Part shown: positions 1 through 34,750 of the stretch, piece after piece | Layout of the letters: each line of letters opens with the position of its first letter | Position numbering within the stretch: the first letter of the stretch is position 1 | DNA from: Bacteroidota bacterium | GTDB lineage: Bacteria > Bacteroidota > Ignavibacteria > UBA10030 > SZUA-254 | Assembly: GCA_030019075.1 (NCBI GenBank) | Contig: JASEHD010000018.1 | Coordinates: 1-34,750 of the forward strand | DNA length: 34,750 bases | Reading direction: 5' to 3' | Notes under the pieces: generated by a model | Seen by the model: the letters and a program-made list of their open reading frames with translations, nothing else | The model's database searches: none | What the model was told of the DNA's origin: nothing | Made by a program: the position numbers and the translations under genes

Positions 1-159
1 TTCTTCGAGTTCTTGTTCAACACGATGTTTTCTGTACTTGTAAAATGCTTGTCGGGTTATCTTGAGCATATGACACACTTCTGTTACTGTATATTTTCCT
101 TCGTGAAATCGATTGTCTCGGATGCTGCATTCAATGATATTGTGTCGGTCCTTTTTTTT
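1..159 (-). CDS. IS3-family transposase OrfB N-terminus (partial, -1 frame)
   Basis: Starting from the A8 tract at 152-159, the -1 frame stays open to the window edge. It encodes KKDRHNIIECSIRDN followed by KYTVTEVCHMLKITRQAFY. The TRQAFYKYRK stretch resembles the N-terminal region of IS3-family OrfB (the DDE catalytic subunit). It has no start of its own, so expression would need -1 frameshifting from orfA, the usual way IS3 elements make OrfAB. The catalytic DDE domain lies outside the window. Confidence 0.65.
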
Positions 160-344
160 AATTTAGTATCTGCTTTTTCGTCTTTCATTTGTATGTGGAT
201 AACTTTGTTGAGTAAATGTGTTTTACCAAGTATATCATACACTGCCCTGGCTTCTGATATAGTAAATTTATCACTTTCTATCTCAGACACAACTTTTTGC
301 TTGAATGCTTGACTGTATCTATGACATATCCTTTGTTTATACAT
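84..344 (-). CDS. IS3-family transposase OrfA-like protein (possibly internally deleted)
   Basis: An 86-residue product if the ATG at 344 is used; it has an AAAGGA ribosome site 9-10 bases upstream. A TTG 12 codons further up is also possible. The segment YSQAFKQKVVSEIES, followed by TISEARAVYDI, is the start of an IS3 OrfA helix-turn-helix, the DNA-binding half of the transposase. After VYDI the sequence goes straight to LGKTHLLNKV. Family members I recall have about a dozen more residues here (the recognition helix), so a small internal deletion is likely and the protein may not bind DNA. The reading frame crosses an A8 tract at 152-159 and stops at 84, while the OrfB-like frame continues. 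Confidence 0.7.
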   Translation of the reverse strand: MYKQRICHRYSQAFKQKVVSEIESDKFTISEARAVYDILGKTHLLNKVIHIQMKDEKADTKLKKRTDTISLNAASETIDFTKENIQ

Positions 345-419
345 CTGTCTTGTCCTTTCTTTTATCGTTTTTTGTGTCAACCTATTTCAGGACAAGACAC
401 TTATAACTTATAACTAATA

Positions 420-1178
420 CTATCTATTGATAACAATCCCAGCATTTTTCATTAGCATTCTAATCTCCCCCTTCGTCAAATATCTCCACCGCCCTCTTGG
501 TAGTCCCTCATAAGTAATATCTCCATAACCAACACGATCTAATTTCTCAACTTTGTATCCGAGCGCTTCAAACATTCTGTGTACCTGTCTGTTACGACCT
601 TCATGGATAACAATTCCTACAACTTGATTTTTACCTCCGGGCATGAAAAATACTTTAGCAGGTTTCGTTCTTTCGTCGGACAATCGAATCCCTTCACTCA
701 ACTTCCTTGAGTCCTCAGCCGTGAGGGGATTATCAAGTGCAACCTTGTATGCTTTTTTCACTTCATACTTGGGATGCATAAGTCGATTTGCGAATTCACC
801 ATCGTTAGTAAGTAAAAGAACTCCCGATGTGCTTCTATCAAGCCGTCCAATCGGAAAAACTCGCTGCTTCACCCTGAGATAATCCATGACGGTTATTCGT
901 CCGCGTTCATCGCGGGTGGTTGTGATACAATCCTTTGGTTTATTGAAAACAATGTACACTAATTCATCAAGCAGAACCACCTGCTTTTCATTGACGAAAA
1001 TCTTATCTTTAACCGGATCGATTTTAACACCAAGGTCAACAACAATCTTCCCATTGACCTTTACTTTACCTTCTTGAATCATCTCGTCAGCTTTACGGCG
1101 TGAAGCAATACCTGCGGTGGCGAGATATTTATTCAATCGGATAATGCTCTCATCCGATTTCTGTTTTGTATCCTTCAT
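420..1178 (-). CDS. rluB: Ribosomal large-subunit pseudouridine synthase B
   Basis: A 252-residue RsuA/RluB/RluE/RluF-family enzyme that isomerises a uridine in 23S rRNA (position 2605 in E. coli numbering) during 50S assembly. Residues about 13-60 form an S4 RNA-binding domain (RLNKYLATAGIASRRKADE). The catalytic motif GRLDRSTSG places the nucleophilic aspartate at D114. The C-terminal RNRQVHRMFEALGY motif is also typical. Length is normal. It sits 129 bp downstream of scpB, an arrangement (scpA-scpB-rluB) that is common across bacteria and suggests co-transcription. RluB is preferred over RsuA or RluF because of this neighbourhood. The stop TAG lies about 20 bp from the IS end. Confidence 0.9.
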   Translation of the reverse strand: MKDTKQKSDESIIRLNKYLATAGIASRRKADEMIQEGKVKVNGKIVVDLGVKIDPVKDKIFVNEKQVVLLDELVYIVFNKPKDCITTTRDERGRITVMDYLRVKQRVFPIGRLDRSTSGVLLLTNDGEFANRLMHPKYEVKKAYKVALDNPLTAEDSRKLSEGIRLSDERTKPAKVFFMPGGKNQVVGIVIHEGRNRQVHRMFEALGYKVEKLDRVGYGDITYEGLPRGRWRYLTKGEIRMLMKNAGIVINR

Positions 1179-1307
1179 TTATTTTCCCTCATATGATTCG
1201 ATTGGTAAGTGATGATCGAAAGCCAATTAATGATTTTTATGTAAGCTTTTCCCATCATAAAATTATCTGGAGAAGCATTCCTGATTTGATGAAAAAGATT
1301 GAGTTCG

Positions 1308-2051
1308 TTACTTCCTCTCCTGATCTGAATCGAGATCAGTTACTTCACCGCTGTTTTGATCTTCTTTGGGAGGAAGAGTATGAAGCTGACCATTCTCGCC
1401 AACCACAGTATGCCCAAGCTGTTCCGAAATTTCTTCTTCCGTCTTTCCCATCCGTTTAAGAAGTTCACGTTCCATATCCATCCCGTGATCAGCCATTATC
1501 TCATCAATCTCACGTGGTTTTGGAAGTTCCGCCAGATCATTAATACCAAAATGCTTCAGAAAATCTTGAGTAGTTCCATATAACAACGGGCGACCCGGTG
1601 TAGCAGCCCGTCCAACGATTGTAATAAGTCCCCGTTCAAGCAATTTATGTATCGCATAATCAGCGTTGACACCTCGGATTGCTTCGATCTCTGGTTTTGT
1701 TACAGGTTGTTTGTATGCGATCACGGAGAGAGTCTCGATAGTAGCTTGTGTGAGCTTCCGTCTTGCTTTTTCCTTCACCATGCGTCCCAACCATTCGGCA
1801 AATTCGGGCATGGTCGCATACTGAAATCCGCCTGCTACTTGGATAATTCTATAAGCCCGCCCCGATTGGACGTAGTCAGCGTTTAATTCTCTGATTATTG
1901 TAAGTATTTCTTCATCTTTAATCCTTAACCGAGGTCCAGAATTATCTGATGACCAAAGAATATCGATAATCTGGCGAGAGGTAAGCGGCTCGTCTGAGCC
2001 AAAAATGAGCGCTTCGATTATCTGGCGTTTATTTTCTGAAACCTGTTCCAT
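1308..2051 (-). CDS. scpB: Segregation and condensation protein B
   Basis: A 247-residue ScpB, the winged-helix partner of ScpA and SMC in the chromosome-organising condensin. The conserved core TQATIETLSVIAYKQPVTKPEIEAIRGV covers the second winged helix (read here in two halves, TQATIETLSVIAYKQP and VTKPEIEAIRGV). GRAATPGRPLLYGTT follows, then a loosely conserved acidic C-tail. I start it at the ATG at 2051, whose A is the last base of the scpA stop (TGATG overlap). A TTG one codon upstream is also open. The overlap implies translational coupling with scpA. Confidence 0.93.
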   Translation of the reverse strand: MEQVSENKRQIIEALIFGSDEPLTSRQIIDILWSSDNSGPRLRIKDEEILTIIRELNADYVQSGRAYRIIQVAGGFQYATMPEFAEWLGRMVKEKARRKLTQATIETLSVIAYKQPVTKPEIEAIRGVNADYAIHKLLERGLITIVGRAATPGRPLLYGTTQDFLKHFGINDLAELPKPREIDEIMADHGMDMERELLKRMGKTEEEISEQLGHTVVGENGQLHTLPPKEDQNSGEVTDLDSDQERK

Positions 2052-2773
2052 CAAGCAGTTGCTCTTAATTTAAATATAATTATGTCATCACCATAGTCTG
2101 CCGGTCGGATAGCGATAATACGATTTTTCACCATCTCTAACATGGCAATGATTGTTACTATTATACGAATTTTTTCTGTCATGTGCGAGACCAGCTCGAA
2201 GAAAGTAATTTCTTCCCGTAAACGGAACACATCTGCTATATAGCTCATTTGTTCATCTATCGTAACATTCATAAGTTCGATGTCGTGATAGATCTTCTTT
2301 GGAACGCTTTCAAGCACTCTCTTGAATGCTGAAATTAGATTAAACATAGTGATATTCTTTAAACTCACTTCCTGATCTTCGAGTGTTATTTTTTTCTGGT
2401 CTGAGTGAAACCCTTGCCTGTAAAATAATTTCCCAGATTCATCTTCGAGTGAAGAGAGAACGGTACTTGCTTCTTTATAACGTTTATATTCGAGGAGTCT
2501 ACGAACAAGATCGGCACGTGGGTCTTCTCCCACCTCTTCGCCCGGAGCTTTGGGCAGCAGCATCCTCACTTTAATCTGCATTAATTCTGCTGCCATGACA
2601 ATGAAATCACCAGCAATCTCAAGATCAAGTTCTTGAAGCATTTGTATGTACTCAAGAAATTCCTTCGTGATTTTTGCTAATGGGATATCGTAGATATCCA
2701 ACTCATCTCTCTTGATGAAAAAAAGGAGGAGGTCAAGCGGACCTTCAAAAATGGGAAGTTTTACACGGTACAT
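2051..2773 (-). CDS. scpA: Segregation and condensation protein A (kleisin)
   Basis: A 240-residue ScpA, the kleisin that bridges the two SMC heads and binds ScpB. The N-terminal LPIFEGPLDLLLFFIKRDELDIYDIPLAKIT is the family's hallmark (quoted as LPIFEGPLDLLLF and DIYDIPLAKIT). DFIVMAAELMQIKVRMLLP follows, and a C-terminal winged-helix region occupies roughly residues 165-235. Length is normal. It is the first gene of the scpA-scpB-rluB run. A terminator-like hairpin lies just upstream, between it and the propeller gene, so its transcription probably starts in 2774-2866 or by read-through. Confidence 0.93.
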   Translation of the reverse strand: MYRVKLPIFEGPLDLLLFFIKRDELDIYDIPLAKITKEFLEYIQMLQELDLEIAGDFIVMAAELMQIKVRMLLPKAPGEEVGEDPRADLVRRLLEYKRYKEASTVLSSLEDESGKLFYRQGFHSDQKKITLEDQEVSLKNITMFNLISAFKRVLESVPKKIYHDIELMNVTIDEQMSYIADVFRLREEITFFELVSHMTEKIRIIVTIIAMLEMVKNRIIAIRPADYGDDIIIFKLRATA

Positions 2774-2789
2774 TCTTCAATTCATAAAA

Positions 2790-2846
2790 TAAAAAACCCC
2801 ACTTCTTAAATCATGTCAGAAACAATTTTCATGCAAGAAGAGGGGT
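2790..2846 (-). terminator. Rho-independent terminator after the T9SS propeller gene
   Basis: On the minus strand, ACCCCTCTTCTT (2835-2846) pairs with AAGAAGTGGGGT (2796-2807), 11 of 12 bases, with the loop between. It is followed directly by a run of six T and then ATTTT. It lies 20-75 bp after the propeller gene's stop and before scpA, so it should separate the two units. Confidence 0.85.
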
Positions 2847-2866
2847 GTGAAAAAACGATTTAATTT

Positions 2867-4198
2867 TTACTTCATCAATAATAGTTTACCTGTTTGAGAA
2901 GTATTAGCTGATTGAACGCGATAAAAGTATGAACCGCTTGGAAAATCCGAAGCATCCCAGTTGATTTCATATCTACCGTTGCTTAAGTAACCATCAACCA
3001 GGCGAGCAACTTCTTGTCCAGTCGTATTATAGATTATCAACGACACATTACCATTATCTCTCAGAACAAACGGAATCACTGCATTTGGATTGAATGGATT
3101 CGGATAACTTTGTTCTAAAACAATCGACATCGTAATCTCGGAACGAACAAGATCAGGTTCTTTCACCATTTGCACCGGTGTTGAACTTCGATAAATTTTC
3201 CCAAATGCCGTGCCTGTGAAAAGATAACCATTTGAATTGAGGGCGATTGGTCGTACATAAAGATCGCCACCCGAAATCCCCGAGCTGATGTCTTCCCATT
3301 TTTCACCGCCATTTGTTGATTTAAATACACCGTCTCCATAACCGGTTGCATAGAGATCACCAGCAGGTGTTATTGCAAGAGATAGTATGAAGTGTGGTAT
3401 ATATGTAGTGTCGTAAAACCTTGTGGCACTTTCGATAGGTACCCATGATTTTATTACTGTATCGCTTAAACCCGAATTCATATGCTTCAATGTATCCGAT
3501 GTGGTGCGCTTTACAACTCCAAATTCAGTACCAATAAATAAACTACTGTCCGAGCTAAGTCCGAAACAATTTATTCTATACTCTGGAAATCCAATATTAA
3601 GCCATTTTTCCTTTTCTTCATTCCATTGGTAAATGCCGTCGCGATAAGTTCCAGCTAACAGTCTATTTTTTTTATCTCGAATTATTGAGAATACTCTTCC
3701 ATTTAGCAAACCGTTATTGAAATTTGTCCATGTATTCCCGCCATCAACCGAACGTCTTAAGCCGCTTCCCATTCCAACGTAAACAGTTTCATTCGATGCA
3801 AAGAAGAAAGAACTGATCATAGATTCATAAGTAGTATCAATTAAAACTTGTTCCCATGTTGAACCGTTATTCGTGGAACGATAAGCGAAACCCATACTGC
3901 TTCCCGCATAGATAGTGCCATTCGGACTGATTGCTAAACAGAAGAAATGGGATTTTTGAATATTAGTAGTTACTTTTTCCCAGTTATCGCCGTTATTAGT
4001 TGAACGAAGAATACCTCCGCCATAAGTAGCAGCGAATAAATTACCATCTGCTGTAGATACAATACTGTTAATTGAATAAGTGTTAGTTAGCGAACCGATA
4101 GGTTGCCAAAAATCTGCAGATACCGCCATGAAAGTGAACAATATCGAGAACAAAATAACTATAACAAAACGTGAACAAATGCTCATACTAAACCTCAA
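2867..4198 (-). CDS. Secreted beta-propeller protein with type IX secretion sorting domain
   Basis: A 443-residue protein. A signal peptide covers residues 1-28 (hydrophobic core FVIVILFSILFTF, cut near AVSA). Seven repeats follow, of the form G-x-L-F/Y-A-G/T-x-x-x-G-x-x-x-S-x-x-x-G-x-x-W (for example ILRSTNNGDNWEKV, AYRSTNNGSTWEQV, VFKSTNGGEKWED). These are BNR/Ycf48-like blades, enough for one seven-bladed propeller. From about residue 360, SYPNPFNPNAVIPF and a C-terminal beta-sandwich ending SGSYFYRVQ...GKLLLMK form a type A T9SS sorting domain. The protein should cross the inner membrane by Sec and be exported to the surface by T9SS. Ligand or enzymatic role is unknown. It is a single-gene unit with an AT-rich upstream region and its own terminator. 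Confidence 0.88.
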   Translation of the reverse strand: MRFSMSICSRFVIVILFSILFTFMAVSADFWQPIGSLTNTYSINSIVSTADGNLFAATYGGGILRSTNNGDNWEKVTTNIQKSHFFCLAISPNGTIYAGSSMGFAYRSTNNGSTWEQVLIDTTYESMISSFFFASNETVYVGMGSGLRRSVDGGNTWTNFNNGLLNGRVFSIIRDKKNRLLAGTYRDGIYQWNEEKEKWLNIGFPEYRINCFGLSSDSSLFIGTEFGVVKRTTSDTLKHMNSGLSDTVIKSWVPIESATRFYDTTYIPHFILSLAITPAGDLYATGYGDGVFKSTNGGEKWEDISSGISGGDLYVRPIALNSNGYLFTGTAFGKIYRSSTPVQMVKEPDLVRSEITMSIVLEQSYPNPFNPNAVIPFVLRDNGNVSLIIYNTTGQEVARLVDGYLSNGRYEINWDASDFPSGSYFYRVQSANTSQTGKLLLMK

Positions 4199-4294
4199 TA
4201 TAAATTTTATAGTGTTGGAAGATGTTTAAAAACTTATAGTTTAACAATCAAATATACAAAAAAAATATTCTAAAATGCAATAAAAAATTAAAAA

Positions 4295-5278
4295 TCACCC
4301 CAATTTCATTACCTTACGAACTTCAGCCATAGTCTCTTCGGCAACTATTTTTCCCCTTTTTTCACCGTCAAGAAGTATATCGTACACTTGCTGAGGATGT
4401 GATTCCAATTCCATCCGTTTTTCACGAATTGGCGATAAATAATCGCCGATCCGACCGGCTGCCCGTAGTTTACAATCGACACAACCGAGAGCGCCACTCC
4501 GGCAGTCGGCAGCTATCTCGTGTATTTCGGATGTATTAAACTTCTGATGATAGGTAAAAACCAAACAAACGTCCGGTCGCCCAGAATCCCCTTTACGAAT
4601 CTTCTGCGGATCGGTAACAGCTTTCTTTAATTTTTGCTTGATCTCGTCAGGAGAATCAGAAAGTAAGATTGTGTTTCCAGCCGACTTGCTCATTTTAATA
4701 TTTCCATCTAATCCAGGTAAACGTGGATACTTAGTCAACTTTGGTTCAGGTTCCGGAAAAACATTCCCATATTGTAAATTAAACCGACGAGCGATTTCTC
4801 GGGTTATCTCAACGTGTGGAACCTGATCCTCTCCTACCGGAACTGCTTCACCTTTGTATAGTAAAATATCTGCCGATTGAAGAACAGGGTAGCCAAGATG
4901 TCCATAAATAACATTTTCGATATTTAAGTCACGCACCTGTTCCTTGAGTGTGGGATTACGCTCCAGACGCGCAGTAGTGATGAGCATTGAGAAAATGAGA
5001 TGAAGTTCTGTATGTTCTTTAATCTGCGATTGACGAAAAACTGGACTTAGCTTAGGATCAATACCTGCAGCTAACCAATCAATCAACATCTCGATTGAAT
5101 TCCGATATAAATCCGATGTATCCAAACTCGTTGTTAATGCATGGTAATCTGCAATAAGATGAAAGTTTTGATATTCACTTTGCAATGTAACCCAATTTTC
5201 TAAAGCACCGACAAGATGTCCGATGTGGAGTTTGCCTGTGGGACGCATCCCACTTAAAATTCTTTTTTTATTTATCAA
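4295..5278 (-). CDS. trpS: Tryptophan--tRNA ligase
   Basis: A 327-residue class I aminoacyl-tRNA synthetase that charges tRNA(Trp). The HIGH signature is literal at residues 18-21 (GKLHIGHLVGA) and KMSKS at 195-199. The length fits the compact bacterial form. Four cysteines, C238, C259, C266 and C269, are spaced C-x20-C-x6-C-x2-C. This is very close to the 4Fe-4S-binding motif described for Thermotoga maritima TrpRS (C-x22-C-x6-C-x2-C), so this enzyme may carry an iron-sulfur cluster near the anticodon-recognition end. The gene is 24 bp downstream of the HNH gene and probably shares its promoter. Confidence 0.95.
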   Translation of the reverse strand: MINKKRILSGMRPTGKLHIGHLVGALENWVTLQSEYQNFHLIADYHALTTSLDTSDLYRNSIEMLIDWLAAGIDPKLSPVFRQSQIKEHTELHLIFSMLITTARLERNPTLKEQVRDLNIENVIYGHLGYPVLQSADILLYKGEAVPVGEDQVPHVEITREIARRFNLQYGNVFPEPEPKLTKYPRLPGLDGNIKMSKSAGNTILLSDSPDEIKQKLKKAVTDPQKIRKGDSGRPDVCLVFTYHQKFNTSEIHEIAADCRSGALGCVDCKLRAAGRIGDYLSPIREKRMELESHPQQVYDILLDGEKRGKIVAEETMAEVRKVMKLG

Positions 5279-5302
5279 AAATACTTAATCCTAACTTAGA
5301 GA

Positions 5303-5764
5303 TTAATTCATGAATAGATAAGGTTTCCATCGCTCATCAATATTCCCGATGAAATGCCGAATAAAAGTAACATGATTGGGCTTCATCGGCTTTCGCAGCA
5401 ATTTCATGTGAGCTTCTTCAGGTGTCCGATCTCCCTTCCGATTGTTACATCCGACACAGGCAGTAACGAGATTTTCCCACGTCTCTTCACCCAACCTCGC
5501 TCTCGGAATAATGTGATCAATCGTCAATGTTGAATCGCTCTCTCCACAATACTGGCATCGATGACCATCGCGGCGGAGAATATTTTTTCTTGAAAGTATA
5601 ATTTTCTTGTATGGTACGTGGATATAGACACCAAGACGGACAATACTTGGAAATGGCATGGACATCGAAACTGAACGGATTTGTTTTCCATCGTATGCTT
5701 CAATAAGCTCTGCTTTTCCCAAAAATAAGAGAATAATTGCTTTTTTAACATTACAAACACTCAT
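5303..5764 (-). CDS. HNH endonuclease family protein (true start lies upstream of the first ATG)
   Basis: From the only in-frame ATG (5764) it is 153 residues. The HNH domain is complete: RCQYCG, then TIDHIIPRARLG (catalytic His of DHIIP), TWENLVTACVGCNNRKGD, giving a CxxC...H...N...CxxC zinc site. This domain class is found in McrA-like nucleases; small stand-alone members like this are common but of unknown target. The same frame continues upstream of the ATG through KVLILNQNYEP, which matches the usual N-terminus of this family, so translation must begin near 5800 or beyond. However, no ATG, GTG or TTG is in frame there. See the separate finding. A strong sigma-70-type promoter and an AAAGGAGG ribosome site precede it. 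Confidence 0.85.
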   Translation of the reverse strand: MSVCNVKKAIILLFLGKAELIEAYDGKQIRSVSMSMPFPSIVRLGVYIHVPYKKIILSRKNILRRDGHRCQYCGESDSTLTIDHIIPRARLGEETWENLVTACVGCNNRKGDRTPEEAHMKLLRKPMKPNHVTFIRHFIGNIDERWKPYLFMN

Positions 5765-5852
5765 CGGTTCATAGTTTTGATTCAGGATGAGTACTTTGCT
5801 GTTAAGCTTCCCGCTTGAATATGTTAAGTAATGCGCACTGAAGACTTCGACA

Positions 5853-5860
5853 CCTCCTTT
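5853..5860 (-). promoter_or_regulatory. Strong Shine-Dalgarno upstream of the HNH gene
   Basis: AAAGGAGG on the minus strand, the strongest ribosome site in the window. It is about 90 bp upstream of the first ATG of the HNH reading frame. No start codon in the HNH frame lies at a suitable distance. A GTG in another frame 14 bases downstream (5838) opens only four codons. Confidence 0.7.
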
Positions 5861-5905
5861 AGTGTCAATTCAAAATTATTAAAATGAGTATTCTTAGTTA
5901 TATAA

Positions 5906-5934
5906 AATATATAATAAATATAACGATTTGTCAA
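5906..5934 (-). promoter_or_regulatory. Sigma-70-type promoter of the HNH-trpS unit
   Basis: TTGACA (5929-5934), a 17-base spacer and TATATT (5906-5911) on the minus strand, in an AT-rich stretch. Initiation near 5898 would give a leader of about 40 bases before the AAAGGAGG ribosome site. Confidence 0.75.
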
Positions 5935-5971
5935 GAAATCGTAGCCCTGCCTGCGATGATGAATTATTGGA

Positions 5972-6004
5972 TAGATGAAAAAGCCCCGTAATCCAAAACG
6001 GTGT
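5972..6004 (-). terminator. Possible weak terminator after the HtrA gene
   Basis: On the minus strand CCGT and ACGG (flanking TTTGGATT) form a short stem followed by GGC and five T. It lies 20-50 bp after the protease stop and before the HNH promoter. The stem is short, so this is only a candidate. Confidence 0.4.
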
Positions 6005-6025
6005 TTCTTTTTCTATCAGCTGAAT

Positions 6026-7552
6026 CTATTCGCTTGGAATTTGTACGGCGTAGAAACCGATACCATCACTCTTTTTGATTCTAAATAAAATTGCATCACC
6101 CGGTTTATGTTTATCAATCACTTCCTTTAGATCCTTTGGCGAATTCAATTCTCGTTTATCAGCTTCTAAGATAACATCATTTGCTCTGATCATATTATTA
6201 AACGCTTCACTATAAGGTTTTACTTCGCTCACGATGACACCATTTTCGATTGCACTTTTTTTCTTTTCTTCGGATGTCATTTGCCTGACTGTTAAACCTA
6301 AATTATCAAATGTTAATGATTTCATTGATGATTCATCTTTTTCATCTTTATCCATGGAAGGGTTTTGTCGAGTATCATCAGCTGCGATAGCCGTATCTTC
6401 GCGTTGCTTAAGAGTAATCTTCTTCTCAATCTTTTTCCTATCCCGGAATATTTTAAATATAACTACATCACCCGGACGCATTCGTGCAATCAGTGCTTGG
6501 ACATCATTCGGTGCTTTCACTTCCTTTCCATCGACAGCAAGTATCACATCTCCCTCCTTTAAATCTGCAGACTCAGCGGGACTATCAGCATCAATTTTTT
6601 GAATTATAGCACCCTCAGGTTTGTCCATACCGAGAGCTTTCGCCATTGCCTGAGTTACCGGATTCATCCCGATACCAACATATGCACGCCTAACCTTACC
6701 GGTCTTAATGATATCTTCTGCCACTGCTTTTGCGAGATTGACAGGGATTGCAAATCCATATCCCTGGTAGAACCTGTTTGTTGTCGCAATTGCTGAATTA
6801 ATTCCAATAACTTCACCTTTGAGATTCACCAACGGTCCACCACTATTTCCAGGATTAATTGCTGCATCTGTTTGAATAAAATTTTCAATTCCCAAACCGC
6901 CTGCCTCTCTCAGAATATCAATACTCCTCCCTATCGCACTCACAATACCGGCTGTTACTGTCCCTTGCAACCCAAGTGGATTTCCAATTGCAACAACCAT
7001 CTCGCCAATTTCGAGATCATCAGAATTGCCAAGTGGCGCGGTTGGTAAATCTTTTCTATCAACCTTAATTACGGCTAAATCAGTAGTAGGATCCGTGCCA
7101 ATGATTTTGGCTCTTTCAGTTCGCCCATCACTGAATTTCACCTCGATCTTCTTTTCATCTGCATCTCTGATAACATGATTATTCGTCATGATATAACCAT
7201 CGGGGCTAATTATAAATCCCGAACCACCTTCGATTGTAGGCATTTCTGGTAAACGATCTTGAGGTCCGAAGAAATGAAAGAAATCTCTCAGGTCTTGTGT
7301 ACCTTTTTTCTCTTTTGTCGTAACAGTTATTGAAACCACCGTAGGTGATATTGATTTACTGACATCAATGAATGCCTTACTCAAAGCTTTGTAATCCGGA
7401 TTGTCGATCTGGCTTTGTGCACCCAGCTTTGCTTGCTGATCGCCTGCGAATCCCTGCAATACACCGAATTGGAAATTCGATACCAGCACAATTCCGAAAA
7501 TTATTCCAATAAAAATTAAAAATATTGCTGCAAGAATTGATTTTTTTGCCAT
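6026..7552 (-). CDS. DegP/HtrA-type periplasmic serine protease
   Basis: A 508-residue protease/chaperone of envelope quality control. The N-terminal hydrophobic segment at about residues 6-28 is a signal anchor or signal peptide. The trypsin-like domain (about 60-280) has the full triad: H126 in TNNHVI, D158 in TTDLAVIK and S237 in NPGNSGGPL. Two PDZ domains follow (about 285-380 and 405-505), which is the DegP/DegQ arrangement rather than the single-PDZ DegS. The linker between the PDZ domains is rich in K, E and D. It is transcribed with or near recO (33 bp gap). Confidence 0.92.
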   Translation of the reverse strand: MAKKSILAAIFLIFIGIIFGIVLVSNFQFGVLQGFAGDQQAKLGAQSQIDNPDYKALSKAFIDVSKSISPTVVSITVTTKEKKGTQDLRDFFHFFGPQDRLPEMPTIEGGSGFIISPDGYIMTNNHVIRDADEKKIEVKFSDGRTERAKIIGTDPTTDLAVIKVDRKDLPTAPLGNSDDLEIGEMVVAIGNPLGLQGTVTAGIVSAIGRSIDILREAGGLGIENFIQTDAAINPGNSGGPLVNLKGEVIGINSAIATTNRFYQGYGFAIPVNLAKAVAEDIIKTGKVRRAYVGIGMNPVTQAMAKALGMDKPEGAIIQKIDADSPAESADLKEGDVILAVDGKEVKAPNDVQALIARMRPGDVVIFKIFRDRKKIEKKITLKQREDTAIAADDTRQNPSMDKDEKDESSMKSLTFDNLGLTVRQMTSEEKKKSAIENGVIVSEVKPYSEAFNNMIRANDVILEADKRELNSPKDLKEVIDKHKPGDAILFRIKKSDGIGFYAVQIPSE

Positions 7553-7585
7553 CTTTACTTAACTCCTATTATTTCTAATTTGTGA

Positions 7586-8368
7586 TTATAAATTTTTAAT
7601 CTTTGCAAACACTTGCTTGGATTTTAGCGTACGTAATCCAGTAATATGATATTGTAAATACGTCCATATAAAAGTTTCCAACGTAATTTTCGTTTTCTCA
7701 TCAATGTCTTCCGACATAACACTTTCTATATCTTTTGATGCAGCAATATGCCGAAGGATTTTCAACTCATATCCTGAAAGTGAACATATCTGATCATCAA
7801 CTTTAAAACATCGCGAACACACCAAACCACCCTGCCCGATGCGGAACCGATATGTCTGTTCATCTATTATCCTTATTAATTTTTTATTACACGAAGCACA
7901 ATGATCAAAAGATGGTTGAAATCCAAATTCCTTCGCTAATTGTAATTCAAAATAATATAACAAATTTATTGGATTATGGGTTGCATGGTTTAAAGCATTC
8001 AATGAATTGACGAGCGAGGTGAAAAAAGGAATGTTCCGTTCGTGTCCATGTACAGCTATCATTACTAACTCTATCATCGACATCCCAATAGCCATCTTAT
8101 CAACATCTTCATAAAGATGCCTAAATTGTTTCATCAAATCACAATGGGAAACGATTTGAATATCTCGCCCATCTTTTTTATAAAATACGAGCGAAACATA
8201 CGACATTGGCTCAAGCGAAGAACCGTACCTGTTCTTGGACTGACGCGCCCCTTTAACTATTCCGGTTACTTTTCCAAATTGCCGGGTATAGAATGTTACA
8301 ATCTTGCTCATCTCTCTGAAATCAATCGACTTCAATACAACCGCCTCCGTTTTGACAATTGTGCTCAT
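7586..8368 (-). CDS. recO: DNA repair protein RecO
   Basis: A 260-residue RecO, which with RecR and RecF loads RecA onto SSB-coated single-stranded DNA. The N-terminal OB fold starts KTEAVVLKSIDFREMSKI and continues GKVTGIVKGARQ. A four-cysteine zinc motif is seen at C157, C160, C184 and C187 (HCASCNKKL, LVCSRCF). Length is typical. It lies 8 bp after mtnA, so it is probably read from the mtnA operon. Its functional partner recR is in this same window at 32040. Confidence 0.92.
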   Translation of the reverse strand: MSTIVKTEAVVLKSIDFREMSKIVTFYTRQFGKVTGIVKGARQSKNRYGSSLEPMSYVSLVFYKKDGRDIQIVSHCDLMKQFRHLYEDVDKMAIGMSMIELVMIAVHGHERNIPFFTSLVNSLNALNHATHNPINLLYYFELQLAKEFGFQPSFDHCASCNKKLIRIIDEQTYRFRIGQGGLVCSRCFKVDDQICSLSGYELKILRHIAASKDIESVMSEDIDEKTKITLETFIWTYLQYHITGLRTLKSKQVFAKIKNL

Positions 8369-8376
8369 CTAATCTG

Positions 8377-9411
8377 TTATCTTGAAAAATTATATGGTGG
8401 ATAATAGACTTGTTTGTCAGTGATTATTGCAGTAATAAGTATTGATGGTGTAATATCAAATGCTGGTGAATAGACTTTAACGTTTTCAGGGGCTGTACGC
8501 TTACCAAAACCATCGGTAACTTCATCAGCATGTCGTTCTTCTATCGGTATATTCTCACCAGAAAAAATCTGAAGATCAATCGTAGATGTTGGGGCTGCAA
8601 TGTAAAACGGTATTCGATGAAATCTTGCAAGAACTGCAATGTTGTACGTTCCTATTTTGTTAGCAGCATCTCCGTTAACAGCTATTCTATCCGCACCTGT
8701 CATTATCATGTCAATTTTTTTTTGCTGCATAAGGTACGCACCCGTATTATCTGTTATCAGCGTTACATCAATACCATATTTCATCAATTCCCATGTCGTC
8801 AATCGTGCACCTTGAAGAAGGGGTCGAGTTTCGTCTACAAAAACCTTGATTGACTTCCCTTGCTGATGCGCTGTTGTGATTATGCTTTGTGCAGTTCCTT
8901 CACCACCAGTAGCGAGCGCTCCGGTGTTGCAGTGTGTGAGGATAGTATTACCGTGCTGAACAAGCTCCGCACCGTTAACACCAATCTTCGAGCACATCGC
9001 TGCATCTTCATGATTGATTTTCAGAGCTTCATCAACAAGAGATTGTTTCGCCTGCTCGATTGTGATAGATTTATTTAAAACTCTTTTCATTCTCTCTAAT
9101 GCCCAGCAAAGGTTAACAGCCGTCGGACGTGTTGATTTAAGTTCATCCAGTACTCGATAAATGTTTTCGGAAAAGGATTGTAAATCTTTCTCTCTGCATG
9201 AGGTGGACGAGTGAATCGCTGCCAGCGCCACGCCGTATGCCGCTGCCACACCGATGAGTGGCGCTCCACGAATTCTAAGCTTGCATATTGCTTCGGCTAT
9301 TATTCGGTAATCATAAGTTTCTACATAAACTTCTTCTGAGGGAAGTTTTGTCTGATCGATGAATCGGACAGTTTCACCAAGCCATTCTATCGCTTTAACT
9401 ACTGAATTCAT
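8377..9411 (-). CDS. mtnA: S-methyl-5-thioribose-1-phosphate isomerase
   Basis: A 344-residue enzyme of the methionine salvage pathway. It converts 5-methylthioribose-1-phosphate to the ribulose form. Family motifs are RIRGAPLIGVAAAYG (residues 47-60), the catalytic cysteine C161 in THCNTGALAT, DETRPLLQGARLT (193-205) and the catalytic aspartate D241 in MTGADRI. All are intact, which favours mtnA over the related eIF2B-like proteins. Its ATG overlaps the stop of the upstream PfkB kinase gene (ATGA), indicating coupled translation. No other salvage gene is in the window. Confidence 0.93.
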   Translation of the reverse strand: MNSVVKAIEWLGETVRFIDQTKLPSEEVYVETYDYRIIAEAICKLRIRGAPLIGVAAAYGVALAAIHSSTSCREKDLQSFSENIYRVLDELKSTRPTAVNLCWALERMKRVLNKSITIEQAKQSLVDEALKINHEDAAMCSKIGVNGAELVQHGNTILTHCNTGALATGGEGTAQSIITTAHQQGKSIKVFVDETRPLLQGARLTTWELMKYGIDVTLITDNTGAYLMQQKKIDMIMTGADRIAVNGDAANKIGTYNIAVLARFHRIPFYIAAPTSTIDLQIFSGENIPIEERHADEVTDGFGKRTAPENVKVYSPAFDITPSILITAIITDKQVYYPPYNFSR

Positions 9412-10331
9412 TCAGATACAACTTCATCAAATTTAGATAGATCTTTAAACTCTCTGAACCGGTCAAGTATTTCAAAATTAGTTAAATCTTTGAAGCGATC
9501 TAAACTGAACCGCTCAACACAAAACGATGCGAGTGTGCTGCCGTAGATAACGGCGCGTTTTAAATTTTCATCCGAGAGATCATCTGTCTTTGCAATCCAA
9601 CCAATGAAACCACCGGCAAATGTATCGCCTGCACCAGTTGGATCGTAGATATTCTCAAGCGGATAAGGAGGAGCGAAGAATATTGTGCTTGGTGTAAGAA
9701 GAACAGCGCCATGTTCACCCTTCTTAATGATAACGACTTTGGGACCCATGTTGAGAACTAATTTCCCTGCACAGATAAGATTTGGTTCGTTTGTTAACTC
9801 CCTTACCTCGGCATCGTTTAAAATTAGAACATCAAGCAGCTTGAGCGTTTTAATAAGCTCATCTCTTCTTCCCTTAATCCAGAAATTCATCGTGTCACCT
9901 ATAACCATTCGCGGCTTTTCGATTTGTTCCAACACACATAGTTGGAGAATTGGGTCGATATTACCAAGACAAACGTATGTAGTTTTTCTATATGAATCCG
10001 GAATGATTGGTTTGAAATGTTCAAAAACATTAAGATCGGTAAAAAGTGTATCACGAACATTCAAATCGTAATGATACCTTCCCCCCCACCGGAAGGTTTT
10101 TCCCTCCTTGATCACCTGCAATCCTTCCAAATCAACATCACGATCGATAAGAAATTTAATATGCTCGTCTGCAAAATCACCACCCACCACACCGACAAGC
10201 CGAATGGGTGTTACAAAATAACTCGCAGCTACCGAGATAAATGTAGCTGATCCTCCTAAAACATTTTCAACTTTACCAAACGGTGTCTCGATTGTGTCAA
10301 ATGCAACCGAACCTACGACTAAAAGACTCAT
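9408..10331 (-). CDS. PfkB-family sugar (ribokinase-like) kinase
   Basis: A 307-residue kinase. N-terminal GSVAFDTIETPFG and GGSATFISVAASYF form the substrate lid region. The C-terminal DPTGAGDTFAGGF holds the catalytic aspartate D236 and the anion hole. I start it at the ATG at 10331, which has AAAGGAAG 5 bases upstream and matches the normal family N-terminus. A reading frame extending 56 codons further up runs through a hairpin region and is not protein-like. Substrate cannot be read from sequence. The four-base overlap with mtnA suggests a pentose or nucleoside linked to methylthioadenosine turnover, but that is inference. Confidence 0.85.
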   Translation of the reverse strand: MSLLVVGSVAFDTIETPFGKVENVLGGSATFISVAASYFVTPIRLVGVVGGDFADEHIKFLIDRDVDLEGLQVIKEGKTFRWGGRYHYDLNVRDTLFTDLNVFEHFKPIIPDSYRKTTYVCLGNIDPILQLCVLEQIEKPRMVIGDTMNFWIKGRRDELIKTLKLLDVLILNDAEVRELTNEPNLICAGKLVLNMGPKVVIIKKGEHGAVLLTPSTIFFAPPYPLENIYDPTGAGDTFAGGFIGWIAKTDDLSDENLKRAVIYGSTLASFCVERFSLDRFKDLTNFEILDRFREFKDLSKFDEVVSE

Positions 10332-10452
10332 GTAACTTCCTTTATGATGGATGATTGAATGAAAATAATGTACAAAACGAGTTGTGAAAGTGCAAAAGTT
10401 GGAAATAAATTTTTTATTATGTATTTTTAGGTGTCTTAAGTAGCAATGAAAA

Positions 10453-10519
10453 GACCTGTCCTCGGGGTCCCACGTGATTCGCCGGCCCTCCCACGGCAAT
10501 CACAACCCGGGGATGGGTT
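10453..10519. repeat. Three consecutive GC-rich stem-loops (candidate structured RNA or interspersed repeat)
   Basis: Within an AT-rich region, 67 bp of GC-rich sequence forms three adjacent stems. The first is GACC/GGTC (10453-10456 with 10466-10469). The second is a 10-bp stem with one bulged base, GTGATT-c-GCCG (10474-10484) with CGGC-AATCAC (10494-10503). The third is AACCC/GGGTT (10504-10508 with 10515-10519). On the plus strand the last stem is followed by a T run. On the minus strand the block lies about 120-190 bases upstream of the PfkB/mtnA start and so could be part of its leader. I do not recognise a known RNA family. Confidence 0.5.
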
Positions 10520-10582
10520 TTTTATTGATTATTTTTACTTGATTACTTCCAGATAGATTTGTAAATTAAACGGCATAAACTG

Positions 10583-10609
10583 AGATATCAGATTTCAGAT
10601 ATCAGATTT
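10583..10609. repeat. 13-bp direct repeat, two copies
   Basis: AGATATCAGATTT occurs at 10583-10595 and again at 10597-10609, separated by one base. Nothing else is seen in this part of the intergenic region. Confidence 0.8.
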
Positions 10610-10709
10610 TTGTCTTTGACAAATTATATAATTATCTGAAGTAATACAAATACCAAAAAAAGAACTAATTCCAAGTTTGTCCAAAAAATTCTTTGTGTGT
10701 CTAAGTGCG

Positions 10710-10788
10710 CTTAGTGTCTTAGTGTCTTAGTGTTTATGTTTTTATTGTTAACTAAGAATCAAATGATATTCACCAATAAGACACTAAG
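10710..10788. repeat. CTTAGTGT tandem repeat with inverted copy
   Basis: Three perfect copies of CTTAGTGT lie head to tail at 10710-10733. The 12-mer TAAGACACTAAG at 10777-10788 is the exact reverse complement of CTTAGTGTCTTA within the tandem, so the two arms can pair across about 50 bases. The flanking sequence also matches imperfectly. It resembles short intergenic repeats I have seen in other environmental FCB genomes; function is unknown. Confidence 0.75.
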
Positions 10789-10840
10789 TTCACTCAGAAG
10801 CGCTCAGTAATAATTACTTTTTAAACAACCCCGATTAAAG

Positions 10841-11020
10841 CAAAGAGAAAACATCTGGCTTCAGCCACATGAATAATGATGCTAAAGTATTTATCTCTTT
10901 GATTCTTAGTCAGTGGACTTGGCGAAGCCATCCCTTCGGGAAAAGTCAACTGCCATAGATGAAGCAAGAGACTAAAATTATCCAATGCAAGCATCTATTG
11001 CAGTTCACTTCAGTGAACTG
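10841..11020. repeat. Cluster of REP-like palindromes upstream of the GT-C gene
   Basis: Four compact hairpins occur in 180 bp. They are TGGCT-TC-AGCCA (10856-10867, enclosed by CAAAGAGA/TCTCTTTG at 10841-10848 and 10894-10901), TGGC-GAA-GCCA (10920-10930), TCCC-TTC-GGGA (10931-10941) and CAGTTCACT-TC-AGTGAACTG (11001-11020). The middle two are enclosed by AGTGGACTT/AAGTCAACT (10912-10920 with 10943-10951, 8 of 9 pairs), giving a three-way junction. The two- or three-base loops read TC, TTC or GAA. This is the style of REP/BIME elements moved by RAYT transposases, though no RAYT gene is seen here. Confidence 0.6.
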
Positions 11021-11048
11021 ATTTAAATGAAAATAATTAAATAATCAA

Positions 11049-12413
11049 TTGAAAAATCCATTATTAATTTTTTCCTTCGTTGTTGTCGGTGTAATAGAAT
11101 CTGTGTGGATATTATCCTCACACGGGTTCTATCGTGTGGATGAGTGTGCACATTTCCTTTATAGCAGGTTTGTGCTGGAATCACTGCCGATAACAGTTCA
11201 GACCTGGCACAGACCAGGGCGACTGTGGCTTTTTGCCTTACCCGCACAATTCGGACATGTATTCACCATGTTCTTTTGTCTGGTGCTTTTCCTTTGTCTT
11301 CTTTTTGTTACTTACCGAATTGCGAAATTGAAGGGTATCAAACATGCAGAATGGGTTGTCCTTCTCGTCGGACTTCAACCGATACTTTTTGATATCTCGT
11401 ACGCATGTCTGAATGAAGCTCCAACTGCACTTGTCATCATGCTTTCATACTGGTTTCACTTAAAGAAAAAGTTTGGATGGGGGCTGGCAATTGCCTCGGT
11501 GGTATTTCTGTTCCGCTTTGAAATGTATTCGTTTGCTCTCCTGATGTTCCTCGTGTACTTGTGGAAACGCGAGTGGAAGGTTTTACCATTAGTATTGTTG
11601 GGACCGCTGCTTTGGATTGGATATTCGACTATCATCTCAGGAGATTTTTTTACGTTCTTCAGGGAATGGTCACGTTTTTCCAATTTGGAGAAGTTTAAAC
11701 CCGGCATATCAGTAACACATTATTTGGAGAACCTACAAACCATTTTCGGGTATGGACAAGTAGTACTATTTGCCACAGGTGTAATCTTTATTACCCGTGC
11801 AAAGAGGAACGCCGACTACGGAATTATTTATTGCACCATAGCGATCAATATTATCATCAATACTCTTACCGGAGCGGAAGTGTTTCATTGGACGGGCAGC
11901 ATCGGTGAGTTGCGATATGTTGCCGTAGTAGGACCTTTTTTGGGAATTGTGTCGGTATATGGTCTATCAGAAATTCTTGAAAGAATCAAAACTGCATGGG
12001 GAAAGCTTGCATTTTCTGTCCTTGTATTTAGTGCTGTTGTGTTTAATTGTACATTAGCGACTCATCCTCGACAATGGACAAATTATAATCGAGTGACGAT
12101 GAATATGACTAAAGCAGCGAGAACTCAGTATCCACATTTGACTCTGCTCAGTAACGATTGTGTTGCGGCGTATGAGATGGATGTCTCGCCAGCGGGAGGA
12201 CCGTATTTTGCACAACTGAATAAGGATATGCTGAAGAAGTATCCGGAGTGCCTTATTCTATGGGATCCATTTTTAGCAAACTCAATTTTTTCCCAAACTG
12301 AAATTACAAAGGAGAAGATGCTGCAGGATACGACTGTGAGAGTGTTGGAGGAATATAAATATTTTAATGCAGAGTATCTCTTGCTGTACAGGAATGTGCA
12401 AAGAGAAAGATAG
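11049..12413 (+). CDS. GT-C-like membrane glycosyltransferase (uncharacterised)
   Basis: A 454-residue integral membrane protein with about nine to ten hydrophobic segments through residue 345 and a soluble C-terminal tail of about 110 residues. The first extracytoplasmic loop carries RVDECAHFLYSR (D31, E32), the position where GT-C enzymes such as ArnT and protein mannosyltransferases hold the catalytic acidic residues. That suggests transfer of a sugar from a polyprenyl-phosphate donor, but donor and acceptor are unknown. The start is a TTG with no clear ribosome site; an in-frame stop lies 12 bases upstream and no ATG is close. It is the only plus-strand gene for 18 kb and is bracketed by hairpin clusters, so recent insertion is possible. 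Confidence 0.7.
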   Translation: MKNPLLIFSFVVVGVIESVWILSSHGFYRVDECAHFLYSRFVLESLPITVQTWHRPGRLWLFALPAQFGHVFTMFFCLVLFLCLLFVTYRIAKLKGIKHAEWVVLLVGLQPILFDISYACLNEAPTALVIMLSYWFHLKKKFGWGLAIASVVFLFRFEMYSFALLMFLVYLWKREWKVLPLVLLGPLLWIGYSTIISGDFFTFFREWSRFSNLEKFKPGISVTHYLENLQTIFGYGQVVLFATGVIFITRAKRNADYGIIYCTIAINIIINTLTGAEVFHWTGSIGELRYVAVVGPFLGIVSVYGLSEILERIKTAWGKLAFSVLVFSAVVFNCTLATHPRQWTNYNRVTMNMTKAARTQYPHLTLLSNDCVAAYEMDVSPAGGPYFAQLNKDMLKKYPECLILWDPFLANSIFSQTEITKEKMLQDTTVRVLEEYKYFNAEYLLLYRNVQRER

Positions 12414-12432
12414 TGGAAGGTAAATCATAATA

Positions 12433-12552
12433 TGCTCTCTGCGTAGAAGGTGATAAGGATTGTCGAAGATTCGACTCGTCGAGTGGAGGGGAAATGATGC
12501 TGAAGCATTTTATTTAATTCTACTTGCTTCTGTCAGGACGAAAGTCCCGACA
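12433..12552. repeat. Hairpin cluster downstream of the GT-C gene
   Basis: TCGAC-TC-GTCGA (12471-12482), TGCT-GA-AGCA near 12498-12507, and GGAC-GAAA-GTCC (12536-12547) extended by TGTC/GACA across one A-C mismatch. A GTAGA/TCTAC pair encloses the first two. Loop style is the same as in the cluster upstream of the glycosyltransferase gene. The GAAA loop is a GNRA tetraloop. The interval between the genes on either side holds no convincing reading frame. Confidence 0.5.
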
Positions 12553-12589
12553 CTACACACGAGAGATATCGTGAAAATATTTCAGTTCA

Positions 12590-13813
12590 TCATAGAAACA
12601 CAACATCCTCACCTTTATGATCAAGCGAGAGGAAGAGTAACATGTAATCGCGCAGATGTCTTGTAATCAGAAAATTCTTTTTAATATGCTCTCGACCACT
12701 AATACCGAGTTTTTCTCCATACGATGGATTCTGTAAAAGTTGTTTAAGTGCAAATGCAGTTCCTTCAATAGTGTGCGTAAGTAATCCCGAATATTTGTTA
12801 GCAATCTGTAAAGGAATTCCGCCAACAGCGCTTGCAATTACTGGTTTTCCTTTCCAAAGGGCTTCAGCCACAGTTAATCCGAAACCTTCACGGAGTGATT
12901 TTTGAAGAACAACTGATGATGCCCTTTGAAGCGCATTAATCTCAATGTCGCTGCTCGGTGGTAGCAATAGAAGAAAAATATCTGGATCGTTTGCTGCGAT
13001 CTCTTGAACTTCGGCAAGAACTTTTGCGCCTTCGGGATCGTCTGTTGCGCCGCCTCCGGCAAGAACGAGTTGACAATCTATATATTTTCTTACTTTTCGG
13101 AAAACCTGTACAACACCTTTCGGATCTTTTAAATAATCGAATCTTGAAATTTGTGTTACGATTGGACGATTTTTATCTATCTTCAAACGTTCTAATACAG
13201 AATCAATTGTATCTTGAGGCAAATCTTTATTCTTGTCACTCAATGGATCAATCGAAGGTGCGATGAGCACTTGTGGAATTCGTAACTCACGCGCAAATGC
13301 AGGCGCCGAAAAAATGCTGACATCGTATTGCTCTATGTATTTTTTTAGAAAATTCCATGTAAATGGGTCGGGATGTGAAAAATCTATATGACATCTCCAA
13401 ATCCACTTATGCCCGATTTCTTTCTTGCGAGAAATCAGTCCAATCGGTTGTGGGTCGTGAATGAACATAATATCTCCGCGCAAATCCATGTCTCGTGCGT
13501 TCATCTCGTTGGTTTGAATGAACAGACCCATCTCATCTTGTGAAAACAAGACTTTTTGTCCATGAAGGGCATTATGCATTTTCTTGGTTACTTCGAAAAA
13601 CTTTTCACCACCTTTTATAACATCCCAGAAAGCATTAATACCAAGGTCTTTTAAAAGTGGTACCATCCGTATCAATATTTCGGCAACACCACCTCCAACA
13701 GCAGTTGAGTTAATGTGCTGGACGCTAACGTTTTTGAGTTTGCTCGCATAAAGTTCCAATTCATTAATTACATCCTTACCAACAATCGGTTCATATTCAT
13801 AAAGATTTGCCAT
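12590..13813 (-). CDS. treT: Trehalose synthase TreT (glycosyl-transferring, GT4)
   Basis: A 407-residue retaining glycosyltransferase that joins NDP-glucose and free glucose into trehalose in one reversible step. The N-terminal half has VQHINSTAVGGGVAEIL, the glycine-rich donor loop typical of TreT, and DIMFIHDPQPIGL with the acceptor-site histidine. The C-terminal Rossmann half has SRFDYLKDPKGV and the GT4 signature REGFGLTVAEALW (E-x7-E). Length matches the archaeal TreT enzymes. It is last in the trehalose operon and begins 1 bp after the DUF5752-like stop, so it is co-translated with it. A trehalose phosphorylase of the same fold is the main alternative. Confidence 0.85.
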   Translation of the reverse strand: MANLYEYEPIVGKDVINELELYASKLKNVSVQHINSTAVGGGVAEILIRMVPLLKDLGINAFWDVIKGGEKFFEVTKKMHNALHGQKVLFSQDEMGLFIQTNEMNARDMDLRGDIMFIHDPQPIGLISRKKEIGHKWIWRCHIDFSHPDPFTWNFLKKYIEQYDVSIFSAPAFARELRIPQVLIAPSIDPLSDKNKDLPQDTIDSVLERLKIDKNRPIVTQISRFDYLKDPKGVVQVFRKVRKYIDCQLVLAGGGATDDPEGAKVLAEVQEIAANDPDIFLLLLPPSSDIEINALQRASSVVLQKSLREGFGLTVAEALWKGKPVIASAVGGIPLQIANKYSGLLTHTIEGTAFALKQLLQNPSYGEKLGISGREHIKKNFLITRHLRDYMLLFLSLDHKGEDVVFL

Positions 13814-13814
13814 T

Positions 13815-14477
13815 TTATTTTCCCTCCAATCGAACCCGGACTAATCTCACGAGGTTATGTTTTAAATTATCAAGCGTTTGTGTATAAGGATCAAGTTGCT
13901 TGAATGCTGATGCCAACTTTTCATCTTCAAGTGATTGCCCAATCCAATAACAAAATCGATCTTTCTGCTGATGCAGTGGTGCTTCAAACATGTGATAATA
14001 AATTGAATAATTTGAAACGCTTTGAAGACATTGTTTGAATTCTAATAAATCATGTGCGATGTATTGCGTTGGAAAAACGAATGTTTGCGCACCCATGAAG
14101 TGGAATTCTTCGCCTGCCGGTACGTTTCGATTAGCTGAATCTGGATCTTGTTGAATCGAATTTTCAATGATCTCAACAAGTCTAAATTGAATATCTTTTA
14201 ATGAGGAGAATTGTCGAAGATCGATGCCGGCAATCTCTTCGCCAAGAGCGTCATTCTGAAGAACATTTGTGATCCAATATGCAAAATCGTTAGGCGGCTC
14301 AGGCGAAAGATACTCATGCTGTTCAAGAAAGTGATGAGTGTGTTGGTAGATGGAAGAAACCGGTACTTCTTTAATTCCTGCGAGGAGTGCATTTAAGTTT
14401 TTTGCTTTCTTCCCTAAGAGGTACGTCAAATTCTGGCGTGTGAGAAATTGGAACGGTTCCTTTGCAATGCGATTCAT
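13815..14477 (-). CDS. DUF5752-like protein of the trehalose operon
   Basis: A 220-residue soluble, probably helical protein with no signal peptide or membrane segment. Visible features are a repeated aromatic/histidine pattern (SIYQHTHHFLEQHEY, then YSIYYHMFEAPLHQQKDRF) and twice a segment of the type F-x-Y-W-I (FAYWITNVLQ, FCYWIGQSLED), so it may consist of two related halves. I recall such proteins under the DUF5752 name next to treT genes, but I cannot confirm the family here. Its start overlaps the otsB stop (ATGA) and its stop abuts treT. A role in trehalose synthesis or its control is inferred only from position. Confidence 0.6.
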   Translation of the reverse strand: MNRIAKEPFQFLTRQNLTYLLGKKAKNLNALLAGIKEVPVSSIYQHTHHFLEQHEYLSPEPPNDFAYWITNVLQNDALGEEIAGIDLRQFSSLKDIQFRLVEIIENSIQQDPDSANRNVPAGEEFHFMGAQTFVFPTQYIAHDLLEFKQCLQSVSNYSIYYHMFEAPLHQQKDRFCYWIGQSLEDEKLASAFKQLDPYTQTLDNLKHNLVRLVRVRLEGK

Positions 14478-15286
14478 ACAAGACCTCGTTGATTGTGTTT
14501 TAATGAGATTATATTTTCTAATAATTGCCGCACTTCAGAAGAATTGCGGAGATAATACTTTGCATAAGTAGATTTATTTTTTGCAACGCGTATTGTGATT
14601 GCATGCGATGGCAACAACCTGAATGCGTCTTCATCAGTTTTATCGTCACCGATAAAAATAACAGTTGATTTGTCAGTTACCCGATACATCTTTAAGATTT
14701 TAAGAATTGCCTTGCCTTTATCCCATTGAATTTGAGGGCGAACCTCGATTACTTTTTTACCTGCGGTCAGTTTCAAGGCTTCATAAAATAATGATACGAT
14801 TATTTTCAGAATTATTTTTAATTGTTGAACGTCTTCAGGTTTCACATTTCGATAATGAACGCTCAATGTGAATCCTTTGTTCTCGATTAAAAATCCTTTT
14901 ATAGGTTTAAGTCCCTTTACAAGAGCTCCTTCGACTTTTTTAATTAGTGGTAATACTCGTTTAACATCAGGGTGTATCCATGTTCGCTTTTTATGATGAA
15001 TCTGGAACCCATGGTTAGCAGCATATAATATATTTTTGATCCCAAGAAGATTGCGAATATCATTTAGCGAGCGGCCAGTAACGATACAGACAGAGATGTT
15101 TGAGTGTCTCGCTAATTGTGCAATCAAAGTTCTCGTAATTAAAGGAAGTACAGCTAACGAAGGATGTTTTTTAATCGATACAATAGTGCCATCATAATCG
15201 AGGAATAAAAATATTTTATTACTGTTAGAAATCTTCTGTTGAAGATTTTGCCACACTTGTTTTCGGAATAAATAAGTTTGTGCCAT
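14474..15286 (-). CDS. otsB: Trehalose-6-phosphate phosphatase
   Basis: A 270-residue HAD-superfamily phosphatase that removes phosphate from trehalose-6-phosphate. HAD motif I is FLFLDYDGTIVSI with nucleophile D30 and acid/base D32, motif II is SVCIVTGRSL, the motif III lysine is in WDKGKAI, and motif IV is IGDDKTDEDAF. Length is normal for the bacterial enzyme. It directly follows otsA (14 bp gap) and overlaps the DUF5752-like gene by four bases, so the products should be made together. It is the second step of the two-step OtsA/OtsB route. Confidence 0.93.
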   Translation of the reverse strand: MAQTYLFRKQVWQNLQQKISNSNKIFLFLDYDGTIVSIKKHPSLAVLPLITRTLIAQLARHSNISVCIVTGRSLNDIRNLLGIKNILYAANHGFQIHHKKRTWIHPDVKRVLPLIKKVEGALVKGLKPIKGFLIENKGFTLSVHYRNVKPEDVQQLKIILKIIVSLFYEALKLTAGKKVIEVRPQIQWDKGKAILKILKMYRVTDKSTVIFIGDDKTDEDAFRLLPSHAITIRVAKNKSTYAKYYLRNSSEVRQLLENIISLKHNQRGLV

Positions 15287-15300
15287 TATTCTATCATCCG

Positions 15301-17550
15301 TTAAGTATTTTTCTTAAGCCGTATCCGGGAGAGCGTAGCAACCAAATTAGCAGCCCAGCGATAGACGTTATGTTCCCTCAATATTCCTTGCATTCTTTGC
15401 ATTCGTAATTTTCGTTCATCGGGTGGCATAGTTAGTGAGGAATGAATCGAATCGGCAACTTCCTCGACGTCATAAGGATTCACGATGAAAGCATCGTGCA
15501 GTTCTCTTGCTGCACCCGTAAACTGGCTAAGAATAAGCGCGCCATCTTCATCGTCTCTGGCTGCAACATACTCTTTTGCAACGAGATTCATTCCATCGTG
15601 AAGCGATGTTACCATGCAAAGATCAGCCGCTTTATAATGTCGGTTGATTGTATCATGATTATGATGTGCTTCGAGGTAAATAATCGGTTTCCATTTTTTT
15701 GTCTGGAAACGCCAGTTGATTTTATTGGCTGTTTCTTCAACTTCAGCGAGTAAATCATGATACCGCTTGATATGAGTTCTGCTTGGTGCACCCAGTTCAA
15801 TGAACGAAAATTTCTCTATAAATTCAGGATATTTCTCAAAGAAACGCTCCAGACCTCTGAACCGTTCGATAATACCTTTTGTATAATCAATCCTATCTAC
15901 ACCAACGCCGAGATATTCAACAGATATATTATGATCTTTCATTATCTTTTTCAAGAGAGTTTCTTTGTTGACCCCGGGCTGTTCGACTGTAGTAAGTACC
16001 GCCGGAAATGCAACGCTGATAGGGAAAGGTTTTATCAAGGTGATGTGTTCTTGTCGTTCGATTGAAAATTGTTCCCAATTAATTTTCGATTCAAGGAATC
16101 GGTCAATCGTATCAAGAAAATTATTACAATGATATTGAATCTGGAAACTTACGAGATCAGCAGCTAATAAACCGAGGAGTATTTCTCTTTTCCACGGACA
16201 GATACCGAATGCCTCTGGGTTTGGCCAAGGAATATGCCAGAAGATAGCAACTCTCGCATCGGGGCGCTTCGATTTGATCAGGAAAGGAAGCAGTGCAAAA
16301 TGATAATCTTGAATCAATATGAGCGGCTCTTCTTCATTTTCGATTTCATCAAGTAATGCTTCTGCAAATTTCTCATTTACTTTCTGGTAATGTATCCAGT
16401 CTTCCAAACGGAAAATAGGTCGTGTGTGTGTGTGATGGCAAAGGGGCCAGATTCCTTCATTCGAAAATCCATAATAATAACCTTCTTCTTCTTCTTTTGT
16501 CAGCCACACACGTTTGAGTGTGTAATTTGGCTCTTCCGGTGGAACCGGAATTTTTCCATTTCGATCTGACGTTTCTAAATCGGCATCGCCACTTCCGTGC
16601 GCAATCCACGTACCACCGCAAGAACGCATAATCGGGTCTATCGCTGTAACTAATCCACCGGCGGGAATGATGCATTCTATCGTTCCGCCGCGTCTTTGAT
16701 GCATGTATGGTTCACGATTTGAAATCACATATAGATTTTTGTTTCCAACTTCTTGCCTTACATGTTCTTTAAGCCGCTCCGCGGTCCACAAAGATTCTGA
16801 TTCAGCCCTCAGCCGTGCTTCAACCTCAGCCGACGCCCGTGCCAGTGCAAGATTCTTCACCAATATTGTTACTTCGTTGGCAAGTGGTCCTAAAACATCT
16901 CCTCGTGGGAGATTAAGGGGTTGTTTTATCTTACCCATCCGCAATCCTTTTAACCAATCTGCTATCTGTGCTATTGGCCCGGTCAAGCTCCACCGTACTA
17001 CAAGTATCGTTGTGAGAATGATTAAAAATGAAAGTATAAGAAGTCGAACGAAGTTGTTCCGCCAAATCTCTTTTAACCGACTCTCAATGTACGAAGCATT
17101 GTGTGTGAGGATAAGTGACCCAATAATTTGTTGATCTCTCCGGAGCGGAAAAGTATAGATGTGCGTTTTTATTCCATCGATAGTCTCAAAGTATGATATT
17201 CCTTCTTTCCTTGTTGTAGATTCCATGATATATTTTGTAAACGCTTGTTTGGAAAAATCAACATTGGGACTTTTTTCAACAAATACACATTGACTATCGA
17301 AGATAGCAATACCAACAAATGGGTCACGCTTTATAAAACGCTCGATGAATTTTTTCAACCGTTCAGGTGAATTAGAAAGCAGCGGTTCACTGATAGTGCC
17401 TTCCATGCTCTCAGCAAGTGTGGAAGCCCTAAGCGTTAGCTCGGTTGTTAATCGCTCCTCTTCATTCTGCACCTGATAATAGGAAAAAATAGTTGCCACC
17501 AGTGCAGCCACGAATATAAGCGAAACGATAAGGCGAAGTGTAATTTTCAT
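15301..17550 (-). CDS. otsA: Membrane sensor-HAMP-trehalose-6-phosphate synthase fusion
   Basis: At 749 residues this is about 270 longer than E. coli OtsA. Residues 5-24 are a membrane helix, 25-166 an extracytoplasmic domain of the sensor (Cache/CHASE-like) type, and 167-187 a second helix. About 188-240 is a HAMP-like region (GPIAQIADWLKGLRMGKI), and 226-266 is an alanine/glutamate-rich coiled coil. The GT20 synthase fills 272-745 with its key residues intact: SNR (R279), GGTW (W315), QDYH (D415), FWHIPWPNPE (H439), VDRIDYTKG (R553, K558) and HDGMNLVAKE (D652). It should make trehalose-6-phosphate from UDP- or ADP-glucose and glucose-6-phosphate at the inner membrane. It precedes otsB by 14 bp, with AAGGG before the ATG. 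Confidence 0.9.
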   Translation of the reverse strand: MKITLRLIVSLIFVAALVATIFSYYQVQNEEERLTTELTLRASTLAESMEGTISEPLLSNSPERLKKFIERFIKRDPFVGIAIFDSQCVFVEKSPNVDFSKQAFTKYIMESTTRKEGISYFETIDGIKTHIYTFPLRRDQQIIGSLILTHNASYIESRLKEIWRNNFVRLLILSFLIILTTILVVRWSLTGPIAQIADWLKGLRMGKIKQPLNLPRGDVLGPLANEVTILVKNLALARASAEVEARLRAESESLWTAERLKEHVRQEVGNKNLYVISNREPYMHQRRGGTIECIIPAGGLVTAIDPIMRSCGGTWIAHGSGDADLETSDRNGKIPVPPEEPNYTLKRVWLTKEEEEGYYYGFSNEGIWPLCHHTHTRPIFRLEDWIHYQKVNEKFAEALLDEIENEEEPLILIQDYHFALLPFLIKSKRPDARVAIFWHIPWPNPEAFGICPWKREILLGLLAADLVSFQIQYHCNNFLDTIDRFLESKINWEQFSIERQEHITLIKPFPISVAFPAVLTTVEQPGVNKETLLKKIMKDHNISVEYLGVGVDRIDYTKGIIERFRGLERFFEKYPEFIEKFSFIELGAPSRTHIKRYHDLLAEVEETANKINWRFQTKKWKPIIYLEAHHNHDTINRHYKAADLCMVTSLHDGMNLVAKEYVAARDDEDGALILSQFTGAARELHDAFIVNPYDVEEVADSIHSSLTMPPDERKLRMQRMQGILREHNVYRWAANLVATLSRIRLKKNT

Positions 17551-17601
17551 TTACCCTTTTCCTGTCTATTGGTTTTTAAAGTAATATATCTAAATGTCAG
17601 T

Positions 17602-18647
17602 TCATTCCCAACGAGACGAAAGAAATTGGAGCATCCTCACATGACGTAGCAGTAATTCATCGACATGATCACCACGAAATACATAATAAGTGCAGCCTAT
17701 CTCATACCGAAGTAATTCTCTGATAAAATCTTCTGTCCCCAAAGTCGTTTCGTCATCCCCATGATCGATATAAATCTGGTCGAGTGAGCGCAGGTTCTTA
17801 TGGTATTGGGAAACAAGCGACAATGGATCATCGTCTAACCACTTCTGCCAGATTGTGTCTCGTGTTTCATTCGACGACACCTCAAATGGAAGATCTAAAA
17901 ATAACGGTGATTTCATTGGATTGGAAGAAAACGCTGATGCCTTTGCATATGCTGCGGCTAACGACCAATTCGTCTCGAACGTAATTTTGTTAACCAACTC
18001 ATCAACACTCTTTGGTTTTTCATGATTCGCCAACGCTCTCTTATAGATTGTTTTCCGATATCTTATTGAAAGCGGACTACCACTAAGACTTCCGATCTGA
18101 CCGAATAGATCGTTATATTTCATTCCTATTTTTATCGCACCATATCCACCCATAGAGAATCCGGTAATTGCACGTGAGCTAGGACTTTTTAGAGTGCGAT
18201 AAATGCTGTCGATATATTGCACAACTTCTTTGCTTACATATTGCTCAAAATTTCCGCCCGTAGGCGAATCAGTATAGTAACTCCCGCCAAACGCTGTTGT
18301 TCCATCAACTGCCACAATTATCATGTGAGGTATTTTTTTTCTTTCATAAGACTGAACACGTGTTCCAGCAACGACATATACTCACGGTGTCCATTATTCC
18401 TTTTCCCAAGTCCATGCAATAGATAAATAGAAGGATATTGCACTTTTTTCGAGGAAAAATACGAAGGTGGGAGCAATATTAACATCTCACGCACCGAAGG
18501 ATCACCGATGAGGTTACCTTTCAATGCCTTGCTTTCAATTTTTGAATTCAGAATGAATCTATTTAGGTCATTGCTTTTCTTCTGAGCACAACCCGATGCT
18601 GAAAACACTAGAATACTTACGATTATTAATGTCAATGATCTAATCAT
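17602..18647 (-). pseudogene. Esterase-like lipoprotein split by a -1 frameshift at an A8 tract
   Basis: Two frames make one alpha/beta-hydrolase of the FrmB/esterase-D type. The N-part (start ATG 18647) has a signal sequence ending ILVFSASGC, a probable lipobox, and PSIYLLHGLGKRN (oxyanion region). It stops after SLMKEKKYLT at 18321. The other frame resumes at the same place with KKIPHMIIVAVDG and carries the nucleophile elbow GFSMGGYGA, an aspartate in YIDHGDDE and the histidine in FRGDHVDE. The break is at GAA AAA AAA TAC, an A AAA AAA slippery heptamer. A one-base -1 slip restores a coherent protein of about 348 residues. It may be a sequencing error, a true pseudogene or programmed slippage. 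It lies 51 bp before otsA. Confidence 0.8.
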
Positions 18648-18665
18648 CTGAAAATATTTATATTG

Positions 18666-18825
18666 GGTAGTAGAATATTGGTACGATTCCAACGAACTTG
18701 AATATCTGATAAACTTCCACATTATAAAGATAATTGATTCCGAATAAAGACGCAACAAGCAGCATATAATATCGTTTTTTAATGAGAAATCCAGTTCCAA
18801 AGAATTACTAAAATATTCTACTACC
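18666..18825. repeat. 160-bp segment bounded by 14-bp perfect inverted repeats
   Basis: GGTAGTAGAATATT at 18666-18679 is exactly repeated in inverted orientation at 18812-18825. Similarity continues imperfectly inward for about 20 more bases. The segment lies between the divergent esterase and metallopeptidase genes and holds no convincing gene. A MITE-like non-autonomous element or a large regulatory hairpin are both possible; I see no clear target duplication. Confidence 0.6.
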
Positions 18826-18912
18826 GTAAAAAATTATTTGCAATCCTCGTTAAAATGAGTTAAATTCATGCGAATACACAACAATAGTCATAACATTTTG
18901 AAGGAAATAATC

Positions 18913-21000
18913 ATGCATCATCAATATTCACTAATGATTTTAACATTTTTTTTAATTGTAATATTTATAGGAACGAACACAATGAATGCACAGACTATAC
19001 CGCTACCATGGATTAAAACTTCGATAAAAAAGATTCAGGTTGAGCTAATAAAAAAGCACGGTGAATCCCAACGCAACCGTATTCAGCGGGGCATAAAACA
19101 GGTGGCTGATTTCTGGCGGACAGAAGATGGTGATGCATCAACATTCGAGAATTTTATCCAACAAAACTTCGCGGGTGACCAAGCAACACTCGATACAATG
19201 TTTAACCGCTTAGAAAATCTTCTTGAAAAGCTCACCGGGCATATGCAAGAGATTGGTCGCGAATTCCGCAACCAGGCTGATCTCGACTTGGGACCCGTGT
19301 TACCGATGGATGATATTTTCGCGGGTTATGACCCTTCTGCTCATATTAGCGATGATTTTTTTAAAAATAAATTGGCATTTATTGTCCTATTAAATTTTCC
19401 TTTGACTACGCTCGATCAGCGATTGAAGGAAGGGGAAAAATGGACTCGACGACAATGGGCGGAGGCACGGCTCGCACAAGGATTCTCAAAACGTGTTCCA
19501 GCTGATGTCAATCTTGCTATTGCTCAGGCAGCATCCGAAGCCGATAAGTATATTTCTGAATATAATATCTGGATGCACCATCTGTTGAATGAAAAAGGTG
19601 AACGACTGTTTCCACCGAAACTTCGGCTATTATCTCATTGGAATCTGCGTGATGAGATAAAAGCGAATTATTCCGATACAAACAACGGACTTGAGAAACA
19701 ACGTATTATACAGAAAGTTATGGAAAGAATTGTTACTCAAACTATCCCTGAAGTCGTTCTCAATAACCCAAATGTTGATTGGGATCCATATACGAATGAG
19801 GTGAAAGCTTCCGAGGTAACAGATTCAGATATTCCAAAAGCTTCCGACATGAAGATCACGAATGCACATGAACCCGATACAAGATATGCAATGTTGTTGA
19901 AAACCTTTCAGGCATCTACGAAGCTCGATCCATATTCACCAACAGCACCGACATTGATCGCACGGCGTTTCGATGAAAATCGCGAAATCTCTGAACAGCG
20001 TGTCAAAATGATGCTCGAACAGGTTGTATCATCAAAAGTAGCATTGGATGTTGCAAAATTGATAGAAAAGCGGCTGGGTCGTAAGCTTGAGCCATTTGAT
20101 ATATGGTATAATGGTTTCCGTCCGCGCGGAGCGTATACCGAAGCACAACTCGATGAGATTGTTTCTACAAAATATCCAACAGCCGATGCTTACAAAAAGG
20201 ACATCCCAAATCTTCTTATCAAGCTTGGTTTCTCAAAAGAACGTGCTGAGTATCTTGCAAATAATATCATTGTTGATCCCGCACGCGGCTCCGGACATGC
20301 GCTCGGCGCCGGAATGCGCTCCGAGAAGGCACATCTTAGGACACGGGTGGGAAAAAGTGGAATGAACTATAAAGGATTCAACATCGCTGTGCATGAAATG
20401 GGACACAATGTTGAACAAATTTTCTCGCTCAACGACATCGATCATTGGTTTCTGCAAGGTGTACCGAATACTGCATTCACGGAAGCACTTGCATTTGTTT
20501 TTCAGGGACATGATTTAGAATTATTAGGGCTTTCAGCGACCGATCCAAAGAGTGACGCTATGAATATTGTTAACGATTTCTGGGGAGTATTTGAAATCTC
20601 CGGTGTCGCACTGGTCGATATGGAAGTTTGGCACTGGATGTACGATCATCCAAACGCTACACCTTCGGAATTAAAAGAAGCGACAATCCGGATTGCCAAG
20701 AACATTTGGAATAAATTTTATGCCCCGGTTTTTGGTAAGGAAGATGTCTTACTTCTCGGAATTTATTCTCATATGATCGACGCATTTCTTTATTTACCAG
20801 ATTATCCAATAGGACACATGATCGCATTCCAGATTGAGGAACAAATGAAAAAAGCTGGGGCAATCGGTCCTGAATTTGAGCGGATAACGACAGTTGGACG
20901 AACCGCCCCAGATCTATGGATGAAGAATGCGACCGGCTCAACGGTTGGGCCTGAATCCTTGTTAAAAGCAGCGGAAAATGCAATAAAAGATTTACAATAA
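18913..21000 (+). CDS. Secreted HExxH zinc metallopeptidase (uncharacterised gluzincin-like)
   Basis: A 695-residue protein from the ATG at 18913, chosen because AAGGA lies 7 bases upstream and a signal peptide follows at once (hydrophobic MILTFFLIVIFIGTN, cut after MNAQ). An ATG 15 codons upstream has no ribosome site. The zinc motif HEMGH is at residues 494-498, and a likely third ligand E524 is in NTAFTEALAF, 25 residues after the motif. That is gluzincin spacing, as in M1, M3 and M4 clans. The large alpha-helical N-terminal part recalls M3/M32-like enzymes. I cannot place it in a named family. It should act in the periplasm or outside. A response regulator gene follows after 56 bp. Confidence 0.8.
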   Translation: MHHQYSLMILTFFLIVIFIGTNTMNAQTIPLPWIKTSIKKIQVELIKKHGESQRNRIQRGIKQVADFWRTEDGDASTFENFIQQNFAGDQATLDTMFNRLENLLEKLTGHMQEIGREFRNQADLDLGPVLPMDDIFAGYDPSAHISDDFFKNKLAFIVLLNFPLTTLDQRLKEGEKWTRRQWAEARLAQGFSKRVPADVNLAIAQAASEADKYISEYNIWMHHLLNEKGERLFPPKLRLLSHWNLRDEIKANYSDTNNGLEKQRIIQKVMERIVTQTIPEVVLNNPNVDWDPYTNEVKASEVTDSDIPKASDMKITNAHEPDTRYAMLLKTFQASTKLDPYSPTAPTLIARRFDENREISEQRVKMMLEQVVSSKVALDVAKLIEKRLGRKLEPFDIWYNGFRPRGAYTEAQLDEIVSTKYPTADAYKKDIPNLLIKLGFSKERAEYLANNIIVDPARGSGHALGAGMRSEKAHLRTRVGKSGMNYKGFNIAVHEMGHNVEQIFSLNDIDHWFLQGVPNTAFTEALAFVFQGHDLELLGLSATDPKSDAMNIVNDFWGVFEISGVALVDMEVWHWMYDHPNATPSELKEATIRIAKNIWNKFYAPVFGKEDVLLLGIYSHMIDAFLYLPDYPIGHMIAFQIEEQMKKAGAIGPEFERITTVGRTAPDLWMKNATGSTVGPESLLKAAENAIKDLQ

Positions 21001-21056
21001 AGGCACCCCTTGATTTTCTGAAAAATTACTGTTATTATCTTATGGAGATTCCATGA

Positions 21057-21431
21057 ATGAATAAAATAAAAATACTCTTTGTAGACGATGAAGCCGATGC
21101 CCTACTGGCATTAAAAATAGGGATGGAAGATCGCGGATATGAGGTTTTCACCGCAGGGGATGGCAATACTGCGCTTGAAACTTTAAAATCCGTTACTCCT
21201 GATATTATCATCGCAGATCTTCGCATGATGCCGATGAACGGCTTCGAGTTATTTCAGGAAGTGAAGAAGATTCCAAATCTTGTTAATATTCCCTTTTTCT
21301 TCCTGACTGCTATCGATGATTATTTAGCTCAAAAATATGGGCAAACACTCGGCGTCGATGCATACGTTACCAAACCTGTTGAACTCGAGCATCTCGACAA
21401 TATCATCAAACAGAAAATAAAAAAGGAATAA
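21057..21431 (+). CDS. Single-domain response regulator (CheY/Spo0F-like)
   Basis: A 124-residue receiver domain with no output domain. The acidic pocket is D10 and D11, the phospho-acceptor is D54 in IIADLRMMPMNG, the switch threonine is T84 in FFLTA, and the conserved lysine is K106 in VTKPVE. All are intact, so phosphorylation is expected. GGAG lies 9 bases before the ATG. No histidine kinase is in the window. It may be read with the metallopeptidase gene 56 bp upstream. It converges on surE, with only 6 bp between the stops. Confidence 0.9.
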   Translation: MNKIKILFVDDEADALLALKIGMEDRGYEVFTAGDGNTALETLKSVTPDIIIADLRMMPMNGFELFQEVKKIPNLVNIPFFFLTAIDDYLAQKYGQTLGVDAYVTKPVELEHLDNIIKQKIKKE

Positions 21432-21437
21432 GCTTTT

Positions 21438-22229
21438 TTATTTCTTGAAATATTTTTCGAGCTTCCAACTTTTCAACTCCGATATCGCTTTATAGTTGGT
21501 AAGGTCGAAATGTATAGGTGTGATTGAAACATATTTATTGAAAATTGAGATCAAATCGGTTTCTTCAGAAATATCAAGAACTTCAAGTTTGCCAGTTAAC
21601 CAGTAATATTCTTTGTTATTCGGATCGCGGCGCATCTCGAATGTATCATCCCAACGAGATTTTCCCTGACGGGTAATTCGCACACCCCGAATATCTTTTT
21701 CTTTTAATGGAGGAACGTTTACGTTAAGCAGCGTATCCTTCGGAAGTCCTTTCTGTAAAACCATCTCAGCAAGTTTATGGGAAAACATTGCAGCGAAACT
21801 GAAATCCGGTTTATCATACGTCGTTAAAGATACAGCAATTGATGGGATACCGAGAATCGTTCCTTCTGTTGCCGCAGAAACTGTTCCCGAATAGATAATG
21901 TTTATTGCTGTGTTGGATCCATGGTTAATACCTGAAATCAAAATATCAGGTTTTTCTTTTAGAACAGTACGCACAGCAATCTTTACACTATCGGCAGGAG
22001 TACCTTCAACAGCATAACCGAAGAACTTGTTGTTCTTATAAAATTTTTTAACTCTGAGTGGATAGTTCATTGTAATGGCGTGCCCTACCGCGCTACGCTG
22101 TTCGTCGGGGGCAACAACTGTTACATTCCCAAACTTTTTTAATTCATTGACTACAGCATAAATACCGGGTGCATCTATCCCATCGTCATTGGAAACAAGA
22201 ATATTCGGGATTCTGGAGGTTTTTTTCAC
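21438..22229 (-). CDS. surE: 5'/3'-nucleotidase SurE
   Basis: A 263-residue metal-dependent nucleoside-monophosphate phosphatase of the SurE family, involved in stress survival. The N-terminal ILVSNDDGIDAPGI has the metal-binding D-D pair, VVAPDEQRSAVGHAIT follows, and ILISGINHGSNTA completes the active site. Length is normal. It is the last gene of the long envelope operon, 8 bp after panB. Confidence 0.94.
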   Translation of the reverse strand: MKKTSRIPNILVSNDDGIDAPGIYAVVNELKKFGNVTVVAPDEQRSAVGHAITMNYPLRVKKFYKNNKFFGYAVEGTPADSVKIAVRTVLKEKPDILISGINHGSNTAINIIYSGTVSAATEGTILGIPSIAVSLTTYDKPDFSFAAMFSHKLAEMVLQKGLPKDTLLNVNVPPLKEKDIRGVRITRQGKSRWDDTFEMRRDPNNKEYYWLTGKLEVLDISEETDLISIFNKYVSITPIHFDLTNYKAISELKSWKLEKYFKK

Positions 22230-22237
22230 GATGTTTA

Positions 22238-23065
22238 TTAGTAACTCTCTTTCTTCAACGGAAATTTTTGTGTTTTGACATCTGCAATAAAATTTTGGAA
22301 TGCTGAACGCATAGTCGTCGCTAATTCAGAGTATCGTCTTACGAACCGCGGTTTAAACTCTTCCGTTAGTCCTAACATATCGTAAACAACAAGAACTTGT
22401 CCATCGCAGTGAGAACCGGCTCCGATTCCGATTGTTGGGATTGGAATTGATTGAGTTACCTTCTTAGCAAGCTCTGCAGGAATTTTTTCTAAGACCAAAG
22501 CAAAAATACCCGCATCAGCAAGAATTTTTGCGTCCCGCAGCAGTTCCTCAGCTTCTGCTTTAGTTGTTGCTCTGACTTCGTATGTCCCGAATTTATTAAT
22601 TGCCTGCGGTGTTAGCCCTAAATGTCCCATCACAGGAATTCCGATTTTTACCAAGTGCCGTACGATGTCGGCAATATATTCTCCTCCTTCTAATTTAACT
22701 GCGCCAACTCCAACCTCTTTCATAATTCGTCCAGCATTCCGCACAGCATCATCGATGCTGGTCTGAAACGACATGAAAGGCATATCGACTACAATCAATG
22801 CATTCTTCACACCACGTTTTACCGCCTTGGCATGATATATCATATCATCGATAGTAACTGGAAGTGTTGTTTCATAACCATGAACAACATTACCTAACGA
22901 GTCTCCAACAAGGATAATATCGATTCCAACTTGGTCAAGGTATTTGGCTACTAAGTAGTCGTACGCTGTGAGCATAGCAATCTTCTCACCAGTGTGTTTC
23001 ATCGTCATCACGGTCTTTGTCGTAACAACCCTTGGCTTATTTTGGTTTTTCTTTTTGTTCTTCAT
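22238..23065 (-). CDS. panB: 3-methyl-2-oxobutanoate hydroxymethyltransferase
   Basis: A 275-residue PanB, first committed step of pantothenate and hence coenzyme A synthesis: ketoisovalerate plus methylene-tetrahydrofolate to ketopantoate. Signature segments are MLTAYDYLVAKYLDQVGID, LVGDSLGNVVHGYETT (metal site), VKLEGGEYIADIV and GIGAGSHCDGQVLVVYDMLG. I start it at the ATG at 23065, because GAGGA lies 6 bases upstream and it overlaps the preceding stop as ATGA. A second ATG two codons earlier has the ribosome site touching it. No panC is nearby. Confidence 0.94.
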   Translation of the reverse strand: MKNKKKNQNKPRVVTTKTVMTMKHTGEKIAMLTAYDYLVAKYLDQVGIDIILVGDSLGNVVHGYETTLPVTIDDMIYHAKAVKRGVKNALIVVDMPFMSFQTSIDDAVRNAGRIMKEVGVGAVKLEGGEYIADIVRHLVKIGIPVMGHLGLTPQAINKFGTYEVRATTKAEAEELLRDAKILADAGIFALVLEKIPAELAKKVTQSIPIPTIGIGAGSHCDGQVLVVYDMLGLTEEFKPRFVRRYSELATTMRSAFQNFIADVKTQKFPLKKESY

Positions 23066-23838
23066 AAACATTCCTCAAGCGGTGAAAGAGAACTGTTAGC
23101 TACTGTAGTATCTGAATCTTCGAAAATAATATTCCCACTATCTTCAAATCCTTTTTTTATTGCAGCGGCAATCTCATTAAAACTGACATTCCTTTTTAAA
23201 ATGGTCTCAACCTCGGTTGTGCAGGACAATAGAGTGTTATTTATGATTTCTCCTGAATCGGATATATGAGGGGCGAGAAATTCAATTATCCTCCGATGTT
23301 CCGATCCTAATAGTAATGAACCATGCTGCAAAATAACGTCACCGTATCGTCTTTGAGCGCTGCCGATAAGTTTTTTTCCCTCAAATTGAATTTCATTCTT
23401 TGCTGAGGAAGAGAAGCATGGAATCGAAGTATTTAATTTATAAAGTTGCCTGAAGTTATCAGAGTATAACGAAAGAGAGGCGTTTATTCCGAGATTCGTT
23501 AAACCCCGTAAAAGACATTCGTTGATGGATTGATAGATCGTCCGTGGTCCTTGATCAATGATTTTCGTTACAACACAATAAGTAAGCTCATGAGCGTGTA
23601 ATATTGCTTTACCACCTGTGGGCCGCCTAACGATATCGAATCCGGATTTAATTATTTTTTCATGATCGAAATCTTCAATATTCTGATGAAAGCCGATTGA
23701 GATCGCAGGTGGATACCAGCCATATACCCGCAGTGTAGGGAAACCGATTCCATTTTGCAAATCCCTTGCAAGAGCTTCATCAAACTCCATATTAAATTTA
23801 CCCGGACGGAGACCGGTATTAATAAATTTCAGGATCAT
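23062..23838 (-). CDS. LipM/LplA-like octanoyl- or lipoyl-transferase
   Basis: A 258-residue member of the biotin/lipoate ligase fold. RRPTGGKAILHAHELTYCVV (quoted as RRPTGGKAILHAHEL and TYCVV) is the substrate-binding strand shared by LplA and LipM. TSIPCFSSSAKNEIQFEGKKLIGSAQRR (quoted as IPCFSSSAKNEI and KKLIGSAQRR) has a cysteine where LipM octanoyltransferases carry their catalytic Cys. It lacks the extra C-terminal domain of E. coli LplA. That points to LipM-like octanoyl transfer from acyl carrier protein in lipoate synthesis, but LplA-type ligation is not excluded. It overlaps lpxA and panB by four bases each. Confidence 0.8.
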   Translation of the reverse strand: MILKFINTGLRPGKFNMEFDEALARDLQNGIGFPTLRVYGWYPPAISIGFHQNIEDFDHEKIIKSGFDIVRRPTGGKAILHAHELTYCVVTKIIDQGPRTIYQSINECLLRGLTNLGINASLSLYSDNFRQLYKLNTSIPCFSSSAKNEIQFEGKKLIGSAQRRYGDVILQHGSLLLGSEHRRIIEFLAPHISDSGEIINNTLLSCTTEVETILKRNVSFNEIAAAIKKGFEDSGNIIFEDSDTTVANSSLSPLEECL

Positions 23839-24617
23839 CGTTTTCCGATAATTCCGCGTTTACTCTTTTCAATAAATTCGAGAATATGCCTGACCTCATC
23901 AGTTGATGGGATATCGGTATTTATCTTTTCAAGTGCCTGAGAAACATTTAATTGAGAATGATAAATTAAACGATACGCTTTACTGAGCTTTTCGATTGTC
24001 TCGTCGGTGAAATCCCGTCTTCTGAGACCAATGATATTTAAACCTTTGTATGCGAGCGGCTCAGAACCTGCCAGTATATAAGGAGGCACATCTTTCGTTA
24101 CCCGGAACCCACCACCTATCATTGCATGACAACCGATTTTTGAGAACTGATGAATTGCGACTATTCCTCCTACTATTACGTAATCTTCGATTAGAACATG
24201 TCCCCCCATATTCACTGAATTGGCAAGAATAACATTGTTTCCAATCTGACAATCATGTGCAACATGGGCATATGCCATTATAAAACAATGATTCCCAACA
24301 GTGGATTTAGTGCGTGCATATGTTCCGCGATTCATAGTTACGTACTCACGGATAACATTATTATCACCAATCTCAAGAGTTGTAACCTCACCATTATACT
24401 TTAGATCCTGAGGCGGAGTACCTAATACAGCTCCATGATGGATGCGACATTCTTTTCCGATACGTGTACCATTTGCAATCAGGACATTCGAGGCAATGTG
24501 CGTTCCATCTCCAATCACTACATCGTCTTCTATGATTGTAAAAGGTCCGACTGAAATATTTTCACCAATTTGAGCTTTAGGACTCACCACTGCTCGGCTA
24601 TCTATAGAAATGCTCAT
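23835..24617 (-). CDS. lpxA: UDP-N-acetylglucosamine acyltransferase
   Basis: A 260-residue LpxA, first step of lipid A synthesis: it moves a 3-hydroxyacyl chain from acyl carrier protein to UDP-GlcNAc. The left-handed beta-helix is built of hexapeptide repeats (for example VSPKAQIGENISVGPF, DGTHIASNVLIANG). The catalytic histidine is H121 in AYAHVAHDCQIGN. LRRRDFTDETIEKLSKAYR is the normal C-terminal helical part. It follows lpxC-fabZ by 29 bp. Confidence 0.95.
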   Translation of the reverse strand: MSISIDSRAVVSPKAQIGENISVGPFTIIEDDVVIGDGTHIASNVLIANGTRIGKECRIHHGAVLGTPPQDLKYNGEVTTLEIGDNNVIREYVTMNRGTYARTKSTVGNHCFIMAYAHVAHDCQIGNNVILANSVNMGGHVLIEDYVIVGGIVAIHQFSKIGCHAMIGGGFRVTKDVPPYILAGSEPLAYKGLNIIGLRRRDFTDETIEKLSKAYRLIYHSQLNVSQALEKINTDIPSTDEVRHILEFIEKSKRGIIGKR

Positions 24618-24646
24618 ATCTTAACCTATTGATTGACGTGTATGAA

Positions 24647-26065
24647 TTAATATTTCTTTGTATTTTCAATTTCTCTATCTACAATTGCTGCGCTTAGTTC
24701 AGCTTCTGCGGCAAGTTCACCATTGCGATACGCTTTACCTTCTAATAAAGCTATTTTAGCACGTCGATTTTTTAAAAATACTTCGAGTATTAGCTGATCA
24801 CCCGGACCTACTTGCTTTCTGAACTTTGCGTTATTAATAGTAGTGAATACGGCGATTTTCCCCTCGGGGTTTTCTAATCCGTTCAAGAGTAAAATCCCGC
24901 CCACCTGTGCCATGGCTTCTATGATCAATACACCCGGCATAACGGGTCTTCCGGGAAAATGCCCTACAAAAAACCATTCATTTATACTCACATTCTTGAC
25001 ACCGACAATTTTTTCATCAAGTTTAAAATCGATGATATTATCCACGAATAAAAAAGGATACCTATGGGGCAGAATTTTTTGCAGTGCATTAACATCGAAA
25101 ACTATTCCTTCTTTCTTCTCGAATTGATACTTCTTGATGAGAGCTTGCTGTTGATAGAGTTTTCTAACCTTTTTAGCAAATTCAACATTACTCGCATGTC
25201 CGGGCCTCGCAGCAAGAATCTGAGCTTTGAATGGCGCTCCAATAAGTGCAAGATCACCCATCAGATCAATTAACTTATGACGCGCCGGCTCGTTTTTATA
25301 TCTTAGAGATTTATTATTTAGAATCCCATTAGTTCCAATAATAAGAGTTTCGTTTAAACCCAATTTTTGTGTAATCCGCTTTACCTTTTCTTCCGTTAGA
25401 TCCTCGTCTGCAATCACAATAGCATTATCCAAGCTGCCGCCCCGAATCAAACCTTGCTCATGCAGGGCTTCAACTTCATGCAGAAAGCAGAATGTTCGCG
25501 CCGGGGCAAATTCATTAATAAATTCTTTTTCTAAATTAAACAACCCCGTATGCTGGCTTCCAAGAGCAGGATTGTGATAATCGACCATTACAGTTAATCT
25601 ATAATCATCGGTCGGCAGAGCAACTATATGCACTCCCTTACTCTCATCGACATACTGTATTGTCTGATCAATGATAAGATAATCTTTGGGTGCATCCTGA
25701 ATTTCAAAGTCTGCTTTTAACAGTGTTTCAACATATGGTTTTGCACTGCCATCACAAATCGGTGGTTCGATGTTATCCACTTCAATTATTATATTGTCAA
25801 TCTGCAAACCGACAATTGCCGCAAGAATGTGTTCAATCGTATGGATTTTTGCATCACCCACTTGAAGTGTTGTGCCTCGTGCGACTTCAACAACAAGATC
25901 AACCAGAGCGGGAATTTCAGGATGCCCAGGTAGATCGACCCTCCGAAATCGGATGCCATAATTAATAGGTGCTGGTTTGAATGTTACTGTGGATGAGACG
26001 CCAGTATGTAGTCCAACACCTGACAGTGAGATAGATCGTTTAATTGTGTGTTGTTGTACTAACAT
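24647..26065 (-). CDS. lpxC-fabZ: Bifunctional LpxC deacetylase / FabZ dehydratase
   Basis: A 472-residue fusion. Residues 1-310 are LpxC, the zinc enzyme that deacetylates UDP-acyl-GlcNAc (committed step of lipid A). Zinc ligands are H79 in HTIEH, H263 and D267 in RHKLIDLMGD. Residues about 322-472 are FabZ, the 3-hydroxyacyl-ACP dehydratase, with catalytic H334 in LPHRYPFLFVD and E383 in VLIIEAMAQ. The join (KKYQFEKKEG) is short and charged. This fusion is well known in Bacteroidota and Chlorobi and is one basis for placing the organism. The fusion ties hydroxyacyl-ACP use by lipid A to its removal into fatty acid synthesis. Confidence 0.95.
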   Translation of the reverse strand: MLVQQHTIKRSISLSGVGLHTGVSSTVTFKPAPINYGIRFRRVDLPGHPEIPALVDLVVEVARGTTLQVGDAKIHTIEHILAAIVGLQIDNIIIEVDNIEPPICDGSAKPYVETLLKADFEIQDAPKDYLIIDQTIQYVDESKGVHIVALPTDDYRLTVMVDYHNPALGSQHTGLFNLEKEFINEFAPARTFCFLHEVEALHEQGLIRGGSLDNAIVIADEDLTEEKVKRITQKLGLNETLIIGTNGILNNKSLRYKNEPARHKLIDLMGDLALIGAPFKAQILAARPGHASNVEFAKKVRKLYQQQALIKKYQFEKKEGIVFDVNALQKILPHRYPFLFVDNIIDFKLDEKIVGVKNVSINEWFFVGHFPGRPVMPGVLIIEAMAQVGGILLLNGLENPEGKIAVFTTINNAKFRKQVGPGDQLILEVFLKNRRAKIALLEGKAYRNGELAAEAELSAAIVDREIENTKKY

Positions 26066-26082
26066 TAACTTCCTTTAGTCGT

Positions 26083-27150
26083 TTAAATTTTCTGCTGATT
26101 AATAAGTCGCTCAATTTCTTCAATTTTCTTCTGGAGTTTTCTAACTTCATAAAGTAACTCAGGTAACTGTCGAAGCGCTCCCTCGATTCTTAAAGTTTCT
26201 TGGATCTCACGAGCGGGATAACCAAAATATGTTTTACCAGATTCCTTAATAGATTTTGGTACTCCAGATTGCGCACCGATTTTCGTTCGATCAGCTATAG
26301 TAATGTGCCCCGTCAAACCAACCTGACCACCAAGCGCACAATATTTTCCAATTTTTGAACTTCCTGAAATTCCAGTTTGCGCTGCGATGACTGTGTGTTC
26401 ACCAATCACAACATTGTGGGCAATATGAATCAAGTTGTCTAATTTCACCCCCTTTTTGATGATTGTTTCTCCAAGTATCGCTCGATCAATCGTGCAGTTA
26501 GCACCAATTTCAACATCATCTTCCACCACGACAATACCGCACTGATGAATTTTTTCATAACTGCCGTCGGGTTTAGGGGCAAAACCAAAGCCATCACTAC
26601 CGATCACACTTCCGGAATGAATAATGACCCGGCTTCCAATCCTGCATTGTTCACGCACACTTACATTCGCGTATAGCAACGACTCCTCTCCGATTTCGAC
26701 ATCATCACTTAAAATACAGCCATGATAAATAGTTGTCCTCGCACCAACTTTACATCGCTCTCCGATAACAACATACACACCAATTGAAGTATTATCACCA
26801 ATCATAGCACTCGATGCGATTATCGCTGTTGGGTGGATACCCTGCGGTAGCGGCTTAACGGGTGGATGAAAAGTATTTACCAATTGTAAAAACGAACGAT
26901 ATGGATCAGGAACTTTCAACACGCTAATCGGAGTTGTACGATCTGAGAGTTCATCGAATTCAGTTTCGTTCGAGACCAAAACTGCCGATGCCGTTGTGGT
27001 TTTAAGATATGTTTTGTATTTTAGATTCGCTACAAAGGTAATGTCTCCAACGCCAGCTTCTTCAATTTTTGCTACATGCAATATTTCGACATCTTCCCCG
27101 GAGAGTTTACCGTCAACAATTTTTGCTATCTCAGAGAGCCGCATACTCAC
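26083..27150 (-). CDS. lpxD: UDP-3-O-acylglucosamine N-acyltransferase
   Basis: A 355-residue LpxD, third step of lipid A synthesis, adding the second 3-hydroxyacyl chain. The N-terminal domain (ITFVANLKYKTYLKTTTASAVLV) binds the uridine. The left-handed beta-helix follows with many hexapeptides, and the catalytic histidine lies in LIHIAHNVVIGEH. The C-terminal end is a predicted coiled coil (LPELLYEVRKLQKKIEEIERL), as in other LpxD proteins. Its ATG overlaps the ompH stop (ATGA). Confidence 0.95.
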   Translation of the reverse strand: MSMRLSEIAKIVDGKLSGEDVEILHVAKIEEAGVGDITFVANLKYKTYLKTTTASAVLVSNETEFDELSDRTTPISVLKVPDPYRSFLQLVNTFHPPVKPLPQGIHPTAIIASSAMIGDNTSIGVYVVIGERCKVGARTTIYHGCILSDDVEIGEESLLYANVSVREQCRIGSRVIIHSGSVIGSDGFGFAPKPDGSYEKIHQCGIVVVEDDVEIGANCTIDRAILGETIIKKGVKLDNLIHIAHNVVIGEHTVIAAQTGISGSSKIGKYCALGGQVGLTGHITIADRTKIGAQSGVPKSIKESGKTYFGYPAREIQETLRIEGALRQLPELLYEVRKLQKKIEEIERLINQQKI

Positions 27151-27677
27151 TTACTGAATGTCGTAATACGTTCAAGCACTTTTGTTGTTAAATCGTATTT
27201 TTCGTTCGAATACATGAGAAGAACATCACCACTTTTATCGAAGATGTAATCGTAATCATCATCTTTTGCTATATCCTGAAGCACTTTGAAGATTTTATTC
27301 TGAATCGGTTTCATCAATTCATTTTGCTTTGTGAACAGTTCACCGTTTTGCCCAAATTTTTTATTCCGATAATCGGTAATTTTTTTATCAAGCTCCTGCA
27401 GATCTTTTTCCGACTCGGCACGAAGCTGATCAGTCAGGATTAATTTTTTCTTGTCATATTCCTGATATTTTTTCTGCCAATCATTTTGCATTTTAGCAAG
27501 CTCTGCTTGCCACTCGGCGACCAAATTATCAATCTGCCGCTGGGCATCTTGTGCCTCAGGCAGTTTTTCCATTATAACCTTCGAATTAATCCAGCCAATT
27601 TTCGACTGTCCCAAACCCACTGTGAAGTTTAGGAAAAGTATAATGATTAAGGGCAAGAATTTCATGTTTGTTTTCAT
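27147..27677 (-). CDS. OmpH/Skp-family periplasmic chaperone (copy 2)
   Basis: A 176-residue Skp-like protein with a signal peptide (LPLIIILFLNFTVGLGQ) and the family start SKIGWINSKVIMEKLPEAQDAQ. A long charged coiled coil follows (about residues 45-125), then a conserved C-terminal part with DDDYDYIFDKSGDVLLMYSNEKYDLT. These chaperones keep outer-membrane proteins soluble on the way to BamA. It is a paralogue of the gene just upstream (EKYDLTTKVLERI versus PKYDYTNLVIDRL). Confidence 0.9.
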   Translation of the reverse strand: MKTNMKFLPLIIILFLNFTVGLGQSKIGWINSKVIMEKLPEAQDAQRQIDNLVAEWQAELAKMQNDWQKKYQEYDKKKLILTDQLRAESEKDLQELDKKITDYRNKKFGQNGELFTKQNELMKPIQNKIFKVLQDIAKDDDYDYIFDKSGDVLLMYSNEKYDLTTKVLERITTFSK

Positions 27678-27697
27678 AATTTACCTCATATTAGTTA

Positions 27698-28237
27698 TTA
27701 AATTTTCCCTCGTTTCAAACGGTCGATAACGAGATTGGTATAATCATATTTTGGCTCACCATAAAGTAAAAACATAATTTGTTCATTTCTATCGAACATG
27801 AACTGGATTTTTTGTTCTTTGGCGATCTCTTCAATAACTTTCATCACTTTTAACTTGATGGGACGCAAGATCGAATCGGTAGCAATGGCAAGCTCGCCAT
27901 CATTTCCAAATTTATCTTGTCGAAACTGATAACCTTTTTGCTCCAGTGCGATTAATTCTTCTCGCTGGATTCTTTTTTCCTCTTCTTTAAGCAATGGCTC
28001 TTTTTTTTGAAAATCTTCATATCTTTGTTGAAGGTCTTTGCTCAGACGTTCAAGCTCCGATTGCCATTGTTTACCAATCGCATCTAATTTTTTATTTGCT
28101 TCGATAGCTTCAGGATAATCTTGAAGAATCTTTGCTGAATTTACAAAACCTATTTTTAGGGATTGTGCAAATCCTACGGGCATAATAAAAATTCCGATAA
28201 GGATCAGCATTTGAATGGATTTAAATATTTGCATCAC
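27698..28237 (-). CDS. OmpH/Skp-family periplasmic chaperone (copy 1)
   Basis: A 179-residue protein with signal peptide (MLILIGIFIMPVGFAQ), then SLKIGFVNSAKILQDYPEAIEANK, a charged coiled coil, and the C-terminal IQFMFDRNEQIMFLLYGEPKYD segment. Same architecture as the following gene, so the pair arose by tandem duplication. It lies 43 bp after bamA, matching the usual bamA-skp order. Confidence 0.9.
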   Translation of the reverse strand: MMQIFKSIQMLILIGIFIMPVGFAQSLKIGFVNSAKILQDYPEAIEANKKLDAIGKQWQSELERLSKDLQQRYEDFQKKEPLLKEEEKRIQREELIALEQKGYQFRQDKFGNDGELAIATDSILRPIKLKVMKVIEEIAKEQKIQFMFDRNEQIMFLLYGEPKYDYTNLVIDRLKRGKI

Positions 28238-28280
28238 GTTAACCTCTTTAAATTGTGAAAAATAAGGAAAAAATAATTAA

Positions 28281-30671
28281 TTAAAATCCTCTTCCAAATT
28301 GGAAGTGAAACCGCCAACCATCTGGATTTCCATCTTTTGGCAGTACATCATCTACACCATAAGCGTAGTCGAATCCGATCATACCTATCGGTTGAATAAG
28401 CAATCGTGCGCCAACACCAAAAGATCGTTTTAAATCGAAGAAATCAGTATGCTGAAAATCACGATAAACATTACCTCCTTCAATAAACCCAAGGAAATAA
28501 ATCGGCATCGGATTTAATGTAGCTGCTAATCGTAATTCGAGCGCATGTTTATTTAGCACACGCCCGCCTTCTTCTCGTCCATATTTATTTTTTGGTCCAA
28601 CACTTCTATCCTCATAACCACGAAGCGGTGTTGTGGAAACATACCCCATCAAAGTACCACCCATATAAAAATATTCAATAGGCGGAATACGGGAATTTTC
28701 ATAAAATCCTTCAAGATAACCGAGAGTTGTAGATGAGAATAGAACCAATCTGCTTGATCCAAAAAGTGGGGTATACCATTCAGCATTGAAAAGCCACTTA
28801 TGGTAATCAACAGTGCCTGGTAAGATTGGTCCACCTGAAATTTCTGTCGATAACGCAATGCTCGACCCGATTGTAGGAAATATCGGACTATCCGTACTGT
28901 TGCGCGATAGCGTTTGGTTTAGACTTATCTGATTTGATCTACCGACTTCATAATAAAGACTTCCACCAGCATCACGAATGTCATAATGCTGATACCGAAG
29001 AACCCAATCTGTGCGGCAATAATTATCGGGCCATGTCAAACGTCTTCCCAATCTTACCGAGACGCCTGATTGCCGGATATCCCACGAAAATTGCTGCCGT
29101 GTATCGTTGAGACTTACTCCGAGGGTTGTCGGTCTATCGAAAAGCCAGGGTTCGGTGAAATTAAGAGAGAATGTTCGGAATCGCGCACCTTCGCCAAACT
29201 GCCAATCGAAATTTAGAATCTGTCCGTCTCCACCTCCAAGAGGATCGCTTATTGAAAAATTTGTGATCGTAAATCCGAGCGCACCGGTAACACCAAAAGC
29301 ACCACTATATCCAACAGAGGCGTTGACATTATCACTCGATTTCTCTTCAACTTCATATATCAATTTGACTGTTTCTTCATCAATAATGCGGGTATCGGGT
29401 CTCAATTTTTCAGGATTAAAATAATTGAGCTGAGCAAGCTGGCGTAAACTTCGGATGATCAGCGCTCTACTGAAATATTCACCCGGTAAAGTATATAACT
29501 CGCGCCGAATAACATTTTCTTTCGTTTTCCGATTACCTTTTATCTCCACTTGTCCGATTCGAAATTGGTTTCGCTCAAACACATGGATTGTTATATCCAG
29601 ACTATCACTGCCGATACGCTTAATTTCGGGTTCAAGACTGAAACGAAGATAACCATCGTCAAGATATAATGAAGCGACATCCGTTTGTTCTTCGTTACCC
29701 TTGAGGTTTTTTTCAAAGGCATCCTCATCGAAAATCATCCCATTTTTAAATCCTAATCGGGCATTGAGAATCTCAGAACGATAGACGGTATTCCCATCCC
29801 AATTAACATTGCGAACCTTATATTGCTCTCCCTCATTAAGATTGATTTGAATAAACATTTTCTTATTATCATCACTATGCCATATCGAATCGGAAAGTAC
29901 CTCAGCGTCAATGTAACCGTTCTTTCTGTAGAATTTTATAATTCTCGCTTTGTCATCTTCGTATTTTTTCCTTTCGAACTTAGGAGACGATAAGATGAAA
30001 TGATACCATTTTTTTTCTGAAATATCTTCAAATTCACTTTTCAAGTCGCCATCATCGAAGTTTTTGTTTCCTGTAAAGGTGATTTTTTGAATTGTAACTC
30101 TGGTACCTTCGTCGATATCGAGTTTAAGCAAAATTCTGTTTGGTTTATTGGAATTCTCCACAACCGATTCTGGTGTGATCGAAGCAAGAAGGTAACCTTC
30201 TTCTTCGTATAATTGTTTAATTTTTTTTATGGTAGAATATATATCGTCGGGGGTTAATATTTGTCCTTCAGTCCGAGTTATTTTCTTTTTGATGTCATCT
30301 TCGCTAACCTCATCATTCCCTGTGATCTCAATTTTATCGAGACGAGGATATTCTTTCACTTTAATGAGGAGATAAACACCATTATCAATTTTATTTTCTA
30401 TAACGATTTGGATGTCAGAAAAAAGTCTCAACGCCCATAGTTTTTGAATTGCCTGCCGGATTTCATCACCGGGGATTGTAATCTCATCACCAATTTTTAA
30501 GCCTGAATTCGTGATAATCGCACCGCTTTCAGCTCCGGTAGTCGGGTTATTCCCTTCGACCGAAACCCCGAGAATGCGAAATCTTTCAACAGAGGTACGT
30601 TGGCTGTAGAGTGGCTGTGAAATTAAAAAGATAATACTGATGAATACTGTTAAACTAAGATGATTACGCAA
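28281..30671 (-). CDS. bamA: Outer membrane protein assembly factor BamA
   Basis: A 796-residue Omp85 protein that inserts beta-barrels into the outer membrane. A signal peptide ends near LYSQRTS. Five POTRA domains span about residues 28-430 (VEGN, ITGN, FTGN and IKGNRKTKENVIRREL mark their strands). A 16-strand barrel follows, with the conserved GGTLMGYVSTTPLRGYEDRSVG segment (loop 6 region, read as MGGTLMGY and LRGYEDRSVG). The terminal residue is phenylalanine (FQFGRGF), the usual beta-signal. It lies between uppS and the ompH pair. Confidence 0.95.
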   Translation of the reverse strand: MRNHLSLTVFISIIFLISQPLYSQRTSVERFRILGVSVEGNNPTTGAESGAIITNSGLKIGDEITIPGDEIRQAIQKLWALRLFSDIQIVIENKIDNGVYLLIKVKEYPRLDKIEITGNDEVSEDDIKKKITRTEGQILTPDDIYSTIKKIKQLYEEEGYLLASITPESVVENSNKPNRILLKLDIDEGTRVTIQKITFTGNKNFDDGDLKSEFEDISEKKWYHFILSSPKFERKKYEDDKARIIKFYRKNGYIDAEVLSDSIWHSDDNKKMFIQINLNEGEQYKVRNVNWDGNTVYRSEILNARLGFKNGMIFDEDAFEKNLKGNEEQTDVASLYLDDGYLRFSLEPEIKRIGSDSLDITIHVFERNQFRIGQVEIKGNRKTKENVIRRELYTLPGEYFSRALIIRSLRQLAQLNYFNPEKLRPDTRIIDEETVKLIYEVEEKSSDNVNASVGYSGAFGVTGALGFTITNFSISDPLGGGDGQILNFDWQFGEGARFRTFSLNFTEPWLFDRPTTLGVSLNDTRQQFSWDIRQSGVSVRLGRRLTWPDNYCRTDWVLRYQHYDIRDAGGSLYYEVGRSNQISLNQTLSRNSTDSPIFPTIGSSIALSTEISGGPILPGTVDYHKWLFNAEWYTPLFGSSRLVLFSSTTLGYLEGFYENSRIPPIEYFYMGGTLMGYVSTTPLRGYEDRSVGPKNKYGREEGGRVLNKHALELRLAATLNPMPIYFLGFIEGGNVYRDFQHTDFFDLKRSFGVGARLLIQPIGMIGFDYAYGVDDVLPKDGNPDGWRFHFQFGRGF

Positions 30672-30724
30672 TGTATTAAAGTCCTGTTACTTGTTTAAGA
30701 ATTTTCTTAATTGAATGCTGCTTA

Positions 30725-31555
30725 TTATTTAGATGAAGTTAATTGCTCGCTGACTAATCCGAAACGACGTTCACGTTTTTGAAAATCAGCTATAACTTCA
30801 TATAACTGTTTACGACGGAAATCGGGCCAGAGAATTTCACTTATATGAATTTCAGAATATGCAAGCTGCCATAATAAAAAATTGCTGATTCGAAATTCTC
30901 CACTAGTACGAATAAGTAAATCAGGGTCTGGAATCCCTTTCGTAGATAAATACTGTTCAACAGTCCGGTCTGAGATATTTTCAGGTTCTAATTCACCATG
31001 TTTTACCGCGGATGAAATTAATTTTATAGCATTGGTTATTTCCCAGCGGCCGCTGTAACTTAGAGCAAGTATAAGCACGAGTCCAGTATTAGACTTCGTT
31101 TTTTCAATAGCGTAGAACAACTCTTCTTGAACTTGATTAGGAAGAGTTCCGATATCTCCGATTGCCTGAACACGCACATTTTTTTTAAGTAATTTTTCAG
31201 TTTCATCGCGCAATGCACGCATGAGTAAACGCATCAACATCGAAACTTCATACTTCGGGCGTTTCCAATTTTCAGTCGAGAATGCATACAGAGTGAGATA
31301 TTTAATCCCAAGCTGCCCGCATGCTTCTACGATATCTCTTACCGATTCAACACCTTCTTTATGTCCGGCGATACGGGGTAGCCCCCTTTTCTTCGCCCAA
31401 CGCCCATTACCATCCATTATGGCTGCAATATGAATCGGGATGTTGCCGTTTCGTTTTAGCGTTTCTTGAATTTTATTGTCTTCGCCTTGTCGCTGCTTCA
31501 GGCGGTACGTATGCAAATGTTGAATTTCCTCTGAAATCAATATAATTTTATCCAA
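30725..31555 (-). CDS. uppS: Isoprenyl transferase (undecaprenyl diphosphate synthase)
   Basis: A 276-residue cis-prenyltransferase that builds the C55 lipid carrier for peptidoglycan and O-antigen. IAAIMDGNGRWAKKRGLPRIAGHKEG contains the catalytic aspartate in MDGNGRW (quoted as IAAIMDGNGRWAKKRG). LTLYAFSTENWKRP and DLLIRTSGEFRISNFLLWQ follow, the latter the diphosphate-binding signature. The N-terminus has about 25 residues more than usual before the first motif. I keep the only ATG, though the start may be later at a non-ATG codon. First gene of the long envelope operon. Confidence 0.93.
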   Translation of the reverse strand: MDKIILISEEIQHLHTYRLKQRQGEDNKIQETLKRNGNIPIHIAAIMDGNGRWAKKRGLPRIAGHKEGVESVRDIVEACGQLGIKYLTLYAFSTENWKRPKYEVSMLMRLLMRALRDETEKLLKKNVRVQAIGDIGTLPNQVQEELFYAIEKTKSNTGLVLILALSYSGRWEITNAIKLISSAVKHGELEPENISDRTVEQYLSTKGIPDPDLLIRTSGEFRISNFLLWQLAYSEIHISEILWPDFRRKQLYEVIADFQKRERRFGLVSEQLTSSK

Positions 31556-31611
31556 ACTTAATTAAAAGTTAACTCATTTTGCTTTGAAAGTCAAGGATTG
31601 TTGAATTTTAA

Positions 31612-31640
31612 TTGATTTTCCTAATGAAAAAATATATATT
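31612..31640 (+). promoter_or_regulatory. Sigma-70-type promoter of ybaB-recR-lipoproteins-ftsX
   Basis: TTGATT (31612-31617), a 17-base spacer and TATATT (31635-31640). It ends 60 bp before the ybaB ATG, which has AAGGA 9 bases upstream. The 145-bp divergent region to uppS holds no gene. Confidence 0.65.
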
Positions 31641-31700
31641 GTATGAGATTTTGTTTTCTTTCAAATTATTATTCAATAAAAATATCAAGGATGATCAAAT

Positions 31701-32036
31701 ATGGGTATGCCCAACATGCAAGGGATGATGAAGCAAGTTCAGAAGATGCAGGAAAAAATGGAGCAGGTGCAAGCTGAACTTGAGAATAAAACTGTTATGG
31801 CTGAATCAGGGGGTGGAATGGTCAAAGTAACTGCAAACGGCAAGCAGCACATTACAAAAATCCAGATAGAAAAAGAAGTAATCAATCCTGATGATGCTGA
31901 AATGCTTGAAGATTTAATCGTTGCGGCAATTAATAAAGCGCTCGACGAATCTCAAAAAATGGCACAAGAAGAAATGCGCAAGGTTACTTCCGGTATGTTA
32001 CCCAACATTCCCGGTTTGAATATCCCAGGATTCTGA
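31701..32036 (+). CDS. Nucleoid-associated protein YbaB/EbfC
   Basis: A 111-residue YbaB/EbfC-family protein that binds DNA as a dimer. The N-terminal helix ([19 protein letters not shown]), the [13 protein letters not shown] strand and the C-terminal [15 protein letters not shown] tail are all typical. It sits directly before recR (3 bp gap), an arrangement conserved across bacteria that suggests a role with recombination repair. Confidence 0.94.
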
Positions 32037-32039
32037 TTA

Positions 32040-32636
32040 ATGCTTTACATTTCAGATTCACTGAATCAACTTATTGAAGAATTTGGCCAACTTCCCGGCA
32101 TCGGAAGAAAATCTGCTCAGCGGCTTGCGTTGTATATTCTCAAACTCCCAAAAGAAGATGTTTTAAAAATTGCTCAAGCTTTAGTGAACGTGAAAGAAAA
32201 GATGATGTATTGTTCCATCTGCTGGAACTTTACTGAAACCGATCCTTGCGGAATTTGCAATAGCAATAAGCGGGATACGAACACCATTTGTGTTGTTGAA
32301 GAACCGAATGATGTTCTCGCTCTTGAAAAAACAAACGAGTACAAAGGTGTATATCATGTGCTTGGTGGATCATTGTCACCCTTAGAAGGTATAGGACCAG
32401 ACGATCTGAAAGTGAAAGAATTACTTCCACGCATTCGACCAGAAATCGAGGAAATCATTTTAGCATTAAATCCTAACATAGAGGGGGAGGCGACGACCAT
32501 TTATCTTTCGCGACTATTGATGCCGCTGGGTGTAAAAGTATCGCGACTTGCAAGGGGTTTACCAATTGGCGGAGATTTAGAATTTGTGGACGAAGCAACT
32601 CTCGCACGTGCACTTCATAGCAGAGTAGCTGTTTAA
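32040..32636 (+). CDS. recR: Recombination protein RecR
   Basis: A 198-residue RecR, which with RecO and RecF loads RecA at gaps. The helix-hairpin-helix is [19 protein letters not shown]. The zinc finger is [19 protein letters not shown] (four cysteines), and the Toprim domain begins [15 protein letters not shown], followed by [21 protein letters not shown] (read as [16 protein letters not shown]). Its partner recO is also in this window. Confidence 0.95.
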
Positions 32637-32641
32637 AACAT

Positions 32642-33202
32642 ATGCGAATTCTCAGCTTAATCATATCATTGCTCTTTATCTCTTATGGATGTGATTTATT
32701 CAGCCCACGTGATTCAGAGCCACCAACACAAGGCATGACAGGATTTAAACGACCCGATATTCCTGATATTGTTTTAGAAAATTTTACCACAGCAATCACT
32801 TCGCATAATGTTGAGAATTACATGCGTTGTTTTATTGATACAAATAATTCATCAAAAAAATTTATTTTTACACCATCGAGTAATATTCTCCCTTTAATCA
32901 GTAAATGGGATTTAGAGGATGAAAGACGATATTTTCAAAATTTAGGCGAGCCAATTTCCCCTTACCCTTTATTAGAATTTTCTGATACAACTCGATTAAA
33001 TATCACTTCAAGCTCAATCGAGTATAAGATGAATTATTCTTTGCTTTATCCTCATCTATATCAGGGAATACTAAAAGTTCGAGGATATATGCATCTCTAC
33101 ATGGAATTAGATAACCAACAACTCTGGGCAATCAGCAGATGGGACGATTCAAAGACGGAAACAGATTCAACTTGGAGTTACTTGAAGTATAAATTATATT
33201 GA
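32642..33202 (+). CDS. Small lipoprotein, NTF2-like fold suspected (first of pair)
   Basis: A 186-residue protein with a lipoprotein signal (LSLIISLLFISYGC, lipobox Cys at about residue 17). The mature part begins DLFSPRDSEPP. AITSHNVENYMRCFID looks like the first helix of an NTF2/SnoaL-like domain, and the C-terminal strands include WAISRWDDS. No enzyme motif is seen and I do not recognise a family. It is 5 bp after recR and overlaps the next gene, with which it shares layout, so the two are likely distant paralogues. Confidence 0.75.
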   Translation: MRILSLIISLLFISYGCDLFSPRDSEPPTQGMTGFKRPDIPDIVLENFTTAITSHNVENYMRCFIDTNNSSKKFIFTPSSNILPLISKWDLEDERRYFQNLGEPISPYPLLEFSDTTRLNITSSSIEYKMNYSLLYPHLYQGILKVRGYMHLYMELDNQQLWAISRWDDSKTETDSTWSYLKYKLY

Positions 33203-33723
33203 TGCCCTCCCCCAATATGAAAAATATTCTAATAAATCTTATATGGATGAGTTCTTTCCTGAGTTTAAGTTGTATTAATCCGTTTGCACCCAAACTTGAA
33301 AAGGAATTCGGAGCAGAAATGTGTAATGATCTGAGCAACCTTGAAAACGTATTTTGTACATTTCGCAACGCATATACGTTTAAAGATACCGCCCTATACG
33401 GTTCACTGATCGATCCATATTTTACGTTCAGATACCGAGATTATGATCGAGGTATAGATATTACTTGGGGAAGAGATGACGAAATGAGAACGACAGCCGG
33501 ATTATTTCAGAGTGTTCAATCACTATCGCTTGTGTGGAACAAAGAGATCAAACTTAGAGAGGAAGACACGGTATTAACAATTGTCCGCGGTTTTAATTTA
33601 ACTATCACTTTCAATCCAGCAGACATTGAACATGTGGGCGGATATGCAAATATGACATTTGTACGCCCGAAGAAAGCTGATGCTTGGAAATTATATACAT
33701 GGCAGGATGAATCGAATTTTTAA
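33202..33723 (+). CDS. Small lipoprotein, NTF2-like fold suspected (second of pair)
   Basis: A 173-residue protein from the ATG at 33202, which shares one base with the preceding stop (TGATG). An ATG at 33217 (MKNILINLIW) is equally good. The lipoprotein signal ends FLSLSC. The mature part has AYTFKDTALYGSLIDPYFTF, matching in layout the corresponding segment of the upstream protein, and ends WKLYTWQDES (compare WAISRWDDS). Function unknown. Placement between recR and ftsX suggests only co-expression. Confidence 0.72.
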   Translation: MPSPNMKNILINLIWMSSFLSLSCINPFAPKLEKEFGAEMCNDLSNLENVFCTFRNAYTFKDTALYGSLIDPYFTFRYRDYDRGIDITWGRDDEMRTTAGLFQSVQSLSLVWNKEIKLREEDTVLTIVRGFNLTITFNPADIEHVGGYANMTFVRPKKADAWKLYTWQDESNF

Positions 33724-33744
33724 TCGAAGAATAGAAAGAAACAA

Positions 33745-34620
33745 ATGAATTTTGGCTTTGTTTTAAAAGAAGGTCTTGCAGGTTTTCAACGCGCAAAGTT
33801 TTCAGCAATTGGGTCAATTTTCACAATTACAATTTCACTTCTCCTTGTAGGGCTCTTTTATATTGTTACCATACACACATCCCGCCTTGTCGAAAGCATG
33901 CGAGAAAAGGTCGAGTTAGAAGCATTCCTCGCTGAACCACTCTCACGGCAACGGATAAATAATATCGAAAATCAAATTTTATCCTTTGAGGGAGTAGAGA
34001 GCGTAAAATTCATTTCGAAGGAAGAAGCAGCAAGGATTTTCCAAAATGAATTTGGTGAAAATATATATAAAGTTCTCGATTTTAATCCACTCCCGGCATC
34101 ATTTAAAATCTTTTTAAAGGAAGGTTACCGTACACCAAAAAACGCAGGGGCAATCCACAAACAGATTATGGAGATAAATGGTGTAGATAATATTGCATAT
34201 CGCAAAGAGCTTCTCGATTTTTTAGATCGGCGTGTTAAGATGCTTTCCACTGTCGGACTCGCTGTGGGAATATTCCTTGCGATCTCTGCTATTTTTTTGG
34301 TTTCAAATACAATCCGATTGACAATCTATGCAAAGCGAAAATCGGTCCAAACCATGAAATTAGTTGGAGCTTCCCGTTGGCTTGTCCGAACTCCATTCAT
34401 TATTGAAGGGATTCTTCAGGGATTCGTTGGCGGACTTATCGCCGCCGTAATTATATATTATCTTCTAACGTTTGCAGCGGGTTTTATTTCAACTGAGCTT
34501 GTAGAGTTTTTTCAAATTGATTTACCTTTTTATATTAGCGTTATTTTAGCGGGAATATTTTTGGGATTTTTTGGTAGTGCGATCTCAGTGAGAAGATTCA
34601 TCAGTGAAACTGTAGGATAA
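33745..34620 (+). CDS. ftsX: Cell division protein FtsX
   Basis: A 291-residue inner-membrane protein of the FtsEX complex, which activates septal peptidoglycan hydrolases. TM1 is about residues 22-44 (IGSIFTITISLLLVGLF). A periplasmic domain (about 45-165) contains LEAFLAEPLSRQRI and GVESVKFISKEEA. Three C-terminal helices (about 173-195, 219-241 and 263-285) flank the MKLVGASRWLVRTPFIIEG motif that contacts FtsE. Length is normal. No ftsE is adjacent. Neighbouring peptidase genes often follow ftsX, but here the next frame is on the opposite strand. Confidence 0.94.
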   Translation: MNFGFVLKEGLAGFQRAKFSAIGSIFTITISLLLVGLFYIVTIHTSRLVESMREKVELEAFLAEPLSRQRINNIENQILSFEGVESVKFISKEEAARIFQNEFGENIYKVLDFNPLPASFKIFLKEGYRTPKNAGAIHKQIMEINGVDNIAYRKELLDFLDRRVKMLSTVGLAVGIFLAISAIFLVSNTIRLTIYAKRKSVQTMKLVGASRWLVRTPFIIEGILQGFVGGLIAAVIIYYLLTFAAGFISTELVEFFQIDLPFYISVILAGIFLGFFGSAISVRRFISETVG

Positions 34621-34674
34621 AAGTAAAAGGTGTAATTATGCTTGTGAACAATTCTTTACTCAAGTTGACCGTTT

Positions 34675-34750
34675 TTAAGCGGCAAGTAAGCATTGTCTAA
34701 ATTGTTCGACAACGTGATGGTCTATTTGTGTATTATGTTCTTTGACATAA
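34675..34750 (-). CDS. C-terminal end of an unidentified gene (partial)
   Basis: The last 76 bases encode, on the minus strand, 24-25 residues ending HHVVEQFRQCLLAA followed by TAA. The frame is open to the window edge. It faces ftsX. The gene cannot be identified from this fragment; a transposase tail is one option because an ftsX-peptidase arrangement would be expected here. Confidence 0.45.
   Translation of the reverse strand, partial: YVKEHNTQIDHHVVEQFRQCLLAA

Follow-up and report, generated by a model that had tools for sequence, protein, structure and literature searches.

The window, by which we mean the whole 34,750-nucleotide stretch of DNA analyzed here, carries a trehalose cassette headed by a trehalose-6-phosphate synthase (TPS) fused to a transmembrane sensor and a HAMP domain (Table 1). 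The position that a sequence-only reading had given for this gene, 15301-17550, is correct, and the gene lies on the minus strand. The TPS gene is followed after 14 bp by a trehalose-6-phosphate (T6P) phosphatase gene (TPP), which overlaps by 4 bp with a gene for a DUF5752 protein, and after 1 bp more comes TreT. This order is mostly the same across 80 homologous loci, many of which are cut by contig ends; TPP is present in 50, DUF5752 in 41, and TreT in 43. The DUF5752 protein matches OrfY of T. tenax (PDB 4cso) with a profile E-value of 3.8e-44 and a TM score of 0.76 for the predicted model; the depositors of 4cso termed OrfY a transcription factor. The protein itself is an internal duplication of a unit of about 100 residues (hhalign, 6.7e-24).

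Table 1. Features of the fused TPS gene and its cassette.
Feature	Position	Strand	Evidence
Sensor-HAMP-trehalose-6-phosphate synthase, 749 aa	15301..17550	-	ORF, profile matches, homologues
TM1, residues 5-24	17479..17538	-	hydropathy in 81 members
Extracytoplasmic single-Cache (WalK-like) sensor domain, residues 25-166	17053..17478	-	AF2, structure alignment, profiles
TM2, residues 167-187	16990..17052	-	hydropathy and model
HAMP domain (divergent), residues 188-240; AS1 to ~204, connector 206-222, AS2 from 221	16831..16989	-	profiles, model, spacing
Helix and linker, invariant W255 and T256, residues 241-270	16741..16830	-	model, conservation
GT20 catalytic domain, residues 271-741	15328..16740	-	PF00982 4e-115; catalytic residues invariant in 80-81/81 members
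Trehalose-6-phosphate phosphatase, 14 bp downstream of TPS	14474..15286	-	TIGR00685 above cut-off; in 50/80 homologous loci
DUF5752 protein (family of T. tenax OrfY), 4-bp overlap with phosphatase gene	13815..14477	-	in 41/80 loci
TreT-type trehalose glycosyltransferring synthase	12590..13813	-	PF21269 plus GT4; in 43/80 loci

Three observations concern genes outside this core set. At one homologous locus (L111), a GH13-like gene at 10548-12350 sits after TreT and by eye resembles TreZ, malto-oligosyltrehalose trehalohydrolase; a third trehalose route may therefore join the cassette. In the window itself, a putative esterase at 17602-18800 appears to be divided between two overlapping ORFs, 17602-18324 and 18321-18800, as a frameshift or a sequencing error might produce. 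A 710-residue protein at 18868-21000 begins with a signal-like segment and contains an HEMGH motif like that of zinc peptidases, with no Pfam match at 0.001.

The catalytic half of the fused protein is a complete GT20 domain: PF00982 aligns to residues 272-741 over positions 2-472 of its 473, at 385.6 bits (cut-off 32.5). No second GT20 gene was found in the genome. We compared the domain with the UDP-glucose and glucose-6-phosphate (G6P) contacts of E. coli OtsA (PMC1769515); the equivalents of Arg9, Gly22, Tyr76, Trp85, Asp130, His154, Arg262, Lys267, Arg300, Asp361, and Glu369 are all retained and invariant in the fused family. A single position departs from the claim that every key residue is in place. 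Of the two Trp in the WFGW motif of OtsA, the first is kept as W315, but the second is His318 here, and across 81 members this position is His in 66, Gln in 10, Ser in 3, and Asn in 2, all of which are able to hydrogen-bond. The second Trp adjoins the 'Trp40' of PMC1769515, a number that is incompatible with the numbering that fits the other OtsA residues. His or Gln in place of this acceptor-side Trp (codon at about 16597) occurs throughout the branch, including an Aminobacter protein with a single membrane helix.

The protein scores 411 bits against TIGR02400, below the OtsA equivalog cut-off of 564.85, and we avoid the name OtsA for this divergent branch. The missed cut-off and the altered Trp in the acceptor region might be taken to mean that the enzyme uses another acceptor and that its product is not T6P. 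We consider this highly improbable: the G6P residues Arg9, Tyr76, Trp85, and Arg300 are all present, while GgpS has lost Arg300; the best-scoring models are OtsA and the TPS/TPP fusions, 120-190 bits above GgpS; and the neighboring gene encodes a T6P phosphatase. G6P is probably still the acceptor, given that Arg300 and the remaining phosphate contacts are present and that this phosphatase gene lies directly downstream.

The N-terminal half has exactly two strong hydrophobic segments, starting at residue 3 (mean Kyte-Doolittle value 2.49) and residue 167 (2.75), with values below 1 between them. Positive charge precedes TM1 and follows TM2, placing residues 25-166 outside the cytoplasm, and the two-helix pattern is common to 81 family members. 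Hydropathy and charge thus agree with the proposal of two membrane helices around some 140 extracytoplasmic residues. Neither a HAMP nor a Cache domain was matched by Pfam in the window protein alone, but its relatives are more informative: sCache_3_2 matches 21 of 61 family members (best 3.9e-7), and a profile built from the family N-terminal alignment matches the solved sensor domain of WalK, 5is1, at 3.8e-5. These family profiles bear out the suggestion of a Cache-type sensor.

The predicted structure agrees. In an AF2 model of the N-terminal half (mean pLDDT 84), a long N-terminal helix and a central sheet lie between the two membrane helices, the arrangement of a single Cache or PAS-like domain. 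Foldseek and VIA-align both rank WalK first, with CitA and other Cache sensors next; the WalK and CitA sensor domains align with the model at Z 12-15, WalK being the S. aureus protein, at Z 15-16. Against the crystal structure of WalK (4ywz_B) the sensor domain gives Z 15.0 with an rmsd of 2.1 over 130 residues, and the whole N-terminal model matches a modeled full-length WalK along 260 residues (Z 16). The domain is under purifying selection, with dN of about 0.1 and dS of 0.9-1.8.

The segment after TM2 had been called HAMP-like, and the family supports this even though the window protein gives no Pfam match of its own. HAMP (PF00672) matches 14 of 61 members (best 3.6e-5), and in hhalign the family HAMP region aligns with true HAMP domains of the same genome (5.6e-5, probability 66%), covering 51 of 53 columns; two control regions in the same test gave nothing. 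The DExG motif of the family is not canonical, and the Pfam model misses most homologues. In the model, helices at 153-204 and 221-254, both fixed across homologues, are joined by a connector of varying length, the pattern of two linked helices after a membrane segment that marks HAMP domains. The expected coiled coil was found in part: hydrophobic residues occupy a/d positions 220, 223, 227, 230, 234, 237, and 241 in at least 96% of members and follow a heptad, with a helix period of 3.5 that exceeds shuffled sequences (p = 0.026), but the model shows a single 34-residue helix (221-254) and then a short one (257-268).

Spacing through this region is tightly constrained. P192 and G206 lie 14 residues apart in 80 of 80 homologues, and in 79 of 80 there are 53 residues from E226, in the HAMP output helix, to R279, a catalytic residue. 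Where length differs between TM2 and the enzyme, it does so mainly in the connector (206-222), which varies from 15 to 19 residues. A constant distance from HAMP to enzyme with a variable connector is what would be expected if a signal passes mechanically.

Besides the window's genome, nine of 59 near genomes encode full-length relatives (59-86% identity); in one, a contig end truncates the gene. Among 84,980 species genomes, the 80 best matches align from about residue 1 to 745, contig-cut ones aside, at 50-85% identity, and all have an N-terminus that is complete or runs to the contig end. A survey of GT20 proteins for the same N-terminus finds full-length homologues in nine named phyla: Bacteroidota, Nitrospirota, Acidobacteriota, Elusimicrobiota, Omnitrophota, Methylomirabilota, Myxococcota, Thermodesulfobacteriota, and Verrucomicrobiota. 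Searches of plasmid and phage collections returned GT20 matches but no full-length fused relative. Some genomes hold two fused TPS genes, perhaps with different sensors (L112 and L113 in G137; L171 in G561, possibly in tandem). The draft genome consists of 226 contigs, one of them being the window, and a separate membrane gene might have been joined to the synthase by an assembly or frame error; the chance of this is negligible, since scores of independent assemblies share the same reading frame, almost always free of stops, and the 80 best homologues keep the fusion.

The tree places the fused proteins in a single clade (SH-aLRT 98), next to the Aminobacter protein and to sensorless proteins that begin at about W255. 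Because all fused GT20 domains fall in this one clade, the sensor was probably gained once, and without loss within our sample, which was chosen by similarity to the window protein, so that losses could be missed. No hidden sensor was present in the Aminobacter and haloarchaeal matches, which have one membrane helix or none. The Aminobacter branch, outside the fused clade, carries the same GT20 domain (50% identity) on one membrane helix, with no sensor or HAMP. Such a protein would fit a reading of the N-terminus as a mere anchor or scaffold, placing trehalose synthesis at the inner membrane near MscS channels with no signal to the enzyme, and channel genes do often adjoin. We find this rather unlikely for the fused family: one helix would suffice as an anchor, yet a full sensor and HAMP are retained in nine phyla with no loss in the sampled clade, and neither the exact HAMP-to-enzyme spacing nor the heptad would be needed.

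The architecture itself, a Cache-type sensor, HAMP, and helix leading to a catalytic GT20 domain that serves as receptor output, has strong support from its conservation, its fold, and the constant spacing. Neither finding that was to refute the sequence-only reading came out of the analysis: HAMP and sensor profiles do match within the family, the predicted fold is that of a periplasmic sensor, and the homologues carry the fusion. We think it likely that the protein is a one-component transmembrane receptor enzyme whose sensor would switch T6P synthase directly. The extracytoplasmic Cache domain would sense a cue, TM2 would relay the conformational change into HAMP, and the second HAMP helix, continuing as the heptad helix into GT20, would alter synthase activity. 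The adjacent phosphatase would then convert T6P to trehalose, with TreT as a second route. In the sequence-only reading, too, GT20 was the output of a one-component receptor, and this part stands; that a cue drives its activity is what we infer. The cue may be osmotic or related, the active form may be a dimer, and the direction of regulation is probably activation under stress.

Channel genes near these cassettes bear on the nature of the cue. In near relatives, 36 genes with an MscS domain in about 98 Mb amount to about one per 2.7 Mb, a background taken from the window's own relatives only, so that other phyla may hold more. At the fused-TPS loci, tblastn finds an MscS-like ORF in 16 of 80, in 755 kb of flank. 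Pfam confirmed seven MscS proteins from such loci, two of them fusions with DUF5752. In these chains DUF5752 lies behind the MscS transmembrane and beta domains (L027, 3281-4657; L040, 9024-10430), as it does by similarity in L028 and L095. Within the same class, MscS lies between TPS and DUF5752 in 10 of 18 sensorless TPS loci, although these ten cases come from one genus and the MscS counts are phylogenetically non-independent; any channel-like gene occurs in 4 of 18 fused loci. In the same order, MscS is in the cassette at five of seven loci with a bifunctional TPS-TPP (TPSP), for example as MscS-DUF5752-TreT-TPSP. Bifunctional cassettes with MscS are found at L173, L174, L175, L176, and L177, most of them also with DUF5752 and TreT. 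The MscS gene of five close genomes with the fusion sits on another contig.

Channel-like genes at 16 of the 80 fused loci, and at 4 of the 18 in the class, rule out strict complementarity of sensor and MscS. Still, cassettes without a sensor often carry MscS, which is rarer beside a sensor-fused gene, and this pattern points to osmotic control. The gene context of MscS, T6P phosphatase, and TreT likewise favors an osmotic role, though context does not identify the ligand. The receptor could instead control T6P as a signal molecule or a control on carbon flux, and not trehalose as a bulk osmolyte: T6P has regulatory roles in Arthrobacter and yeast (PMC5685639, PMC1769515), and TreT offers a second trehalose route within the cassette. 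With a dedicated phosphatase 14 bp downstream, and with MscS channels and TreT indicating a bulk solute, we regard this as very unlikely. A broader form of the receptor-enzyme reading is less likely than not: the cassette would be a self-contained osmostat whose receptor-enzyme makes the solute on an outside cue, and since sister lineages have an MscS-type channel as the sensing or release part, channel and fused receptor might be interchangeable envelope couplers to trehalose synthesis.

HAMP receptors drive kinases, cyclases, phosphatases, and chemotaxis signaling. The fused family, spread over at least nine phyla of mostly uncultured soil and groundwater bacteria, instead has as its output the committed enzyme of a compatible-solute pathway. 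If our reading is right, osmolyte level would be set by receptor-enzyme allostery, without a transcription step, kinase, or messenger; HAMP signaling studies would gain an assayable enzymatic output, and sensor versus MscS would give a genetic handle on how envelope stress couples to trehalose in bacteria. We found no paper on a HAMP-fused or membrane TPS among the open-access papers searched, and a description in a subscription paper is possible; this large bacterial receptor-TPS family is apparently undescribed.

Several known systems share parts of this design. WalK/YycG-type histidine kinases likewise have a single PAS/Cache sensor between two membrane helices followed by HAMP; unlike them, the window protein has a GT20 output and no HisKA or HATPase domain, and identity is just 13-17%. 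With GT20 alone after HAMP, a sensor histidine kinase is ruled out. Soluble OtsA shares the GT20 fold and nearly all catalytic residues, but at about 32% identity the window protein differs in adding a membrane sensor and HAMP and in having His318 for one Trp. Bifunctional TPSP, used instead by other members of the same order, serves the same pathway with a fused phosphatase and no sensor, whereas the window phosphatase is a separate gene (14474-15286); TPS and TPP are not in one chain, which rules out a TPSP identity.

Two further systems tie TPS to regulation at the protein level or to osmotic sensing. Arthrobacter OtsA has been described as an osmotic stress sensor, but its sensing depends on the amount of T6P and on self-assembly, and no receptor domain is described for it (PMC5685639). 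The msc-gt-tpsp complex of T. tenax is likewise a trehalose cassette of the TPS/P route with TPS controlled at the protein level (PMC3634074); T. tenax also has the OrfY/DUF5752 family (PDB 4cso), and MscS is shared with the related bacterial cassettes. There, TPS is switched by a partner glycosyltransferase (PMC3634074), whereas the window TPS has a fused receptor. The msc-gt-tpsp arrangement was reported to be unique to Thermoproteales, in Thermoproteus and Pyrobaculum; the bacterial MscS cassettes extend it beyond these two genera.
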